A DNA stretch of 64,000 bases from Henriciella marina DSM 19595. GTDB lineage: Bacteria > Pseudomonadota > Alphaproteobacteria > Caulobacterales > Hyphomonadaceae. The notes under the pieces are model-generated. The model saw only the letters and a program-made list of their open reading frames with translations. It did no database searches and was not told the origin of the DNA. Shown piece by piece: positions 1 to 64,000 of the stretch; the stretch's first letter is position 1, and each line of letters begins with the position of its first letter. The translations under genes were made by a program, and so were the position numbers. The DNA is taken from positions 2,666,001 to 2,730,000 of the forward strand of contig NZ_AQXT01000002.1 in the NCBI RefSeq assembly GCF_000376805.1, in the 5' to 3' direction.

Positions 1-2
1 AT

Positions 3-224
3 GATTTTCGCTATGTCCGGGTCTTTGATTGCGGTGACAAGGCCGTGCTGGAATTCGAAACCGAGATGGACGGGGTGCACGTCAACGGCATCGACATGAT
101 CGAGTGGGATGAGGATGGTCTCATCACCGATTTCAAGGTCATGGTGCGGCCCCTCAAGGCGATCGAGACGGTGCACGCGTCGATGAAGGCGATGCTGGAG
201 CAGATGAAGGGCGCGCGCCGGTGA
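3..224 (+). CDS. NTF2/SnoaL-like protein, C-terminal part (5' end outside window)
   Basis: An open frame enters from the left edge and ends at TGA 222-224. The visible 73 residues (VRVFDCGDKAVLEFETEMDG ... GIDMIEWDEDGLITDFKVMV) have the alternating strand pattern and the 'D-x-I-E-W-D-E-D-G-L-I' turn typical of the nuclear transport factor 2 / SnoaL-like fold. Members include ketosteroid isomerase-like enzymes and many binding proteins of unknown ligand, so no reaction is assigned. The last codons overlap the GTG start of the next gene, which suggests translational coupling. The true start is not visible. Confidence 0.75.
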   Translation, partial: DFRYVRVFDCGDKAVLEFETEMDGVHVNGIDMIEWDEDGLITDFKVMVRPLKAIETVHASMKAMLEQMKGARR

Positions 225-769
225 TCGCGCGGCCCGTACCGGTCATCCTGACTGAGCGACTGAAGCTGCGCGCGCATGAGGCGTCGGATTTCAGGGCGCT
301 GGCGACCCATTGGAGCCACCCGGAGACGATCCGCTTTATCGGCGGCACGGCCCGTTCCGAGCAGGATGTCTGGTCGCGCAATGTGCTGCGCAACCGGGGG
401 CTCTGGGAGGTGCTCGGCTATGGCTACTGGCTGGTTGAGGAGCGCCGGACAGGAGCTTTTGTCGGCGAGGTCGGCTTTGCAGACTTTCACCGCGAGACCG
501 AGCCGAGCTTCTGGGGCGTGCCGGAATGTGGCTGGGTGATTTCGCCGGAGCGGTTCGGAAGGGGTTATGCCAGCGAGGCCGTGAAGGCGGCGCATGACTG
601 GCTGGATGAGGCCTCTGGCGAGGAGAAATGCTGCTGCATTATCGACCATGACAACGCCGCCTCGATCAGGATTGCCGGGAAGATGGGCTATGTCCAGCAA
701 GGCACCGTCCGCTTCAATGGCGAGGATGTGATGTATTTCGAGCGTGCCAAGGGCGGCTTCACAGCCTAG
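221..769 (+). CDS. GNAT family N-acetyltransferase (RimJ/RimL type)
   Basis: The 182-residue protein begins 'ILTERLKLRAHEASDF', the usual opening of RimJ/RimL-type acetyltransferases. It continues with a GWVISPERFGRGYASEA acetyl-CoA-binding loop (R/Q-x-x-G-x-A equivalent) and ends with the 'N-x-A-S-x-R-x-A-x-K-x-G-Y' beta-bulge helix. These enzymes transfer acetyl from acetyl-CoA to an amine of a protein N-terminus or small molecule; the substrate cannot be told here. The GTG start overlaps the previous stop (GTGA, 221-224). A chance ORF in another frame inside it is ignored. Confidence 0.85.
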   Translation: MIARPVPVILTERLKLRAHEASDFRALATHWSHPETIRFIGGTARSEQDVWSRNVLRNRGLWEVLGYGYWLVEERRTGAFVGEVGFADFHRETEPSFWGVPECGWVISPERFGRGYASEAVKAAHDWLDEASGEEKCCCIIDHDNAASIRIAGKMGYVQQGTVRFNGEDVMYFERAKGGFTA

Positions 770-802
770 GAATCGCCTCAAATCAGAACTAGGTTCAACG
801 TC

Positions 803-1765
803 ATGCCAACGACATATCTCGATTTTGAAAAGCCCATTGCCGAGCTTGAGACCAAGATTGCCGAGCTTGAAGCGGTGTCCCAGCAGGGCGAAGGTCCGTC
901 GATTTCCGATGAACTGAAGAAGCTCAAGGACAAGGCGGCCAAGCAGCTGAAGGACACGTATTCCTCGCTGACGCCATGGCGCAAGACGCAGGTTGCGCGC
1001 CATCCGGAACGCCCGCACTTCAGTGATTATATCGAGCATCTGTTCGACGACTTCCAGGAGCTCGCCGGCGACCGTGTCTTTGGGAATGACGAGGCGGTTA
1101 TCGGGGGTCTTGCGACTTTCCGCGGCCAGAGCGTCGTTATCATGGGCCACGAAAAAGGCCGCAATACCGAAAGCCGCCTGCGCCATAATTTCGGCATGGC
1201 GCATCCGGAGGGCTATCGCAAAGCGGTGCGCCTCATGGATCTGGCCGACAAGTTCAAGCTGCCGGTTCTCTCCTTCGTCGATACGGCAGGCGCATTTCCC
1301 GGCAAGGCCGGCGAAGAACGCGGCCAGGCCGAAGCGATTGCGCGGTCAACCGAACGCTGCCTGACGCTGACCGTGCCGATGGTTTCGCTGATTATCGGTG
1401 AGGGCGGCTCTGGCGGGGCCATTGCCATTGCGGCGGCCAACAAGGTGCTGATGATGGAGCATTCCATCTATTCAGTGATTTCGCCTGAAGGCTGCGCATC
1501 GATCCTCTACCGCGACTCTGCCAAGGCGCGCGACGCGGCAGAAGCCATGAAGATCACGTCGGAAGACCTTCTGAAGCTGAAAATCGTCGATGCAGTCGTA
1601 AAAGAGCCGCTCGGCGGGGCGCACCGCGATCCGCAGCGGGCTGTCAGCCAGGCTGGCAAGACAATCGAAAAAGCGCTCGGCGACCTGGAAGGCCTCTCGC
1701 CTGCAGAATTGAAGCGCCAACGGCGTGAGCGCTTCTACGCGATCGGACGCGAAGGCCTGAACTAG
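803..1765 (+). CDS. accA: Acetyl-CoA carboxylase carboxyltransferase, alpha subunit
   Basis: The 320-residue protein matches AccA in full length. A coiled N-terminal helix region (EKPIAELETKIAELE) leads into 'HPERPHFSDYIEHLFDDFQEL' and the crotonase-fold carboxyltransferase core with 'VIMGHEKGRNT', 'SFVDTAGAFPG' and 'GEGGSGGAIAIA'. With AccD it moves the carboxyl group from carboxybiotin to acetyl-CoA, making malonyl-CoA for fatty-acid synthesis in the cytoplasm. AccD is not nearby, which is common in bacteria. A 397-residue frame on the opposite strand is a shadow of this gene. Confidence 0.98.
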   Translation: MPTTYLDFEKPIAELETKIAELEAVSQQGEGPSISDELKKLKDKAAKQLKDTYSSLTPWRKTQVARHPERPHFSDYIEHLFDDFQELAGDRVFGNDEAVIGGLATFRGQSVVIMGHEKGRNTESRLRHNFGMAHPEGYRKAVRLMDLADKFKLPVLSFVDTAGAFPGKAGEERGQAEAIARSTERCLTLTVPMVSLIIGEGGSGGAIAIAAANKVLMMEHSIYSVISPEGCASILYRDSAKARDAAEAMKITSEDLLKLKIVDAVVKEPLGGAHRDPQRAVSQAGKTIEKALGDLEGLSPAELKRQRRERFYAIGREGLN

Positions 1766-1825
1766 GATCGACGCGTCCACAATCGACAAAGGCAGGCCAC
1801 GTCCGCGCCCTCATGGGAGACAAGT

Positions 1826-1839
1826 CCGGGACGGCCCGG
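1826..1839 (+). promoter_or_regulatory. GC hairpin with ACGG loop in the SMR leader; possible half of a guanidine-II riboswitch
   Basis: Stem CCGGG (1826-1830), loop ACGG (1831-1834), stem CCCGG (1835-1839), lying 23 bp before the start of an SMR/SugE-type gene. Guanidine-II (mini-ykkC) riboswitches consist of two such hairpins with ACGR loops upstream of guanidinium exporters. Only one matching hairpin is seen here; the upstream 60 bases contain ACGC and ACGT but no second paired ACGR loop. The assignment is therefore tentative. Confidence 0.3.
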
Positions 1840-1862
1840 CACTTTTCTGATGGGGGCATGTC

Positions 1863-2183
1863 TTGGCGTGGATCATCCTTTTTATTGCCGGACTGCTTGA
1901 GGTGGTCTGGGCCTATTTCATGAAACAGTCGGCCGGGTTCACCCGGCTCTGGCCGAGCGTCATCACGCTGACGGCGATGACTGGCAGCTTTGCGCTTCTG
2001 TCTTGGTCGATGCGCGTCCTGCCGCTCGGGACCGCCTATACGGTCTGGACGGGGATCGGGGCCGTCGGGGCGTTTGCGCTCGGTGTCATGTTTCTGGGCG
2101 AAAGCCTGAACCTGATGCGGCTGACGGCGGCGCTGCTGATCCTGTCTGGCCTGGTGCTGATGCGGCTTTCGGCCACCAGCTGA
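1863..2183 (+). CDS. SMR family transporter of the SugE/Gdx type
   Basis: The 106-residue, four-helix membrane protein starts AWIILFIAGLLEVVWAYFMK, carrying the essential membrane glutamate in helix 1. The family motifs 'LPLGTAYTVWTGIGAVGA' and 'GESLNLMRL' follow. The GLLEVVWA and W-T-G-I-G-A-V-G-A pattern resembles SugE/Gdx, which export guanidinium in exchange for protons, more than EmrE-type drug pumps. The start is TTG at 1863: the only ATG nearby (1858) is out of frame and an in-frame TGA lies at 1848-1850. A G-rich ribosome binding site (1852-1856) precedes it. A hairpin at 1826-1839 may regulate it. Confidence 0.88.
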   Translation: MAWIILFIAGLLEVVWAYFMKQSAGFTRLWPSVITLTAMTGSFALLSWSMRVLPLGTAYTVWTGIGAVGAFALGVMFLGESLNLMRLTAALLILSGLVLMRLSATS

Positions 2184-2193
2184 GTTTGCCTTG

Positions 2194-3303
2194 TCAGGCT
2201 TCCGCCCGTTCTTCTGCGCCCGACAATAGCAAAGCGATAATATCCGAGCGTGTCAGGATCCCGACGGGTTTATCGCCATCGGTGATGAGGATGCTCTGAA
2301 TGCCATTCTTCGCAAAGCGGTTGAGCAGTGTGCCCACAGGCGCTGAGGATGGCGCGGTTGGATCTGGTCTCCTCATGAGGCTACCCGCGTTGACCTGAGC
2401 GTTCTTCAACCGGCTCGGGCGCTTTACTTGAGTAATGGCCTCAATGAGATCGCTTTCCCTTATATTGCCAGTCAGACGGCCATCACCCGAAATGACGGGC
2501 AGGCTCTTCAGGCCATGGGTTCGGAAAAGCCTGATAATCTGTTCGAGTGGATCGTCAGGACGGACCATAATAAGCGGGGTGGACATGACATCTCTGCAGC
2601 TGACGCCGTCAAAACGATGATGCGCCGCCTCTTCTTCGGCGGCTGCCAGCAACCGGCTGAGATCCGCGATGCCCATATTGGGCGACTGGTTGAAGCGTTG
2701 AAGCAGATCGGCGAGCTCCGCACTCGATAGTCCGAGACGCAGCTCACGGGTCTTGTTTTCTGGCGGAAGCCTGAAGGGATAAACGCGCCCCGTAAGTCGG
2801 TTATAGACTATGCCGGTCAGCACCAGGGCCACGGTCAGGGCGCCTACCGGGATGAAGGCAAACGCGAAACCGGTTTCGAGAATCGTTGTGCGTTCGACTG
2901 CGGCGAGGAGAGCCACGGCTCCTCCGGGCGGGTGAAGGCTTTTTGTCAGGAACATGAAAAGAATGGTCAGCCCGACTGCAAGTGCGGGCGCCCAGGCCGG
3001 CGGCGCAAGCAGGACAACGGCGACAGCAACAAGTCCGGACACCACATTTCCGATGATGGCAGACCATGGCTGTGCCAGCGGCGAGTTCGGCACGGCAAAG
3101 ACCAGAACCGCAGATGCCCCCAGCGGTGCTATGAGATAGAGAGGCAAATCCCAGGGCGCGGGCAGCAATAGGGTGAACAAGGTGCAAACCCCGATCCCCA
3201 CGAATGCGCCGAAGGATGCACGTAGCGCCTCTGTCTTTCTGGCCGGTGGAAGGGCAGGCAGAAAATGTCGGAAGAGTGCCGCCGCGCGTTGCCCAAAAGA
3301 CAT
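2194..3303 (-). CDS. HPP family membrane protein with C-terminal CBS pair
   Basis: The 369-residue protein has an N-terminal membrane region of four to five helices with the signature 'SLHPPGGAVALLA' that names the HPP domain. A linker follows, then two CBS motifs (about residues 235-365: 'CRDVMSTPLIMVRPDDPLEQ' and 'AKNGIQSILITDGDKPVGIL'). HPP proteins in cyanobacteria and plants have been linked to nitrite transport across membranes. CBS pairs bind adenine nucleotides and gate transport. The precise substrate here is unknown. It converges with the SMR gene with an 10-bp gap. Confidence 0.85.
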   Translation of the reverse strand: MSFGQRAAALFRHFLPALPPARKTEALRASFGAFVGIGVCTLFTLLLPAPWDLPLYLIAPLGASAVLVFAVPNSPLAQPWSAIIGNVVSGLVAVAVVLLAPPAWAPALAVGLTILFMFLTKSLHPPGGAVALLAAVERTTILETGFAFAFIPVGALTVALVLTGIVYNRLTGRVYPFRLPPENKTRELRLGLSSAELADLLQRFNQSPNMGIADLSRLLAAAEEEAAHHRFDGVSCRDVMSTPLIMVRPDDPLEQIIRLFRTHGLKSLPVISGDGRLTGNIRESDLIEAITQVKRPSRLKNAQVNAGSLMRRPDPTAPSSAPVGTLLNRFAKNGIQSILITDGDKPVGILTRSDIIALLLSGAEERAEA

Positions 3304-3455
3304 GCTTGTACTCCTCGCCAGCCCGGTGACGCCTTTCTCAACGACGCTGGATCGTCAAATACGATTGGGGTCAAGAGGCCTGGCTGGAACGTGCGTCGGG
3401 TGCAGGCATGCCTACCTGTTGCAAGGAACGCTCATTTGCAGCGTCTCGTGCGCGC

Positions 3456-3875
3456 TTACCAGCGTTCGCCATCACTTATGGCGATAGCGGATCGCCTGAA
3501 ATCGAACGCGCCTTCACCGATCCAGCTTTTGCCGTCCGGGAACTGGACTTCGATGCCCTTCAGGTCGTCAGGGTCGAACAGGCGCATATTCACGCCCACC
3601 ATGTCGTCAGTGCCGTGCTCGCGCTTGAACGCGTCCGTCCGCACCCAGTGGGTCGTCGATGCGCAGGATTTGCAGGAATGGACTTCGACCGCGGCGAGCG
3701 GTTTGTCGGTACGGGTGAAGGAGGTGGTCGGACCGCTCGTGGTTAGCGAGGCTGGCGGGAAATAGCCCCATGCCCCGCCCGACTTGCGACAGAGGCTGCA
3801 ATTACAGTCGAAAATGAAGTCAGGCTTGCGGTCGATCGTGACGCTTACGCCGCCACAGAAACAGGTCGAGGTCAT
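3456..3875 (-). CDS. GFA / CENP-V domain protein
   Basis: The 139-residue protein carries the zinc-binding cysteine pattern of the GFA (glutathione-dependent formaldehyde-activating enzyme-like) family: C-x-C-G near the N-terminus, 'CNCSLCRKSGG' about residues 24-34, and 'CKSC' about 68-71. The family's structural zinc site is clear. The proposed glutathione-formaldehyde activity has been doubted for the founding member, so no reaction is assigned. The gene has its own ATG at 3875. It is transcribed away from the HPP gene's promoter side and stands alone. Confidence 0.85.
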   Translation of the reverse strand: MTSTCFCGGVSVTIDRKPDFIFDCNCSLCRKSGGAWGYFPPASLTTSGPTTSFTRTDKPLAAVEVHSCKSCASTTHWVRTDAFKREHGTDDMVGVNMRLFDPDDLKGIEVQFPDGKSWIGEGAFDFRRSAIAISDGERW

Positions 3876-3905
3876 TGATAATCTTTCTTCCGGTGCGGAG
3901 CCTTT

Positions 3906-4160
3906 TCAGGCGTCCGAACAGTCCACGCAGCTTTCAATGGTGGGGTCACCATCGAGTCGGCCAAAGCCGATCTCGTCGCCGCAATAGAGGCAATAGCCGA
4001 ACTTGCCAAAGTCGAGACGCTTCAGCGCCGCCTCGATACGGTTGAGGTCAACGCCGGCCTCTTGGGCTGGATCACAAACTGGTTGATCCCCCCCAATCAA
4101 CTGATTGGTGCGGTGTCGCGGTTTTAATTGATTGTGCCAAAACCCCATTGGTGACTTCAT
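3906..4160 (-). CDS. Small DksA/TraR-type C4 zinc-finger protein
   Basis: The C-terminus has the DksA/TraR C4 finger: CLYC, 17 residues, CVDC, preceded by 'RIEAALKRLDFGKFGYC', the helix that enters the finger in this family. Members bind the secondary channel of RNA polymerase or act as general zinc-finger proteins. The coiled-coil tip of full-length DksA is absent, so this is a short paralogue. ATG 4160 has an AGG-type ribosome site. ATG 4148 or an upstream TTG (4196) are alternatives, and the N-terminal 30 residues look unconserved, so the start is uncertain. Confidence 0.7.
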   Translation of the reverse strand: MKSPMGFWHNQLKPRHRTNQLIGGDQPVCDPAQEAGVDLNRIEAALKRLDFGKFGYCLYCGDEIGFGRLDGDPTIESCVDCSDA

Positions 4161-4187
4161 GGAATTGAGCCTGCGCGCTGTTTTAAG

Positions 4188-4209
4188 TCTTGGCAAGGGG
4201 TAGCCAAGA
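4188..4209. promoter_or_regulatory. Inverted repeat between divergent genes
   Basis: TCTTGGC (4188-4194) and GCCAAGA (4203-4209) form a perfect 7-bp inverted repeat. It lies between the DksA-like gene (leftward) and the ABC exporter operon (rightward). No U-run follows on either strand, so it reads better as an operator or cruciform than a terminator. No regulator is suggested by the sequence. Confidence 0.25.
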
Positions 4210-4262
4210 AACGGGCGCTTGGATTATCGATTGTCGAGAAGTCTTCGCTTCCTGGAGGGATT

Positions 4263-5225
4263 ATGGGGCCTGCGCCACTCGAACTCGACGCCGTCACGAA
4301 GCGCTTCGGTAGCTTCACGGCCGTCCGCGATCTCAGCATGAGCGTGCCGAAGGGGAGCATTGTCGGGTTTCTCGGCCCGAATGGGGCAGGCAAATCGACC
4401 AGTCTTCGCATGTCGCTTGGCGTGCTCAGCCCCGATGAGGGACAGGTGAACCTCTTTGGGGCGCCGCCCAATATTGAGAGCCTGCGCCATGTCGGCTTCC
4501 TTCCGGAAGAACGCGGCCTCTACAAGAAGATGAGCCCGCGGGCGATTATCTCCTACTTCGCGCGCCTGAAAGGCATGGGCGCCAGCGAAAGCCGCAAGCG
4601 GGCCGATGAGATGCTGGAGCGAATGGGGCTTGGCGAATTTGCACGGTCACGTGTGTCAAAACTCTCCAAAGGCATGTCGCAGAAGGTGCAGATCCTCGCC
4701 TCGCTTGCCCACCAGCCTGATTTCCTGATCCTCGATGAACCGTTCTCCGGCCTCGACCCAGTCAACCAGCAGGGCCTCGAAGACATGATCATCGAGGAAC
4801 ACAAGCGCGGCGCCACGATCCTGTTTTCAACTCATGTCATGGAGCATGCCGAAAGGCTGTGCGATTCCATCGTCATGATGGCGCGCGGCCGGAAGGTATT
4901 TGACGGGACACTTGATGAGGCGTTCGGGGCGCTTGGCCGAGCAGTCCTGATCGGGGTGTCCGATGGGTTTGACCTTGATGCCGCACTGAAGCCGAAAGGT
5001 TTCGAGATCAATGAGCGCAGCGGCGATATCTGGCGGGTCAGGCTGCCTGCGGGCAGGGATGCGCAGGATGCGCTGCGCGCCGCCATTGATGCGGGCGCGC
5101 CGATCACGAGTTTCCGGCCGGAAGATGCCAAGCTTCGCGATGTCTTCGTCTCGCTCGTCTCCGAGGCAGAGGCCGAAGACCTTCGCCAGTCACTTGCCGC
5201 CGATGCAGCAAGGAAAGCCGCATGA
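4263..5225 (+). CDS. ABC transporter ATP-binding protein (NatA type)
   Basis: The 320-residue nucleotide-binding subunit has Walker A 'GPNGAGKST' (about 38-46), a modified signature 'LSKGMSQKVQ', Walker B 'FLILDEPFSGLDP' and the switch histidine in 'FSTHVMEHAE'. The last 90 residues form the DUF4162-like tail common to NatA/CcmA-type exporters. The stop overlaps the ATG of the permease gene by 4 bp (5222-5225), so the two form one exporter. Family members extrude sodium, drugs or lipids; the cargo here is not evident. The start is ATG 4263, 4 bases after a GGAGGGA-rich site. Confidence 0.93.
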   Translation: MGPAPLELDAVTKRFGSFTAVRDLSMSVPKGSIVGFLGPNGAGKSTSLRMSLGVLSPDEGQVNLFGAPPNIESLRHVGFLPEERGLYKKMSPRAIISYFARLKGMGASESRKRADEMLERMGLGEFARSRVSKLSKGMSQKVQILASLAHQPDFLILDEPFSGLDPVNQQGLEDMIIEEHKRGATILFSTHVMEHAERLCDSIVMMARGRKVFDGTLDEAFGALGRAVLIGVSDGFDLDAALKPKGFEINERSGDIWRVRLPAGRDAQDALRAAIDAGAPITSFRPEDAKLRDVFVSLVSEAEAEDLRQSLAADAARKAA

Positions 5226-6679
5226 TCCGTTCCATCTATCTCGTCGCGCGCCGTGATTATCTTGGCTATGTGCAGGCCTGGGGATTCTGGCTTGGCCTGC
5301 TTCTTACGCCGCTCCTGCTGACGGCGGGCATCATGGCGCCAAGCTGGGCTGAGAACTCACAGCCAACGCGCTATTACACTGTCGTCGAAACCGGCAATGC
5401 CTTCTCCACCGCGCTTCGTGCAGAGGTGGATGAGACGCGCGCCGCGACCGCAAGGCTGAGCCTCGATCCGGCAAGCATTGTTGGCGGAAGCGACCCGAAT
5501 GAGGCGCTCACCACCTTCGATGAGGCATTGGATGAGGGCGCCTCAGTCGAAGAGGCCCTGGAACGTGCCGGGGCGCCGGCGATCGACCTGCCGCAGGCTG
5601 GATTTGTCTATATCGACCCGCCCGCCAGCACGCAGGAGGCGCTGACCCCCTATCTTCTCGGTGACAGTGAGATCGAGACGCCCGAGGGCCCGCAGCCGCT
5701 TTTCGCCGCGATCTTCGTTCCGGACGGCGACGGCGAGATCCAGTACTGGAGCGAGAATGTCACCTCCGACACGCTGTTGCGCCGGGCCCAGTCGGCAGAG
5801 CAGACGCTGGCCGAGCGGCGGGTCTTCGAGGCAGCTGGTGTCAATCCGGCTCTGCTGCGACAGGCCGAGCAGGACACCCGCCCGATTACCGAGCGCCGGG
5901 CCCGCCCCGCCTCGGCCGAAGCCGGGTCGCAGGTCACGATGGACGACAGGGCGCCCTTCTATGCGTCGGTGCTGATGGCCTTCATGCTCTGGTTCCTGAT
6001 CTTTTCGGTCGTGAACTATCTGCTCATGGGGACGATAGAGGAGCGGTCGAACAAGATTTTTGATAGCCTTCTGACATCGGTGAAGCTGCCGCATATGCTG
6101 GCGGGCAAGCTGCTCGCCGTGTTGGCTGTGGCGCTGACGCTGATGGGGGTCTGGGCGATTGGCACCGCGATCATGGCAACCGTGTTTGGCGACATGATCG
6201 ATCCGGGTATTCGCGGGCCGCTCTTTACGGTGCTTGGCTCTGTGGGCGATATCCAGCTTCTGATCCCGGCGCTGCTCAGCTTTGTGCTTGGCTATCTCAT
6301 GTATGGCGCGATCTTCCTGGCGCTCGGCTCGCTCTGCGACACGATCCAGGAAGCCCAGACGCTGATGACCCCGCTGATCGTCATGCTGATGGTGCCAATG
6401 TTCATGATCACGGTGGCGATTTCCGACCCGGAGTCGCCGATCATCTCAGTCATGAGCTGGGTGCCCGTCTTCACGCCCTTCCTGCTCATCCTGCGCATTC
6501 CGACCGTGCTCCCCCTCTGGGAGATTACGGGCCTGCTTGTGCTGATGATCGCGTCGTCGCTTCTGGTCCTGTGGCTCGCGGCGCGCGTCTACATGGCTGG
6601 CGCGGTGCACGGCGCAGGTGTCGGCGATATCGGCAAATGGATTGGCAAGATCATACCGGGGAAGAAGTCGAAGGCTTGA
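5222..6679 (+). CDS. ABC-2 type permease (NatB type)
   Basis: The 485-residue partner of the upstream ATPase has one N-terminal membrane segment (about 18-40) followed by a long hydrophilic loop of roughly 200 residues outside the membrane. Five or six membrane segments follow in the second half, starting 'FYASVLMAFMLWFLIFSVVN' and including 'GTIEERSNKIFDSLLTSV'. That large loop plus the E-E-R-x-N-K motif is the layout of ABC2_membrane_3/NatB permeases. The 4-bp ATGA overlap with the ATPase implies equimolar translation. Confidence 0.9.
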   Translation: MIRSIYLVARRDYLGYVQAWGFWLGLLLTPLLLTAGIMAPSWAENSQPTRYYTVVETGNAFSTALRAEVDETRAATARLSLDPASIVGGSDPNEALTTFDEALDEGASVEEALERAGAPAIDLPQAGFVYIDPPASTQEALTPYLLGDSEIETPEGPQPLFAAIFVPDGDGEIQYWSENVTSDTLLRRAQSAEQTLAERRVFEAAGVNPALLRQAEQDTRPITERRARPASAEAGSQVTMDDRAPFYASVLMAFMLWFLIFSVVNYLLMGTIEERSNKIFDSLLTSVKLPHMLAGKLLAVLAVALTLMGVWAIGTAIMATVFGDMIDPGIRGPLFTVLGSVGDIQLLIPALLSFVLGYLMYGAIFLALGSLCDTIQEAQTLMTPLIVMLMVPMFMITVAISDPESPIISVMSWVPVFTPFLLILRIPTVLPLWEITGLLVLMIASSLLVLWLAARVYMAGAVHGAGVGDIGKWIGKIIPGKKSKA

Positions 6680-6819
6680 GGGTGAAGCGCGCTTCGCGCG
6701 CACTGAGTTACGTCGCAATAAAGGCGTCACCCTCGACCGCGCAGCGGTCTGAGGGTCTATCGCCAGCCATCTCCGCAAGAGCGACGACCGGTTTGAGCTT
6801 CGGATATGAATAGCCAGTC

Positions 6820-6885
6820 CATGGTTCGACTTCGCTCACCATGTCGCGCTGTGTTTGCCGACATGGTGAGCGAAGTCGAACCATG
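6820..6885. repeat. Perfect 27-bp inverted repeat (REP family copy A)
   Basis: Arms 6820-6846 and 6859-6885 are exact reverse complements around a 12-base loop. Each arm contains TTCGACTTCGCTCA, the core shared with four other places in the window (15872-15980, 20020-20106, 38001-38038, 43050-43093). It lies between the ABC permease and the rpsU terminator, so it could also end transcription of the ABC operon. It is a dispersed palindrome of unknown mobility. Confidence 0.85.
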
Positions 6886-6910
6886 AGTCACAGCCACATA
6901 TGCCGCCCAT

Positions 6911-6941
6911 GAAAAAACCCCTCCGGCGGGGCCGAAGGGGT
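6911..6941 (-). terminator. Rho-independent terminator of rpsU
   Basis: Read leftward, ACCCCT/AGGGGT with internal GGCC pairing forms a stable hairpin (6917-6941). It is followed by six U (A6912-6917 on the + strand), 30 bases after the rpsU stop codon. Confidence 0.85.
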
Positions 6942-6971
6942 CAATTTCACGCCAGATAGGCGGGCTGGTGT

Positions 6972-7229
6972 CTAGGCCAGACCCTCGCGCTGGGCGCGCT
7001 TACGAGCAAGTTTGCGAGCGCGGCGCACAGCTTCTGCTTTCTGGCGAGCCTTCTTTTCGGAAGGCTTTTCGAAATGCGTGCGGGATTTCATTTCCCGGAA
7101 GAGGCCTTCACGCTGCATTTTCTTTTTCAGCGCGCGAAGGGCTTGTTCGACATTGTTGTCGCGGACGACGATCTGTACGATGTTCAAATCTCCATTTGTT
7201 TTCCCAGCCGGTAGAGCCAACTGAGACAT
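6972..7229 (-). CDS. rpsU: 30S ribosomal protein S21
   Basis: The core '[20 protein letters not shown]' and the basic tail '[17 protein letters not shown]' are those of alphaproteobacterial S21, a small-subunit protein near the anti-Shine-Dalgarno region. Most homologues start right before VQIVVRDN. Here the frame opens 16 residues earlier at ATG 7229, which lacks a clear ribosome site. A TTG at 7187 would give the normal N-terminus, with GGAG only 2 bases upstream. The start is unresolved. COQ9 lies divergently, an arrangement conserved across alphaproteobacteria. Confidence 0.95.
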
Positions 7230-7306
7230 AGTCTGGCGTGATCAGATACTTGTGAAGGCGCGCCTATAACACCAATTTTTGAGCTTGCCTACTCCCGGAG
7301 CCAGCA

Positions 7307-7942
7307 ATGACAGCACAACGCCCGTCGATACGACTACAGGATAAGTGGCTCGATACGCTGCTTCCGCATGTGGCTGACATGGGGTGGACGGATCAGGCCG
7401 TTACTCTAGCAGCGCGCGAGGCCGGATTAAGTTCCGAAGAAACCGCACTGGCGGCCCCAAATGGCGTCAGCGATCTGCTTGAGCGCTTCTTCGACCGGGC
7501 CGAGGAGGACATGCAGGCAGCGCTGGAGGCCCAGGACCTCTCGGCGCTTCGCACCCATGAGAAAGTGGCAGCCGGCATCAGGGCCTGGCTGGGCGCGCTG
7601 GAGCCGCACCGCGAGGCGGTCAGGCGTGCGGCTGCGCGTGGTTTCCTGCCATGGAACGCGCCAGACGCCGCCCAGCGGACGTGGAAGACAGCCGATGCGA
7701 TCTGGACGGCGGCGGGTGACACGGCGACGGACTATAACCGGGAAACCAAGCGCGGCCTTCTGTCTGCGGTGCTGCCGACTATTGTGCTCTACTGGCAGAA
7801 TGAGCCCGATGAAGCCGACCTCGACGCGTTTATCGCGAAGCGCCTCGAGAATGCGATGACCTTCGGCAAGTGGGGTTCGAAGATCGCGAAGCCGGGTCTT
7901 GAGCTGCTGGACAGGTTGCGCGGGCGGGGAGACGCCGGGTAA
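7307..7942 (+). CDS. COQ9 family protein (rpsU-divergently transcribed)
   Basis: The 211-residue protein belongs to the COQ9 family, whose bacterial members are literally named for lying divergent to rpsU, as here. COQ9 is a lipid-binding TetR-fold protein that presents ubiquinone intermediates to the hydroxylase COQ7. Visible features are the N-terminal helical 'LLPHVADMGWTDQAVTLAAREAG' and the C-terminal 'LLSAVLPTIVLYWQNEPDE' and 'FIAKRLENAMTFGKW'. The C-terminal membrane-touching helix is expected in 'KIAKPGLELLDRLRG'. The role in ubiquinone synthesis is taken from the family. Confidence 0.9.
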   Translation: MTAQRPSIRLQDKWLDTLLPHVADMGWTDQAVTLAAREAGLSSEETALAAPNGVSDLLERFFDRAEEDMQAALEAQDLSALRTHEKVAAGIRAWLGALEPHREAVRRAAARGFLPWNAPDAAQRTWKTADAIWTAAGDTATDYNRETKRGLLSAVLPTIVLYWQNEPDEADLDAFIAKRLENAMTFGKWGSKIAKPGLELLDRLRGRGDAG

Positions 7943-7983
7943 GAGGGCCCGAAACGTCCCAATCAGACCACTGGATCGAAGGC

Positions 7984-8922
7984 ATGTTCGACCTCTTTCT
8001 CGCGCCCGCAATCGCAGGCGGCGCCGCCCCGGCCATTCTCAGCCCCGAAGCTGAAGAGCTGCCGCGCGCTGTTCACCGGATGATATCAGCAGCGATGAAC
8101 ACGCAGGACCCGGTTCAGCTGGAGGCGGTGACGGCGGCTGCGAAGATGGCCTATCCGCAGCATGCCGAGAAAATCGATGCGATCGTGGAAGACCTGAAGT
8201 TGCCGGTTGAGCCAATGCGGATCCAGCCGGTCGTTGTGCCAGCGCCGCAGCCGGCACGGTTCGAGCGGGTAGACTATTGGGAAGACCGCAATGGTGAGAT
8301 CTCACTGAGCGCAGCAGAAACCAGTGGCAATACCGATACGCTATTTCTCGGGCTGCAGGGCAAGCTCAACCTGAAGCGCCGCTCGCAGATCCATCGGCTC
8401 GAGACATATGCGAACATGGCAGAGGCCAATGGGGTCGACAGCCAGAACAATTGGGGCGCATCCTACCAGCTCGATACGCTCTGGACCGATGCCTATTTCG
8501 GCTATGTGCGCGGGTCGTTCGCGCGTGATGACTTTGCCGGGTTCAAGACTGACGCATTTGCGGGCGTCGGGGCGGGCGCGTACCTGATACAAGGCGCGGC
8601 CATGACGCTGCGCAGTGAGTTCGGTCCGGGTTACCGGTTTCTCGATATTGCGAAGAAGGACGGCACGGTCGGCTCCATAGGTCTTTATGGCGCGGCGGAG
8701 TTCGACTGGCTCATTGATGAAGACTGGACGCTGGAGCTCGATACGAAGGTCAACTTCTCGGGGCCGACCTCTACTGTGCACCCAACGCTGCGCATGAATA
8801 CGGATGTCTCAGACCATGTACAGGCGGGGCTTTCCTATGATGTGCGCTACGAGTCCAACCCGCCCTTGAAGAGCGAAAGCCTCGACAGGATCCTGCGGTT
8901 CAATGTGAAGTACAAATACTAG
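7984..8922 (+). CDS. DUF481 outer-membrane protein
   Basis: About residues 95-312 form a DUF481 beta-barrel-like domain. 'EISLSAAETSGNTDTLFLGL' opens it (the usual 'G-E-x-x-x-S-x-x-x-T-S-G-N-T' start), followed by repeated amphipathic strands and a C-terminal 'RILRFNVKYKY' strand ending in an aromatic, typical of outer-membrane barrels. Family members (YdiY-like, salt-induced) are outer-membrane proteins of unclear role. The first 90 residues are helical and proline-rich, with only a weak hydrophobic start (MFDLFLAPAIAGGAAPA), so the export signal is not convincing. It follows COQ9 by 41 bp. Confidence 0.85.
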   Translation: MFDLFLAPAIAGGAAPAILSPEAEELPRAVHRMISAAMNTQDPVQLEAVTAAAKMAYPQHAEKIDAIVEDLKLPVEPMRIQPVVVPAPQPARFERVDYWEDRNGEISLSAAETSGNTDTLFLGLQGKLNLKRRSQIHRLETYANMAEANGVDSQNNWGASYQLDTLWTDAYFGYVRGSFARDDFAGFKTDAFAGVGAGAYLIQGAAMTLRSEFGPGYRFLDIAKKDGTVGSIGLYGAAEFDWLIDEDWTLELDTKVNFSGPTSTVHPTLRMNTDVSDHVQAGLSYDVRYESNPPLKSESLDRILRFNVKYKY

Positions 8923-9068
8923 GCTCATCCCGCGCACTGTCTTTGAAATGGCGTCGCGCTGTCATGCCTCTGGCGGGTAACTGGCGGCCGGGTGACGTGG
9001 CCTGACGCAGCATGTTTTGGCTTTACTGCGGTTCAGCTTAAACACAGGGAACCGCGAGGGAGACCATC

Positions 9069-9524
9069 ATGCAGTTCAAAGCCGATGCAGAGAAGATAAA
9101 ACGCTGGCGCGAGGAACGTCACTGGTCGCAGGAACACCTGGCTGAACTTGCCGGGATTGGTCTTCGCACTGTTCAGCGCATCGAGAAAGGCGAGCAGGCC
9201 TCTGGTGAGTCGATCAAGGCACTGGCGGCTGCTTTCAACGTCGATGCCATGACGCTGACGGTGGATGCGAAGTCCGAAGCCGCGGAGGCGGCTGTCCGAA
9301 CCCACGCAGAGGGACTTGCGGCGCTCAAGCTCTCCTTCTGGATTCACCTGGGAAGCTGGGGACTGGGCATGCTGATCTTCCTTGCGATCGGGGTCACCCA
9401 GCAGAACCTGTTTGTCATGGCCGTCCCGGCGATGTGGTGGACTGTCGGTCTAGCGGGACATGCCCTCGCCGTCATGATCGTCGCACTTGCCGGCCACTAT
9501 GAGAGACAGCGGGGCCCGGCTTAG
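9069..9524 (+). CDS. XRE-type regulator with two-helix membrane domain
   Basis: Residues 1-60 are a helix-turn-helix ('IKRWREERHWSQEHLAELAG', then 'GLRTVQRIEKGE'). Residues 95-145 contain two hydrophobic spans, 'FWIHLGSWGLGMLIFLAIGV' and 'AMWWTVGLAGHALAVMIVAL', ending in basic residues. This XRE plus 2TM layout occurs in membrane-anchored regulators of unknown signal. A GGGAACCGCGAGGGAG segment provides the ribosome site. The gene stands alone between DUF481 and the convergent purK. Confidence 0.85.
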   Translation: MQFKADAEKIKRWREERHWSQEHLAELAGIGLRTVQRIEKGEQASGESIKALAAAFNVDAMTLTVDAKSEAAEAAVRTHAEGLAALKLSFWIHLGSWGLGMLIFLAIGVTQQNLFVMAVPAMWWTVGLAGHALAVMIVALAGHYERQRGPA

Positions 9525-9558
9525 CGAAAAGCTGCTCCGAACCCAGCGCGAGGGGCCG

Positions 9559-10632
9559 CTAAGCGCGCCCAGTCCGCCTGACGGCATGGCCCATCTTGCG
9601 GGCGGGTTTGGCGTCGCGCTTGCCGTAGAGGGTGAGGATTGTGCCTTCGGCAAAGCTTTGCGGAGGGGCGAGGGCTTCTTCGCCGAGCAGGTTTTCCATC
9701 TCGACATCGAAGTGGCGCGTTACCGGCCCAAGCGGCCAGCCGGCGACGGCGCGGATGTGCTGTTCGAACTGGCCGGTGGCGCAGGCTTCGGGGGTCCAGT
9801 GACCTGAATTGTGGACGCGCGGGGCCATTTCATTGGCGAGCAATGTGCCGTCTTCCAGCACGAAGAGCTCCAGTGCGAGCACACCGATATGCCCCGTCTC
9901 ACGGGCCAGCGTTCCCGCAAGATCCATGGCGCGGGAGATGACATCGTCAGGCAGGCCGCATGGCGCGGTGGACCGTTTGAGAATGCCGCTTTCGTGCTCA
10001 TTGCGGCTGGGGTCGTAAGCGGCCATCTGACCATCGACGCCGCGGGCAATGACAACTGAAATCTCCCGCTCAAAAGGCACGAGCGCTTCCAGGATGGCGG
10101 GCGCATCGCCGATCTGGGAATACGCCGCTGCCAGGTCGTCTACGCTTCTAACGCGGACCTGACCTTTGCCGTCATAGCCGTCACGGCGCGTTTTCAGGAG
10201 GCCGTCTCCGCCGATCGCCTCAAGTGCGGTCTTGAGCTGTTCGACGCTGTCGACCGGCTCAAAGCGGCCTGTCTCGATACCGATCACGTTGAGGAACTGC
10301 TTTTCCGAGAGGCGGTCCTGGGAGACTTCCAACGACTTGATGCCGGGCCGGACGTCCGCGCCGAGGGTTGTCAGATGCGCGATCGAGGCGACAGGGATGT
10401 TCTCGAACTCATAGGTGATGACGTCACACGCTTCGGCGAACATCTTGAGCGCGTCTTCATCTTCATAATCTGCGTCGATGTGGCGGGCAGCTACACGCGC
10501 GGCAGGTGGGCTTTCGCCGGGGACGAGGATGACCACGTCAAACCCGAGACGCGCCGCGGCGCCCGCAAGCATGCGGCCAAGCTGGCCGCCGCCGAGGATG
10601 CCAATGGTCGATCCAGCGGGCAGCGGGCTCAT
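9559..10632 (-). CDS. purK: 5-(carboxyamino)imidazole ribonucleotide synthase
   Basis: The 357-residue ATP-grasp enzyme begins '[20 protein letters not shown]', the PurK signature. It includes '[11 protein letters not shown]', '[17 protein letters not shown]' and '[20 protein letters not shown]'. It makes N5-CAIR from AIR, bicarbonate and ATP in purine synthesis. Its ATG overlaps the purE stop by 4 bp (10629-10632), so purE-purK is one translationally coupled unit. Length is normal. Confidence 0.98.
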
Positions 10633-11120
10633 CCCTCCGGCGCCTCGCCAACGCTGTCGGTCTGGGCCTTGCGGTAAGCATCAAGGCGCGTGGAGACCTC
10701 GCTATCATGCAGGGCAATGATGGACGCCGCCAGCAGGGCTGCGTTGATGGCCCCCGATTCGCCGATGGCAAGCGTGCCGACAGGCACGCCTTTTGGCATC
10801 TGAACGATGGACAGAAGGCTATCCATGCCTTTCAGGGCCTTCGACTGGACCGGGACGCCGAGCACAGGCAGCGGCGTCATGGCGGCCGTCATGCCGGGAA
10901 GGTGGGCTGCGCCGCCTGCGCCTGCAATAATGACCTTCAGGCCGCGATCCCTGGCTGATTTGGCGTATTCCGACAGCCGGTCGGGCGTGCGGTGGGCAGA
11001 GACGATGCGTGCCTCATGGGCGACGCCGAGTGCCTCCAGCGTCTCGCAGGCAAGCTTCATCACCGGCCAGTCTGACTGACTGCCCATGATTACGCCGACG
11101 CTTGGTGGGGATGCGCTCAT
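10629..11120 (-). CDS. purE: N5-CAIR mutase (PurE class I)
   Basis: The motifs '[14 protein letters not shown]', '[12 protein letters not shown]' (catalytic histidine loop) and '[28 protein letters not shown]' are those of the bacterial PurE that converts N5-CAIR to CAIR. I start it at ATG 11120 ([13 protein letters not shown]). An upstream in-frame ATG at 11162 would add 14 residues not seen in the family. It is the first gene of the purEK unit, divergent from the diguanylate cyclase gene. Confidence 0.98.
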
Positions 11121-11228
11121 CCAACGGCTCCCGTCCTTGAGGAAGCGGCACAACATAGGCACGGCCCCTTATGCGTCAAGCCGTGTCTTCTTCTGGTGAA
11201 AACGGCCCGCTGGCCTTATAGTCGCAGC

Positions 11229-11930
11229 ATGGACAAGGCTTCTGACACCAAGATGCGCGAGAAGACGGATGCGCGCCGTCATGGACCGGCGGACCGGCTG
11301 CTTGAGGCGCTGGCGGTTGACCCGGCAGACAGCGATACGAAGACCGCGGCGGCGCTGCGGGCCCTCGCCGAAGAGGTTCTGTTCCTGCGCGGACAGGAAG
11401 CACGCCTCAATCGATCGCTCGCCGTTGCCGAGGCTCTTGCCGACCGCGACGCGCTCTGCCCGGTCTTCAATCGCCGCGCCTTTACGCGGGAATTGTCGCG
11501 CGAAATGGCGCTTTCGCGGCGCCACGGCGCCTCGCTCTGCCTCGTCTATATCGACCTTGATGGCTTCAAGCTGGTCAACGACCGGTTCGGGCATCCTGCA
11601 GGCGATCATGCGCTGAAATCGGTCTGCCGCCTGATCGAGGCGAGCATTCGCGAAACCGATATTGTTGGACGGCTGGGCGGGGACGAGTTCGGCGTCATCC
11701 TCTCGCATGCGCTGAAAGGCGACGCCGAGCTGAAGACGGCGCAGCTTAGCGAATGTATCGGCGATCTGGTGATCAGCGCGCCTGAAGGCCAGACCGGCGA
11801 ACCGGTCGCGCTCGGCGCTTCATGCGGGATCGTCCAGTGGGACGGCCAGATGGGGCCTGACACGCTGATTGCGGCGGCCGATGAGGCCATGTTCCGTGCA
11901 AAGGCTGCCCGCAAAAAAGCCGCTGAATGA
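11229..11930 (+). CDS. GGDEF-domain diguanylate cyclase
   Basis: The 233-residue soluble protein has a helical N-terminal part (about 1-70) and a complete GGDEF domain. The active-site GGDEF is at residues 150-154 and a product-inhibition I-site R-E-T-D sits exactly five residues earlier (141-144). It should therefore make cyclic di-GMP from two GTP and be feedback-inhibited. The N-terminal region has no recognisable sensor, so input is unknown. ATG 11229 is preferred to an upstream GTG at 11196. Confidence 0.93.
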   Translation: MDKASDTKMREKTDARRHGPADRLLEALAVDPADSDTKTAAALRALAEEVLFLRGQEARLNRSLAVAEALADRDALCPVFNRRAFTRELSREMALSRRHGASLCLVYIDLDGFKLVNDRFGHPAGDHALKSVCRLIEASIRETDIVGRLGGDEFGVILSHALKGDAELKTAQLSECIGDLVISAPEGQTGEPVALGASCGIVQWDGQMGPDTLIAAADEAMFRAKAARKKAAE

Positions 11931-12047
11931 AATCCTCTTCATGCGAAGCGATTTTTGGTCCGGCCCTAGTGACCGCCCTTTTAAGTTGTGATTTACTGTG
12001 ACCAGAAAAGCACAGTTTTCTCTTCAGCAAGAAAGGAGCATGATACA

Positions 12048-12215
12048 GTGTCACTTCAAGGACGTATCACCGAACTCTCTAACCGCCACCAGCGTCTTGA
12101 TGAGGAAATCGAGCAGGAACACAAACGCCCTGCCGCCGACGAAATCCGGCTTCACGATCTGAAGCGCCGCAAGCTCAGGATCAAGGAAGAGCTCTCCAAC
12201 CTTAAAACGAACTAG
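12048..12215 (+). CDS. DUF465 (YdcH-like) small protein
   Basis: The 55-residue charged coiled-coil protein 'ITELSNRHQRLDEEIEQEHK ... LHDLKRRKLRIKEELSNL' matches DUF465/YdcH. This family is abundant in proteobacteria and of unknown function. The start is GTG 12048 with AGGAG nine bases upstream. A longer reading from 11988 adds a non-conserved N-terminus and is not used. Confidence 0.9.
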   Translation: MSLQGRITELSNRHQRLDEEIEQEHKRPAADEIRLHDLKRRKLRIKEELSNLKTN

Positions 12216-12275
12216 ACCGGCTTGTCTGGCGTTACCTGATCCGGCGGGACGCTACCTGCCGGTTCAGGAGCCCAG

Positions 12276-13046
12276 ATGGATCAGCCCGTTACTCTCATTC
12301 TCGGCCTCGGTCAGATGACCGGTGAGGCCGTTGCACGACGGTTTGCCGATGAAGGCCACGCCGTCATTGCATGCGACCCAAGCCTGAAGCGCGTCGAGAA
12401 ATTCTCTGACAGCCTTCGCGACAGGGCGATCGTCCACCAGGAAGACCTCGACACGCGTATCGGCGTAAAGAATGCGCTGGCCGCCGCGCTGGAAGCCTAT
12501 GGCAAGGTCGACCATATCGTTGCCGTCCCGCCGATCCCACCCAAAACCCCCTTTGTAGAGCTTGATCTCGCCGAGTTCGAGAAGGTCCATTCAAAGGCCC
12601 TGCGCACGTCTATCCTGACCCTTCAGATGTTTGAGAGACATGTGGCCAAGCGCGTCGAGGAAGCTGGCGAAACGCTCGGACGCAGGAAGCAGCTCGGCTC
12701 AGTGACCTTTGTGCTGTCGCTCTCTGCCCAGCAGGTGAATGAGGGCGATTTTGCCGACGCGGTCGTCCAGCATTCGATACTGGGCGTTATGCGCTCCGGC
12801 GCCGTGGATCTCGCCTCGAAGGGTATTCGCGTCAATGCGATCTGCGCGCTCCGGCCGCGGGCCGAGAATGAGGACCCCTGGCTGAAAAAGCGGACCCCGC
12901 TTGGCCGCGCCAGTCTCGCAGATGAAATCGCCGATGCGGCGCTTTACCTGTCGCTTGCAAAGTCTGCGATCATCACGGGCGAAACGCTGACCATGGATGG
13001 CGGTCGCTCCCGCCTCAGCGGCCTGATCGACGATTTCGACGACTGA
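12276..13046 (+). CDS. SDR-fold protein lacking the catalytic Tyr/Lys
   Basis: The 256-residue protein has the Rossmann outline of short-chain dehydrogenases and their C-terminal signature ('KGIRVNAICALRP', 'ADEIADAALYLSLAKSAIITGETLTMDGG'). Aligning from 'SILGVMRSGAVDLASKGIRVN', the positions of the catalytic Y-x-x-x-K fall on D and Q ('DAVVQ'). The glycine-rich loop is also altered to 'GLGQMTG'. Either it is a non-catalytic cofactor-binding paralogue or it uses other residues. It is followed by a shared terminator and the convergent CYP153 gene. Confidence 0.8.
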   Translation: MDQPVTLILGLGQMTGEAVARRFADEGHAVIACDPSLKRVEKFSDSLRDRAIVHQEDLDTRIGVKNALAAALEAYGKVDHIVAVPPIPPKTPFVELDLAEFEKVHSKALRTSILTLQMFERHVAKRVEEAGETLGRRKQLGSVTFVLSLSAQQVNEGDFADAVVQHSILGVMRSGAVDLASKGIRVNAICALRPRAENEDPWLKKRTPLGRASLADEIADAALYLSLAKSAIITGETLTMDGGRSRLSGLIDDFDD

Positions 13047-13067
13047 GCGTCCAGGTCCGAACACATG

Positions 13068-13102
13068 AAAAAGCCCCGCAGGCCTTGAGGCTTGCGGGGC
13101 TT
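13068..13102 (-). terminator. Terminator of the CYP153 gene
   Basis: AAGCCCCGCA (13071-13080) pairs with TGCGGGGCTT (13093-13102), with inner GCCT/AGGC. Leftward it is followed by five U. It also lies 25 bp after the SDR-like stop and may weakly end that transcript. Confidence 0.85.
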
Positions 13103-13125
13103 ATCGTTTCCGGGAGGATGGAAAT

Positions 13126-14457
13126 CTATTTTTTCGGGTGCAGGATAACCGGCATCCAGGTGTAGCCCTTCACAAAGGAATGCGAGGTGCGCTCTGGCTC
13201 GTCGAGAACTTCGATATGCTCGAAGCGCTCCATCAGCTCTTCCCAGAGGATGCGAAGCTGAAGTTCAGCCAGACGGTTACCGACGCAGCGGTGAATGCCA
13301 AAGCCGAAAGACAGATGATTGCGCGCCTGTTTGCGATCAATGATCAGCTTGTATGGGTCTTCTTCCCAGAACCGTTCGTCACGGTTGCCGGAAACGTACC
13401 ACATGGCGACCTGTTCGCCCTTCTTGATCGTCTTGCCGCGCAGTTCGACATCTTCGAGCGCGGTGCGGCGCATATAGGCAAGCGGGGTCTGCCAGCGGAT
13501 CACTTCCGACACCATGTTCGGAATGATCGAGGGATCAGCTTTCAGCTTGTCATACTGTTCTGGCCACTTGTTCAGCGAATAAACCGAAGCGGTCATCGAG
13601 TTCCGCGTCGTGTCATTGCCGCCAACGATCAGCAGGATGACGTTCCCGAGGAGTTCCATCGGCGTCATGTTCTTTGTCTTCTCGCCATGGGCGAGCAGGC
13701 TGATCAGGTCATTCTTCTGCGGCTGGGCCTGACGTTCCTGATAGAGACCCATAAAGGTCGTCAGGCATTCCATCAGTTCCTGTTTCCACTGATCGAAGCC
13801 GCCGGGGCAGATGTCCGGATTGTGCGGGTTCACAGCCACGTCCGACCAGCGGGTCAGTTTGCGGCGCTCTTCGAACGGAAAGTCGAACAGGGTTGCGAGC
13901 ATCATTGTGGTGAGCTCGATCGAAACGGTATCGACCCAGTCGAAGGGCTCACCGACAGGCAGCGAATCCAGCAGGCCTTGCGTGCGCGAGCGGATCAGCG
14001 GCTCAAAATCCTTGAGCATGTTCGGTGCGACAGCCGGCGACACGGTCTTGCGCTGTTCGGAGTGGCGCGGCTCATCCATGGCGATGAACATTGGCAGTTC
14101 GAAATCCTCGAAGCCTTCGCCGAGGGTGATGCCGCCATATTCCCAGGAAGAAGAGAAGCGCTTGTGGTCGATATCCACGTCCCGGACATCGTCATAAAGC
14201 GTCACCGACCAGTAAGGGCCAGCAAAGCTGTCCGGCGTGTAATGGACCGGGTCATTGTTGCGCATCCAGGTGAAGAAGTCCCAGTGCGCATCACGGCGCC
14301 AAAGCTCCGGGTCCAGAATGTCGAATGTCTTCATGTCGACATCTTCAGGCGATGGGATTGGCGCATCGCGGTCGAGATGAAACTCCATGAGTTTCTCGCG
14401 GCCGGTTGTCACCGGGCGCTCAAGATTGTGGGCGATTTTTGTCGCTGTATCAGCCAT
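13126..14457 (-). CDS. CYP153-family cytochrome P450, alkane/fatty-acid terminal hydroxylase
   Basis: The 443-residue soluble P450 has oxygen-binding 'GGNDTTRNS' in helix I, the 'EVIR' of the E-x-x-R pair, and haem-ligand Cys391 in 'FGFGIHRCVGNRLAELQL'. That haem loop, the 'LMEFHLDRDAPIPSPEDVDM' N-terminus and 'YMRRTALEDVELRG' are characteristic of CYP153 enzymes. These hydroxylate the terminal carbon of medium-chain alkanes and fatty acids. No ferredoxin or ferredoxin reductase lies nearby, so electrons must come from partners elsewhere. A long antisense frame (13138-14544) is a shadow. Confidence 0.93.
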   Translation of the reverse strand: MADTATKIAHNLERPVTTGREKLMEFHLDRDAPIPSPEDVDMKTFDILDPELWRRDAHWDFFTWMRNNDPVHYTPDSFAGPYWSVTLYDDVRDVDIDHKRFSSSWEYGGITLGEGFEDFELPMFIAMDEPRHSEQRKTVSPAVAPNMLKDFEPLIRSRTQGLLDSLPVGEPFDWVDTVSIELTTMMLATLFDFPFEERRKLTRWSDVAVNPHNPDICPGGFDQWKQELMECLTTFMGLYQERQAQPQKNDLISLLAHGEKTKNMTPMELLGNVILLIVGGNDTTRNSMTASVYSLNKWPEQYDKLKADPSIIPNMVSEVIRWQTPLAYMRRTALEDVELRGKTIKKGEQVAMWYVSGNRDERFWEEDPYKLIIDRKQARNHLSFGFGIHRCVGNRLAELQLRILWEELMERFEHIEVLDEPERTSHSFVKGYTWMPVILHPKK

Positions 14458-14560
14458 GTGCGTGCCTCCTGCTCTCCCGGTCTTCCGGTAAGAAATCTGT
14501 TGCGTCTTCCCTTTTGTACCACAGCGAGGATGAAAAAACTATGACGCCTGCGTCATTTTT

Positions 14561-15046
14561 TTACGCGTAGCGTTCCGCGCGGGCCTTCGCGATGGCAGAG
14601 TTGATAGCGGCATAGAGGGATTTTCGCTCGCCGGGTGTCAGGAAACGGCCGATAACATAGGCCTCCCTGCCATGCGCGAGCTTCAGCTCACTTGGCCGGC
14701 GCTCGGGGTAATCGAGGCTGAGACGGGCAAAGCCGGTCGGCATCCGAACCTGCTTCGGGTCGCTGCCGGGGCGTGAATGAGACAGGGAAATCGTCTCCGC
14801 CGTAATCTCGATACGGGTGGCCTGTTTGAGGTTCTGGAAGTTCTTGCGGAAGGCGAACCAGATCGCCAGGGCATCAAGGCCGAACCAGCCAAGAACAGGA
14901 AATGCGCCCATCGAAAGAAACATGATCCCGCCGACAAAGCTCATCAGGCCGACAAGCGACATGATGACGAGAAAGGCCCGGGGGCTGAGCGCCGTGTTCG
15001 GCGTCAGCGTGGCATCGAAATAGACGGTTGCGGGCGTGCCTGCCAT
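14561..15046 (-). CDS. DUF2244 membrane protein
   Basis: The 161-residue protein has 'YFDATLTPNTALSPRAFLVI', two adjacent membrane segments (about 28-72), then 'ALAIWFAFRKNFQNLKQATR' and a small soluble domain with 'RIEITAETISLS'. This is the DUF2244 layout found in alphaproteobacteria, often near nth as here. Function unknown. The start at ATG 15046 (MAGTPATVYFD) is chosen over 15109, because the upstream extension would overlap the nth promoter and is not conserved. Confidence 0.85.
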   Translation of the reverse strand: MAGTPATVYFDATLTPNTALSPRAFLVIMSLVGLMSFVGGIMFLSMGAFPVLGWFGLDALAIWFAFRKNFQNLKQATRIEITAETISLSHSRPGSDPKQVRMPTGFARLSLDYPERRPSELKLAHGREAYVIGRFLTPGERKSLYAAINSAIAKARAERYA

Positions 15047-15125
15047 GAGCGGAAAATAAGTCTGCAGGCGGTTGAGACAAGTTGGCGCTTGATTGGCGGG
15101 GCGCGGCATTTACACCCATCAACCC

Positions 15126-15848
15126 ATGGCAAAGACCCCGACAAAAACGCGCAGGAAGCGCCGATCCCCGACGCTTGGCCCGGAAAAGACCGCCCGGCTC
15201 TATGCCGCGCTGGCCGATGACCGCCCGGCACCCGAGACAGAGCTCAACTATCATAATCCCTTCACGCTGGTCGTTGCTGTGGCTCTATCGGCGCAGGCCA
15301 CCGATGTCGGCGTCAACAGGGCGACGAAGAAGCTGTTCGAGATCGCCGATACGCCGCAGAAGATGCTGGACCTCGGCGAGGAGGGCGTTGCCAGACACAT
15401 CAAGACGATCGGCCTCTGGCGCAACAAGGCAAAGAACGTGATCGCGCTGTCCCAAATGCTGATCGACGCGTTCGACGGCGAGGTGCCGCAGACGCGTGAT
15501 GAGCTGACGCAGCTACCGGGGGTCGGGCGCAAGACGGCCAATGTCGTGCTGAACGAAGCATTCGGGCACGAGACCATCGCCGTCGATACGCACATCTTCA
15601 GGGTCTCGAACCGCACCGGTCTCGCGCCGGGCAAGACACCCGATGAGGTGGAAGACCAGCTCGAACGCGTCACGCCGCCCGAGTTCAAGAAGGGTGCGCA
15701 TCACTGGCTGATCCTGCACGGGCGCTACACCTGCGTGGCACGTAAGCCGAAATGCTGGATGTGTTCGATCAACGATATCTGCAAGTTCAAGAACAAGACC
15801 CCGGATCCCGCGCGTACGGAAGCCGATCTGGGGCCGAAGGGCGGATAG
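15126..15848 (+). CDS. nth: Endonuclease III
   Basis: The 240-residue base-excision repair glycosylase/AP-lyase has the helix-hairpin-helix 'LPGVGRKTANVVLNEAFG', with the catalytic lysine in 'GVGRKTA' and the aspartate in 'VDTHIFRVSNR'. The four cysteines of the iron-sulfur cluster follow in 'CVARKPKCWMCSINDIC'. It removes oxidised pyrimidines. ATG 15126 gives the family N-terminus; an earlier in-frame ATG (15093) is less likely. Confidence 0.97.
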   Translation: MAKTPTKTRRKRRSPTLGPEKTARLYAALADDRPAPETELNYHNPFTLVVAVALSAQATDVGVNRATKKLFEIADTPQKMLDLGEEGVARHIKTIGLWRNKAKNVIALSQMLIDAFDGEVPQTRDELTQLPGVGRKTANVVLNEAFGHETIAVDTHIFRVSNRTGLAPGKTPDEVEDQLERVTPPEFKKGAHHWLILHGRYTCVARKPKCWMCSINDICKFKNKTPDPARTEADLGPKGG

Positions 15849-15871
15849 GCCATCGGGAAGGCACCGCCCGC

Positions 15872-15980
15872 GCTCGTCCTTCGACTTCGCTCAGGATGAG
15901 CGCGTCTAGCCTTGCAGTGCACCGAGTCTGTTGGATGCGACCGCGAAAAAGCTGATCCTGAGCGACGTCGAAGGACGAGC
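15872..15980. repeat. REP family copy B (two facing arms)
   Basis: Arms 15872-15901 and 15951-15980 are reverse complements over 30 bases with two mismatches, each with the TCCTTCGACTTCGCTCAGGAT core. They enclose about 50 bases. It lies between convergent nth and regA and may act as a bidirectional terminator. Confidence 0.85.
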
Positions 15981-15995
15981 TTCTGGCGTGTCTTT

Positions 15996-16568
15996 CTAAC
16001 GCGGCGCGCGTTTGGCGAGGATGCGCTGCAATGTCCGCCGGTGCATGTTCAGACGTCTGGCCGTCTCAGACACATTGTGATTGCAGAGCTCATAGACGCG
16101 CTGGATGTGTTCCCAGCGGACGCGGTCTGCCGACATCGGATTTTCCGGTGGCTCTGGGAGGGTGTCGCCCTTGTTGACCAGCGCGCGGATGATATCTTCG
16201 ACCTCTGCGGGCTTGGCGAGATAGTCGGCGGCGCCTGCTTTGACAGCCGCAACGGCGGTCGCAATGGCGCCGTAGCCGGTCAGGATGACGGCGCGCGCGT
16301 CCGGGCGGTACTGATGCAGGGTTTCGACAACATCGAGGCCCGATCCGTCTTCAAGACGAAGATCCAGCACCGCGAAAGCGGGTGGGTTCATCCGGGCGAC
16401 GTCTTTCGCCTCTGATGTGGTCGAGACAGCCGACACGAGGAAGCCGCGCTGCGTCAGGGCGCGCGCGAGCCGCTGCAAGAAGGGACCGTCATCATCCAGT
16501 ACAAGACAGGTGCGGTCCTCGACGTCCTTCAGGGCATCATGAAGTTTGACGGTAACGTTATAGTCCAT
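15996..16568 (-). CDS. regA: RegA/ActR/PrrA-type redox response regulator
   Basis: The protein has an N-terminal receiver ('CLVLDDDGPFL', phospho-accepting Asp in 'FAVLDLRLEDGSGL', 'LTGYGAIATAVAAVKAGAAD', K in 'LAKPAE'). A proline-rich linker follows, then a Fis-type helix-turn-helix 'NVSETARRLNMHRRTLQRIL', which is nearly invariant in RegA/PrrA/ActR. It regulates respiration, carbon and nitrogen fixation in response to quinone redox state. ATG 16568 has GGAG eight bases upstream. A TTG at 16574 would overlap the regB stop but has a poorer site. It follows regB by 2 bp. Confidence 0.95.
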   Translation of the reverse strand: MDYNVTVKLHDALKDVEDRTCLVLDDDGPFLQRLARALTQRGFLVSAVSTTSEAKDVARMNPPAFAVLDLRLEDGSGLDVVETLHQYRPDARAVILTGYGAIATAVAAVKAGAADYLAKPAEVEDIIRALVNKGDTLPEPPENPMSADRVRWEHIQRVYELCNHNVSETARRLNMHRRTLQRILAKRAPR

Positions 16569-16570
16569 GC

Positions 16571-17968
16571 TCAAGTCTCCAATGATGAGCTATTTATCTG
16601 CATCCGGTCCGATTCCAAGCTTTCTAGTGCCTTTCTTGGCCAGACCGCCTGCACAATTGCCCCATTTCTTGGTGGAGTCCTGTTGCGTGTGGCAATTCGC
16701 CCACCGGTCCGCTCGATCAAAGTCTTCGCGATGAAGAAGCCGAGCCCCATGTCGCCGCCGTGCAAATGTGCCTCGCCGCGCTGGGACACATAGGGCTCAC
16801 CAAGCTTGGGCATGACATCTGGCGCAAAGCCCGGGCCATCATCGCTGACGGTGACCATGAACTGCTTGTCGGTCCAGCTGGCAACGGTCTTCACCTGGCT
16901 GTCTGCGAAGCTCACCGCGTTCTCGATGAAGGCGCCGAGCGCGTGAAGCACTTCGGGGCTGCGCCGTATAAGCGGAACACGCGCCTCTCCATTTTCACCG
17001 GCAGACCAGGTGACGTTGAGCGCGACGCCGAGGCCCTTGAACGGGGCAGCGGCCTCTTCGACCAGGCTGGATAGCGGCATATTGGCGTGGACGATATCCT
17101 GCGCCTCGCGGGACCGGCTGAGCTGGCCGAGGATGTCACGGCAGCGATCGGCCTGTTCCGCGATCAGGCGGATATCGTCGAAATAGGGATTGGTCTCTTC
17201 GAAGTCTCTTGCGAGTTCCTTGGCGACGAGATGGATCGTGGCGAGCGGGGTGCCGAGCTCGTGCGCGGTCATAGCGGACATGGCGCCCAGCGCAGAAAGC
17301 TTCTGCTCACGCGCCATGACGACGGAAGCCGCATCCATGGCGCGCACGAGGCGGGCCTCATCCTCGCTGAGGCGTACCGACGAAATGGCAAAGAAGAGAA
17401 TACCAAGCAAGAAGGCGGCGAAATGGCCCCACTCGAAAAGGGGTGGCAGGTCGAGGCTATCGCCTGGTCGCCATGGTAGATCAAAGGCAAGCACCGGCAT
17501 GAGGGCCGCGAGCGCGATGGCGACCATGGCGATAATCGCGGAATAGCGTGGCCGCAAACTGGTCGCGGCGACGGTGACGGGCGCCAGAAGAAAAAGGAGA
17601 AACGGGTTGGACAACCCGCCTGTCAGGCCAATCAGCAAGGCAAGCTGGACCGTGTCGAATGTGAGCTGAAGCGCCGCTTCCCAGCCTTTGAGGAGGACCT
17701 GGTCGCGCATGGCGAAGGAAAGAAAGACATTGAGCCAGGCTGACGCCGCAATAACTGTCAGGCAGAGCGCGAGCGGCAGATCAAAGCCAAGGCCAAACTG
17801 TACGAAGAGAACGGCCGCTGTCTGGCCCGCCACGGCAAGCCAGCGCAGGGTGACGAGAGTGCGCAGCCGGGCACGGCCGCGGGCGGCATCGACCCCGGCA
17901 AGACCAGTCGGCAGCAGGCTGTAGAGCGCCTGTTCGATGCCTTCGCGAGAGGCGTGTGTATCGTCCAT
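16571..17968 (-). CDS. regB: RegB/PrrB/ActS-type redox sensor histidine kinase
   Basis: Six membrane helices occupy about residues 30-200, including 'GGLSNPFLLFLLAPV', the quinone-binding G-G-x-x-N-P-F motif of RegB. The H-box 'MTAHELGTPLATIHLVAKEL' and the cytosolic 'ADRCRDIL' follow; its cysteine corresponds to the redox-active residue of RegB. The kinase core ends 'DDGPGF' and 'GDMGLGFFIAKTLIERTGG'. It phosphorylates RegA according to the quinone pool. ATG 17968 is preceded by GGAGAACAAG. The senC-like gene is divergent, echoing the Rhodobacter regB-senC-regA arrangement. Confidence 0.95.
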   Translation of the reverse strand: MDDTHASREGIEQALYSLLPTGLAGVDAARGRARLRTLVTLRWLAVAGQTAAVLFVQFGLGFDLPLALCLTVIAASAWLNVFLSFAMRDQVLLKGWEAALQLTFDTVQLALLIGLTGGLSNPFLLFLLAPVTVAATSLRPRYSAIIAMVAIALAALMPVLAFDLPWRPGDSLDLPPLFEWGHFAAFLLGILFFAISSVRLSEDEARLVRAMDAASVVMAREQKLSALGAMSAMTAHELGTPLATIHLVAKELARDFEETNPYFDDIRLIAEQADRCRDILGQLSRSREAQDIVHANMPLSSLVEEAAAPFKGLGVALNVTWSAGENGEARVPLIRRSPEVLHALGAFIENAVSFADSQVKTVASWTDKQFMVTVSDDGPGFAPDVMPKLGEPYVSQRGEAHLHGGDMGLGFFIAKTLIERTGGRIATRNRTPPRNGAIVQAVWPRKALESLESDRMQINSSSLET

Positions 17969-18057
17969 CTTGTTCTCCGCACCGTTTCTGGCGTGCGACA
18001 TCGTTGCGATGTACCAGTGTCTTGATACATCTGACTGCTCACAGCATACGTAGTCGC

Positions 18058-18702
18058 ATGCGCATTAGATCGACAATTGTCTTTGCAAGTTTCCTTCTCG
18101 CCGCCTGCGGCAGTGCAAGCGACGAGACCCAGACCGCCCAAACAGCCCAGACTGGCGAAAAGGTCAGTGCCGGCGGCCCCGTCGCCGGCTGTACCTCCCG
18201 CGCCTATGACGAGATTGGTGGCCCGTTCGAGCTGACCATGCACACGGGTGAGCGGGTGACAGAGCAGGACTTCATGGGCAAGCCAACGCTTGTCTATTTC
18301 GGTTTTACCTATTGCCCGGACATCTGCCCCGGCACGCTGGTCGCGATCAATAATGCTTATGAGCGACTGCCCGAAGGCATGGAGCACCCGCAGACATTGC
18401 TGATCAGTGTCGATCCAGAGCGCGACACGCCGGAGGCGCTTGCCGACTATGTCTCAAGCAATGCCTTTCCTGACGGGCTGGTCGGCCTGACGGGCACACC
18501 TGAAGAGATTGAGGCGGTCGCAAATGAATTCAGCGCAGCTTTCAACCGGGTCGAAACCCCCGAAAGCGTTGCCGACTACACGATGGATCATACCTCGCTA
18601 ATCTATGTGATGGGCCCGGACTGGAAGCTGAAGACCTTCTTCTCCGAGACGATCAGCAACCCCGATGACATGGCATCCTGCCTGGCGACGATAATCGGCT
18701 AG
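18058..18702 (+). CDS. senC: SCO1/SenC copper-delivery lipoprotein
   Basis: The 214-residue protein begins with a lipoprotein signal ending L-A-A-C (Cys about 17). The thioredoxin-like SCO fold follows with copper-binding CPDIC in 'GFTYCPDICPGTL' and the third ligand His in 'YTMDHTSLIYVM'. 'ISVDPERDTPEALADY' is a family hallmark. SCO proteins load copper into the CuA centre of cytochrome c oxidase. It is divergent from regBA, matching the link between redox control and terminal oxidase assembly. Confidence 0.95.
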   Translation: MRIRSTIVFASFLLAACGSASDETQTAQTAQTGEKVSAGGPVAGCTSRAYDEIGGPFELTMHTGERVTEQDFMGKPTLVYFGFTYCPDICPGTLVAINNAYERLPEGMEHPQTLLISVDPERDTPEALADYVSSNAFPDGLVGLTGTPEEIEAVANEFSAAFNRVETPESVADYTMDHTSLIYVMGPDWKLKTFFSETISNPDDMASCLATIIG

Positions 18703-18769
18703 GAACTGATCAATTGCATTCACCGGACGGGGGGCCTATGTTGCGCTGCAACATGAGGAAGGTGATTTT

Positions 18770-20002
18770 GTGCTTTATTCCCTGGTAGAGATGAACCGCG
18801 CGGCCATGGCGCCGATGCGGCTGCAGGCCAAGGCGGCCGCAGCATTCTGGACGTCCTCGATCAATCCGGCCCGCGACAGTCAGATGGGGCGCTCCATCGC
18901 CGCCGCGGCCAGTGTCTTTGAGCGGGCGACCCGCTATTATGGCAAGCCTGAATGGCAGATCCCGTCGACGGAAATCGAAGGGAAAACGCACATGGTCACG
19001 CCGGTAACGGCCTGGTCCTCGCCCTGGTGCCAGCTGGTGCATTTCGAAACGGCAGGCGCGCCTGAAAATCGCCCGGATATCATTATCGTGGCGCCGCTGT
19101 CGGGCCACTATGCGACGCTCCTGCGTGGCACGGTCGAAGCTTTCCTGCCGACGCACAATGTCTACATCACCGACTGGACCGATGCGCGCATGGCGCCGGT
19201 CTGGTTTGGCCGGTTCGATCTCGATGATTATATCGATCATATCCGTGACATGCTGGGCTTCCTTGGCGCAGGCGCGCATGTCCTTGCTGTCTGCCAGCCC
19301 GGCCCGCCCGTGCTTGCTGCGATCTCGATGATGGCAGAGGACGGGGCTGAGGCGATGCCGGCCACGATGACCTTCATGGGGTCCCCCATCGATGCGCGGC
19401 GCTCGCCGACCGTTCCGAATGTTCTGGCCGAAGAGCGCAGCCTCGACTGGTTCCGATCCAAGATGATCCACACCGTCCCGCTGCCATGGGCAGGGGCTGG
19501 CCGCCGGGTCTATCCGGGTTTTGTGCAGCTCAGTTCGTTCATGCACATGAACTGGGACCGGCACGTCGATGCGCATAACCGCTTCTTCGCGCATCTGGTC
19601 GAAGGCGACGAAGACAGCGCCGACAGGCACGAGACATTCTATGACGAATACCTCTCGGTGCTGGACCTCACCGAGGAATTTTACATCCAGACGATCGAAC
19701 GGGTTTTCCAGAAGGCGCTGCTGGCCAAGGGCGAGTATCGCTACCGCGATGAGCGCCGCGTGCGCCCGGAAGCGATCAGCTCGGTTGGCCTGATGACGGT
19801 TGAGGGCGAGCTCGATGATATTTCGGGCATTGGCCAGACGCAGGCGGCCCATGACCTCTGCACCAACATCCCGGACAAGCTGAAAGAAGACTACGTCCAG
19901 CCGGGCGTCGGCCATTACGGCGTCTTCAACGGCTCAAAATTCCGCAACCAGATCGTGCCACGGGTCATCAAGTTTCAGGCGCACGTCGCGAAGGCGGGCT
20001 AG
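18770..20002 (+). CDS. phaZ: Intracellular polyhydroxyalkanoate depolymerase
   Basis: The 410-residue protein is a PhaZ-type intracellular PHB depolymerase. 'YSLVEMNRAAMAPMRLQAKA' starts it, the nucleophile is the cysteine of 'VLAVCQPGPPVLAA' (a C-x-x-G variant of the lipase box), and 'TVEGELDDISGIGQTQAAHDL' and 'VGHYGVFNGSKFR' carry the Asp and His. It mobilises stored PHB to hydroxybutyrate. The start is GTG 18770 behind GAGGAAGGTG. A 401-residue frame on the opposite strand is a shadow. Confidence 0.95.
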   Translation: MLYSLVEMNRAAMAPMRLQAKAAAAFWTSSINPARDSQMGRSIAAAASVFERATRYYGKPEWQIPSTEIEGKTHMVTPVTAWSSPWCQLVHFETAGAPENRPDIIIVAPLSGHYATLLRGTVEAFLPTHNVYITDWTDARMAPVWFGRFDLDDYIDHIRDMLGFLGAGAHVLAVCQPGPPVLAAISMMAEDGAEAMPATMTFMGSPIDARRSPTVPNVLAEERSLDWFRSKMIHTVPLPWAGAGRRVYPGFVQLSSFMHMNWDRHVDAHNRFFAHLVEGDEDSADRHETFYDEYLSVLDLTEEFYIQTIERVFQKALLAKGEYRYRDERRVRPEAISSVGLMTVEGELDDISGIGQTQAAHDLCTNIPDKLKEDYVQPGVGHYGVFNGSKFRNQIVPRVIKFQAHVAKAG

Positions 20003-20019
20003 AGCCGAGTTTCGACGGT

Positions 20020-20106
20020 TCATCCTTCGACTTCGCTCAGGATGAGGGTTCGCTTGAAAGCATCGCTCCAAAAGACCTCACCCTGAGCGAAGTCGAGGGG
20101 GGGTGA
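20020..20106. repeat. REP family copy C (two facing arms)
   Basis: Arms 20020-20048 and 20076-20106 carry CATCCTTCGACTTCGCTCAG and its near-complement CTGAGCGAAGTCGAGG. They sit between the convergent phaZ and acyl-CoA synthetase genes, replacing a normal terminator. Confidence 0.8.
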
Positions 20107-20128
20107 GCCCGGGCGCGCAAACGCGGAG

Positions 20129-21922
20129 CTAGAACTTCACGCCGCCTGCCGCGATCTTCTTGTAGGTTTCTGGCGTGACCAGCTCATACTTTCCTGTTTC
20201 AGGGTCGGCATACCAGACTTTCTCGCCGGTCGTTTCCGGGTCGAAGCCGGCCTTCACGAGATCGCTTTTGCGGTACTTGAACGTGCTGGTCGTGGTCGCT
20301 TCCTGTTGTTCGCGAATGAACACAGGCACGGCGTATTTCGGCAGGCGGGAGGAGAGCTGGTCGAGCACATCCTTGTAGTCGAGATAGCCGCTCGTTGTGA
20401 TGGAGGCCATGCCTGCCTTGCCATCGGTGCCCGGGATCGGAACGCCGTAGACATTGGCCGTCTCGACACCTGGCACCCCGGCCAGCGCGTCGGCGACCTC
20501 ATTGGTCGAGACGTTCTCGCCTTTCCAGCGATAGGTATCGCCCAGCCGGTCGACAAAATAGATGTAGCCATGGTCGCCCTGGCGCATCAGGTCGCCCGTG
20601 CGGAACCAGGCATCGCCCTCTTCGAACACATCGCGCAGGATCTTGGCGTCAGACGCTCGCTTGTCGTGATAGCCCTCAAACCGGGTCGTTATGTCATTGC
20701 CGATACGCCCAAGGGCCTCGCCTGTTTCTCCGCGACCCGTGCGCAGGCAGCGGCCTTCATCATCGCGCAGCGGCGTTTCGGTTTCCGGGTCGACCTTCAC
20801 GAAGGCGATATGGTCGAAATACTTTGCGGCATAAGGCGGGATGCGTCCACAGGCCCCCGTCTCGCCGTCGAAATTCATCAGCTTCACATTGCCTTCGGTC
20901 GAGCCATAGAACTCGATCATCGTGTCGATGTTGAACCGCGACTTGAACTTGTCCCAGATTTCCGGGCGAAGGCCATTGCCGAACCCCTTGCGGACCTTGT
21001 GCTTGCGCTCCTTGGCATGTGCAGGCTGGTTCAGCAGGTAGCGACAGAGCTCTCCGATATAGACGATGGTGGTTACGCGGAAGTCGGCACAATCATTCCA
21101 GAAGCGGCTGGCCGAGAATTTCTCGCGCAGCAGGACCGAGGCGCCTGTATAGAGCGCGATGCCGACAGCGCAGAGGCCGCCCGTGCCGTGATAGAGCGGC
21201 AGGGTAATATAGACCCGGTCCTTTTCGCCCATATTCAGCGGGGAGATGAAGCTGCGCATCATGTTGCGCACGCGCGCAATCGACATCTTAGCGGCCTTGG
21301 GCAGGCCTGTCGTGCCGGAGGTGTAGAAGTAAAAGCCGATATCGGCATTGGTAAGGTGTGCGCGGTGGCTGCGATCAGGGCGCCCGCACGACTGGCCAGC
21401 CAGTTCAGGACCGAGCGGCGTGCCGACCTCGCCGCCAAGCGTCCAGACCGGCTGGCGGATTTGCACCATCTCCAGCGACCGCATCGCAGCGTCCTGCTGG
21501 GCGCCGGTAATGATCAGCCTTGGCTCAACCGTTTTCAGCGAGTGGACCAGCGCGTCACCGGTCAGATTGGCGTTCACCAGCGCTGTCACGGCCCCAATCT
21601 TCGAAAGCCCATACCAGATCGCGACATAGTCCGGCCGGTTCTCCATGAAGAGTGCGACCGTGTCGCCTGGCTTCAATCCCTGCCCAAGGGCCCAATGGGC
21701 GACCCGGTTGGCCTGCTCGTCCAGTTCACCATAGCTGGTCGTGCGCCCTTCAAAGATGAAAGCGAGATTTTCGCGATAGGAATCGACAGCCGCTTCAAGG
21801 TCATCTGCCAGAAGGTCGGTCGATTCATTCGTAATAGGGTCCAGCCATTTCTTCGCCCGCAACAGGATGCGCACGGTTTTGGCTTCACGCCGAATAGATT
21901 TGATCAGTTCCATCACCATCAA
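20129..21922 (-). CDS. Long-chain acyl-CoA synthetase (FATP-like)
   Basis: The 597-residue AMP-forming enzyme has ATP-binding 'FYTSGTTGLPKAAKMS', 'EFYGSTEGNVKLMNF' and 'FRTGDLMRQGDHGYIYFVDR'. The FATP-type 'DTYRWKGENVSTNEVADAL' C-terminal motif shows closest resemblance to the long-/very-long-chain FATP/FadD group rather than acetyl-CoA synthetases. It activates fatty acids to CoA thioesters using ATP. Several ATGs crowd the start (21922, 21919, 21913). A 582-residue antisense frame is a shadow. It is divergent from tesB. Confidence 0.92.
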   Translation of the reverse strand: MMVMELIKSIRREAKTVRILLRAKKWLDPITNESTDLLADDLEAAVDSYRENLAFIFEGRTTSYGELDEQANRVAHWALGQGLKPGDTVALFMENRPDYVAIWYGLSKIGAVTALVNANLTGDALVHSLKTVEPRLIITGAQQDAAMRSLEMVQIRQPVWTLGGEVGTPLGPELAGQSCGRPDRSHRAHLTNADIGFYFYTSGTTGLPKAAKMSIARVRNMMRSFISPLNMGEKDRVYITLPLYHGTGGLCAVGIALYTGASVLLREKFSASRFWNDCADFRVTTIVYIGELCRYLLNQPAHAKERKHKVRKGFGNGLRPEIWDKFKSRFNIDTMIEFYGSTEGNVKLMNFDGETGACGRIPPYAAKYFDHIAFVKVDPETETPLRDDEGRCLRTGRGETGEALGRIGNDITTRFEGYHDKRASDAKILRDVFEEGDAWFRTGDLMRQGDHGYIYFVDRLGDTYRWKGENVSTNEVADALAGVPGVETANVYGVPIPGTDGKAGMASITTSGYLDYKDVLDQLSSRLPKYAVPVFIREQQEATTTSTFKYRKSDLVKAGFDPETTGEKVWYADPETGKYELVTPETYKKIAAGGVKF

Positions 21923-22050
21923 GGCCCTTGCCTCTGGCGCGTCAGGGTGCAGTCTTTGTTTGCTGCTTATGGCCCGCGCGCCTGTTTTCAGTCACCAGTG
22001 ACAGTGATAGACGCGGCTTGGTTAAGGCCTGATGGGAAAGAAGATCGAAT

Positions 22051-22932
22051 ATGACGGATGCTGTTTCCGGTTTGTTAGACCTCCTCGATGTCGAGCGACT
22101 GGAGGTGGACCTTTTCAGGGGCTTTACGCCCGACGATGAAGCCGACCGGCCGCGCGTCTATGGCGGACAGGTCATCGCGCAGGCGCTGGCCTCGGCCTAT
22201 CGCACGGTTGGCGATGATCGCCACTGTCATTCCCTGCACGCCTATTTTATCAGGCCCGGCGATCCGAAAATTCCGATCGTCTATGAAGTCGACCGCTCGC
22301 GTGATGGCGGCAGCTTCACGACCCGCCGTGTCGTCGCGATCCAGCACGGCCAGCAGATCCTCAACATGACTGCGTCCTTCCACGTCCATGAAGATGGCTG
22401 GGATCACCAGCACGATATGCCGGACGTCAAACAGCCTGATGAGCTGATGTCCCGCCAGCAGCTTGCCGAACAGTTCAAGGACAAGATTTCAGATGACCAG
22501 CTGAAGCACTGGATGCGTCCCCAGCCCTTCGAGATGAAGGAAATCAGCGGTCTCAACCCGTTCAATCCAAAGCCGAAATCGGATGTGAACCATGTCTGGT
22601 TCCGCACCGACGGCAAGGTCGACGCCTCTCCGGCCATGCATCACTGCCTTGTCGCCTGGGCAAGTGACATGAACCTTCTCGGCTCCAGCTTGCGCCCCCA
22701 CGGCCTGCACTGGATCAACAAGGACCTGATGACCGCCAGCCTCGATCACGCCATCTGGTTTCACGCCCCTGTGCGCGCCGATGAGTGGCTGCTCTATGCG
22801 ATGGACAGTCCGAAAGCCGGCAATGGCCGCAGCTTCAACCGCGGCAATATCTTTACCCAGGACGGCCAGCTTGTTGCCTCAACTGTGCAGGAAGGCCTGA
22901 TGCGCAAGCTTAAACCGCGCAAGAAGGATTGA
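22051..22932 (+). CDS. tesB: Acyl-CoA thioesterase II
   Basis: The 293-residue double-hotdog enzyme has 'VYGGQVIAQALASAYRTV', 'HSLHAYFIRPGDPKIPIVYE' and 'FTTRRVVAIQHG' in the first half. 'ASLDHAIWFHAPVRADEWLL' and 'GRSFNRGNIFTQDGQLVAST', with the catalytic Asp region, lie in the second. It hydrolyses medium- and long-chain acyl-CoAs. It is divergent from the acyl-CoA synthetase gene, so both ends of the acyl-CoA cycle share one control region. Confidence 0.97.
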   Translation: MTDAVSGLLDLLDVERLEVDLFRGFTPDDEADRPRVYGGQVIAQALASAYRTVGDDRHCHSLHAYFIRPGDPKIPIVYEVDRSRDGGSFTTRRVVAIQHGQQILNMTASFHVHEDGWDHQHDMPDVKQPDELMSRQQLAEQFKDKISDDQLKHWMRPQPFEMKEISGLNPFNPKPKSDVNHVWFRTDGKVDASPAMHHCLVAWASDMNLLGSSLRPHGLHWINKDLMTASLDHAIWFHAPVRADEWLLYAMDSPKAGNGRSFNRGNIFTQDGQLVASTVQEGLMRKLKPRKKD

Positions 22933-22964
22933 TGCGGCGCGCCTGACGCCCTAGCAGCGGGCGA

Positions 22965-24845
22965 ATGCTGACGATTGACAATCTTACTTACCGAATTCAG
23001 GGCCGCACGCTTCTCGAGGACGCGTCGGCGACGCTGGCGGCTGGCTGGAAAGTTGGCCTCATCGGCCGCAACGGGACGGGCAAGTCCACGCTGCTGCGTC
23101 TGATCCGCGAGTCCGGCGATGAGTTCGACAGCGCCATCCGGATTGGCAAGGCCGCGCGCCTCGGCTGGGTCGCGCAGGAGGTCGAAGCCTCCGACCGCAC
23201 CATCCTGTCCGAAACGCTGAGCGCGCATACCGAACTTGCGCAGCTCATGCATGACTCAGAGACGGTCACTGATCCACAGGAGCTTGCGAACGTCTATGAG
23301 CGGCTGACGGCCATCGATGGCTGGTCAGGCGAGGCACGTGCCGCCTCTATCCTTACAGGGCTTGGCTTCACGCAATCAGATCTGACGCGCGCCTGCCGGG
23401 AGTTTTCCGGCGGCTGGCGGATGCGCGCCGCGCTCGCTGGCGTTCTCTTTGCTGAGCCAGACCTCCTCCTGCTCGATGAGCCGACCAACTATCTCGACCT
23501 CGAGGGCGCGGCCTGGCTTGAGAGCTATCTCAAACAGTATCCGCACACCGTCCTTCTGGTCAGCCATGACCGCGAGCTTCTGAACAATGCCGTGACGCAT
23601 ACGCTGGCGCTCGAGAGCCAAAAGCTCACCGTGCACCCCGGCAATTACGATAGCTGGCAGAAAAAGCGCGCTGAACAGCTGTCCCAGCTCGAAGCCCAGA
23701 AGGCCAAGCAGGACAAGGACCGCGCCCACCTTCAAAGCTTCGTCGACCGGTTCCGTGCCAAGGCCTCAAAGGCGACGCAGGCCCAGTCCCGCATCAAGAT
23801 GCTGGAGAAGATGCAGGAAGTCGTCATCCCGCTGTCAGAGCGCACGCACCCTTTCGAATTTCCTGCGCCCGACCAGCTCGCCTCGCCGCTCTTTGTTCTG
23901 GATGAGGCTGACCTTGGCTATGCCGAGGACAATCCGGTCCTGCGCGGTGTGCATCTGCGCGTCGACAATGATGACCGGATCGCCATTGTCGGGGCGAACG
24001 GGCAGGGCAAGTCGACGCTGGTAAAGTCTATCGCGGGCCGTCTCGGCCTGATCGATGGCAACCGGGTTGCCGCGCCCAAGGTCGAAGTCGGCTATTTCAG
24101 CCAAGACCAGCTCGATGAGCTGAGCATCGGCGACACCGCGCTCGACCATGTCCGGCGCCTGCGCCCCACGGCGACCGATGGACAGGTTCGGTCTATCGTC
24201 GCCAATATCGGCTTCAACCGGGACAAGGCTGAAACCAAGGTCGAAAAGCTTTCGGGTGGTGAAAAAGTCCGCCTCCTGCTTGGCCTGATGGCGCTGAAGT
24301 CGCCGCACATCATGATCCTGGACGAACCGACCAGCCACCTCGACATCGACAGCCGCGAAGCGCTCATTCATGCGCTGAATGACTATGAAGGGGCCGTCCT
24401 TCTCATCACGCACGATGTCTATCTCGCCGAAGCAACGGCTGACCGGCTCTGGCTGGTCAATGAGGGGCGTGCCGCCCCTTATGATGGCGATCTTTCCGAC
24501 TATCGCGCGCTTGTGCTGCAGGCTGATCGCTCGACCGACAAGCAGGCGTCTAAGCAGGCTGAACCGGCAGCACCCGCGGCCCCCAAAAAGTCCGACAGCG
24601 AGATACGCCGCGCGACCGCTGACATCCGCAAGCGCATCTCGGCGGCTGAGCGAGAGCTCGACAAGATCCGCAAGGAGCTTGCGGCCGCCGACGCCAAGCT
24701 TGCCGATGCCAGTCTCTATGACACTGACCCGCAGAAGGCGATTGAGTTGGGCAAGACGCGCGATCGGCTGACAAGGGCGCTCGAAAAGGCCGAAGAGGGC
24801 TGGCTTGAGGCGAGCGAAGCCTATGAGGTCGCTGCCAGCGCCTGA
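22965..24845 (+). CDS. ABC-F family ATPase
   Basis: The 626-residue soluble protein has two ATP-binding cassettes: Walker A 'GRNGTGKSTLL' with 'FSGGWRMRAALAGVLF', and 'GANGQGKSTLVK' with 'LSGGEKVRLLLGLM'. They are joined by a charged linker 'KASKATQAQSRIKMLEKM' (P-site interaction motif) and followed by a C-terminal coiled coil (about 545-620). There are no membrane segments. ABC-F proteins act on ribosomes; the layout is closest to the YheS/Uup type. Substrate state on the ribosome is not inferable. Confidence 0.93.
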   Translation: MLTIDNLTYRIQGRTLLEDASATLAAGWKVGLIGRNGTGKSTLLRLIRESGDEFDSAIRIGKAARLGWVAQEVEASDRTILSETLSAHTELAQLMHDSETVTDPQELANVYERLTAIDGWSGEARAASILTGLGFTQSDLTRACREFSGGWRMRAALAGVLFAEPDLLLLDEPTNYLDLEGAAWLESYLKQYPHTVLLVSHDRELLNNAVTHTLALESQKLTVHPGNYDSWQKKRAEQLSQLEAQKAKQDKDRAHLQSFVDRFRAKASKATQAQSRIKMLEKMQEVVIPLSERTHPFEFPAPDQLASPLFVLDEADLGYAEDNPVLRGVHLRVDNDDRIAIVGANGQGKSTLVKSIAGRLGLIDGNRVAAPKVEVGYFSQDQLDELSIGDTALDHVRRLRPTATDGQVRSIVANIGFNRDKAETKVEKLSGGEKVRLLLGLMALKSPHIMILDEPTSHLDIDSREALIHALNDYEGAVLLITHDVYLAEATADRLWLVNEGRAAPYDGDLSDYRALVLQADRSTDKQASKQAEPAAPAAPKKSDSEIRRATADIRKRISAAERELDKIRKELAAADAKLADASLYDTDPQKAIELGKTRDRLTRALEKAEEGWLEASEAYEVAASA

Positions 24846-24908
24846 AGGTCATAATTCGGCCACGCCGTGCAGGCCTGTTCTGAACTTGGAGTCTTTTCTC
24901 ATCGGGCG

Positions 24909-25745
24909 ATGCTCCGTACCCTGTTTCATCATGGCGGTCAGACCCGTCTCAATGCCGCCAGAAGGGCCCAGACATTGCGCAGATTAGCAAAAGCGCCGGC
25001 TGCATTATGCGCGTCATTGTTCGTGGCGTTCGCTGCGCCCGGCTGCGATGTCGCCTTGCCCGAAGCAAGCGGTGACTATTGCCGCTCCATCACCTTCCGG
25101 TCCCTGCCTTATACGGTTTGCAGCTTCCGCGCCGACCGCGACGATATCCGCCTTTTCTATGCCAATGAGGAAGGCGCCCAGTACCTTCAGTTCGATACGC
25201 TTGTCGCGGATCTCGAAGCGCGCGGCGAGACGCTGGTCTTTGCCATGAATGGTGGCATGTATCATGAGGATCGCCAGCCCGTCGGGTATCTGCGCGCCGA
25301 GGATGGAGACCGCGCCAGCGTGAACACGAATGAAGGTCCGGGCAATTTCCACATGAAGCCGAACGGCGTCTTCTGGCTGGATGGTGCACGGGCAGGCATC
25401 TCCGTGTCCGAGGCCTATCTTGAAGACGGGCGCGAGCCTGATTTCGCCACCCAGTCGGGGCCTATGCTGGTGATTGATGGCGAGATCCATCCGACCATCA
25501 ATCCGGACGGGACCTCGCGCAAGCGCCGCAACGGTGTCGGCGTCAGCGAAGACGGTCGCACGGTCTATTTCGCGATTTCAGATACGCTGGTGACATTCCA
25601 CGATTTCGCCAGCCTCTTCCGCGACCGGCTGGAAACACCTGACGCGCTATTCCTCGATGGGCAGGTGTCGCGCATCTACGCGCCCGCCATGGGACGCGAT
25701 GAGCAGGGCATGGATATGGGGCCTATTGTCGGCGTGGTGGAATGA
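24909..25745 (+). CDS. Phosphodiester glycosidase-like (NAGPA/DUF2233) exported protein
   Basis: After an N-terminal hydrophobic segment ('ALCASLFVAFAAPGC', possible lipobox cysteine), the protein has the NAGPA-type motifs 'LVFAMNGGMYHED', 'NFHMKPNGVFWL', 'FATQSGPMLVIDGEIHP', 'RRNGVGVSEDGRTVYFAIS' and 'DALFLDGQVSRIY'. The family includes the uncovering enzyme that removes N-acetylglucosamine from phosphodiesters; bacterial members likely act on envelope glycans. The start is uncertain (24867 or 24909). The stop overlaps the next ATG by 4 bp. Confidence 0.85.
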   Translation: MLRTLFHHGGQTRLNAARRAQTLRRLAKAPAALCASLFVAFAAPGCDVALPEASGDYCRSITFRSLPYTVCSFRADRDDIRLFYANEEGAQYLQFDTLVADLEARGETLVFAMNGGMYHEDRQPVGYLRAEDGDRASVNTNEGPGNFHMKPNGVFWLDGARAGISVSEAYLEDGREPDFATQSGPMLVIDGEIHPTINPDGTSRKRRNGVGVSEDGRTVYFAISDTLVTFHDFASLFRDRLETPDALFLDGQVSRIYAPAMGRDEQGMDMGPIVGVVE

Positions 25746-25981
25746 AGACGATCACGCTGTCAAATGAGCGCCGCGCCGCGCTGATTGCCGAACTTCAGAG
25801 CCTGTTCTCAACCCAGTTCGATGAAACGCTGAGCGACTTTCGCGCCGGTGAGGTTCTCGATGCCATGCTGAAGACCCTCGCCCCAACCGTCTATAATCAG
25901 GCGGTGGAGGATGTCAGGGCGCATTTCCAGGGCAAGCTCGACGATCTCTCAGGCGAGGTTTACGTCCAGCCAGAAAAATAA
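25742..25981 (+). CDS. DUF2164 protein
   Basis: The 79-residue protein 'ITLSNERRAALIAELQSLF ... YNQAVEDVRAHFQGKL' matches DUF2164, small helical proteins of unknown function. Its ATG overlaps the stop of the glycosidase-like gene (ATGA 25742-25745), so the two are co-translated. Directly after its TAA come two operator-like palindromes. Confidence 0.88.
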   Translation: MKTITLSNERRAALIAELQSLFSTQFDETLSDFRAGEVLDAMLKTLAPTVYNQAVEDVRAHFQGKLDDLSGEVYVQPEK

Positions 25982-26037
25982 ATATGTAACGTTGACGTTA
26001 CATATCGAGACTGTCATATGTCACCTTCGCGTTACAT
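25982..26037. promoter_or_regulatory. Two operator copies (ATGTAAC-N6-GTTACAT)
   Basis: 25982-26005 is a perfect 11-bp inverted repeat (ATATGTAACGT, TG, ACGTTACATAT). 26018-26037 repeats it with one change (ATGTCAC-N6-GTTACAT). The two centres are 34 bp apart, about three helical turns. They lie just before the membrane-protein/XRE gene pair, whose small XRE protein is the likely binder. Binding would repress or autoregulate the pair. Confidence 0.75.
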
Positions 26038-26051
26038 CAGTGGAGAGTGAG

Positions 26052-26489
26052 ATGGAAGACGAAGTCGATAAATATTCGAAAAAACGGCGCCGTCTTCTGG
26101 TCGCAATGGCCTGTGCTTTCATTGTCTGGCAGCTGTTTGGCTTCGGGATCTTCGATGATTTTGCAGGCGGCGACAGACGCTATACTGGCCTCATTTCCAT
26201 CCTGGCCTTCGCCGTCTGGATATTTGCGCTGGCGCGCCTTTTGTGGGGCAAGGGAATTCGCGGGGCCTCACCCGGCGCGCAGCTCGCCCTCAATGACGAA
26301 TTGGTCAAAGCCAACAGGGGCAGGGCGTTCACCTTCGGCTATGGCGCGACGCTTGTCGCGGCCGGCATCGTCTTCGCCGTCTCACTGTTCTTTGAGATCC
26401 ATGCGACTGAGGCGGCCCAGCTTATCCTGGTGACAGGGGTTGTCGCGCCCATGTTCGCATTTGCGCGCCTGGAGGGTCAGGGTGCCTGA
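26052..26489 (+). CDS. Four-helix membrane protein paired with an XRE regulator
   Basis: The 145-residue protein has four predicted membrane segments (about 18-35, 50-70, 98-117, 123-140) and a basic N-terminus (KYSKKRRRLL). I do not recognise a named family. Small multi-helix membrane proteins next to a 70-residue XRE regulator form a common two-gene pattern (DUF2178/DUF3169-like pairs). Its stop overlaps the XRE gene by 8 bp. Two operator copies precede it. Confidence 0.8.
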   Translation: MEDEVDKYSKKRRRLLVAMACAFIVWQLFGFGIFDDFAGGDRRYTGLISILAFAVWIFALARLLWGKGIRGASPGAQLALNDELVKANRGRAFTFGYGATLVAAGIVFAVSLFFEIHATEAAQLILVTGVVAPMFAFARLEGQGA

Positions 26490-26694
26490 CCATCCCGATC
26501 TTGTCTCATTCCTGAAGGATTACAGGACATCTGCCGGTCTGACGCAGGCAGAACTGGCCGCCCGTGTCTCGGTCAGCCGCAAGACCATCAATACAATTGA
26601 AAACGGTGTTTTCGCCCCGACAGCCGTTCTCGCCCTTCGACTGGCGAGAGCGCTCGACTGCCGGGTCGAGGATCTTTTCAGCTTGCGCGACTAG
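26482..26694 (+). CDS. Minimal XRE regulator (helix-turn-helix only)
   Basis: This is a 70-residue stand-alone helix-turn-helix: 'VSFLKDYRTSAGLTQAELAA', 'VSVSRKTINTIENG', 'LALRLARALDCRVEDLF'. It resembles the YozG/YgzD-type partners of small membrane proteins. It starts at GTG 26482 within the end of the upstream gene (8-bp overlap) with GGAGG six bases before. It probably binds the 25982-26037 palindromes. Its TAG interlocks with the stop of the convergent gene (CTAG 26691-26694). Confidence 0.9.
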   Translation: MPDHPDLVSFLKDYRTSAGLTQAELAARVSVSRKTINTIENGVFAPTAVLALRLARALDCRVEDLFSLRD

Positions 26695-26903
26695 TAGTCG
26701 TTGTCGTCGCCATCCAGCGCTTCTTCGGTTCCGCGGGCGATGTCGCTCGCCGCTTCGCTAGTTTCGTCAGCCGCTGCACCAAGGAGGGCGTCCATGCGCT
26801 CACCAGCACCTTCGAAAGAGCCTTCGGCAATGCGGAAGTAGAGAAGGATAATCAGGAAAATAGCGGCGATCAGGACGATGAGTCCGGAAAGAAATCTGCC
26901 CAT
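26691..26903 (-). CDS. Small single-span membrane protein with acidic tail
   Basis: The 70-residue protein has an N-terminal membrane helix 'FLSGLIVLIAAIFLIILLYF', then a strongly acidic tail (ETSEAASDIARGTEEALDGD). No family is recognised. ATG 26903 (MGRFLSG) is used; the longer reading from 26939 adds nothing conserved. The stop shares CTAG with the convergent XRE gene. Confidence 0.7.
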   Translation of the reverse strand: MGRFLSGLIVLIAAIFLIILLYFRIAEGSFEGAGERMDALLGAAADETSEAASDIARGTEEALDGDDNDY

Positions 26904-26963
26904 AGTGTAGCCCTCGCGAGTTGGATTGCCCACAGCCACCCGCTGTCGGCTTCATTCCACACC

Positions 26964-26979
26964 CTAACCCTTTATTAAC
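26964..26979. promoter_or_regulatory. Possible CtrA box (one mismatch)
   Basis: CTAA-N7-TTAAC differs by one base from the CtrA consensus TTAA-N7-TTAAC. It lies between the divergent small membrane protein and ArsC-like genes. CtrA is the cell-cycle regulator of Caulobacterales. A single site with a mismatch is weak evidence. Confidence 0.2.
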
Positions 26980-27074
26980 GTTATAGTTCCGGCGCGCAAG
27001 CTTGGACTTTGACACGCCCGGTACACTTTCGCTTCAATACTTATGAAAAGTTCCGTTTTTGAAAGGACCGATCC

Positions 27075-27419
27075 ATGGCAAACCTCACCCTCTATGGCCT
27101 GAAGAATTGCGATACCTGCAAGAAGGCGATGAGCGCACTCGACGCCGATGGCCACGATATCACCATGGTCGACATCCGCGCGGACGCCAACCTTGAGCAG
27201 AAAGTGCCGATGTGGCTCGAGGCGGTCGGGCCGGACCAGCTGGTCAACAAACGGTCGACCACCTGGCGCGGTCTCTCGACCGAGGAAAAATCAGAGGTCG
27301 AACAGGGCAAGGCGAAAGACCTGCTCGTCGCCAATCCGACGCTGATCAAGCGCCCGGTAATAGAGACAGGTGCAGACGTCTATGTTGGCTGGACCAAAGA
27401 TGTTCAGGCTGTCTTCTAG
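27075..27419 (+). CDS. ArsC/Spx-family reductase (YffB-like)
   Basis: The 114-residue thioredoxin-fold protein has 'YGLKNCDTCKKAMSALDADG' (C-x-x-C near the N-terminus), 'STTWRGLS' and a C-terminal 'NPTLIKRPVIE', the usual ArsC-family ending. The N-C-D-T-C-K-K motif marks the YffB/ArsC-like subgroup with glutathione-dependent reductase potential. True arsenate reductases have a single cysteine with an R-N-T-R-x-x-L motif, so arsenate is not assumed. Confidence 0.9.
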   Translation: MANLTLYGLKNCDTCKKAMSALDADGHDITMVDIRADANLEQKVPMWLEAVGPDQLVNKRSTTWRGLSTEEKSEVEQGKAKDLLVANPTLIKRPVIETGADVYVGWTKDVQAVF

Positions 27420-27432
27420 CGGTCTGCCTGCG

Positions 27433-27825
27433 TCAGGTCAGCGCGAACCAGAGGCAGCTTCCACCGGTTGCCAGCATGACGAGCAGCGTCAGGAGCGTGC
27501 CCCACATCCGGCCCGGGCTGCCGCCGCTTGAATTGCTGAGCCCGACCGCGTGCAGGATGCGGCCGAGCAGGAAGGCTGCGCCAAGCACGTGGATCAGCCA
27601 GACTGGGGCGGCAAGTGCGCCTAGACCAAGAAGACCGATAAGCGTGACCGGCACATCTTCGACCGCATTGCCTTGCGCCCGTTGTGCGCGCTGCAGCCGC
27701 TCATTTGCGCCGTCGCCGAACATGACTTTTTCGGATGACCTGACGCGGCCGACAAGGCCCTTCAGGACGATGAAAAGAATAATGAACAGGCCAGTGTAAA
27801 GAACTGACGTTTGAATAGGCGTCAT
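27433..27825 (-). CDS. MAPEG family membrane protein
   Basis: The 130-residue, four-helix protein has the MAPEG hallmark 'ERLQRAQRAQGNAVEDVP' between helices 1 and 2. 'LIHVLGAAFLLGRILHAVGL' in helix 3 is also typical. MAPEG proteins are membrane glutathione transferases or relatives acting on lipid peroxides and eicosanoid-like substrates. The bacterial role is undefined. Confidence 0.9.
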   Translation of the reverse strand: MTPIQTSVLYTGLFIILFIVLKGLVGRVRSSEKVMFGDGANERLQRAQRAQGNAVEDVPVTLIGLLGLGALAAPVWLIHVLGAAFLLGRILHAVGLSNSSGGSPGRMWGTLLTLLVMLATGGSCLWFALT

Positions 27826-27937
27826 CTGTTTGCCTCCCTCGAAGCAGGTTTTCGCCTATCTCCGGCCTGAGAGCCCGCAAGGTCAAGAAAATTAACGGTT
27901 GGAAGCGGGTAATTCGCCTTTGGAGCGCAATTGTTTG

Positions 27938-27963
27938 GGAACGAGAGGCCCCGAGGCTTCGTT
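27938..27963 (+). promoter_or_regulatory. EcfG (general stress sigma factor) promoter
   Basis: GGAAC (27938-27942), 17 bases, CGTT (27960-27963) match exactly the alphaproteobacterial EcfG consensus GGAAC-N16/17-CGTT. It sits 32 bp before the start of the EF-hand protein gene, giving a leader of about 25 bases with the AAGGAG site. No other exact match was noticed in the window. Confidence 0.8.
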
Positions 27964-27995
27964 GAGTCCCCGTAATCATTCGAAGGAGATAAACG

Positions 27996-28769
27996 ATGAA
28001 GAAGCTTCTAACAGCTCTCGCAACAACCACGATCCTCGCCAGTGCGCCGGCTTTTGCCGACAATCACATGGAAACGGACCATAGCGCCGACGCCGAAGCC
28101 GAGATGGAAACCTCGGCAGAGATGGACATGGATGTCGAAGAAACCGACACGTCCACAAGCCCGACGCCGCCAAAGACGGACGTACAGGCCGACGCCGAAG
28201 CCGACATGAACACGGACGTCCAGGTCGATACGACACCTGCGCCAACGCCGGTTCCAGGCACGACCACCACCACGACAACGACCGGTGATATGGGTGTGGA
28301 AACGGACACCATGGACGCCGATACGGCGACGATGGAAAACGATGCCATGAGCGATGAGATGGAAACGACCACCACCGCACCGGCCGCGACGACGACGACC
28401 ACAACCGCGCCGGCAACAACGTCGACCACCACGCCAGAGACGACGACAACGACAACGCCGGCAACTACCACCACGATGGATACGGAAACCGACGAAATGT
28501 CGGGTGACCTGTCCGATGAGGAAGTCGAAACCGAAGACTTCGTGCGTGAAACCACTGCCGCCACGCCAAGCAACAAGCTGAACACGTCGATGGCGGTCCA
28601 GCTCTTCCTGTCGATGGACACGGACGGCTCCGGTAACGTTTCGCAAGCCGAGTGGAACAACTGGCAGAACACGTCGAGCAACAGCGATGGCCTGTTTGCC
28701 AAGTACGACGCCGATAGCGATGGCGACATCGAGCTTAGCGAGTACATGCGCACCTACGACGCTTCGTAA
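27996..28769 (+). CDS. Exported acidic/Thr-rich protein with two EF-hands
   Basis: The 257-residue protein has a Sec signal peptide (residues 1-21, ending A-F-A). A long low-complexity stretch (about 22-190) follows, with acidic D/E/M-rich parts and Thr-rich T-T-T-T tracts rich in Pro and Ala. Two C-terminal EF-hand loops are at 208-219 (D-T-D-G-S-G-N-V-S-Q-A-E) and 238-249 (D-A-D-S-D-G-D-I-E-L-S-E), both with full calcium ligands. It is probably a periplasmic or surface calcium-binding protein. An EcfG promoter and strong terminator make it a single-gene stress unit. Binding partner unknown. Confidence 0.9.
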   Translation: MKKLLTALATTTILASAPAFADNHMETDHSADAEAEMETSAEMDMDVEETDTSTSPTPPKTDVQADAEADMNTDVQVDTTPAPTPVPGTTTTTTTTGDMGVETDTMDADTATMENDAMSDEMETTTTAPAATTTTTTAPATTSTTTPETTTTTTPATTTTMDTETDEMSGDLSDEEVETEDFVRETTAATPSNKLNTSMAVQLFLSMDTDGSGNVSQAEWNNWQNTSSNSDGLFAKYDADSDGDIELSEYMRTYDAS

Positions 28770-28793
28770 GCTGATCTGACTTGAACGATAGAA

Positions 28794-28820
28794 AGCCCGC
28801 CGCAATGGCGGGCTTTTTTT
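28794..28820 (+). terminator. Terminator of the EF-hand gene
   Basis: AGCCCGCC, loop GCAAT, GGCGGGCT, then seven T (28814-28820), 24 bp after the EF-hand stop codon. Confidence 0.92.
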
Positions 28821-28869
28821 ATGCGGGTCCTCATTGCGCCCGCGGCCCGGCCCGGGCGATAGGGAAACC

Positions 28870-29418
28870 ATGCTGATTGCCTTCAACAAGCCCTATGGCG
28901 TGCTCTCGCAATTTACCGACAAGGGAAACGCGGGCAGCGGACGCCAGACCCTCTCGGACTTCATCGACATGCCGCGCGTCTATCCCGCAGGCCGCCTCGA
29001 CCGCGACAGCGAAGGCCTGTTGCTCCTGACCGATGACGGCCGTCTGCAGGCGCGGATCGCCGACCCCAGGCACAAGATGGAAAAGACCTATTGGGCGCAG
29101 GTTGAGGGCGTGCCGGATGATGCCTCCCTGGCGGTCTTCCGGTCAGGTCTCGACCTCAAGGATGGCCGAACCCGGCCTGCCACGATCCGCCGGCTCGATG
29201 ACCCGCCTGCCGTCTGGGAGCGGGATCCGCCCATTCGCTACCGGAAGTCCGTGCCGGATAGCTGGCTGGAGATCGGCCTTCGAGAGGGCAAGAACCGCCA
29301 GGTCCGGCGCATGACGGCCGCCATCGGTCATCCAACACTGCGGCTCATCCGCCACGGGGTCGGACGCTGGACGCTGGATGGCCTCGCTCCCGGCACCTGG
29401 CAGGAAGTCTCCGTTTAG
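28870..29418 (+). CDS. 23S rRNA pseudouridine synthase, RluE/RsuA family
   Basis: The 182-residue RsuA-family enzyme starts 'IAFNKPYGVLSQFTD' and has the catalytic aspartate in 'GRLDRDSEGLLLLTDDG'. 'KTYWAQVEG' and 'GLREGKNRQVRRMTAAIGHP' follow. The short length without an S4 domain fits RluE, which modifies U2457 of 23S rRNA. The exact target base is inferred from family only. Confidence 0.92.
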   Translation: MLIAFNKPYGVLSQFTDKGNAGSGRQTLSDFIDMPRVYPAGRLDRDSEGLLLLTDDGRLQARIADPRHKMEKTYWAQVEGVPDDASLAVFRSGLDLKDGRTRPATIRRLDDPPAVWERDPPIRYRKSVPDSWLEIGLREGKNRQVRRMTAAIGHPTLRLIRHGVGRWTLDGLAPGTWQEVSV

Positions 29419-29541
29419 CCCCGGCAAGGAGGGTCCTGGCACTCTCAGGATCTGCGATATTTCACGTCATAACCCGGCAGGGTGATGCGCGGTGGAATCC
29501 GGCCTGATCTACTGTAGCGACAGCAGTTCAGGGAGGGCTTC

Positions 29542-29979
29542 GTGCTCAAGTATTTCATTATCGTTCCACTCGCCGGTCTCGCGACGACGGCATGCTCCAC
29601 CACCACGTCGCTCGGCGGGTCGCAGCAGCTGACGCCGCTTCTCGTCGCCAACCAGCCCAGCGATTCCAGTATGACCTGCGATGAGATAAGCACCGAGATC
29701 GCGGACATGGAGCTGCTCATGCTGCAGTCCAATCAGAATGCCCGCAACGCCGAAACCTCCGGTGCCACGGCGAACGCCGCAGCAGGCATGGCCACCAATG
29801 CCGCCCTTTACAGCGGCGCGCTCGGGCGGGTCCCGGGCCTTGGATTTGCGGCCAATGCAGCAGGCAGCATGGCACAGCAAAACGCGCAGGCCGAAGCAGA
29901 GCGCCAGGCCGAGAATGCCCGTACCGCAGAACTTCGCCGATCAGCGCTGACGGGGATCTATGCCGGCAAGGGCTGCTAG
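29542..29979 (+). CDS. Small lipoprotein
   Basis: The 145-residue protein has a lipoprotein signal ending L-A-T-T-A-C (Cys18). A helical Ala/Asn-rich centre ('ANAAAGMATNAALYSGALGR') and a charged coiled-coil stretch 'AQAEAERQAENARTAELRR' follow. It resembles uncharacterised alphaproteobacterial outer-membrane lipoproteins. It starts at GTG 29542 with GGGAGGG upstream. The stop interlocks with the convergent regulator gene (CTAG 29976-29979). Confidence 0.8.
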   Translation: MLKYFIIVPLAGLATTACSTTTSLGGSQQLTPLLVANQPSDSSMTCDEISTEIADMELLMLQSNQNARNAETSGATANAAAGMATNAALYSGALGRVPGLGFAANAAGSMAQQNAQAEAERQAENARTAELRRSALTGIYAGKGC

Positions 29980-31730
29980 GCGGTTTCTGCCTCGACCGGG
30001 ACTGACGCGTTGCCAATGACGTCCAATATGAAATTGGCGACGCGTTCGGGCCTTTGATAAAGCATGATGGCGCCGGCGCCGGGTTCGGTTTCGAACCGGG
30101 CGCCGCGCAGCCCAGACACGAATGTCCGCACCGCGTCCGGATCAAGGATGGAGCATTCCTCCGGCTGTAGCCAGAATTGCGGGCAGGTGGCCGCCAATGC
30201 GTCTGCGGTCCAGTCAGAATGCTTTGACGCCTCGTCCAGGAAGAACGGAATGCCGTCCTGCTCGCAGGCGTGGAATGTGCCCTGGGCATGTAACTCCATG
30301 ACGCCCGGCATCTTGAGGGCACGCATGTCCCAGTCAGACTTGGTGTACCGGTCGACAAGGAATTCGCGGATGCCCTTTTTGCGGAAACTGCGAATAGCCA
30401 GCAGCTTGGTCATCTTCAGGATCGCCGGGGCATGGCGAGTGGCCATCGCGGCAAACCGCACCCGCCTGTCCATGCTGGCATAATGGGTCTCGTTCAGCGG
30501 GATGCCGCCATTGATCAGGATCAGCGATTTTGCGCGCGGCCCCAGCGCATTGGCGATCCGGAAGGCGTGGCTGGTGCCCAGCTGATGGCCGACGACATGA
30601 ACCTCGCCCGCATCTTCGGCCTCCAGCACAGCTAGCGCATCTTCAATGGCTGCGCTCTCAAATCCTGCCTCCGTCTTCGGCGGAGAGGTATAGCCATAGC
30701 CCGGCCGGGAGGGCGCCAGAAGGCTGACATCTGCCGCCTCCAGCCGGGCAAGAAACGCCGGCGCAAAGAAGGGGCCCTGTATAAGCGCATGCGAAAAGAG
30801 GACCGTCGCGCGGCTGCCGGGGTGGCCATGCCTGTAATAGGAAAGCTTGCGCCCCTCGCGCATGATCTGGTGCAGATTGGCGACCGGTGTCGTCCAGTGA
30901 GAGAGGCTCGGCGCGCCGCTGTCCGGCATCTTGCGCAAGAGGTAGGCAATGCTCGCCGCCAGCCGGGCCACGTCGGTCATGCGTACGCAGCCGGTTTTCC
31001 TGAGGATGGATTTGGCCTGCGCTTTCACCGTTTCGGGCGAGCGTCCCCGGTCGGTCGCAATCTCGCGCGGCTTCCTGTTCTCCAGATGCCCCTGCAGGAC
31101 TTCTGTCTCGGACTCGGTAAGGCCAAGCGCCCGGCCAAGCCGTGTGATCAGCCCGTCCGACCAGTGGACGAAAGACAGGGAGATCCGCGCCTCGCTGTCT
31201 TCACCTGCGGGCGGCTGGACCAACGCCAGACAGGGCTTTGGTTCGTCGGCCTCCACCGTCGCGAGTATGATCCGCTCATCGGACCCCGGCGCAGACAGGC
31301 ATTCGGAAATTTGCGCCAGCGCCTCACGGTCCAGCGGCAGATCATCCAGCGCCAGCGGCAGGCTGCAGCCAAGCAGCGCGATGGCCGCGGCATTCCCATG
31401 AACCCGGTCGCTGCCAGGCATGATTGTCAGGACACTGTGATAATGCGCATCGGTCTCGGCGTCCTGGCGCTCGGCGCGAAGGGCGACATCGAAAATCCGC
31501 TCCAGCCGCCGCGTATGGTCGTCCAATACGTCCGACTGAAAGGTGACGACATCATCGGGGACTTTCCCTGTTTCAGGGTCGGCGCAGAAGAAATCATGCG
31601 CGGCATCCAGAAAGGATTCAAAGCCGGTGCTCTCGAGCGGCACCTCATAGGCGCGTCCCAGCAGCTCGAAGTATCGCGCTTGCGATGTCGTGTCAGCCAT
31701 TTGTCCCCACAAGTCAGGCCTCTTACTCAT
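29976..31730 (-). CDS. LuxR-type regulator fused to a degenerate alpha/beta hydrolase
   Basis: The 584-residue protein has an N-terminal part (1-190) with weak PAS-like character and a LuxR helix-turn-helix at about 200-262 ('ALGLTESETEVLQGHLENRK', 'SPETVKAQAKSILRKTGC'). A C-terminal alpha/beta-hydrolase fold covers 285-584. The nucleophile elbow reads G-H-Q-L-G (381-385), with Gln for Ser. The usual G-x-G-H near the end reads G-A-G-A (551-554), with Ala for His. The hydrolase is thus probably non-catalytic and a ligand sensor. ATG 31700 (MADTTS) is an alternative start with a better ribosome site. Confidence 0.88.
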   Translation of the reverse strand: MSKRPDLWGQMADTTSQARYFELLGRAYEVPLESTGFESFLDAAHDFFCADPETGKVPDDVVTFQSDVLDDHTRRLERIFDVALRAERQDAETDAHYHSVLTIMPGSDRVHGNAAAIALLGCSLPLALDDLPLDREALAQISECLSAPGSDERIILATVEADEPKPCLALVQPPAGEDSEARISLSFVHWSDGLITRLGRALGLTESETEVLQGHLENRKPREIATDRGRSPETVKAQAKSILRKTGCVRMTDVARLAASIAYLLRKMPDSGAPSLSHWTTPVANLHQIMREGRKLSYYRHGHPGSRATVLFSHALIQGPFFAPAFLARLEAADVSLLAPSRPGYGYTSPPKTEAGFESAAIEDALAVLEAEDAGEVHVVGHQLGTSHAFRIANALGPRAKSLILINGGIPLNETHYASMDRRVRFAAMATRHAPAILKMTKLLAIRSFRKKGIREFLVDRYTKSDWDMRALKMPGVMELHAQGTFHACEQDGIPFFLDEASKHSDWTADALAATCPQFWLQPEECSILDPDAVRTFVSGLRGARFETEPGAGAIMLYQRPERVANFILDVIGNASVPVEAETA

Positions 31731-31847
31731 GATGCTGCTGCCCGGCGCGCGAAGGCAAGCGGTATTGCGTCAGCGGCCCTTGTTTGGCGCAGCGCCCGCG
31801 CGACCTAATTGACAGATCACACAACCGACGCCCTGAAAGGAAGTCCC

Positions 31848-32600
31848 ATGCGCCTTCTCTCCCTCCTTGCCGCCTCAACCGCCCTCTCGCTCGCTGCCCA
31901 TGCTGGTGAAACGGTCGATTACACCGTCGATGGCGCGACCTATGAAGGTTACCTCGCAGAGGCAACGCGGGAGTCCAAAGGCCTCGTCATCATCATCCAT
32001 GACTGGGGCGGCCTCGATGGATATGAGCAGACCCGCGCGGAGATGATCGCCGATGAGGGCTATGACGCCTTTGCCATCGATCTTTATGGCAAGGGCAATC
32101 GCCCCGACACGACCGACGCCCGCAAGGAACAGGTTGGCCTGCTTTACAATGACCGTGAGATGATGCGCGCACGTATTCTCGGCGGCATCGCACAGGCCCG
32201 CGAAGCGTCCGGCGAAACAGACGTCATCGTCATGGGCTACTGCTTCGGCGGCGGGGCCACGCTGGAGCTCGCCCGCTCAGGCGAGGGTGAGAATATCGCC
32301 GGCTACGCGACCTTCCATGGCAGCCTCGATGCCCCCGAAGGCGCAGACTATGCAGCCACGTCGGCCCCCGTCCTCATCATGCATGGCGGCGCAGATACCG
32401 GCATTCCAAACGCACTGGCCGCAGAAGCGGCCGACATGATGGAAAAGGCGGGCATCACCTATGAGGTCCAGATCTATTCCGGTGCCCCGCACGCCTGGAC
32501 CGTCTTCGGCTCGGACCGCTACCAGGAACTCGCCGACACCAAGAGCTGGGATGCCTTCATGGACTTCACCGAGCGCTATCTGGACGGCGATACCGATTAG
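31848..32600 (+). CDS. Exported dienelactone hydrolase family protein
   Basis: The 250-residue protein has a signal peptide (about 1-19). The dienelactone-hydrolase fold carries the nucleophile Cys in 'VMGYCFGGGATLE', Asp in 'IMHGGADTGIP' and His in 'SGAPHAWTVF', so the Cys-His-Asp triad is complete. 'VIIIHDWGGLDGYEQTRAEM' is typical. The substrate is unknown; periplasmic members act on varied esters and lactones. AAGGAAG precedes ATG 31848. It is divergent from the LuxR-hydrolase gene. Confidence 0.9.
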   Translation: MRLLSLLAASTALSLAAHAGETVDYTVDGATYEGYLAEATRESKGLVIIIHDWGGLDGYEQTRAEMIADEGYDAFAIDLYGKGNRPDTTDARKEQVGLLYNDREMMRARILGGIAQAREASGETDVIVMGYCFGGGATLELARSGEGENIAGYATFHGSLDAPEGADYAATSAPVLIMHGGADTGIPNALAAEAADMMEKAGITYEVQIYSGAPHAWTVFGSDRYQELADTKSWDAFMDFTERYLDGDTD

Positions 32601-32652
32601 GCATTGTCGTTCGGCTTTCGGTGCATCCTGTTTGAAGTCTTCAGGAGATGGA

Positions 32653-32673
32653 CCCCGCGAACAAGTCGCGGGG
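32653..32673. repeat. Short palindrome with ACAAG loop
   Basis: CCCCGCGA, ACAAG, TCGCGGGG forms a perfect 8-bp stem between convergent genes. A similar element with a TCAAG loop lies at 42917-42937. It could serve as a bidirectional terminator without a U-run. Confidence 0.6.
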
Positions 32674-32710
32674 GGACGCCATATATGTGCCTGACTGAAA
32701 TCCAGCAACG

Positions 32711-33472
32711 CTAGCCATCAAAGTTCGGCTGGCCGTTCGAGGCCGAGAGCCCACCATCGACCGGCAGGATAACGCCGCTGACAAAACCTGCGTCCGGCCC
32801 GGCGAGGAAAGCGATCACGCTCGCCACTTCTTCCGGCTCGGCGGCCCGCTTCATCGGGATGCGGTTCTTCACCATGGCGAGCTTCTCATCATCCTCGCGA
32901 ATGCCTGCCGACATCTGCGTGCGCGTCACGCTGGGCGCGACCGCATTTACCCGGACGCCATCCTTGCCGAGGTCCAGCGCCATGGCCCGTGTCATATTGC
33001 TGACCGCGCCTTTGGACGTGTTGTAGCCGAACATGTGCCAGTCCCCGCCTATGCCGGAGACCGAAGACGTATTGACGATAGAGCCCTTCGACGCCTTCAG
33101 GTGCGGCACCGCTTCTGTCACGGTCTTGAAGATGCCGGTGACGTTGATCGACATCATCATTTCGAAATCCTCAAGCGAGAGATCGCCCGGCTCACCGGTT
33201 TGCGCCACGCCCGCATTGTTGACGAGGCAGTCGATGCTGCCAAACCGCGATACGGTTTCGGAGATGAGGTGAGCAACGTCATTCGAATTCGAAACGTCGC
33301 CGGCAATCACCAGCGTGCGCTCCTCAGGCAGGTCACCGGCCACACCGTCGAGCTTTTCCTTGGTGCGTCCGTTCAGGACAACATTCCAGCCATCGGCTGA
33401 AAACCGTCTGGCCGCGGCCTCACCGATACCTGAGCCTGCACCCGTTATAATGACCGTTTTTGCATCACTCAT
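32711..33472 (-). CDS. SDR family oxidoreductase
   Basis: The 253-residue classical short-chain dehydrogenase has the cofactor loop 'TGAGSGIGEAAARRF', 'NNAGVA', catalytic Ser in 'VNTSSVSGIG', Y-x-x-x-K in 'GYNTSKGAVSNMTRAMALDL', and a 'GVILPVDGGLSASNG' ending. Arg/Lys after the first strand ('NGRTKEKL') suggests NADP preference. The substrate is unknown; glucose/3-oxoacyl-ACP reductase-like names are not justified. Confidence 0.92.
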   Translation of the reverse strand: MSDAKTVIITGAGSGIGEAAARRFSADGWNVVLNGRTKEKLDGVAGDLPEERTLVIAGDVSNSNDVAHLISETVSRFGSIDCLVNNAGVAQTGEPGDLSLEDFEMMMSINVTGIFKTVTEAVPHLKASKGSIVNTSSVSGIGGDWHMFGYNTSKGAVSNMTRAMALDLGKDGVRVNAVAPSVTRTQMSAGIREDDEKLAMVKNRIPMKRAAEPEEVASVIAFLAGPDAGFVSGVILPVDGGLSASNGQPNFDG

Positions 33473-33534
33473 TCGATCTTGCTCCAGTATCTGCTAGAAG
33501 AGGCGGCAAGGTCTGAACGGGGAGGGGGCGACCT

Positions 33535-33969
33535 ATGCCTTCATCAATTGCCGCGCCGAAACACGCTTCCGCGCTCGCACAGCTTCCGCCGCAAGTACGC
33601 ACGGCCTTCGCGGCAGTTCCTCCGGGCGTCTGCGGCGTGTGGCTGCAGCTGCGCGCCATCATACAGGGCGTCGCAGACGAACAAGGCGGCAAAGGCGCTC
33701 TCACCGAAAGCCTGAAATGGGGTGAGCCATCCTATTCAATGCCAGGGGGCACGCCCATTCGCCTCGGCTGGAAACCGGCGACGCCCGGCACCGTCAAACT
33801 TCTGGTCCATTGCCAGACCAGCCTCGTTGCCGAGTGGCGCGCCCTCTACGCCGACACGCTTCAGTTCGAAGGCACGCGGGCTATCCTGCTCGACATCGCA
33901 AGCCCTTTGCCGCGTGAAGCGGTGGCTCACTGCATCGCCATGGCGCTGACCTATAAGCGCAGAAAATAA
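33535..33969 (+). CDS. DUF1801 protein
   Basis: The 144-residue protein has the DUF1801 pattern 'LRAIIQGVADEQG ... ESLKWGEPSYSM' and 'IRLGWKP' in the middle. This YdhG/Fra-like fold is found in small bacterial proteins of unknown function. A strong GGAGGGGG ribosome site precedes ATG 33535. It is divergent from the SDR gene. Confidence 0.85.
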   Translation: MPSSIAAPKHASALAQLPPQVRTAFAAVPPGVCGVWLQLRAIIQGVADEQGGKGALTESLKWGEPSYSMPGGTPIRLGWKPATPGTVKLLVHCQTSLVAEWRALYADTLQFEGTRAILLDIASPLPREAVAHCIAMALTYKRRK

Positions 33970-34016
33970 GGCGCCCGGTCCTTATCACCGCGGGCAGGTC
34001 TGCTACACCGTCCGCC

Positions 34017-34721
34017 ATGTCACTTGTCGGTCTCATTGGCGGGGTCAGCCCCGAAGCCACAAAAATCTATTATGAGCTGCTGAACGCGCATGCCCGCACG
34101 CGCCATGGCGGCCAGCACTCGGCGCGCTGCGTCTTCTTCATGCTCGATTACGGCGTGATGATCGGCCACTATCATGATGAGAACTGGGAGGCCTTCAAGG
34201 CGGAGGTCGTGAAAGGTGCCGAAGCGCTCAAGGCCGCTGGCGCTGAGGCCATCGCGATTACGTCGGGCACCACCCATGTTGCCGCAGATGCCGTCGCCGA
34301 GGCGACCGGCCTTCCGGTCATCCATATGCTCGACAGCCTGTCGGAGGCCATGATGGCGTGCGGCGTTGCCAGCCCACTCCTCCTCGGCACGCCATGGGTG
34401 ATGAGCGGGGATTTCTTCGCCCCTGCGCTCGCCCAGCGTTTTCCCGGCACGCCCATCATTCCGTCAACCGAAGACCGGGACATGGTTGGCCGCCTCATCT
34501 TCGAAGAACTCGTCGAAGGTGTGGTGAGGGACGCCTCCCGCGATGAACTGACGGCGATGATCGCTCGCTACGCCGATCAGGGCGCCGACGGCGTCATCCT
34601 CGGCTGCACCGAGCTCTGCATGATCCTGTCGGACGGCGATGGCCCGCTGCCGGTGTTCTCGACGACGCACATCCACGCCGAAGCCGTGAATGCGTGGATG
34701 ACCGGGAAAGGCCGCGCCTAG
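34017..34721 (+). CDS. Aspartate/glutamate racemase family protein
   Basis: The 234-residue protein has the racemase fold: 'GLIGGVSPEATKIYYELLN' at the start and catalytic Cys in 'GVILGCTELCMIL'. The first catalytic site, normally C-N-T in 'P-C-N-T-A-H', reads T-S-G-T-T-H, so one of the two cysteines is replaced by Ser/Thr. Some family members with Thr and Cys racemise broad L-amino acids, so activity is possible but not proven. The stop interlocks with the convergent gene (CTAG 34718-34721). Confidence 0.88.
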   Translation: MSLVGLIGGVSPEATKIYYELLNAHARTRHGGQHSARCVFFMLDYGVMIGHYHDENWEAFKAEVVKGAEALKAAGAEAIAITSGTTHVAADAVAEATGLPVIHMLDSLSEAMMACGVASPLLLGTPWVMSGDFFAPALAQRFPGTPIIPSTEDRDMVGRLIFEELVEGVVRDASRDELTAMIARYADQGADGVILGCTELCMILSDGDGPLPVFSTTHIHAEAVNAWMTGKGRA

Positions 34722-35704
34722 AGCGTCTCTTTCAGAAACTCGACCGTCTTCGGCCAGTTGTCCTGCTGCGCGGCCCGGTTTGAGCGGCGTGTGCCGCCCC
34801 AGTCGAGCGGCTCGTCGGCGGTCTCCGGGTCCAGCGTCTCGGACGGCAGGCCGCCTGCGCCGTGCCCGGCCTCCGGATAGGCAAGCACCGTCACCTCGGG
34901 CCCGCCCATCGCCTCGGCCCGCGCACCGATGGCTTCAGCCATCGGACAGCTCGGCCAGAGCGCATCCAACCCGCCGCAGATGAGCAACATCGGTGCCTCG
35001 CTCTCCTCGACGGCGATCACCGCCTCTTCATGCTCGCCGACAGCCTTCAGCCCATTGGCATAGAGCGAATAGAGGCCTGTCTCATAGTCGAACGCGCCAT
35101 AGGGCAGCGCGGGATAGGGCTCGCCATTCAGTGACCAGGAGGCTTCCGGCGCCCGGCCGTCAAAGTCCCAGTTGATGCCGGTCCACGAGACGCTTGAGGG
35201 GACGATTGCCACAACTGCCGCGATCTCCGGCCGGCGGCTTGCCGCGATCAGTGCCGCTTCCGCGCCCTTCGATGTGCCGAAGATGCCGATGCGTCCTGCG
35301 TCCACTTCTCCGCGCGCCAGCAGCCAGTCGAGGGCGCGGTCGAACCGTTCCAGCGGCACCATTTCAAAGTTCTGCTCTTGCCCCTCGAAGCGGTAGAAAG
35401 ACATCTGCAGCACGCTGAAGCCTTCCGCGCGCAGCGCTTCTGCATCGCGCGCGACACCCTCGCTCAGTCCGCCTTCGGACCCGCCAAAGATCAGGATGGC
35501 CGGGCCGGGCGCGTCGGTGGTTGTGGCGGGATAGAAGTGTGCGATGAGGCCTGGCTCGCGCAGCCCAATGACTTCGTCCGGGATGGCCGCTCGCGCGGCT
35601 TGTGCGGCGCTCATCGGCGTCCCGGGCGCGGACTGGCAGGATGACAGGATCAGGGGCAGAGCAAGACAGGCGGCTGCGCCAAGCGGACGGAACGAAAACG
35701 GCAT
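34718..35704 (-). CDS. Lipoprotein-type acyl-CoA thioesterase/BAAT-like alpha/beta hydrolase
   Basis: The 328-residue protein begins with a lipoprotein signal ending L-S-S-C ('ALPLILSSCQSAPG'). The alpha/beta hydrolase has nucleophile Ser in 'IGIFGTSKGAEAALIA' (G-T-S-K-G), the BAAT C-terminal-domain pattern 'AVVAIVPSSVSWTGINW', and His in 'EAGHGAGG'. BAAT relatives handle acyl-CoA or acyl transfer; an exported member more likely acts on esters. ATG 35704 has GGAG nine bases upstream. The frame running on to 36112 is a shadow of the next gene. Confidence 0.85.
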   Translation of the reverse strand: MPFSFRPLGAAACLALPLILSSCQSAPGTPMSAAQAARAAIPDEVIGLREPGLIAHFYPATTTDAPGPAILIFGGSEGGLSEGVARDAEALRAEGFSVLQMSFYRFEGQEQNFEMVPLERFDRALDWLLARGEVDAGRIGIFGTSKGAEAALIAASRRPEIAAVVAIVPSSVSWTGINWDFDGRAPEASWSLNGEPYPALPYGAFDYETGLYSLYANGLKAVGEHEEAVIAVEESEAPMLLICGGLDALWPSCPMAEAIGARAEAMGGPEVTVLAYPEAGHGAGGLPSETLDPETADEPLDWGGTRRSNRAAQQDNWPKTVEFLKETL

Positions 35705-35824
35705 GGTGGGGCACTCCATCGGGCGGCATCTACGGTCGTCGCCTCGCACAGCCTGCCTCAGGCGTCCACTTGCACGCGCAAGCAATTGTGGATAGCGCCG
35801 TCCCGTCGACAGAGGAGCCCGGCC

Positions 35825-36547
35825 ATGACTGTGCGAGAGACGATCACCATCCCAAGCCAGTTCAACGGCCCGCCCGGCAGCGGCAATGGCGGCTATTCGG
35901 CCGGGCTGCTCGCCCAGCATCTGGACGGCCCGCACACGATCCGCCTCAATGCCCCGATCCCGCTGGAAACGCCGCTGACCATCGCGCGCGACGGCGGCAA
36001 CACGACCCTGCTTGCTGGCGACACGCTGATCATGACAGCACGCCCAGAGGCGCCAGGCATCGAACCGCGCCCCGCCCCGTCCTTCGAGGCCGCGAAAAAG
36101 GCCAGCGAGCACCCACGCCCCTTCGGCGCCGGTGAGCTGTCTGTCTGCTTTGTCTGCGGACGTGGCCGTGAGCCGGGCGAGGGCCTGCGCATCTTCTGCG
36201 GCCAGCTGGATGATCCGGAAACAGCGGCGACGATCTGGACGCCGCTTGACACGTTTGCCGATGAAGACGGTCTGGTCCGCCCGGAAATCATCTGGAGCGC
36301 GCTCGACTGCCCCGGTGGCTTCTCCCTGCCGGATGTCGACCGTGCCCTTCTGGGGGAGATGAACGCGCAGATCCTTGAGCGCCCGCCCGTGGGTGAGCCG
36401 CTGATCATCGCCTCATGGCGCACCGGCGGCAAAGGCCGCAAGCACACCGCAGGCACCGCGCTCTACACCAAGGACGGCACCCTCCTCGCCCATGCCGACA
36501 CGCTCTGGTTCGCCGTAGATACGGCGCAGTTCGAGGCGAATGCCTAA
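35825..36547 (+). CDS. Hotdog-like thioesterase family protein
   Basis: The 240-residue protein starts with 'FNGPPGSGNGGYSAGLLAQH', a glycine-rich opening typical of a group of thioesterase-like hotdog proteins in actinobacteria and alphaproteobacteria. It continues with a second half 'VRPEIIWSALDCPGGFSLPD' and 'GTALYTKDGTLLAHADTLWF' that also fits a hotdog strand set. No active-site assignment is made. The TAA interlocks with the stop of the convergent nat gene (CTAA 36544-36547). Confidence 0.65.
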   Translation: MTVRETITIPSQFNGPPGSGNGGYSAGLLAQHLDGPHTIRLNAPIPLETPLTIARDGGNTTLLAGDTLIMTARPEAPGIEPRPAPSFEAAKKASEHPRPFGAGELSVCFVCGRGREPGEGLRIFCGQLDDPETAATIWTPLDTFADEDGLVRPEIIWSALDCPGGFSLPDVDRALLGEMNAQILERPPVGEPLIIASWRTGGKGRKHTAGTALYTKDGTLLAHADTLWFAVDTAQFEANA

Positions 36548-37368
36548 AGCCTGCCGCTCTCATGCGGGAAGAGCTGCTTGTGACGCGCGCAGATTTTCGG
36601 CCAGAGCGTCTCAAGCTCTGGCTCCACAAGGCCAAAGACCTCGCTGAGGACGTCTGAGAGCTCGTCCGGCGTGGCCAGAGTGCGCTGCTCACTCCGCCCC
36701 GGCATCTGCGTTTCCAGCATGCGCCCGCGCAGGATGTAATAGCTCGTCCCGCGCCGGATCTTGGCGCTCAGCGTCTTGCAGAAGATGCTGTTCGGGTCGG
36801 TGATCTGCCATTGATGACGCGCGGCCAGCAGCGCCTCATCGGCCGGTTCGGGCCTGAAGTCATAGCTGAAGCTTGCGCCCGGCCCGCCCTCGAAGAGGCG
36901 CCAATAGCCATCATCGGCGCGCGCCAAAGCCATGCGGATCGGTGCATGGTTCGTCACGCCTTCCTCCAGCGGTATGGCGCTGACCTGTGAGCTGCCGAAC
37001 CCGACATCGACGAGATAGTCGCGCTCCAGCCGCACCAGAAGCGCGAGATGGTTGCCCAGCGCCTCGTCGCCCATGGAGGCGCGCCGCACACCCGCGCCGA
37101 GCCGCAAGACCTCAAAGCCGATCTCAGAGAGCGCCCAGCCGAACACGGCATTCATCTCATAGCACCAGCCGCCTTTGCCGCGGGCGACGATCTCCTCATA
37201 GGCCGCCTCAAGCGACAGCGAGACTGGCCGCCCCGCATGCACATCGAGGTTCTCAAACGGCACCGCGTTCACATGCGCTGCGTGCAGCGCGTTCAGCGTC
37301 TCGAGGTCGGCCCGCACCGGACCATCATGGCCGATGCGTTTGAGATAGGCAGCAAGATCAAGCGTCAT
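36544..37368 (-). CDS. nat: Arylamine N-acetyltransferase
   Basis: The 274-residue enzyme has the complete cysteine-protease-like triad: Cys in 'RGKGGWCYEMNAVFGWAL', His in 'LGNHLALLVRL' and Asp in 'YLVDVGFG'. 'VPFENLDVHAGRPVSLSLE' is the family N-terminal motif. It transfers acetyl from acetyl-CoA to arylamines and hydrazines. ATG 37368 gives the usual length; an upstream extension to 37416 is hydrophobic and unconserved. Confidence 0.95.
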   Translation of the reverse strand: MTLDLAAYLKRIGHDGPVRADLETLNALHAAHVNAVPFENLDVHAGRPVSLSLEAAYEEIVARGKGGWCYEMNAVFGWALSEIGFEVLRLGAGVRRASMGDEALGNHLALLVRLERDYLVDVGFGSSQVSAIPLEEGVTNHAPIRMALARADDGYWRLFEGGPGASFSYDFRPEPADEALLAARHQWQITDPNSIFCKTLSAKIRRGTSYYILRGRMLETQMPGRSEQRTLATPDELSDVLSEVFGLVEPELETLWPKICARHKQLFPHESGRL

Positions 37369-37480
37369 CGCGCAGAGATGCAGGAGCGTGGCAAGCCAGG
37401 CAAGCCACGCCTTCACGGTGACGCCGATCTAGGTATTGTCCGCTATTTCGCGAAGCGGCCGAAGGGTGCAGGATACGCGC

Positions 37481-37864
37481 ATGACCGAGCACCACATCAT
37501 CCTGCTTCTTGGCGTCTATCTTGTTGGCGGTGGCTCCACGCTCCTCCTCAATCCAGGCCGGGTGACCACGATTGTCGACAGCATGGATAAGGTGCCCTTC
37601 GCGACCTATGTCACGGGGGCAGCCATGGGCGTAGCCGGGGCCGCAATCCTCCTCACCTACCACGACTTTTCGACCTTCGCCCGGGGTCTGGCCACCTTGG
37701 TCGGCGGGGGCATCCTGCTGGAAGGCTGGCTCATGATGGCCATGCCCAAGACGCTGATGTCGATGGCGAAGCCCTTCTATCGCGGCGATAGGCTGACGCG
37801 CGGCATGGGGTTGGTCATCATCCTTCTTGGCATCCTCACAATCTGGTACGGGCTTTCAGCCTGA
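37481..37864 (+). CDS. Four-helix membrane protein, hypothetical
   Basis: The 127-residue protein has four membrane segments (about 4-22, 42-60, 68-86, 107-125) with a short basic loop 'PFYRGDRLTRGMG'. No family is recognised. AGGA precedes ATG 37481. It is divergent from nat and followed by the TPP riboswitch region. Confidence 0.7.
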   Translation: MTEHHIILLLGVYLVGGGSTLLLNPGRVTTIVDSMDKVPFATYVTGAAMGVAGAAILLTYHDFSTFARGLATLVGGGILLEGWLMMAMPKTLMSMAKPFYRGDRLTRGMGLVIILLGILTIWYGLSA

Positions 37865-37952
37865 ACCTCTGCGGGCCGCAGCGCCTTTTGCGCTGCCGGA
37901 TGTCCTGATCGCCCCCTTTCCGAACGCGCCGCTTTCCTCTACGGTCCCCCAA

Positions 37953-38112
37953 TCCGAGGGGCGCGTCACGGAAAGCGCTGAGATCGGGCTGAAGGTTCAA
38001 GTCTGCTCATCCTGAGCGAAGTCGAAGGACGAGCAGACAGCACACCGCACCGCCTGAGCACCCTTAGAACCTGATCCGGCGGGGACTGTCCCCAACCCGG
38101 CGTAGGAACGGA
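37953..38112 (+). ncRNA. TPP (THI-box) riboswitch with repeat-containing P3 arm
   Basis: The core elements are in order: P1 TCCG (37953-37956), P2 AGGGG (37957-37961), J3-2 CTGAG (38054-38058), P2' and conserved segment ACCCTTAGAACCTGATCC (38060-38077). P5 follows (CCGG .. CCCGG, with an extra GGGGACTGTCCCC hairpin as its loop). CGTAGGAA and P1' CGGA (38109-38112) end it. P3 spans about 90 bases and contains a REP copy (38001-38038). The Shine-Dalgarno GGAG (38110-38113) overlaps P1', so TPP binding should block translation of the next gene and thiC. Confidence 0.88.
38001..38038. repeat. REP family copy D inside the riboswitch P3 arm
   Basis: The core ATCCTGAGCGAAGTCGAAGG is framed by complementary arms GTCTGCTC (38001-38008) and GAGCAGAC (38031-38038). 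The insert thus forms its own hairpin stacked on the riboswitch P3 stem. Confidence 0.85.
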
Positions 38113-38120
38113 GCGCGTGC

Positions 38121-40639
<2,519 letters not shown>

Positions 40640-40668
40640 TCACCGGTATTGATCTGGCATGAATATGG

Positions 40669-40685
40669 CATTTCAATCTGAAATG
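40669..40685. promoter_or_regulatory. Palindrome before the nucleotidyltransferase gene
   Basis: CATTTCA, ATC, TGAAATG is a perfect 7-bp inverted repeat 22 bp before the start of the two-gene cassette. It is positioned like an autoregulatory operator; no binder is identified. Confidence 0.5.
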
Positions 40686-40706
40686 TATGTGCTCGGGAGC
40701 TGATTC

Positions 40707-41261
40707 ATGCCGATTCCACACTTTAATCATGAGGGGGTGCTGCCTCCATATGTTGGACCGTCACCCGGCGGCGATCCCTCGTCGATGAGCCCCTACAAGG
40801 TCTCCGCAATGGAGGTTGTGCATCACTTCGCGTCGACGCCCAATAGAATAGAAATTTTAAAAGGTTGGATACGGCATCGACAAGAGCTCCGTGCGCTAGG
40901 TTTCGATAGGGGGTTCCAATGGCTTGATGGTTCCTTCTTAGAGGATAAGGAACCAGATGACTTGGATATTGCAGGATTTTTGTACGTCAAAGACAGGTAC
41001 GATGAAGCCGGCTTCCTGCGGTTGATGCGTGACAATCCGAACGTGCTCTCTAGAGCGGAAATTAGAGCGGCATTCCGATTAGATTTTCTGCCGGTAGACT
41101 TGGCGGGAACGCCGGAGAGTATAATTGATTTATCACGATACTTTCTTGGTTTGTTCTCTCATCGGAGGGGTGATATTATTTGGAAAGGAATGTTGCAGGT
41201 GTCATTGAGTGCGGCTGACAACGATGACGCTGCACTAAACTTTCTTAACCAGATTGGCTGA
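40707..41261 (+). CDS. Nucleotidyltransferase-fold protein (DUF6932-like)
   Basis: The 184-residue protein has a nucleotidyltransferase pattern: 'WLDGSFLEDKEPDDLDIAGF', with Gly75-Ser76 followed by Asp85/Asp87, and a likely third carboxylate in 'FRLDFLPVDLAG' (126-131). The N-terminal 'GVLPPYVGPSP' and 'RIEILKGWIRHRQELRALGF' match DUF6932-type proteins of unknown function. Base composition is AT-richer than thiC. It forms an operon with the next gene, 11 bp away. A role in conflict or defence is possible but unproven. Confidence 0.8.
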   Translation: MPIPHFNHEGVLPPYVGPSPGGDPSSMSPYKVSAMEVVHHFASTPNRIEILKGWIRHRQELRALGFDRGFQWLDGSFLEDKEPDDLDIAGFLYVKDRYDEAGFLRLMRDNPNVLSRAEIRAAFRLDFLPVDLAGTPESIIDLSRYFLGLFSHRRGDIIWKGMLQVSLSAADNDDAALNFLNQIG

Positions 41262-41272
41262 CTAGATTTTCC

Positions 41273-42223
41273 ATGGGTATGCTAGCAAAAATGGAACGTG
41301 ATCGTACGTTGGCAGACTTAGCCAACGTCGACGAAATGTTGGCTGCGCTTTCAGATAGCGATTTTGTTTCAAGAGCTACTCTTCAGCAGAGACGAGATGA
41401 GCTTCTGGATCAGGTGGCTCAGTATGATGACCGGGTCGAGGATGGGACGGCGTCGGCTGCGCTATTTTTCGGCGGTCGCCCGGTAATTGCTGACCGAGGG
41501 ATCGAAGCAGAATTCGCTGGCGAAATTTCTCGAAGCTTCCAAGACCTGATTGCAAAGTTCGCAGCACAATCTGTAGGGCAGTTAGGTAGGCGCGGGGTCG
41601 TGCCCCGAAAAGAAGAGTCCACTCTTCATATCACTAACGTTGTTCGTGGGTCTTTCGGATTTCTTTTCGAGCAAGCAGCGGAACAACGAGAGATGGTGCC
41701 GACGCTTCTTTCAGATACTGTTCGTGGTGCTGCAAAACTACTGTCCGCATATTCGTCCGAAGATGACGAAAACTTTGCAGCCCAATTAGAAGAGGTCGAC
41801 CAGCGTGTATTGGAAGCGGCAGCAGGTTTTTTCGACCTTATTCAAAAGAGCGGGGCAACGTTTAGATTGGTCGCTGGCAATAGCGACAACAGCTACGGAT
41901 CAGCTGCAATTGAGCGTGCAGTTGAGCGGGCTAAAGAATCGCGAGTTGAGCTAGAAATAAATACCGTAGAGGCCATATTTTTGGGCGGTCTGCCGGAATC
42001 TCACAGATTCGAATTGAAACTAGCCGAGAACGAAGAGTTGATGACGGGCCGTATCGACCCAGAGCTATCCTCAAATGATATCCAGCGCTTCAATAGAGAT
42101 TTCACCAACTCGCAAGTTTTCGCTCAGATTGAAACTAAAAAAATACTGCGCAATGGCGCTGTCGTACGCGAAAGCTACACTTTGAAAAGACTGAATGACG
42201 CCGCCGAAGCGGGCCAATTTTAG
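41273..42223 (+). CDS. Unknown protein paired with the nucleotidyltransferase
   Basis: The 316-residue soluble protein is predicted mostly helical in the first half ('RTLADLANVDEMLAALSDSD', 'RDELLDQVAQYDDRV') and mixed later. 'SESHRFELKLAENEEL'-type strands and a basic 'IETKKILRNGAVVRESYTLK' end it. There is no signal, no membrane helix and no named domain I can recognise. It shares the AT-richer composition of the upstream gene and its own codon use. ATG 41273 or 41279 may be the start. Its function is not guessed. Confidence 0.75.
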   Translation: MGMLAKMERDRTLADLANVDEMLAALSDSDFVSRATLQQRRDELLDQVAQYDDRVEDGTASAALFFGGRPVIADRGIEAEFAGEISRSFQDLIAKFAAQSVGQLGRRGVVPRKEESTLHITNVVRGSFGFLFEQAAEQREMVPTLLSDTVRGAAKLLSAYSSEDDENFAAQLEEVDQRVLEAAAGFFDLIQKSGATFRLVAGNSDNSYGSAAIERAVERAKESRVELEINTVEAIFLGGLPESHRFELKLAENEELMTGRIDPELSSNDIQRFNRDFTNSQVFAQIETKKILRNGAVVRESYTLKRLNDAAEAGQF

Positions 42224-42390
42224 GAAAGTTTGGATTGCAGCCTTTGTTGTCGGAGGACTGACGTCTTACCGATACTCGGCGCAGCTCACTAGAGCATTCA
42301 GACCTGATGAGTTTGCCGGGCCCTGCGATAGAGGTGCGACTAATGCTAAATCATTGCTCCATTGCCCACCCCCACCGCTAATCCGGCCCC

Positions 42391-42535
42391 ATGACCGACA
42401 GCGCCCCCGACAGACTCCAACCGCCTCGATGAGCTTGAAATCCGTATTGCCCCTCAGGATGAGACGATTGACGATTTGAACGCGGCCATCACGGCGCAGT
42501 GAAAGCTGATCGGGCGGCTGGAGCGCTATCCGTAA
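42391..42535 (+). pseudogene. Broken second copy of slyX
   Basis: The sequence from ATG 42391 follows the intact slyX at 43722 closely (CTCGATGAGCTTGAAATCCG and CGGCCATCACGGCGCA are shared). It has one extra base near codon 8 and a TGG to TGA change (42500-42502) where slyX reads W-K-L-I. Both lesions stop the frame. The copied upstream bases (CCGCTA..CCCATGACCGACAGCGC) show the leader was duplicated too. Confidence 0.88.
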
Positions 42536-42544
42536 GTACCTTCA

Positions 42545-42573
42545 GGCCAAATGGCAGGTTCTGCCATTTGGCC
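42545..42573. repeat. Perfect 13-bp inverted repeat
   Basis: GGCCAAATGGCAG, GTT, CTGCCATTTGGCC. It lies directly after the slyX pseudogene, next to a larger inverted repeat. Confidence 0.85.
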
Positions 42574-42588
42574 ATAGCCAGCCTGTTT

Positions 42589-42659
42589 CGATCCTCTTTT
42601 TCCAGTCAAGGGTGTAATCCTGCGGACGCGACGCGCCCTTGACTGGAAAAAGAGGATCG
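42589..42659. repeat. Perfect 24-bp inverted repeat with 23-base loop
   Basis: Arms 42589-42612 and 42636-42659 (containing CCTCTTTTTCCAGTCAAGGG and its complement) pair exactly. No gene is seen in it. It may be a mobile-element end pair, a recombination site or a structured RNA. The 42224-43211 stretch otherwise holds the slyX pseudogene, short palindromes and one REP copy, and no gene. Confidence 0.85.
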
Positions 42660-42689
42660 GACACGCGCCGCCTTGGCAGTTCGCGTTTT

Positions 42690-42819
42690 CCCCTCTCCCG
42701 ATTACGGGAGAGGGGGTAGGGGTGAGGGCACCGAAGTTTGTGTTTGGCGAGGCGTCACGGGTCATTGAAGTGTTCCAGCCCTCATCCCCGGCCCTTCTCC
42801 CGCAATCGGGAGAAGGGGG
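42690..42819. repeat. Two CTCCC/GGGAG palindromic repeats (second repeat family)
   Basis: CCTCTCCCG-ATTA-CGGGAGAGG (42692-42713) followed by GGTAGGGGTGAGG, and CCTTCTCCCG-CAAT-CGGGAGAAGG (42793-42816) preceded by CCTCATCCCCGG. Related copies lie at 55651-55683 and 55772-55810. They are dispersed non-coding palindromes. Confidence 0.75.
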
Positions 42820-42852
42820 CGCAAACTCGCCGCCCTCTCAATTCATCCGATC

Positions 42853-42937
42853 ATCCCGGACGTGATCCGGGATCCATCTCCCGCCCGCGCCACCAGGTGC
42901 AACGTCAGGAGATGGGCACCGTGGTCAAGCCACGGTG
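42853..42937. repeat. Two short palindromes (ATCCCGGA and CACCGTGG types)
   Basis: ATCCCGGA-CGTGA-TCCGGGAT (42853-42873) and CACCGTGG-TCAAG-CCACGGTG (42917-42937). Both have 8-bp stems with five-base loops, like the element at 32653. Confidence 0.65.
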
Positions 42938-43049
42938 AGGCGCCCCGTTTCAACCTTCACGCAGGATGTCCGAAGACCCCTCGTGAAAACTGGGCTCCAT
43001 GGGGCTTCGTCGGAACCGTCAGCGTGCAGTGATGGATGGCACGATGGAT

Positions 43050-43093
43050 CCCGGCCTCTCATCCTGAGCGAAGTCGAAGGACGAGAGGCCGGG
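43050..43093. repeat. REP family copy E
   Basis: The core ATCCTGAGCGAAGTCGAAGG is framed by CCCGGCCTCTC (43050-43060) and GAGAGGCCGGG (43083-43093), an exact 11-bp complement. This is the same design as copy D in the riboswitch. Confidence 0.85.
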
Positions 43094-43211
43094 TACCTTT
43101 CCGGGTTCACCCAGACGACAGCCCCATACCGCCACCAGGGCCCGCGTGCTTCACCCGCATCGCAATTGCGCCTAAGCTCCCCGTCGGCCAGTCACGCCGC
43201 GGGGGACACGC

Positions 43212-43652
43212 ATGACGAATTACGAACTCACCTATCTCTTCTATGAGGCCATCCAGGTCGGTAATGGCACGATGGCGAATTACATGACGCTGGTCTTCGG
43301 CATGCTGGTCACCAGCTATCTCGCCGCCCACCGGCTCGACCGCGTGATGATGTGGATCGCGCTCATCATCTATTCCATGTTCGCGCTCGGCTTCTGCAAT
43401 GAGATCTTCCAGTCCTATAGTGACTTTGCCCGCCTCGGCCTGCTGCTGGCCGAGCGCGGCCAGCTGCCGGACAGTGATCTCGGCTGGTTCGGCCCGGTCG
43501 CGGTGGGGGGAGAGCCGATGTATTTCATCCCCAAAATGGTGCTGACCATGACCCTTGCCGCCTATGTCGGCTCCCTAGCGTTCTTCTTCCGCGCGCGAAA
43601 GACGAACCTTTCGAGCAATACCGGGCCGGTGACGGCGACGGAGGCAGACTAG
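43212..43652 (+). CDS. Membrane protein, hypothetical
   Basis: The 146-residue protein has an N-terminal 'NYELTYLFYEAIQVGNGTMA' and three or four membrane segments (about 22-40, 45-62, 108-125). It resembles uncharacterised alphaproteobacterial membrane proteins; no named domain is recognised. ATG 43212 follows GGGGGACAC. It lies between the broken and intact slyX copies. Confidence 0.75.
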   Translation: MTNYELTYLFYEAIQVGNGTMANYMTLVFGMLVTSYLAAHRLDRVMMWIALIIYSMFALGFCNEIFQSYSDFARLGLLLAERGQLPDSDLGWFGPVAVGGEPMYFIPKMVLTMTLAAYVGSLAFFFRARKTNLSSNTGPVTATEAD

Positions 43653-43721
43653 CGAAGCGGCGCGGCCCGGCGACAGACAAACCCCTTTGTTTCCCGCAAA
43701 TGCCCGCTATATCCCGCCCCC

Positions 43722-43946
43722 ATGACCGACAGCGCACCAGACGACTCCACCCGCCTCGATGAGCTTGAAATCCGTATCGCCCATCAGGACCAGACGATTG
43801 AGGACCTGAACGCCGCCATCACGGCGCAATGGAAGCTGATCGAGCGGCTGGAGGCCCGTGTCACGCGACTCGGCGAACGGGTGGCCGACAGCGAACAGGC
43901 CGCCGGGCAAGCGGACCCCGTGAACAGGCCCCCGCCGCATTATTGA
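43722..43946 (+). CDS. slyX: SlyX family protein
   Basis: The 74-residue protein has the SlyX heptad pattern 'LDELEIRIAHQDQTIEDLNA' and 'QWKLIERLEARVTRLGERV', ending with a proline-rich 'VNRPPPHY' as in the family. It is a small coiled-coil protein of unknown role. A damaged duplicate lies at 42391. Confidence 0.93.
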   Translation: MTDSAPDDSTRLDELEIRIAHQDQTIEDLNAAITAQWKLIERLEARVTRLGERVADSEQAAGQADPVNRPPPHY

Positions 43947-44000
43947 CACCCACTCGCGGCCCGGCCGCAGAGAAGCTTGAGCGCGACCCCTTTCCTATTT

Positions 44001-44104
44001 TCGTCATCCCGGCCGACCGGAGGGAGAGCCGGGACCCAGTTGACGCGAAGCGCAAGACATGGGCTGGGTCCCGGTCTTGCGCTGACGCGCAAACCGGGAT
44101 GACG
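44001..44104. mobile_element. MITE-like repeat, copy 1
   Basis: This is a 104-base element with ends TCGTCATCCCGG and CCGGGATGACG as terminal inverted repeats. Its interior (GCGAAGCGCAAG, CATGGGCTGGGT, CGGTCTTGC) is shared with copy 2 at 44761-44863. It has no coding capacity, and the two copies bracket the tail-collar-like gene. It fills most of the 43947-44290 gap. Confidence 0.75.
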
Positions 44105-44290
44105 GCATTGGGTCGCTGAGACATCACCGCCTGCCGCAGCATTGCGCCCCCTCATCCCGTGCTCCGGCGCATCGCAGTGCGATGCTTCGTCCTTCGCACC
44201 TTCTCCCCAAGGAGAAGGGAGAAGGATTTAGCTTGCCGCCTTTTCCCGCCTGCCTAAGCTGCCGTCTTCAGAACCAGAGGGGACACTGCC

Positions 44291-44755
44291 ATGCTGAAAA
44301 TATCGACAACCGCCGCCGCACTCGCCGCAACTGCGATGACCGCTGCGCCCGCCGCTTATGCCGGGCCGGATGAGTATCTCGGCGAGATCGTCACAATGGC
44401 GTCGACATACTGTCCGCGCGGCACGCTGGAGGCGGATGGCCGCATCCTTGCCATCAGTGAGAACAGCGCGCTCTTTTCGCTGCTCGGCACGACCTATGGC
44501 GGCGATGGCCGTTCCACATTCGCCCTGCCGGACCTTCGCGGCCGGACCATGATCGGGGCAGGCGACGGGCCGGGCCTCACACCCCGCAGGCAGGGCGCGC
44601 GCGGCGGGGCAGAGGCGCTCAAGACTGAAAGCAAACTCGCCGGAGAGGGCGCGGGCCTGCGCAACGAAGTGCCGGAAGGCGCCAGCACCATGCCGCCCTA
44701 CCTCGCTGTGAAACACTGTGTTGTGGCACAAGGGATTTTCCCCTCGCGCAACTAG
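44291..44755 (+). CDS. Exported tail-collar domain protein
   Basis: The 154-residue protein has a signal peptide (about 1-24, ending A-Y-A). A phage tail-collar (microcystin-dependent protein MdpB-like) domain follows, with 'DEYLGEIVTMASTYCPRGTL', 'NSALFSLLGTTYGGDGRSTF' and 'LPDLRGRTMIGAGDGPGL'. It ends 'MPPYLAVKHCVVAQGIFPSR', the usual family tail. Such proteins in bacterial chromosomes are not phage parts by default. The signal peptide supports an envelope or secreted role. Confidence 0.88.
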   Translation: MLKISTTAAALAATAMTAAPAAYAGPDEYLGEIVTMASTYCPRGTLEADGRILAISENSALFSLLGTTYGGDGRSTFALPDLRGRTMIGAGDGPGLTPRRQGARGGAEALKTESKLAGEGAGLRNEVPEGASTMPPYLAVKHCVVAQGIFPSRN

Positions 44756-44760
44756 GGTTT

Positions 44761-44863
44761 TCGTCATCCCGGCGGGCCGGGGGAGAGCCGGGACCCAGTT
44801 AAAGCGAAGCGCAAGGCATGGGCTGGGTCTCGGTCTTGCACTGACGCACAAACCGGGATGACG
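44761..44863. mobile_element. MITE-like repeat, copy 2
   Basis: Same ends and interior as copy 1 (44001-44104), about 103 bases, same orientation, with scattered substitutions. It begins four bases after the tail-collar stop. Confidence 0.75.
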
Positions 44864-44930
44864 CCGTCGAAAACCGACGGACAAAAGAAATCCGTCCGCC
44901 CCCGGCGCGTGCCATGCTCTCCTGAAGGCC

Positions 44931-45305
44931 ATGATTACGCGCCAATGGGTCCTCAAGATTCTCAGCCAGCTGCCAGTCTACTGGTGGCCGGTCTTTCTGG
45001 TAGAGCTCTATGCGCTGAAGACATGGCTGGAGACCGGCCCGGTCGCGCCAGGCGAAATGCTCGTCTTCGGCGTCACCCCGCAAGGCCGGATCATGCTCGA
45101 CGGTTATTATCCGGCCGCGCGGGGAAGCGCGGCGAGCCTGACCGCGCACGCGGCCTGCGCGCCGTGGTCCCGCCTCGAAACCGGGGCCTCTGCCGCCCCG
45201 TCGCTCGCCGCCGCGCGCGGGGATTCCCAGAACACCGCCCAGACACCGCCAGAACACCGCCGGTGCACCCGCCACACACTCTTGCGGCCCTTCGCGCCCT
45301 CCTAG
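44931..45305 (+). CDS. Hypothetical protein, possibly decayed
   Basis: The first 65 residues ('MITRQWVLKILSQLPVYWWP', 'PGEMLVFGVTPQGRIMLDGY') read like a real protein with a hydrophobic start. The rest is low-complexity Ala/Arg/Pro sequence typical of a chance reading in GC-rich DNA. The gene may have lost its 3' end or be shorter than drawn. No family is recognised. Confidence 0.4.
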   Translation: MITRQWVLKILSQLPVYWWPVFLVELYALKTWLETGPVAPGEMLVFGVTPQGRIMLDGYYPAARGSAASLTAHAACAPWSRLETGASAAPSLAAARGDSQNTAQTPPEHRRCTRHTLLRPFAPS

Positions 45306-45506
45306 CTGGCTGGGCGCCAGCTGCATCGCAAATTGCGTTTCCGCCGCAGTCCATCCGGGCTTGCGGGCGCCCGTGCTGGCGCGCCTCTGCATGATCGATG
45401 CTATCGCGCGGGTGGTCGCTCGATTTGTCGATGCTCAGACACGGCAACCAAATCTCGCGCCGCGCTGTTGTTCTCGGACTCCCATGCAGAAAGCGCAGCA
45501 TTCCAG

Positions 45507-45725
45507 ATGTTTACCCAGCTCAATCCCCCCATCCCGATGACGGTGACCGACAAGGGGGACGGCTTTGCCATCGGCGTCATTGATTACGGCCAGGAGCATA
45601 ATCTCATCTGGGTAACGATGATCACCGCGACCGGCGAAATCTGGTGCGCGCCGAACCCGAAAGTGCGCGGCCAGTCGAACTGGACGATGGGACGCGCGCG
45701 GCCAAAAATGGAGACACCGCACTAG
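45507..45725 (+). CDS. Small conserved hypothetical protein
   Basis: The 72-residue protein 'FTQLNPPIPMTVTDKGDGFA', 'IDYGQEHNLIWVTMI', 'GEIWCAPNPKVRGQSNWTMG' resembles a small protein common in alphaproteobacteria (L-N-P-P-I-P opening, conserved 'D-Y-G-x-E-H'). Function unknown. I start it at ATG 45507; the frame reads farther upstream to 45333 but that part is not protein-like. Confidence 0.75.
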   Translation: MFTQLNPPIPMTVTDKGDGFAIGVIDYGQEHNLIWVTMITATGEIWCAPNPKVRGQSNWTMGRARPKMETPH

Positions 45726-45797
45726 AGGCACGCATCTGCCCTTTCCCTCGACGAAGCTTCTGATAGGAGAGCAAAAACAGTCACGCGCCTCGCCGCG

Positions 45798-45824
45798 GCG
45801 CCTCTTGCGCCCTAACTGAGGCGC
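45798..45824 (+). promoter_or_regulatory. Hairpin in the fhs leader
   Basis: GCGCCTC (45798-45804) pairs with GAGGCGC (45818-45824), 25 bp before fhs and close to GGGGAGGG. An alternative GCGCCTC copy lies at 45785-45791, so two mutually exclusive pairings are possible. No known riboswitch consensus was recognised. Confidence 0.3.
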
Positions 45825-45849
45825 GAGCCGGGGAGGGCCTTGAAAGCGT

Positions 45850-47526
45850 ATGAGCCACAAGAGCGATATCGAGATTGCGCGTGCCGCGAAGAAGCGGCCC
45901 ATCCAGGACATTGGTGAGAAGCTCGCCATCCCGCCGGGCGACCTCATCCCCTACGGCCATGACAAGGCCAAGGTCTCGCGGGACTTTATCCGCTCTCTTG
46001 ATGGGCGCCCGGATGGCAAGCTGATCCTCGTCACGGCGATTAATCCGACCCCCGCTGGCGAGGGTAAGACGACCACCACGGTTGGCCTTGGCGATGGTCT
46101 GAATGCCATTGGCAGGAAAGCCGCGATCTGCATCCGCGAAGCCTCGCTCGGCCCCTGTTTCGGGATGAAGGGCGGCGCGGCTGGCGGTGGCTATGCGCAA
46201 GTTGTGCCGATGGAGGAGATGAACCTTCATTTCACCGGCGACTTTCACGCCATCACGGCGGCGCACAACCTCCTCTCGGCGATGATCGACAACCATATCC
46301 ACTGGGGAAATGAGCTCGGCATCGATACACGCCGGATCAGCTGGCGCCGCGCGCTCGATGTGAATGATCGGGCGCTTCGCTCGGTCGTGACCTCACTCGG
46401 CGGGCCTGGCAATGGCTTTCCGGCAGAGGCGGGTTTTGACATCACGGCTGCCTCCGAAGTCATGGCGATCCTCTGCCTTGCCGAAGACCTCGCAGACCTC
46501 GAAAAGCGCCTCGGCAATATCATCGTCGCTTACCGGCGCGACCGCTCACCGGTCTTCTGCCGCGACATCAAGGCGGATCGGCCGATGACGGCACTCCTGC
46601 GCGATGCGTTGCAGCCCAATCTTGTCCAGACGCTGGAGAACAATCCGGCCTTCGTCCATGGCGGCCCATTCGCGAATATCGCGCATGGCTGCAATTCGGT
46701 CATCGCGACGAAGACGGCGCTGAAGCTCGCTGATTACGTCGTCACCGAGGCGGGCTTTGGCGCAGATCTTGGCGCGGAGAAATTCCTCAACATCAAATGC
46801 CGCAAGGCGGGACTGTCGCCGTCTGCCATCGTCGTCGTCGCGACCAGCCGCGCGCTGAAGCTCAATGGCGGCGTGACGCTGGCGGATCTGCCGATTGAGA
46901 ACCCGGACGCTGTCGTTGAGGGCTGCGCCAATCTCGGCCGCCATATCGACAATATGCGCAAGTTCGGCGTGCCGGTGATTGTCGCCATCAACCATTTCCA
47001 CGGCGATACAGATGCCGAAATTGATGCGATCCGGGCATACGTTGCGGGCAAAGACGCCGAAGCCGTCGTCTGCACACATTGGGCTGACGGCAGCAAAGGC
47101 ACGCTCGAGCTCGCTGAGAAAGTCGTCGCCCTCGCTGATTCAGGAGAAGCGAGTTTCGCGCCAATCTACCGCGACGAGCTAGGCTTTATGGACAAGATCG
47201 AAACGATCGCCACAGAAATTTACGGTGCAGGCGCCGTCTCCGCCGATCCGTCGGTTCATGCGAGGCTGAAGCGGTGGGAGGCCGATGGCTATGGTCACCT
47301 GCCGGTCTGCATGGCGAAGACGCAGAACAGTTTTTCGGCGGATCCTGGACTTCGCGGCGCGCCGAGCGGCTTTGTCCTGCCGGTTCGCGATGTGCGTCTT
47401 TCGGCGGGCGCAGGTTTCGTCGTCGCCCTTTGCGGTGAGATCATGACCATGCCCGGCCTGCCGCGCGTGCCGGCTGCGGAATCGATCGGGCTAGATGCGG
47501 AAGGCAATATCGAGGGGCTGTCCTGA
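45850..47526 (+). CDS. fhs: Formate-tetrahydrofolate ligase
   Basis: The 558-residue enzyme has the P-loop '[19 protein letters not shown]', '[20 protein letters not shown]', '[20 protein letters not shown]' and '[19 protein letters not shown]'. It makes 10-formyl-THF from formate, ATP and THF, feeding purine and one-carbon metabolism. Length is normal. A hairpin-rich leader precedes it. Confidence 0.98.
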
Positions 47527-47577
47527 CGGCTGAGGCCGCCTTGACGGATCGGCCTCCCGCGCCCACTTGGCCAATCC

Positions 47578-47940
47578 ATGTCTTCCAAGGATTATCCCCA
47601 GACGCCCGATGGGCGCTATTTCGTTGCCGCCGGAAAGCTCTGGCGCCGCTCTGACCCGCGCCTGACGCCTGCTGGCCTCAAAGGCCTGACGTCGAGGCTG
47701 AGGGCGGCCCGCCGCAAGGTGAAGGAAGTCCAGAATAATGAGGCCAAGTTGAAAGCTGCCCGCAGGCAGGTGAACGCCGCCAAGGAAGCCCTTGGCGAGC
47801 GCGGCCCCGTCTGGTGGGATGATGGCGCGCCGGACGAGACGATGAAGGCGCCGCAGGAGTCGAGCTATTCCGACTGGTGGGCGAGCCTCAGCGATGATGA
47901 ACGCAAGAGAGGCTATGCCGGACCGAAGAAAAAGGGCTGA
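47578..47940 (+). CDS. Conserved hypothetical basic protein
   Basis: The 120-residue soluble protein opens with 'YPQTPDGRYFVAAGKLWRRS', then a basic helical stretch 'LTSRLRAARRKVKEVQNNEA', and ends 'GPVWWDDGAPDETM' and 'YSDWWASLSDDER'. The W-R-R-S-D-P-x-L and V-W-W-D-D-G motifs recur in many proteobacterial unknown proteins. No function is assigned. It follows fhs by 51 bp. Confidence 0.75.
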   Translation: MSSKDYPQTPDGRYFVAAGKLWRRSDPRLTPAGLKGLTSRLRAARRKVKEVQNNEAKLKAARRQVNAAKEALGERGPVWWDDGAPDETMKAPQESSYSDWWASLSDDERKRGYAGPKKKG

Positions 47941-47943
47941 GCC

Positions 47944-49752
47944 TTATTCCGGGGCAGGAGCGCCTTCGCAGCTCGCCTCGAACCGCACCGCAATGAACGC
48001 CACTGGGTCGTTATTCGAATAGTTGAGCGCGTAATAGGGCTCAGACCGCGTCTCGCACCGGCCCATGTCTTCAGCCGATTTCTGCACAGCCTTGAAATCT
48101 GCCGCTGCGCCCTCATCCTCGAAATTGACGAGGTAGACGACCGGATAGGCAGCATCGTCCGCAGGCAACTCAGTTGGGGTTTCCGGTGGATGCAAATTTT
48201 GCGTCCCGAGGGTGAGTACATAGGACGGCTCTGCATAGCCCAGCGCCAGCACACGGTCCGGCGCTTGCGTGTCGCCGCAATCGCTGCGGGGGATGCCGCA
48301 GACTTCACCGAGCGCGAGCTTGCCGGTTTCGGTTGCCTGTATCCAGGTCTGCGTCGGCAGGACAAAAATCCGTGCCTGCCAGCCAAGGAGCAGGGCGGCG
48401 AGAACCCCGCCCGCAATCGCAATTCCGATCTTGCGGAAGATCATCGCGCCTGCTGCCACTAAGACGAGCAATGCGCCGGGTGCCCAGAGCCAAAGCGGGA
48501 AGTCGCTTGCGCCCTGCCACTGCGCCATGACGGTTTCTTCGGTTGTGGTGCGGAAATCGCCCGCCTTGTCGGCCTGAAGCAGTTCGACCGCCCATGGAGA
48601 GGTGAACAGCACGAGCGCAACGCCGCCGATCAGGAAGAGCGCGGTGGAGAGATAGCGCGAAACCGGGGCGCGCATGTCGTCCATCAGTTTCACCGCTGCC
48701 CAGCCGCAAAGAAGACCAAACGCCGGATAGGCGGGCAGGATGTAGTGGCTGAGCTTGGTCAGCAGGAGCTCAAAGAAGAGCCAGGTGGTAAACGCCCAGG
48801 CGACGATGAATTTCAGCGCGTCGCGGTCCACATCGCCAAAGGATTCAAGCGTGCGGTGGCGCAGGTAACGCCAGCAGAGGACGATTGCGGGAACAAAGAG
48901 CAGGATACCCGGGAAGAACCATGCGGGAAGGTGCATGAGGTGATAGCCCGGCAGGCCGCCATGCCCTTCGGAGGCTGATACGAGCTTGTCCTTCAAATCC
49001 TTGCCGACAGCGCCTTCGACATAGGTGCCCTGCGTCGCGATCTGGATCATGATCAGCCATGGCAAAACCATGAGCACGCTGATCAGCGGCCCCGGCCACC
49101 AGGCCAGCGACTTCATCCACTGATAGTCGCGCCTGTCCCAGAGCCAGAGAACGAGGATCGCCATACCCGCCACAAGCGAGATGACAGGGCCTTTGATGAG
49201 GAAGCCGGCGCCATGGATAATCCAGAAGGCGAGCGCCAGTCGCTTGTCATTGTCCTTCCTGAGATAGAGCCGGAGGAGACAGCCCATCGCCAGCGTGATC
49301 AGGAAGACCAGAACGCCATCAGTCTTTGAGATGTGCGCCTCTGAGGTCAGCAGCAGGCTGGAGCCAAAGAGCGCAGAGCCCATGAAGGCAGCGCGCCGGC
49401 CAATGGCGGGGATCCCCGCCCAGAAACAAGCCAGCACCGCGAGGCCAGCACCGATCCAGCTCGGCACGCGATAGGTCCAGACATCTAGATTCTCGCCTTC
49501 GCCGAAGGCGGCGGTGGAGCCTGCCTGGAGCCAGTGGATGCCCGCAGGTTTCTTGTTGCGAAACTCATCCTGATAGCGGATCGCGATATAATCGCCGGTC
49601 TCAAGATACTGTTTTGAGGCCTGGGCGAAACGGCTCTCGTCGCGGTCGAGGGCGGGCAGGTTGAAGACACCCGGCGCAGCTGCCGTCATGGTCAGCGCGA
49701 ACAGGATAAACCAGGCTTTCCAGCCGGTCGAAAGGCGATCAATCCAAGTCAT
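47944..49752 (-). CDS. Glycosyltransferase family 39 (ArnT-like) membrane enzyme
   Basis: The 602-residue protein has about eleven membrane helices. The GT39/ArnT motif 'FNLPALDRDESRFAQASKQY' in the first periplasmic loop carries the acidic pair that binds the polyprenyl donor. It moves a sugar from a lipid carrier to an acceptor outside the membrane; the acceptor (lipid A or protein) is not evident. Its C-terminus has a soluble, cysteine-containing domain. ATG 49752 (MTWIDRL) starts it; the longer frame to 50010 is a shadow. Confidence 0.9.
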   Translation of the reverse strand: MTWIDRLSTGWKAWFILFALTMTAAAPGVFNLPALDRDESRFAQASKQYLETGDYIAIRYQDEFRNKKPAGIHWLQAGSTAAFGEGENLDVWTYRVPSWIGAGLAVLACFWAGIPAIGRRAAFMGSALFGSSLLLTSEAHISKTDGVLVFLITLAMGCLLRLYLRKDNDKRLALAFWIIHGAGFLIKGPVISLVAGMAILVLWLWDRRDYQWMKSLAWWPGPLISVLMVLPWLIMIQIATQGTYVEGAVGKDLKDKLVSASEGHGGLPGYHLMHLPAWFFPGILLFVPAIVLCWRYLRHRTLESFGDVDRDALKFIVAWAFTTWLFFELLLTKLSHYILPAYPAFGLLCGWAAVKLMDDMRAPVSRYLSTALFLIGGVALVLFTSPWAVELLQADKAGDFRTTTEETVMAQWQGASDFPLWLWAPGALLVLVAAGAMIFRKIGIAIAGGVLAALLLGWQARIFVLPTQTWIQATETGKLALGEVCGIPRSDCGDTQAPDRVLALGYAEPSYVLTLGTQNLHPPETPTELPADDAAYPVVYLVNFEDEGAAADFKAVQKSAEDMGRCETRSEPYYALNYSNNDPVAFIAVRFEASCEGAPAPE

Positions 49753-49881
49753 GTCGCGTGCTTGTAGCGCCAATCGGGCAGGCTTGAAACGGGCAAGTGC
49801 TGTCTCCTCGAAACCGGGCTTTGCTTCCGTATCGGCGCGGTCTAGGGTTGCCGCCTGCTGTTGAGGAAGAGGGGCCTGCCC

Positions 49882-51252
49882 ATGAAAGCCTGGTTTCGGA
49901 TTGATCTCTGGAAACGCGTAATGATCGGCCTTGCCATTGGCCTCACGATCGGCGCGGCGGTCCGTTACGGCATGATCTCCTCCATGGGCACAGAGGACGG
50001 TATCGCGCAATCGAGAGAAATCGCTGCGATCTTCAAGCCGCTGGGCGATCTCTTCCTGAACCTGATCCGCATGCTGGTCGTTCCGCTTATCTTCCTGACG
50101 CTTGTGTCAGGCGTGCTGGCGCTCGGCGACCCGAAGAAGCTTGGCAGCCTTGGTGGGCGTGCCATTGGCATCTACATGTTTACAACCTTGGTCGCAGTGA
50201 CGCTTGGTCTACTCATGGGCACGATCTTCCAGCCGGGCGCTGGGTATGATCTTTCCTCCATTTCACCAGAGCAGATTGCCCAGACGCAGGAGCGGCTTGA
50301 GGGCGGCGGCGCGCTCGAGACGGTTGGCGTCTACGAGTCGATCATGCGCACCATCCTCTCCATTGTCCCGACGAACATCGTCGCCTCGATGGCGGCGGGA
50401 GATGTGCTGCCGATCATCTTTTTTGCGATCATGTTCGGCATCGGCATCCTGATGGCGGGTGAAGCTGGACGGCCCGTCGCGAAAGTCTTCGATGCTGGCG
50501 CAGAAGCCATTCTGAAGCTGACCCTGATCGTTATGGAAACGGCACCTTTCGGTGTGGCTGCGCTCATGGCGTGGGTCATGGCTGACCAGGGCTTCAGCGT
50601 GGTGTCGTCGCTCGCGCTGATGACGCTCGCGCTCTATATCGCCTGCGCCCTGCACATGCTTCTGACGCATGGTTTCCTGATCAAGGTCGTTGGCAAGCTG
50701 CCGCTGATCCCCTTCTTCCGCGGGATCACAGATGCCCAGCTGGTTGCTTTCTCCACCTCATCCTCAAGTGCGACCCTGCCGGTCACGTTGAGTGTCGCCG
50801 AGAAGAACCTCGGTGTCGGTAAACCTGTTGCCTCATCGGTGCTGCCGCTAGGGTCGACGATCAATATGGACGGGACCGCGCTCTACCAAGGCCTGATCGC
50901 GCTCTTTGCTGCGCAGGCGCTCGGGATCGATGTGTCCATCGGCATGTACTTTACCGTGGCGGTGATGGCGACGCTGGTCTCGATCGGCACGGCTGGCATT
51001 CCATCGGTCAGCCTTTTCCTTGCAACGACGACGCTTGGCGTTGTCGGGGCGACGCCGGACCAGATGTTTGTCATTCTCGCGCCGCTCTTTGCCTTCGACC
51101 GCCTGCTCGACATGATGCGGACAGTGACCAACATTACAGGCGACCTCGCGGTGGCGACCCTCGTCGCGAAGTGGGAAGGCGAGCTCGATGAGGAGGTCTT
51201 CCGCGCCGAAGACAATACGACGGCTGAAATCGATCAGACGATGCTGAACTAG
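49882..51252 (+). CDS. Dicarboxylate/amino acid:cation symporter (DAACS)
   Basis: The 456-residue transporter has 'IRMLVVPLIFLTLVSGVLAL', the serine-rich re-entrant loop 'VAFSTSSSSATLPVTLSVAE', and 'VLPLGSTINMDGTALYQGL' (the N-M-D-G-T motif). It ends 'DRLLDMMRTVTNITGDLAVA' with the substrate-binding Asp/Asn residues. Family members import glutamate, aspartate or C4-dicarboxylates with H+ or Na+. The substrate is not resolved. The TAG interlocks with oxyR (CTAG 51249-51252). Confidence 0.95.
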   Translation: MKAWFRIDLWKRVMIGLAIGLTIGAAVRYGMISSMGTEDGIAQSREIAAIFKPLGDLFLNLIRMLVVPLIFLTLVSGVLALGDPKKLGSLGGRAIGIYMFTTLVAVTLGLLMGTIFQPGAGYDLSSISPEQIAQTQERLEGGGALETVGVYESIMRTILSIVPTNIVASMAAGDVLPIIFFAIMFGIGILMAGEAGRPVAKVFDAGAEAILKLTLIVMETAPFGVAALMAWVMADQGFSVVSSLALMTLALYIACALHMLLTHGFLIKVVGKLPLIPFFRGITDAQLVAFSTSSSSATLPVTLSVAEKNLGVGKPVASSVLPLGSTINMDGTALYQGLIALFAAQALGIDVSIGMYFTVAVMATLVSIGTAGIPSVSLFLATTTLGVVGATPDQMFVILAPLFAFDRLLDMMRTVTNITGDLAVATLVAKWEGELDEEVFRAEDNTTAEIDQTMLN

Positions 51253-52172
51253 CGAGCTGACGTCTCGCCCTGGCACCCTGCAAGGACGCGCCGGACCACA
51301 TCTCCGATCAGCCTTGCATCCGTCTCGCGGGCGCCGCCGGCGCGCCATGCGATGCCGATCTGTCGGCCGATGACCGGTGTCTCGAACGGTCTGATCGTGA
51401 CGTCTGCACCAGCCGCGACCCCGGCCTCAGAGGCGATGCGCGGCAGCAATGAGACGCCGAGACCACCTGCCACCATCTGCACAAGCGTGGCGAGCGAGGT
51501 TGCCCCGATATCAGACCCCTGCCGTGACGGGTTGAGGGCGCAGAGGGAGACGGCATGGTCACGCAGGCAATGGCCATCTTCCAGCAGGAGAAGGTCTTCT
51601 CCGGCAAGGTCTTCCGGGCGCAGCGGCTCACGCGTCGAGAGTCTGTGATCCTTCGGCCCGATAAACAGAAACTCGTCCTCGCCCAGCGTCTCGGTCTCAA
51701 TGCCGGGGGTCGGCCAGGGCAGGGCGATGAGCGCAACATCGAGCTGACGTTTGCGGAGCCCGTCGAGCAATCGGTCTGTCTGGTCCTCGCGCAGGTATAG
51801 TTTCAATTCGGGGTGGTCTTCGCGCAGGGCAGAGAGCGTGCGCGGCAAGAGATAAGGTGCCAGCGTCGGGATCGCGCCGAGATGAAGCGCGCCAGAGAGC
51901 GGCGCGCCTGCCTGCTGGGCGGCGGTGACAAGATCGGCCGCGCTGGAAATGATGCTCCGGGCGCGCTCGACGGCGTCTTCGCCCGCTTGTGTCAGGCTGG
52001 CGCCCCGGGCCTCTCGCTCGACCAGCTGCACGCCCAGCAGTGTCTCGATTTCCTTGATGGCGGACGATAGCGTCGGCTGCGTCACATTGCAGACATCTGC
52101 CGCGCGCGAAAAAGAGCGCTCATCTGCCAGGGCGCAGAGAAACTGGAGCTGTCGGAGGGTGGGCAATTGCAT
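51249..52172 (-). CDS. oxyR: Peroxide-sensing LysR regulator OxyR
   Basis: The 307-residue LysR-type protein has an N-terminal winged helix-turn-helix ('FSRAADVCNVTQPTLSSAIK'). The OxyR redox pair is exact: 'LEDGHCLRDHAVSLC', Cys202 and Cys211, nine residues apart as in Escherichia coli OxyR. Peroxide should form a disulfide that switches DNA binding at antioxidant genes. The intergenic stretch 52173-52389 upstream would hold its promoter. No catalase or ahpC is in the window. Confidence 0.95.
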   Translation of the reverse strand: MQLPTLRQLQFLCALADERSFSRAADVCNVTQPTLSSAIKEIETLLGVQLVEREARGASLTQAGEDAVERARSIISSAADLVTAAQQAGAPLSGALHLGAIPTLAPYLLPRTLSALREDHPELKLYLREDQTDRLLDGLRKRQLDVALIALPWPTPGIETETLGEDEFLFIGPKDHRLSTREPLRPEDLAGEDLLLLEDGHCLRDHAVSLCALNPSRQGSDIGATSLATLVQMVAGGLGVSLLPRIASEAGVAAGADVTIRPFETPVIGRQIGIAWRAGGARETDARLIGDVVRRVLAGCQGETSAR

Positions 52173-52389
52173 CTTCGCACCGAAATAAAGGAAAAGAAGC
52201 CGGTTGTGTGAGGTTCAATATAAGCGTGCAGCTTATCTCAATATTCAATGACAGGCGCGCCGATTTATCGACCTGCCACGCTGTATCTTTGGCGATTATT
52301 AGCGAAAAATAGTTTTCGCCGGGGTCGCTTGGCCGTTCTAAGTGTTCTGATTACATTGTCCACGCTCACTTTGATCCGGCAGGCTCACC

Positions 52390-52989
52390 ATGGAATTAGG
52401 CGCACCTGGACTTCAGACCGCTATCCTGCGGCTCGAACCGCTGGATGAACAACACCGCGAATTTATCCGCACGAGCGGCGCTGCAGACCATATGTGGACC
52501 TCAATGCCGCTGATCGCAACGGGCACCAACCTTGACGCCTATTTTGACCATACGATCAGGATGGCAAAGCTCGGCACCGGTCAGGCCATGGCTGCGATCC
52601 GCCTCAGCGATGAGCGCATGGTGGGGCTTGCGGCCTTCCTCAATCCGAACCGGATGAACCGGCGCACGCGCATTGGCTATACCTGGATCGAGCCGTCCTT
52701 GCGGGGCAGCGAAATCGCTCAGCATATCCATTACCTGATGCTGAAACGGGCGTATCAATGGCGGGCGCGGCGGGTCGCCTGGTGGCTCTCGCAGAAGAAT
52801 GAACGGGCCATCGCCTCGATCGAGAAGCTCGGCGCCGTGCGTGACGGCGTCCTTCGCCAGCATACCCGTTTCGCAGATGGAAGCTGGGCCGATCTGGTCG
52901 TTCTCTCGCTTGTCGGCGACGAGATCCGCGACGCCATGGCGGCCCTTGGCGAACAGATCGAGGCGCGCGCAGCCGACACCAATACTTGA
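52390..52989 (+). CDS. GNAT family N-acetyltransferase (RimJ/RimL type)
   Basis: The 199-residue protein 'LQTAILRLEPLDEQHREFIR', 'VGLAAFLNPNRMNRRTRIGY', 'TWIEPSLRGSEIAQHIHYLM' and 'NERAIASIEKLGAVRDGVLR' matches the acetyl-CoA fold. The RimJ/L-like Q/R-x-x-G loop is altered to 'RGSEIAQ'. The substrate is unknown. It is divergent from oxyR, which might place it under peroxide control. Confidence 0.85.
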   Translation: MELGAPGLQTAILRLEPLDEQHREFIRTSGAADHMWTSMPLIATGTNLDAYFDHTIRMAKLGTGQAMAAIRLSDERMVGLAAFLNPNRMNRRTRIGYTWIEPSLRGSEIAQHIHYLMLKRAYQWRARRVAWWLSQKNERAIASIEKLGAVRDGVLRQHTRFADGSWADLVVLSLVGDEIRDAMAALGEQIEARAADTNT

Positions 52990-53195
52990 TTTCCACAGCC
53001 GGGCGTGGTTTAGCGCCAGTTGAAATTCCAGCGCACAACATGAAGCGCACTTTTCCGGGACCGCATCCTCTCCAAGGATCAGAGCCCGGCGAAGACCCCG
53101 CCCGGCGATGTTTCGCTCAGCGGGGGCCTCATGCTTTGCGCGACATGTGATGAGCGCTTACCTGTATATCCATCAGGCAAGCAGGGAGTAACGCG

Positions 53196-54665
53196 ATGTT
53201 TGACGCGCTAACAGACCGCCTTGGCGGCATATTCGACGGACTGACCGGGCGCGGTGCCCTGTCTGAAAAGGACGTCACGTCTGCGCTGCGCGAGATCCGC
53301 GTGGCGCTGCTCGAGGCCGACGTCGCCCTGCCGGTCGTCAAGGATTTCATCTCCAGCATCCGCGAACGCGCCGTTGGCGAAGATGTCATCCGTTCGGTCA
53401 AACCCGGTCAGCAAGTCGTCAAGATCGTCCATGACGGCCTGATCGAAATGCTCGGCGGCAGCGAAGCCGACACCAGCCTTCGCGTCGACAACCCGCCATC
53501 TGTCATCATGATGGCCGGTCTTCAGGGCTCTGGTAAGACGACCACGACGGCGAAGATCGCCAAGCGCCTGGCTGAGCGCGACAAGAAGAAGGTCCTCCTC
53601 GCTTCGCTGGACGTTCGCCGTCCGGCCGCGATGGAGCAGCTGGCCATTCTCGCAACGCAGATTGGCGGCTCCGTCACCTCGCTGCCGATTGTTGCCGGAC
53701 AGTCGCCCGCAGAGATCACGCGCCGCGCGCTTCAGGCGGCGAAACTTGGCGGCCATGATGTCGTCTTCCTCGATACCGCTGGCCGCACCTCCATCGATGA
53801 GCAGATGATGGCCGAGGCGGCAGAGATCGCCAAGATCGCCAGCCCGAAGGAAACCCTCCTCGTCGCTGACGCGCTGACCGGTCAGGATGCGGTGGAAACC
53901 GCCCGCCGCTTCCATGAGCGCCTGCCGCTGACCGGCCTCGTGCTGACCCGTATGGACGGTGATGGCCGCGGCGGCGCTGCGCTCTCCATGCGCGCGGTCA
54001 CTGGCCTTCCGATCAAATTCCTCGGCACGGGCGAAAAGCTCGATGGCCTTGATGCCTTCGATGCCAAGCGCGTGGCGGGACGTATCCTCGGTCAGGGGGA
54101 TATCGTCTCCCTGGTGGAGCGCGCCGGCGACCAGCTCGATGCCGACAAGGCCGAGCGCATGGCCAAGAAGATGCGCAAGGGGGAGTTCGACCTTAACGAC
54201 CTCGCTGAGCAATTGAAACAGATGCAGAAAATGGGCGGCCTTGGCGGCATTATGGGCATGTTGCCCGGCGCCAAGAAAGCCAAACAGGCCCTCGCGGCCG
54301 CGAATATGGATGACAATGTCATCAAGCGTCAGGAGGCGATCATCTCCTCCATGACGAAGAAGGAACGCACCAAGCCAGCCCTTCTCAATGCTTCGCGCCG
54401 CAAGCGGATTGCCGCCGGTGCCGGCGTTGACGTATCGGACGTCAACAAGGTGCTGAAGATGCACCGCCAGATGGCCGACATGATGAAGAAAATGTCGAAG
54501 GGCGGCATGAAAGGCATGATGGGCGCGCTCGGCGGCGCCGGTGTCTCGCCGTCAGATCTCGCGAAGATGGGTAAGTCCGGCATGGGCGGCGGCATGCCGG
54601 GCGGGCTTCCAGGCCTTGGCGGCGGCGGGCTGCCACCGGGCCTCGGCGGAGGCAAGAAGAAGTGA
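53196..54665 (+). CDS. ffh: Signal recognition particle protein
   Basis: The 489-residue protein has the N domain (1-85), G domain with 'GLQGSGKTTTTAKIAKRLAE', 'DTAGRTSIDEQMMAEA', 'TRMDGDGRGGAALS' and the M domain 'ITAGAGVDVSDVNKVLKMHRQM'-like region. A methionine/glycine-rich tail follows ('MMKKMSKGGMKGMMGALGG' and G-L-G-G-G repeats). It binds signal peptides and 4.5S RNA and docks to FtsY. No 4.5S RNA was seen in the 200 bp upstream. The stop overlaps the GTG of the next gene (GTGA 54662-54665). Confidence 0.98.
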   Translation: MFDALTDRLGGIFDGLTGRGALSEKDVTSALREIRVALLEADVALPVVKDFISSIRERAVGEDVIRSVKPGQQVVKIVHDGLIEMLGGSEADTSLRVDNPPSVIMMAGLQGSGKTTTTAKIAKRLAERDKKKVLLASLDVRRPAAMEQLAILATQIGGSVTSLPIVAGQSPAEITRRALQAAKLGGHDVVFLDTAGRTSIDEQMMAEAAEIAKIASPKETLLVADALTGQDAVETARRFHERLPLTGLVLTRMDGDGRGGAALSMRAVTGLPIKFLGTGEKLDGLDAFDAKRVAGRILGQGDIVSLVERAGDQLDADKAERMAKKMRKGEFDLNDLAEQLKQMQKMGGLGGIMGMLPGAKKAKQALAAANMDDNVIKRQEAIISSMTKKERTKPALLNASRRKRIAAGAGVDVSDVNKVLKMHRQMADMMKKMSKGGMKGMMGALGGAGVSPSDLAKMGKSGMGGGMPGGLPGLGGGGLPPGLGGGKKK

Positions 54666-54955
54666 CCGCCCCGCTCGACGATCTTGAACGCCTACGCGCC
54701 AGTATCGACAATATGGATGCGATCCTGCTGCACACGCTGGCAGAGCGCTTCAAGCTGACCCAGCAGGTGGGCCATCTGAAGGCAGAGAACGACATGCCGC
54801 CTGCCGACAAGGCGCGCGAGGCGCGTCAGATCGAGCGGCTCCAGAGCCTTGCCGCCGAAAGCGGTCTCGACCCGGCCTTTGCCGAAAAATTCCTCAATTT
54901 CATCGTGGCCGAAGTCATTCGCCACCACGAGAAAATCCGGGGAGGTCAGGAATGA
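54662..54955 (+). CDS. Chorismate mutase (AroQ type)
   Basis: The 97-residue all-helical protein '[20 protein letters not shown]', '[20 protein letters not shown]', '[20 protein letters not shown]' has the Arg, Lys and Gln positions of monofunctional AroQ mutases. It converts chorismate to prephenate for phenylalanine and tyrosine. It is translationally coupled to ffh through GTGA and to the next short ORF through ATGA. The ffh-aroQ-rpsP order is common in alphaproteobacteria. Confidence 0.92.
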
Positions 54956-55068
54956 CCCTCTCCAGACGAACACGCCACAACCTTGCCGAATACAAGCAAG
55001 GCGAAGGCGCAGCGGCCGCTGGCTCCAGCCAGCGATCAGCCGCGAGCACTATCCAGAAGACGCCATAA
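54952..55068 (+). CDS. Short ORF between chorismate mutase and rpsP
   Basis: ATG 54952 overlaps the chorismate mutase TGA (ATGA) and has GGGAGG seven bases upstream. The frame codes 38 residues rich in Ala, Ser, Arg and Gln ('[20 protein letters not shown]') and stops at TAA 55066-55068, 20 bases before rpsP. No family is recognised. The tight coupling and strong ribosome site favour translation. It could encode a small protein or serve as a leader for rpsP. Confidence 0.4.
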
Positions 55069-55088
55069 GATACTTAAGGAGATACACC

Positions 55089-55586
55089 ATGGCTCTCAAA
55101 ATTCGCCTCTCACGAGGTGGTTCGAAAAAGCGCCCATTCTACCGGGTCGTTGTTGCTGACAGCCGCGCCCCGCGCGACGGCCGTTACATCGAAAAGATCG
55201 GCACCTACAATCCGCGTCTGGCGAAAGACAGCGAAGAGCGCGTGCAGATCGATGCCGAAAAAGCTGCCGAATGGGTCAAGAAAGGCGCCAAGCCAACCGA
55301 CCGCGTCGCCCGCTTCCTGAGCAATCTCGAAGTCGAAGGCACGAAGGTCTATGACTGGCAGCCAAGCAACAACCCGAACAAGGGTGAGCCAGGCACGAAG
55401 GCCAAGGAGCGCATTGAAGAGCGCGCCGAGAAGGAAGTTGCGCGCAAGGAAGCCGAGGAAGAGGCCAAGAAGGCCGCCGAGGAAGCCAAGAACGCTCCAG
55501 CTGAAGAAGAAGCACCTGCCGAAGCAGAAGCTGAAGCCGAAGAAGCTCCGGCTGAAGAAGCTGCAGAAGAAGAAAAGACCAGCTAG
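55089..55586 (+). CDS. rpsP: 30S ribosomal protein S16 with long acidic tail
   Basis: The first 80 residues are normal S16 ('[20 protein letters not shown]', '[13 protein letters not shown]', '[18 protein letters not shown]'). A C-terminal extension (about 110-165) is almost all Glu, Ala, Lys and Pro and predicted helical or disordered. Similar tails are known in other alphaproteobacteria. A strong terminator follows at once, so the usual rimM-trmD-rplS partners are not joined here. Confidence 0.97.
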
Positions 55587-55610
55587 GTCTGGTTCAATTC
55601 GAGATATTCA

Positions 55611-55639
55611 GGCCGGGCAGAAATGCCCGGCCTTTTTTT
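55611..55639 (+). terminator. Terminator after rpsP
   Basis: GGCCGGGCA, GAAA tetraloop, TGCCCGGCC, then seven T; 25 bases after the rpsP stop. Confidence 0.95.
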
Positions 55640-55650
55640 GTGCCTGAATC

Positions 55651-55810
55651 CCCCTCTCCCTCGGGAGAGGGGCTAGTGGTGAGGGGGCGCTACGGTTTTT
55701 TCGTGTGGTGAAGAGCCAGCGATGCCCACCGGACATCACTGAAAACTTAAGGCAGGCTGATGGCTCAGCTCCCCCTCATCCCCGGCCCTTCTCCCGGGGG
55801 GAGAAGGGGG
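55651..55810. repeat. Second-family palindromes (two copies)
   Basis: CCCCTCTCCC-TC-GGGAGAGGGG (55651-55672) with GTGGTGAGGGGG after it, and CCCTTCTCCC-GGG-GGGAGAAGGG (55786-55808) with CCTCATCCCCGG before it. They are related to the copies at 42690-42819. No gene lies between 55587 and 55825. Confidence 0.7.
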
Positions 55811-55825
55811 AAGAGAGAGACTGGC

Positions 55826-56284
55826 TTATTCGCCTTGGGCTCGGACTTCGGCGTCGGCTTCAAGCGTCAGGGTTTCGCCGTCTGGGGTCTCGAAGGTGAA
55901 GGAGATGTTTGCCTGCTCGCCAGCCGAGAGATCTTCAACCAGCTCAAAGAACATCAGGTGATTGGCGCCGCGCTCGAGGACGAGTGTGTCGCCATCGGCG
56001 ATGTCGAAGCTCTCGACGGGGCGCATCTGCATGGTGCCATCGGTCATCGACATGGTGTGCATCTCAACCGTGCCGGCAATGTCTGATATCGCGCCCGTCA
56101 GGGTGACATCGCCGCCCTCAACGGAAATCTCGATGCCGCCCATCGTGACATCGCGGCCTGCGATTGGCGCCATGATGAAGGCGTTCTCATAGGAGAGAAC
56201 CGGGCCATCGGTTTCGGTCGACGAAGAGCCGCACGCGCCAAGCATCAGGGCGGGCGCGAGAAGAAGGGCAGAGAGGCGTTTCAT
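55826..56284 (-). CDS. PCu(A)C copper chaperone lipoprotein
   Basis: The 152-residue protein has a lipoprotein signal ending L-G-A-C. The copper motif H-x-M..M..H-x-M appears as 'VEMHTMSMTDGTMQMRPVES' and 'LERGANHLMFFEL'. PCu(A)C proteins carry Cu(I) in the periplasm to the CuA site of cytochrome oxidase, working with SCO proteins such as the one at 18058. It is leftward, 38 bp after trpS, and may share its transcript. Confidence 0.92.
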   Translation of the reverse strand: MKRLSALLLAPALMLGACGSSSTETDGPVLSYENAFIMAPIAGRDVTMGGIEISVEGGDVTLTGAISDIAGTVEMHTMSMTDGTMQMRPVESFDIADGDTLVLERGANHLMFFELVEDLSAGEQANISFTFETPDGETLTLEADAEVRAQGE

Positions 56285-56322
56285 TCTTGAAATCCTTTGG
56301 AGATGAGTGGGTGGCTGGCGGA

Positions 56323-57363
56323 CTATGGACGCCAGAAGCCGACAATGCGCCGAACCTCTTCCATCACAGGCTCAGCAATTGCGTTGGCCCGTTCGGCGCC
56401 GCTGCGAAGGGCCGCGTCGATTTCGTCTGGATTGTCCATCAGCTCCCGCATCCGCGAAGTAATCGGGGCCAGATGATCAACGGCAAGATCGGCGAGGGCA
56501 GGTTTGAACGTGCCGAAGCCCTTGCCGCCATACTCAGCCAGCACCTGTTCGTCGGTCATATCTGCGAGCGCGCCATAGATGCCAACGAGGTTTGCAACTT
56601 CGGGCCGGCCTTCAAGGCCGTCCACATCGGTTGGCACGTCGCCAAGCGTGTCTGTCTTCGACTTCTTGATCTTGCGCGAGATCGTGTCGGCGTCGTCGAT
56701 GAGGTTGATGCGCGAATTCTCGGCAGGGTCCGATTTCGACATCTTCTTGGTGCCGTCCTTCAGGCTCATGATGCGCGCGCCAGGACCTTCAGTCAGGGCT
56801 TCGGGCAGCGGGAAGAAGTCTGGCGCGCCGTATTCGCGGTTGAAGCGATCAGCAATGTCACGGGAGAGCTCCAGGTGCTGGCGCTGGTCTTCTCCAACCG
56901 GCACGTGGGTCGCCTTGTAGGCCAGGATGTCGGCGGCCTGCAGGACAGGATAGTTGAACAGACCGACCGAAGAGCGCTCTGCGTCCTTGCCTGATTTCTC
57001 CTTGAACTGGATCATTTTCTCCAGCCAGCCCATGCGGGCGACGCTGTCGAAGATCCAGGTAAGTTCTGTGTGCGCACGCACCGATGATTGCGCGAACAGA
57101 ACCGACTTTGCCGGGTCGACACCGCTCGCCATCATCGCCGCAGCAATCTGGCGGGTCTGGTTTGCAAGCTGCGACTGGTCGAAGGGCATGGTGATCGCAT
57201 GCAGGTCGACGACGCAGAAAACGCAGTCCCAGCCGTCATTCTGAAGCGTGGTGAATTTCTTGAGGGCACCGAGGTAATTCCCAAGGTGGAGATTACCGGT
57301 GGGCTGGATGCCGGAAAAGACCCGCTTGGGACCGGCATAGCTGGATGTTTCTTGCTCGCTCAT
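56323..57363 (-). CDS. trpS: Tryptophanyl-tRNA synthetase
   Basis: The 346-residue class I synthetase has '[18 protein letters not shown]' (HIGH-like) and '[20 protein letters not shown]' (KMSKS). It charges tRNA-Trp. It lies 24 bp after murJ in the conserved alphaproteobacterial order glnD-murJ-trpS. Length is normal. Confidence 0.98.
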
Positions 57364-57386
57364 GGCGCCGCCAATAGCCCAAGGTA

Positions 57387-58940
57387 TCAGCTGCGCCTAG
57401 CCCCCTTGATGTCACTGAGGCGAATAGCGCCAAAGAGGAGCGCAAAGACCAGATAGGCGAGCGCGCCAGCCATGGCGATCAGGATGGCGCCTAAAAATTT
57501 GGAATCGAGGGCAAAGTCGGAGATCACGTCGCTGATGCTGGCGAGATACCAGAGAAGCGCGCCGAGCGCGGCGGATGCAACCAGTACAGAGACAAGTCTT
57601 TTCAGAAGCTCTGGCCCTGGCCGGTACCAGCCGCGACGCTGCAGGACGAAGAAGAGAAGCCCCGCATTGACCCAGGCGGCCGTGCTGGTTGCGATTGCAA
57701 GTCCGGGAAACCCGAAGAGGCCCTGCGACTTCAGGTAAAAGAATAGACCTGCGCCAAGCACCGTGTTCACCGCGACAGAGATCAGCGAGAAATTCATCGG
57801 CGTTCTGGTGTCCTCGCGCGCAAAGAAGCCGGGCGCGAGCACTTTGATGAGCACGAAGGCGGGCACACCCCAGCCAAAGTGCACGAGGGCGCGGGCGGTC
57901 AGGTCGGCGTCGTCACTGGTAAAATCGCCGCGGGTGAAGAAGCTGTCGACAAAGAGGAAAGGTGCGACCATCAGCGCCGCCGCTGCCGGGATCGTCAGGG
58001 CCATGGCGAGGCCGATGCCATTGTCCATGATGCCGCGGCTGTCTGTCTCGTCGCTGGCACGGGCCGCGCGGGCAAGACGTGGCAGAATGGCAAGACCGAC
58101 GGCGACGCCAACAAGACCAAGAGGAAGCTGATAGAGACGGTCTGCCGAATAGAGCCAGGATTTTGCGCCTTCCTCAAAGCTAGCAAGCGCCTGGCTGACC
58201 ACGATATTGATCTGCATGCCGGAGGCCGCGATCGTACCGGGTATAGCCAGCGCGGCGACGCGCTTCACACCGGGTGTGAGTTTTGGCATGCCGATGCGCA
58301 GGCGAACCTTCTGGCGCGAGACGCCATACCAGAGCAGTGCGACCTGAAGCGCGCCGGCAATGGACACAGCAACGCAGAGCGATTTTGCGACTTCATAATT
58401 GTCCGACCCGATGAAGGCTGCACCGAGAAGGCAGAGATTGAGCAGGGTCGGTGCGCCTGCTGTCAGGGCAAAACGGCCGGCTGAATTCAGGACGCCGGAC
58501 AAGAGCGCCGCCAGCGCCATGAAGGCCAGATATGGCATCGTGATCTGCGTCAGCAGGATCGCCAGCGGGAAGTGGACAGGATCATTCCGGTAACCGCCAT
58601 GCAGGAGGAGCATGATCCACGGCATTGCCAACTGTGCCACGACGACAAGGCCGACGGTGACGGCCAGCAGCCCGCGGAGGGTCTCTTCGGCAAGCTTGCG
58701 GGCCGCTTCCTCGCCCTCGGCCTCCATCGTGCGGGCATAGGCCGGGACGAAAGCCTGCGCGAAGGCCCCTTCGGCAAAGACGCGCCTGAAAAGGTTCGGG
58801 AACATCAGGGCGGTAAAGAAGGCGTCGGCCACCGGCCCCGCGCCAAGTTTTGCAAGGATAACGAGATCGCGGGCAAAGCCGAGAACGCGGCTGCCAAGCG
58901 TCCAGCCAGACTGGGTCAACGTGTTGCGAAGAACGCTCAT
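57387..58940 (-). CDS. murJ: Lipid II flippase MurJ
   Basis: The 517-residue membrane protein has about fourteen helices. The MurJ N-terminus includes '[20 protein letters not shown]' and '[20 protein letters not shown]'. '[20 protein letters not shown]'-type charged residues line the central cavity. It flips lipid II across the membrane for peptidoglycan assembly. It follows glnD by 31 bp. Confidence 0.97.
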
Positions 58941-58971
58941 AGTGTGTGCGCTAAGCCCGCCAGGTTAACAA

Positions 58972-61797
58972 TCAGAAGCTGTCTGCGGCATTTGCCTGTT
59001 TCAGGCTGCGCGCGGGGGTGCGGGGGGCGTCCGGCTCCTCGCGCTGGAGGACCTCGAGCAGCTGTTCCTTGAGCGCGGCAAGTTTTTCCTCGGTATAGGA
59101 GTCCGGCAGCTGTACGTAGAAAGCGTCGAAAACGCGTTCGCCATAGCTGCCGACATGCGCCGAATGGATCGAGATATTCTCATCGGCCAGCAGGCTCGCG
59201 ACATCATGCAACAGGCCCGGGCGGTCGCGCCCGGCGACGTCGATCACGGTATACCCATCCGAAAGGGTGTCATCGATCTTGACCTGCGGAATGACCTTGA
59301 AGGCTGCTTCCCGGCGATAGGTCTTGCGCGGAATGTTCGCGACGGGCTCATTATTGCCAAAGGCGCGGCGAACTTCGTCTTCCAGCCGTCTAAGCCGACC
59401 TTCATCGCCTGCAGCAAAAATACCGCCCTTGCCGTCCTGCAGGATGAAAACGTCGACGATAAAGCCGGATGGCGCGGTGAAAACCTGCGCGGAGACGACG
59501 TTTGCGCTCTGGGCGGCGATCGTCCCGGCAAGTCTTGAGAAAAGGCCGAGCCGGTCCTGTCCGGCGACGAGAAGCGAAACCCCGCCGCCATCCTCGCGCA
59601 CATGTGCAGAGACAATGGGTGGATCGCCTGCACTGATCGTGCGGGCGTGCTGTTCGAGGGCTTCGAGATCAAATCCGGTCCAGTAGGCTGGATCCATGTC
59701 CGTCATCACACTCGGAATGGTGCCGACGCGTTCCGACAGTTCCTTCTGGTTGAGCGCGGCGCGGCCTTCCAGTTCGCGTGAGACGCTGACGGTGTCGGTA
59801 CGCCCGCCGCGAAGCGCGGCCTCCGTGTTCTGGTAAAGATCTTCCAGGAGCTGGCCTTTCCAGGCATTCCAGATGCCGGGGCCGACCGCGCGAATGTCTG
59901 CGATGGTGAGGATATAGAGCAGGCGCAAGCGTTCGATCGAGCCGACCATGGAGGCAAAGCGTACAATTGTCTGCGGGTCTGCAATGTCCCGTTTCTGGGC
60001 GGTTTCACTCATCTCGAGATGGTGGCCGACGAGCCAGGCGATGAGGTCTGTCTCTGCATCGCTGAGGCCTAGGCGCTTGCCCGCCTGCGCGGAGGTTTTC
60101 ATGCCCTCGATCTGCTGGTCGCCAAGACCCTTGCCGGTGTCGTGCAGCAGCATGGCAAGATAGAGAACATGCTTGTTGTCGATCTTCTGAAACAGGCGAT
60201 GTGGCAGGTCGAACCCGTCGCCGGGCTCACGGTCCATCTGCGCCATATAATCGACGGCGCGGATCGTGTGCTCATCCACCGTGAAGTGGTGATACATGTT
60301 GAACTGGGTCTGGGCGACGATGCCACCAAATTCCGGCATGAACCGGCCGAGCACATCGGCTTCATTCATTCGGTGCAGCGCGAGGCCCGGGTCTTTTCCG
60401 TTCACGAGAAGCTCGATGAAGATCTTGCTCATCTCTTTCTTGGAGCGGTTCTTCGAGTTGATGAGGCGGGAATTGCGCGAGGCAATCGTCATCGCATCGG
60501 GATGAATGTCGTGGCCAACCTCATCGGCCAGGGCGAACAGGCGGATAAGGTTTTCTGGTTGCTTCTTCAGCACGTCTTCGCTGGTTACGTTGACGCGCTC
60601 CCCATCGAGAACGAAGCCTTCATGGTCGAGCGGTTTGGGGCTGCCCGACGGGATGAAGCGGCGCCAGCCTTCAGGCTTCTTGATCTGGTCGGCCTCGAGC
60701 TTGGCGGCGAGGATACGCGTCAGGCTGCCGACATCCTTTGCGACCAGGAAATAGTGCTTCATGAACCGCTCGACGCCGAGCTGGCCAGACCGGTCGCGGT
60801 ATCCCATGCGGGAGGCGATCTCAGGCTGCAGGTCAAAGCTGATGCGTTCTTCGGCGCGGCCCGTGAGATAGTGGAGATGACAGCGCACCGTCCAGAAGAA
60901 GCGCGCGGCACGGATGAAGACGCTGTATTCGTGTTTTGTGAAGGGGCCTGACTTCATCACGTCTTCCAATGAGACGCCGTCATACATGTGCTTGGTGATC
61001 CAGTAGAGGGTCTGCAAATCGCGCATGCCCCCTTTGCCCTCTTTCACATTCGGCTCAACGACATAGCGGGTATTGCCCTGCTTGGCGTGGCGTCCGTCGC
61101 GTTCGGCGAGCTTGTCGGCAATGAATTGCGCGTCATGGCCTTCGACGGCTTCCTTGCGGAATTTCGCTTTGGTTTCGGCGGCAAGCTTCTCGTCGCCGAA
61201 AAGGAAGCGTGCGTCGAGAAGCGACGTCTTGATGGTGACGTCCTGCTTGGAGAGCCGGATACACTCATCAGGCGTGCGGAAGGCGTGGCCAACCTTAATG
61301 CCGACATCCCAGAGGGCGTAGAGCATGTATTCGATCACGCTCTCGGCATGGGCGGAGGCCTTGTATGGCCGGATGAAGAGGAGATCGACATCGCTGGAGG
61401 GCGCCAGCACGTTGCGGCCGTAACCGCCGGTCGCAAACACGGCGAGGCGCTCCCCCTCCGTGGGGTTGCGGGCGCGGTGGACGTGCACGGTGATATAGTC
61501 ATAGAGCGCGTGCAGCGTCTCATCCATCACCGCAGAGAGGAGGCGTGCCGTATCCAGACCACCAGCGCCCTGTTGCAGGCGCTCCTGCGCGATCATCCGT
61601 CCACGGAAGAGGCTCGCATGGAGGTGATCGAGCACACGTTTGCGCGCTTTTGCCTCATCCGACATGTTGTCGAGAAAGGCCGAGGTGAGTTTTACTCGCA
61701 GCGCGCGGCCATCAATGATGTTGGATATGTTCCACTTGCTGGGCCAGCGCCGGGTCGGCAGCTTGCGGTGGACAAGGGAGTCGCTTTGTTCGCTCAT
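58972..61797 (-). CDS. glnD: PII uridylyltransferase/uridylyl-removing enzyme
   Basis: The 941-residue bifunctional enzyme has a nucleotidyltransferase domain ('FATGGYGRNVLAPSSDVDLL', G-G-Y-G..D-x-D) and a central helical domain. An HD hydrolase domain follows ('YLAMLLHDTGKGLGDQQIEG', H-D), then two C-terminal ACT domains that bind glutamine ('VSLLVAGQDRLGLFSRLAGT' and 'YTVIDVAGRDRPGLLHDVAS'). It adds or removes UMP on PII proteins according to nitrogen status. All four domains are intact. Confidence 0.98.
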   Translation of the reverse strand: MSEQSDSLVHRKLPTRRWPSKWNISNIIDGRALRVKLTSAFLDNMSDEAKARKRVLDHLHASLFRGRMIAQERLQQGAGGLDTARLLSAVMDETLHALYDYITVHVHRARNPTEGERLAVFATGGYGRNVLAPSSDVDLLFIRPYKASAHAESVIEYMLYALWDVGIKVGHAFRTPDECIRLSKQDVTIKTSLLDARFLFGDEKLAAETKAKFRKEAVEGHDAQFIADKLAERDGRHAKQGNTRYVVEPNVKEGKGGMRDLQTLYWITKHMYDGVSLEDVMKSGPFTKHEYSVFIRAARFFWTVRCHLHYLTGRAEERISFDLQPEIASRMGYRDRSGQLGVERFMKHYFLVAKDVGSLTRILAAKLEADQIKKPEGWRRFIPSGSPKPLDHEGFVLDGERVNVTSEDVLKKQPENLIRLFALADEVGHDIHPDAMTIASRNSRLINSKNRSKKEMSKIFIELLVNGKDPGLALHRMNEADVLGRFMPEFGGIVAQTQFNMYHHFTVDEHTIRAVDYMAQMDREPGDGFDLPHRLFQKIDNKHVLYLAMLLHDTGKGLGDQQIEGMKTSAQAGKRLGLSDAETDLIAWLVGHHLEMSETAQKRDIADPQTIVRFASMVGSIERLRLLYILTIADIRAVGPGIWNAWKGQLLEDLYQNTEAALRGGRTDTVSVSRELEGRAALNQKELSERVGTIPSVMTDMDPAYWTGFDLEALEQHARTISAGDPPIVSAHVREDGGGVSLLVAGQDRLGLFSRLAGTIAAQSANVVSAQVFTAPSGFIVDVFILQDGKGGIFAAGDEGRLRRLEDEVRRAFGNNEPVANIPRKTYRREAAFKVIPQVKIDDTLSDGYTVIDVAGRDRPGLLHDVASLLADENISIHSAHVGSYGERVFDAFYVQLPDSYTEEKLAALKEQLLEVLQREEPDAPRTPARSLKQANAADSF

Positions 61798-61849
61798 GGG
61801 GTCCTATCTAGCGCAGATGCGCCGCTTGTGACCAGCTTTCCTGCACGCG

Positions 61850-62659
61850 CTAGTCGGCTGCAGAGCGGCGCAGGGATATGAATGCCTGCTCGAAAACCGC
61901 CTCGGACGCTGCGCACACAATCTGTGCGCCGAGCTTTGCCTCGCGCCCGCGCCAGTCACGCGCAATGCCGCCGGCACCGCGCACCACGGGGATAAGGGCG
62001 GCGACGTCATGGGCCTGAAGACCGGTTTCACAGACGAGGTCGATGCTGCCAGCCGCGAGCCGGCCATAGGCATAGGCGTCGAGACCATAGCGAGCGATCC
62101 GCGCGGTATGGCGCAGATGCGTCCACGCGCCCTGTTCGGCCGGGGTCATGATGAAGGGATCGGTTGTTGATACGATCGCCTGGCGAAGGTCGCTGCAGCC
62201 TGAGACGCGCAGGGGCGCGCGGCCGCTCGCGGTCTGAAGAAAGGCTTCGCCCGGCGCGCCGACATAGCGTTCGCCGAGAACCGGCTGGTCTATAAGGCCG
62301 ATGACCGGATTACCGTCCGGGTCGACGAGCGCGATAAGGGTGGTCCAGACCGGGAGGCCTGCAAGAAAGGCACGTGTGCCATCGATCGGATCAAGCAGCC
62401 ATGTCCAGCCGGATGCGCCTTCATGCCTGCCAAATTCCTCGCCATCGATACCGTCATCGGGCCGTTCCTTCGCCAGTATGGCGCGGATGGCCTCTTCCCC
62501 CGCCTTGTCGGCGAGGGTGACAGGATCATAGGCGGCACCGGTCGCCTTGTTTTCAGCGCCGATACCTGCGCGAAAATGCGGGCCAATCGCCTGCCAGGCG
62601 GCATCAGCGAGCTGGCCGGCGAGATCTACGAGGTCAGTTTGCGGTGCGGGGAGTGTCAT
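61850..62659 (-). CDS. hisN: Inositol-phosphatase-fold phosphatase, HisN-like
   Basis: The 269-residue Mg-dependent phosphatase has metal motifs 'GIDGEEFGRH', 'WLLDPIDGTRAFLAGLPVW' (D-P-I-D-G-T-R) and 'GLQAHDVAALIPVVRGAGG'. R-A-F rather than the L-N-F of inositol monophosphatases, and the 'VWTTLIAL' that follows, match HisN-type histidinol-phosphatases. Inositol or other sugar phosphates remain possible. It lies between glnD and an XRE gene. Confidence 0.85.
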   Translation of the reverse strand: MTLPAPQTDLVDLAGQLADAAWQAIGPHFRAGIGAENKATGAAYDPVTLADKAGEEAIRAILAKERPDDGIDGEEFGRHEGASGWTWLLDPIDGTRAFLAGLPVWTTLIALVDPDGNPVIGLIDQPVLGERYVGAPGEAFLQTASGRAPLRVSGCSDLRQAIVSTTDPFIMTPAEQGAWTHLRHTARIARYGLDAYAYGRLAAGSIDLVCETGLQAHDVAALIPVVRGAGGIARDWRGREAKLGAQIVCAASEAVFEQAFISLRRSAAD

Positions 62660-62691
62660 GCCTCGCGCTTATGTCGCGCAAGGCAGGAACG

Positions 62692-63084
62692 TCAAGCGGC
62701 GCCAGTGCCCGTCTGGTCGACTTCAAGCGCTTTTGCGAGCTCGAGCAGGCGGCGGCGTGGACGCTCACCCAGCCGGTAATAGGCGCGCACCAGTTCGAGT
62801 GTCTCTTTCTGGCTCAGAATATCGCCGTCCATCGTGTCGGCGTCATTCGCGGCCAGGAGATCATCCTGCTCAATGCCGTCGAAGAAGAACTGAACCGACA
62901 CGTTAAGTGCGCGGGAGAGGTCGAAGAGGCGAGAGGATGTCATGCGGTTGGCACCGCACTCATATTTCTGGATCTGCTGAAAACGTACGCCGACTTGAGA
63001 GGCGAGCTCCTGCTGGGTCAGGCCAAGAAGCCTGCGCCGGCGGCGCAGTCGCTTACCTACGTGAAGGTCGGTGTTGTCTGTCAT
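62692..63084 (-). CDS. XRE family regulator
   Basis: The 130-residue protein has an N-terminal Cro/CI helix-turn-helix ('HVGKRLRRRRRLLGLTQQEL', 'VGVRFQQIQKYECGANRM', 'LFDLSRALNVSVQFFFDG'). A C-terminal helical part follows ('ETLELVRAYYRLGERPRRRL'). It resembles the PraR/PhaR-like XRE proteins conserved in alphaproteobacteria. ATG 63084 with GGGGAG upstream is chosen over the longer frame from 63240. Its promoter region also holds a candidate sRNA going the other way. Confidence 0.9.
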   Translation of the reverse strand: MTDNTDLHVGKRLRRRRRLLGLTQQELASQVGVRFQQIQKYECGANRMTSSRLFDLSRALNVSVQFFFDGIEQDDLLAANDADTMDGDILSQKETLELVRAYYRLGERPRRRLLELAKALEVDQTGTGAA

Positions 63085-63214
63085 GCCCGGCTCCCCTTGA
63101 TCTTCATTTCGTCCGGGATCGTCCCGGTTTGAGCGTCGCTGGAAAGGAGAGCAAACTTTGTGCCGTCTCGCTGTCTCAGTCTGATTACATGCAAAAACGC
63201 ATTGATTCAGTTTT

Positions 63215-63243
63215 TTGACCTTGCATTTTGTGCGCCGCACAAT
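63215..63243 (+). promoter_or_regulatory. Sigma-70-type promoter of the candidate sRNA
   Basis: TTGACC (63215-63220), 17 bases, CACAAT (63238-63243). The spacing is ideal; the -35 box differs by one base from TTGACA and the -10 box by two from TATAAT. A start near 63250 would give a transcript of about 85 bases ending at the 63304-63335 terminator. Confidence 0.6.
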
Positions 63244-63249
63244 AAGTTG

Positions 63250-63335
63250 GTTTGCAGCACTGCGGTGCTAACGCCTTCTGGCGTTTCCTCCCTTTACCTT
63301 TTTGGCCGTGCCAGCCTTGGCACGGCCTTTTTTTT
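63250..63335 (+). ncRNA. Candidate trans-acting sRNA with two hairpins and a C-rich linker
   Basis: Between the XRE gene and the amidohydrolase gene lies hairpin 1 AGCAC-TGCG-GTGCT (63256-63269), then hairpin 2 AACGCC-TTCT-GGCGTT (63270-63285). An unpaired linker CCTCCCTTTACC (63287-63298) and a perfect 10-bp terminator stem with a T8 run follow. No ORF fits. The CCUCCC linker is complementary to Shine-Dalgarno sequences, a hallmark of alphaproteobacterial sRNAs that block ribosome binding. A promoter-like site precedes it. Confidence 0.7.
63304..63335 (+). terminator. Strong terminator of the candidate sRNA
   Basis: GGCCGTGCCA, GCCT, TGGCACGGCC, then eight T (63328-63335). The T-run is only on the + strand, so it ends a rightward transcript although no rightward protein gene is present. 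Its last bases overlap the stop codon of the leftward amidohydrolase gene. Confidence 0.93.
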
Positions 63336-64000
63336 ATGGGCGCAGACGCTCGCTGAATTCCGTTATCTTTCCGATGACCCCCTCTAGCTGATGCGACAGT
63401 GAGGCCATTTCGTCAATCGGGTTAACCTTGAATTCGTCGAGGTAGAGGCGCCGGTTTATCTCAATTTGCAAAGCATGTACGCGGCGTTTGGGCCTTCCGT
63501 ACTTGCGGGTTGTGTACCCCCCGGCATAGGGCGCATTTCTCGTTACGCTGAAACCAGAGGCGCGAAGTGTGCGCTCGACAAGGCTTGTCAGCTGTCCTGT
63601 GCAGCTTGATCCAAAGCGGTCCCCGAGCACGAAATCAGGAAGCTGAGGACGCCCGGGCTGGGAGGATGGCATGGAGTGACAATCGATCAGAATGGCGCAC
63701 CCAAATCTCTGATGCAGTGCAGCAATCTCGGCGGAAAGCGCAGCATGATAGGGTGTGTGGATATGATCGAGGCGCGCACGTCCTTCGTCCGTGCTCAGCT
63801 TTTTTGCATAAATGGACTCTCCGCGCGCGCCGATCCGCGGGAAGCATCCAAGGCCTGCTTCGACCCGCACCGTCGGCGTGGCGACCGGTCCGGGTGGATC
63901 ACCATTGAACATTGCCGGGTCAATTTCGCGCGGATCTCGGTTCAGATCGACGTAGGACCGGGCATAGGTTGCCTTGAGCAGCTGCGCGCCATGGTCCGGT
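63334..64000 (-). CDS. N-formylglutamate amidohydrolase (start outside window)
   Basis: The leftward frame enters from the right edge and reads, from the edge, 'PDHGAQLLKATYARSYVDLN', R-D-P-R-E-I-D-P-A-M-F and 'IYAKKLSTDEGRARLDHIHT'. 'AILIDCHSMPSSQ', 'DFVLGDRFGSSC', 'NAPYAGGYTTRKYG' and 'VHALQIEINRRLYLDE' follow. These are the zinc-site and substrate motifs of the HutG/N-formylglutamate deformylase family, which release formate from N-formyl-L-glutamate in histidine breakdown. The 5' end is beyond base 64000. Confidence 0.93.
   Translation of the reverse strand, partial: PDHGAQLLKATYARSYVDLNRDPREIDPAMFNGDPPGPVATPTVRVEAGLGCFPRIGARGESIYAKKLSTDEGRARLDHIHTPYHAALSAEIAALHQRFGCAILIDCHSMPSSQPGRPQLPDFVLGDRFGSSCTGQLTSLVERTLRASGFSVTRNAPYAGGYTTRKYGRPKRRVHALQIEINRRLYLDEFKVNPIDEMASLSHQLEGVIGKITEFSERLRP

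Follow-up and report, generated by a model that had tools for sequence, protein, structure and literature searches.

The window analysed here is a stretch of 64,000 nucleotides of the Henriciella marina DSM 19595 genome. On its forward strand, behind a gene at 38699-40639 that we take, following the initial annotation, to be thiC, are two open reading frames separated by 11 bp. The first, P1 (40707-41261), encodes a 184 aa protein assigned to the DUF6932 nucleotidyltransferases on the basis of its Pfam match, motifs and structure model, while the second, P2 (41273-42223), encodes a 316 aa partner protein characterized by its conserved pairing and predicted fold. These genes had been described as an AT-rich pair of foreign composition beside thiC, and both the ORF coordinates and the GC content (0.49 for P1 and 0.50 for P2 versus 0.64 for thiC) confirm this description. 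Based on comparison with the sister genome G016, the pair lies within a segment (40640-42533) that is unmatched in that genome; thiC bounds this cargo spot on the left. At its right end, the segment contains a truncated second copy (42375-42523, forward strand) of a gene that is presumably slyX, a longer copy of which starts at approximately 43722. A perfect 24-nt inverted repeat with a 23-nt spacer is located at 42589-42659 and is common to G016 (97% identity over 42534-42668).

A perfect CATTTCA/TGAAATG palindrome had been noted upstream of P1 and interpreted as autoregulatory. This 7-3-7 repeat (CATTTCA-ATC-TGAAATG) is present exactly at 40669-40685 and is the sole match in the window with up to two mismatches; in shuffled sequence, the mean number of matches was 0.15, with at least one match in 14 of 100 shuffles. 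As a kind of feature, it is weak: of 3000 70-bp pieces drawn at random from the window, 5.9% contain a 7-bp inverted repeat with a spacer of at most 8, and so do 71 of 679 pieces of similar GC content. In 15 homologous loci, the 150 bp preceding P1 do not contain this palindrome; two of these loci carry a different 6-bp palindrome. The autoregulatory interpretation was thus not borne out, and the role of the palindrome is doubtful.

P1 matches DUF6932 (PF22014) with a score of 88.9 bits, compared to a Pfam gathering cut-off of 27, and its structure model predicts a polymerase-beta-type nucleotidyltransferase. The signature of the protein consists of GSX8DXD, a third carboxylate (D126) and a C-terminal FSHRRxDxxWKGM motif. 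Among the best 120 of 336 P1 homologues, residues G75, S76, D85 and D126 are kept in all 120 and D87 in 119. The nucleotidyltransferase motif originally recognized in this gene is therefore well founded: mutated catalytic residues were looked for across the family, and the site (GS, DxD and the third carboxylate) is complete in 119 of these 120 homologues. When the P1 model was used in a Foldseek search, the top rows were MNT antitoxins and HI0073, with weak scores (E-values of 0.012 and up).

The structure model of P2 predicts a helical hairpin (residues 2-54), an alpha/beta core that holds the conserved sequences FxGxPV and GSFGF, and an OB fold at approximately residues 225-309. The invariant residues of P2 look structural, unlike the complete nucleotidyltransferase site in P1. 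The statement that P2 has no recognizable domain is accurate with respect to Pfam, NCBIfam and PADLOC, in which only sub-threshold rows were obtained, but not with respect to phrog_18731 (function unassigned), which P2 matches at 3.3e-33. P2 is an orphan family with a sporadic distribution: of 385 genomes of the class, four contain it (one of the four as a short match), and it is absent from the 28 other genomes of the genus.

The pairing of P1 and P2 proved to be conserved in homologue neighbourhoods. In 36 of 41 P2 loci (the window and 40 fetched loci, seven of which were found via DUF6932, so that the presence of P1 is guaranteed there), P1 is the gene immediately before P2. The loci without P1 are one at a contig edge (L014), two in which a transposase-like gene was identified by eye beside P2 (L020 and L022) and two on viral contigs (L026 and L027) that share one P2 fragment match. 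Similarly, DUF6932 genes were not found to occur alone: among 27 DUF6932 loci, two are fragments and all 25 others have a partner ORF just downstream. These partners are P2-like in 11 loci, a short P2-like remnant in one (L068, by eye), M63B-like in three (L070 and L071 by PADLOC, L057 by eye), HTH-type in nine (seven by Pfam, L062 and L069 by eye; four of the seven also match an M78 peptidase) and a bare hairpin in one (G367, by eye). Catalytic residues have been lost in only one case among the 27 loci, that of genome G367 (L044/L052), where the DUF6932 gene is followed by an 85-aa ORF resembling a bare helical hairpin. DUF6932 partners seem to begin with helical stretches (predicted for P2 alone), and a profile comparison did not demonstrate a common hairpin homology among them. 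The sister genome G016 is without the window pair, but it carries a DUF6932 gene with an HTH-M78 peptidase partner elsewhere (L063), adjoining an ORF that by eye is integrase-like.

A thiC gene was identified in all but one of 29 genomes of the genus. In 27 relatives, nucleotide identity to the window extends no further than the thiC stop (end points 40543-40642), and the sequence from the end of thiC to approximately 42390 has no match in the 1.5 kb of flank compared. In G016 (L110), thiC and the position at which identity resumes (42534) are separated by 1.85 kb of unrelated sequence. Downstream gene order is kept in this genome, with DNA identities of 97% from 42534 and 95.5% from 43144 and 98% identity for the protein encoded at 43212, while DNA identity at the end of thiC is 85%. 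G013 has a closer thiC (96% protein identity), yet it is without the downstream gene order of the window. The replacement cassette of G016 (L110:7131-8906) encodes proteins of 389 and 193 aa that have no Pfam match and are candidates for unrecognized defence genes.

The interval behind thiC (window 40640-43722; L103-L128) contains a different AT-rich cassette in most of the relatives examined. Of 27 genomes (the window and 26 relatives), 14 have slyX inside the stretch that was fetched; the GC content of the first 1.5 kb behind thiC is 0.08-0.18 below that of thiC in all 14 of these, and this region is likewise GC-poor in 3 of the 13 genomes without slyX in the fetched stretch. Cassette proteins in this position match dCTP deaminase (G011, 2e-153), Shedu SduA (G004, 1.4e-110), DUF488 PDC-M45B (G020, 8.5e-70), AIPR/AbiU (G025, 5.1e-67), FRG PDC-S15 (G022, 5e-53), DndB (G021, 6.5e-29 in Pfam and 8.9e-6 in PADLOC), a REase_AHJR-like protein (G017, 2.5e-22) and DUF2971 PDC-S31 (G019, 5.4e-10; in G012 only 5.8e-5). 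PADLOC matches at 1e-5 were obtained for cassette proteins in at least 7 of the 17 relatives scanned, and 9 of 20 cassette proteins have no Pfam family at 0.01. As a control, 52 other genes of the window gave matches to 25 PADLOC families (families rather than proteins) at 1e-5, the best at 3.2e-47 and many with HTH- or ATPase-type names; the case therefore rests on specific, strong matches and not on counts. Partial slyX copies are present in G011 and G021 as well as in the window. Extra partial 3' ends of thiC were observed downstream of thiC (L103 and L104) in G011 (at least three) and G018 (one); these share 50-82% protein identity and look as if they had been imported from other species. 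Taken together, the partial slyX and thiC sequences suggest that cassettes may be exchanged through their flanking genes. No paper on a thiC-slyX cargo interval was found in the open-licence literature searched.

Three plasmids of other bacteria show the pair in different surroundings. In Bradyrhizobium, its neighbours are VPA1262-type, SOS-peptidase, ThiF, multiubiquitin and ImmA genes; in Paraburkholderia, helicase genes and a DNA methyltransferase gene are nearby; and in Methylobacterium, there is a transposase in the vicinity but no evident defence gene. In one further locus (L061), an Abi_C (PF14355) protein is encoded directly after the P1-P2 pair.

The initial annotation proposed a conflict or defence cassette. 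This proposal is supported in part: pairing, nucleotidyltransferase identity, foreign composition and a conflict or defence setting hold up, and the autoregulatory palindrome does not. Support for defence itself comes from genomic context, and the position behind thiC is the strongest new evidence. The pair is probably an unrecognized anti-virus or toxin-antitoxin device built around a nucleotide-attaching enzyme. More specifically, we tentatively interpret P1-P2 as a two-gene, horizontally swapped conflict module that is most likely anti-phage, a reading to which, judging from sequence comparisons, we give close to an even chance. In such a module, P2 would bind P1 via its N-terminal helical hairpin and keep it inactive, while the P2 core and OB-fold domain would detect a nucleic acid or protein produced by the phage. 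Once released, P1 might nucleotidylate a host molecule (for example, a tRNA or protein), and growth would be halted before phage maturation. Where DUF6932 has an HTH or HTH-peptidase partner, the two proteins could represent a toxin and its regulator. We infer that a nucleotidyltransferase effector restrained by an infection-sensing partner would fit all of the partner types.

The main rival to this interpretation is a type VII-like toxin-antitoxin system, in which P1 would be an antitoxin that nucleotidylates the toxin P2, as MntA does HepT. HepT/MntA likewise combines a partner gene with a small nucleotidyltransferase of the polymerase-beta type, and the two-gene order, the conserved pairing and the weak Foldseek rows for MNT antitoxins are consistent with this model. 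The motifs differ, however: those given in PMC7641770 are GSX10DXD for the nucleotidyltransferase and RX4HXY for the HEPN partner, whereas GSX8DXD is found in 118 and GSX10DXD in none of the best 120 of 336 P1 homologues, and RX4HXY is absent from P2 and from the 120 P2 homologues listed. Both the structural appearance of the invariant P2 residues and the resemblance of HTH partners to antitoxin-type regulators also argue against it, and we consider a type VII-like system unlikely. Somewhat harder still to credit is that the pair is cargo with no role against phages, that is, a selfish or addictive cassette in a variable interval. In its favour, several cassette proteins behind thiC match no family, and the one published test found of the related PDC-M63AB, a deletion in E. 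coli NILS69, gave no evidence of defence (PMC12409345). Against it, conservation of the site and the pair at 42-59% identity argues for selection on function, but addiction would also select for this.

The pair might instead be an accessory of type 6e polyUbl systems (polyUbl, E1 and DUF6527), for example as a Ubl modifier or a system guard. Convergent DUF6527 and ThiF genes, whose distance from the P2 stop ranges from a 4-bp overlap to approximately 20 bp, were found in 9 of 32 loci (L002-L030 and L053-L055; one of the nine, L028, is the query source). Genes for multiubiquitin, HTH and ImmA proteins then follow in seven of the nine, and the contigs of the other two end earlier. This arrangement is that of the type 6e operon, which according to PMC1779556 encodes a polyUbl, an E1 and a metal-binding protein. 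Against an accessory role, no ORF of the window matches five polyUbl-operon queries, and such genes were not found in the window's own genome in searches that included no positive control. In addition, in a phylogeny of 29 P2 proteins the association is clustered and requires three changes if L010, whose contig ends 116 bp past P2, is scored as lacking the operon. We regard this explanation as very unlikely.

Returning to the anti-phage module that we prefer, a broader scheme can be proposed, although we consider it doubtful as a whole. DUF6932 would be the fixed enzyme of modular conflict systems, docking on a helical hairpin with an exchangeable payload (OB-fold sensor, HTH or HTH-peptidase) and with one branch wired to a polyubiquitin-like operon, and the thiC-slyX interval would be a recombination-fed, integrase-free hotspot of mutually replacing single defence systems. 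An unnamed nucleotidyltransferase family is linked to defence here through position as well as neighbours. Cassettes of uncharacterized genes behind thiC occupy the place of Shedu, dCTP deaminase or AbiU-type genes in sister species, and the thiC interval thereby yields a short list of candidate cassettes. Also raised is a testable connection between nucleotidyltransferases and the polyubiquitin-like systems of bacteria.

Several known systems can be compared with P1-P2. Pairs of DUF6932 with HTH or HTH-M78 peptidase proteins have the same enzyme family, gene order and directly downstream partner, but this partner, which in some cases also carries a peptidase, has a DNA-binding domain and no sequence homology to P2; the HTH-type partner in L058 resembles PD-Lambda-2_B at 2.2e-7. 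AbiEii/MenT-type proteins are nucleotidyltransferase toxins; the only Pfam match of P1 is DUF6932, and the fold comparison is weak. Among viral structures, P2 is matched best by a phage DUF6575 protein (E-value: 1.2e-11, TM 0.34), a resemblance limited to the fold, as P2 has no Pfam match to DUF6575 at E-values up to 1. DUF6575 is present in an E. coli defence system that has been validated (PMC9519451).

In PDC-M63AB, a PADLOC candidate, the first gene is likewise of the DUF6932 type, the second has approximately 310 codons and the gene order is the same. In L070 and L071, the first genes match PDC-M63A (5.1e-37 and 1.2e-31) and the second genes match M63B (8.9e-44 and 8.5e-61). P1 of the window matches M63A weakly (E-value: 1.6e-6), and an N-terminal insert and the C-terminal FSHRR..WKGM motif distinguish it. 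The window pair was not filed as PDC-M63AB because P2 matches no PADLOC M63B model at E-values up to 1. An alignment of 73 P2 sequences compared with M63B gave an E-value of 0.012 and a probability of 3.7%, while a broader P2 profile (50 sequences) aligned to M63B using hhalign gave 7.7e-7 over 137 columns in local mode and 1.6e-9 in global mode, with a score of 54.4 versus at most 22.9 across 30 column shuffles. From these profile alignments we conclude that P2 and PDC-M63B are distant homologues and that the window pair is not itself a PDC-M63AB member. Besides the cargo interval behind thiC, what is new is a branch of this unproven candidate, extending PDC-M63AB to proteins that the PADLOC M63B models miss.
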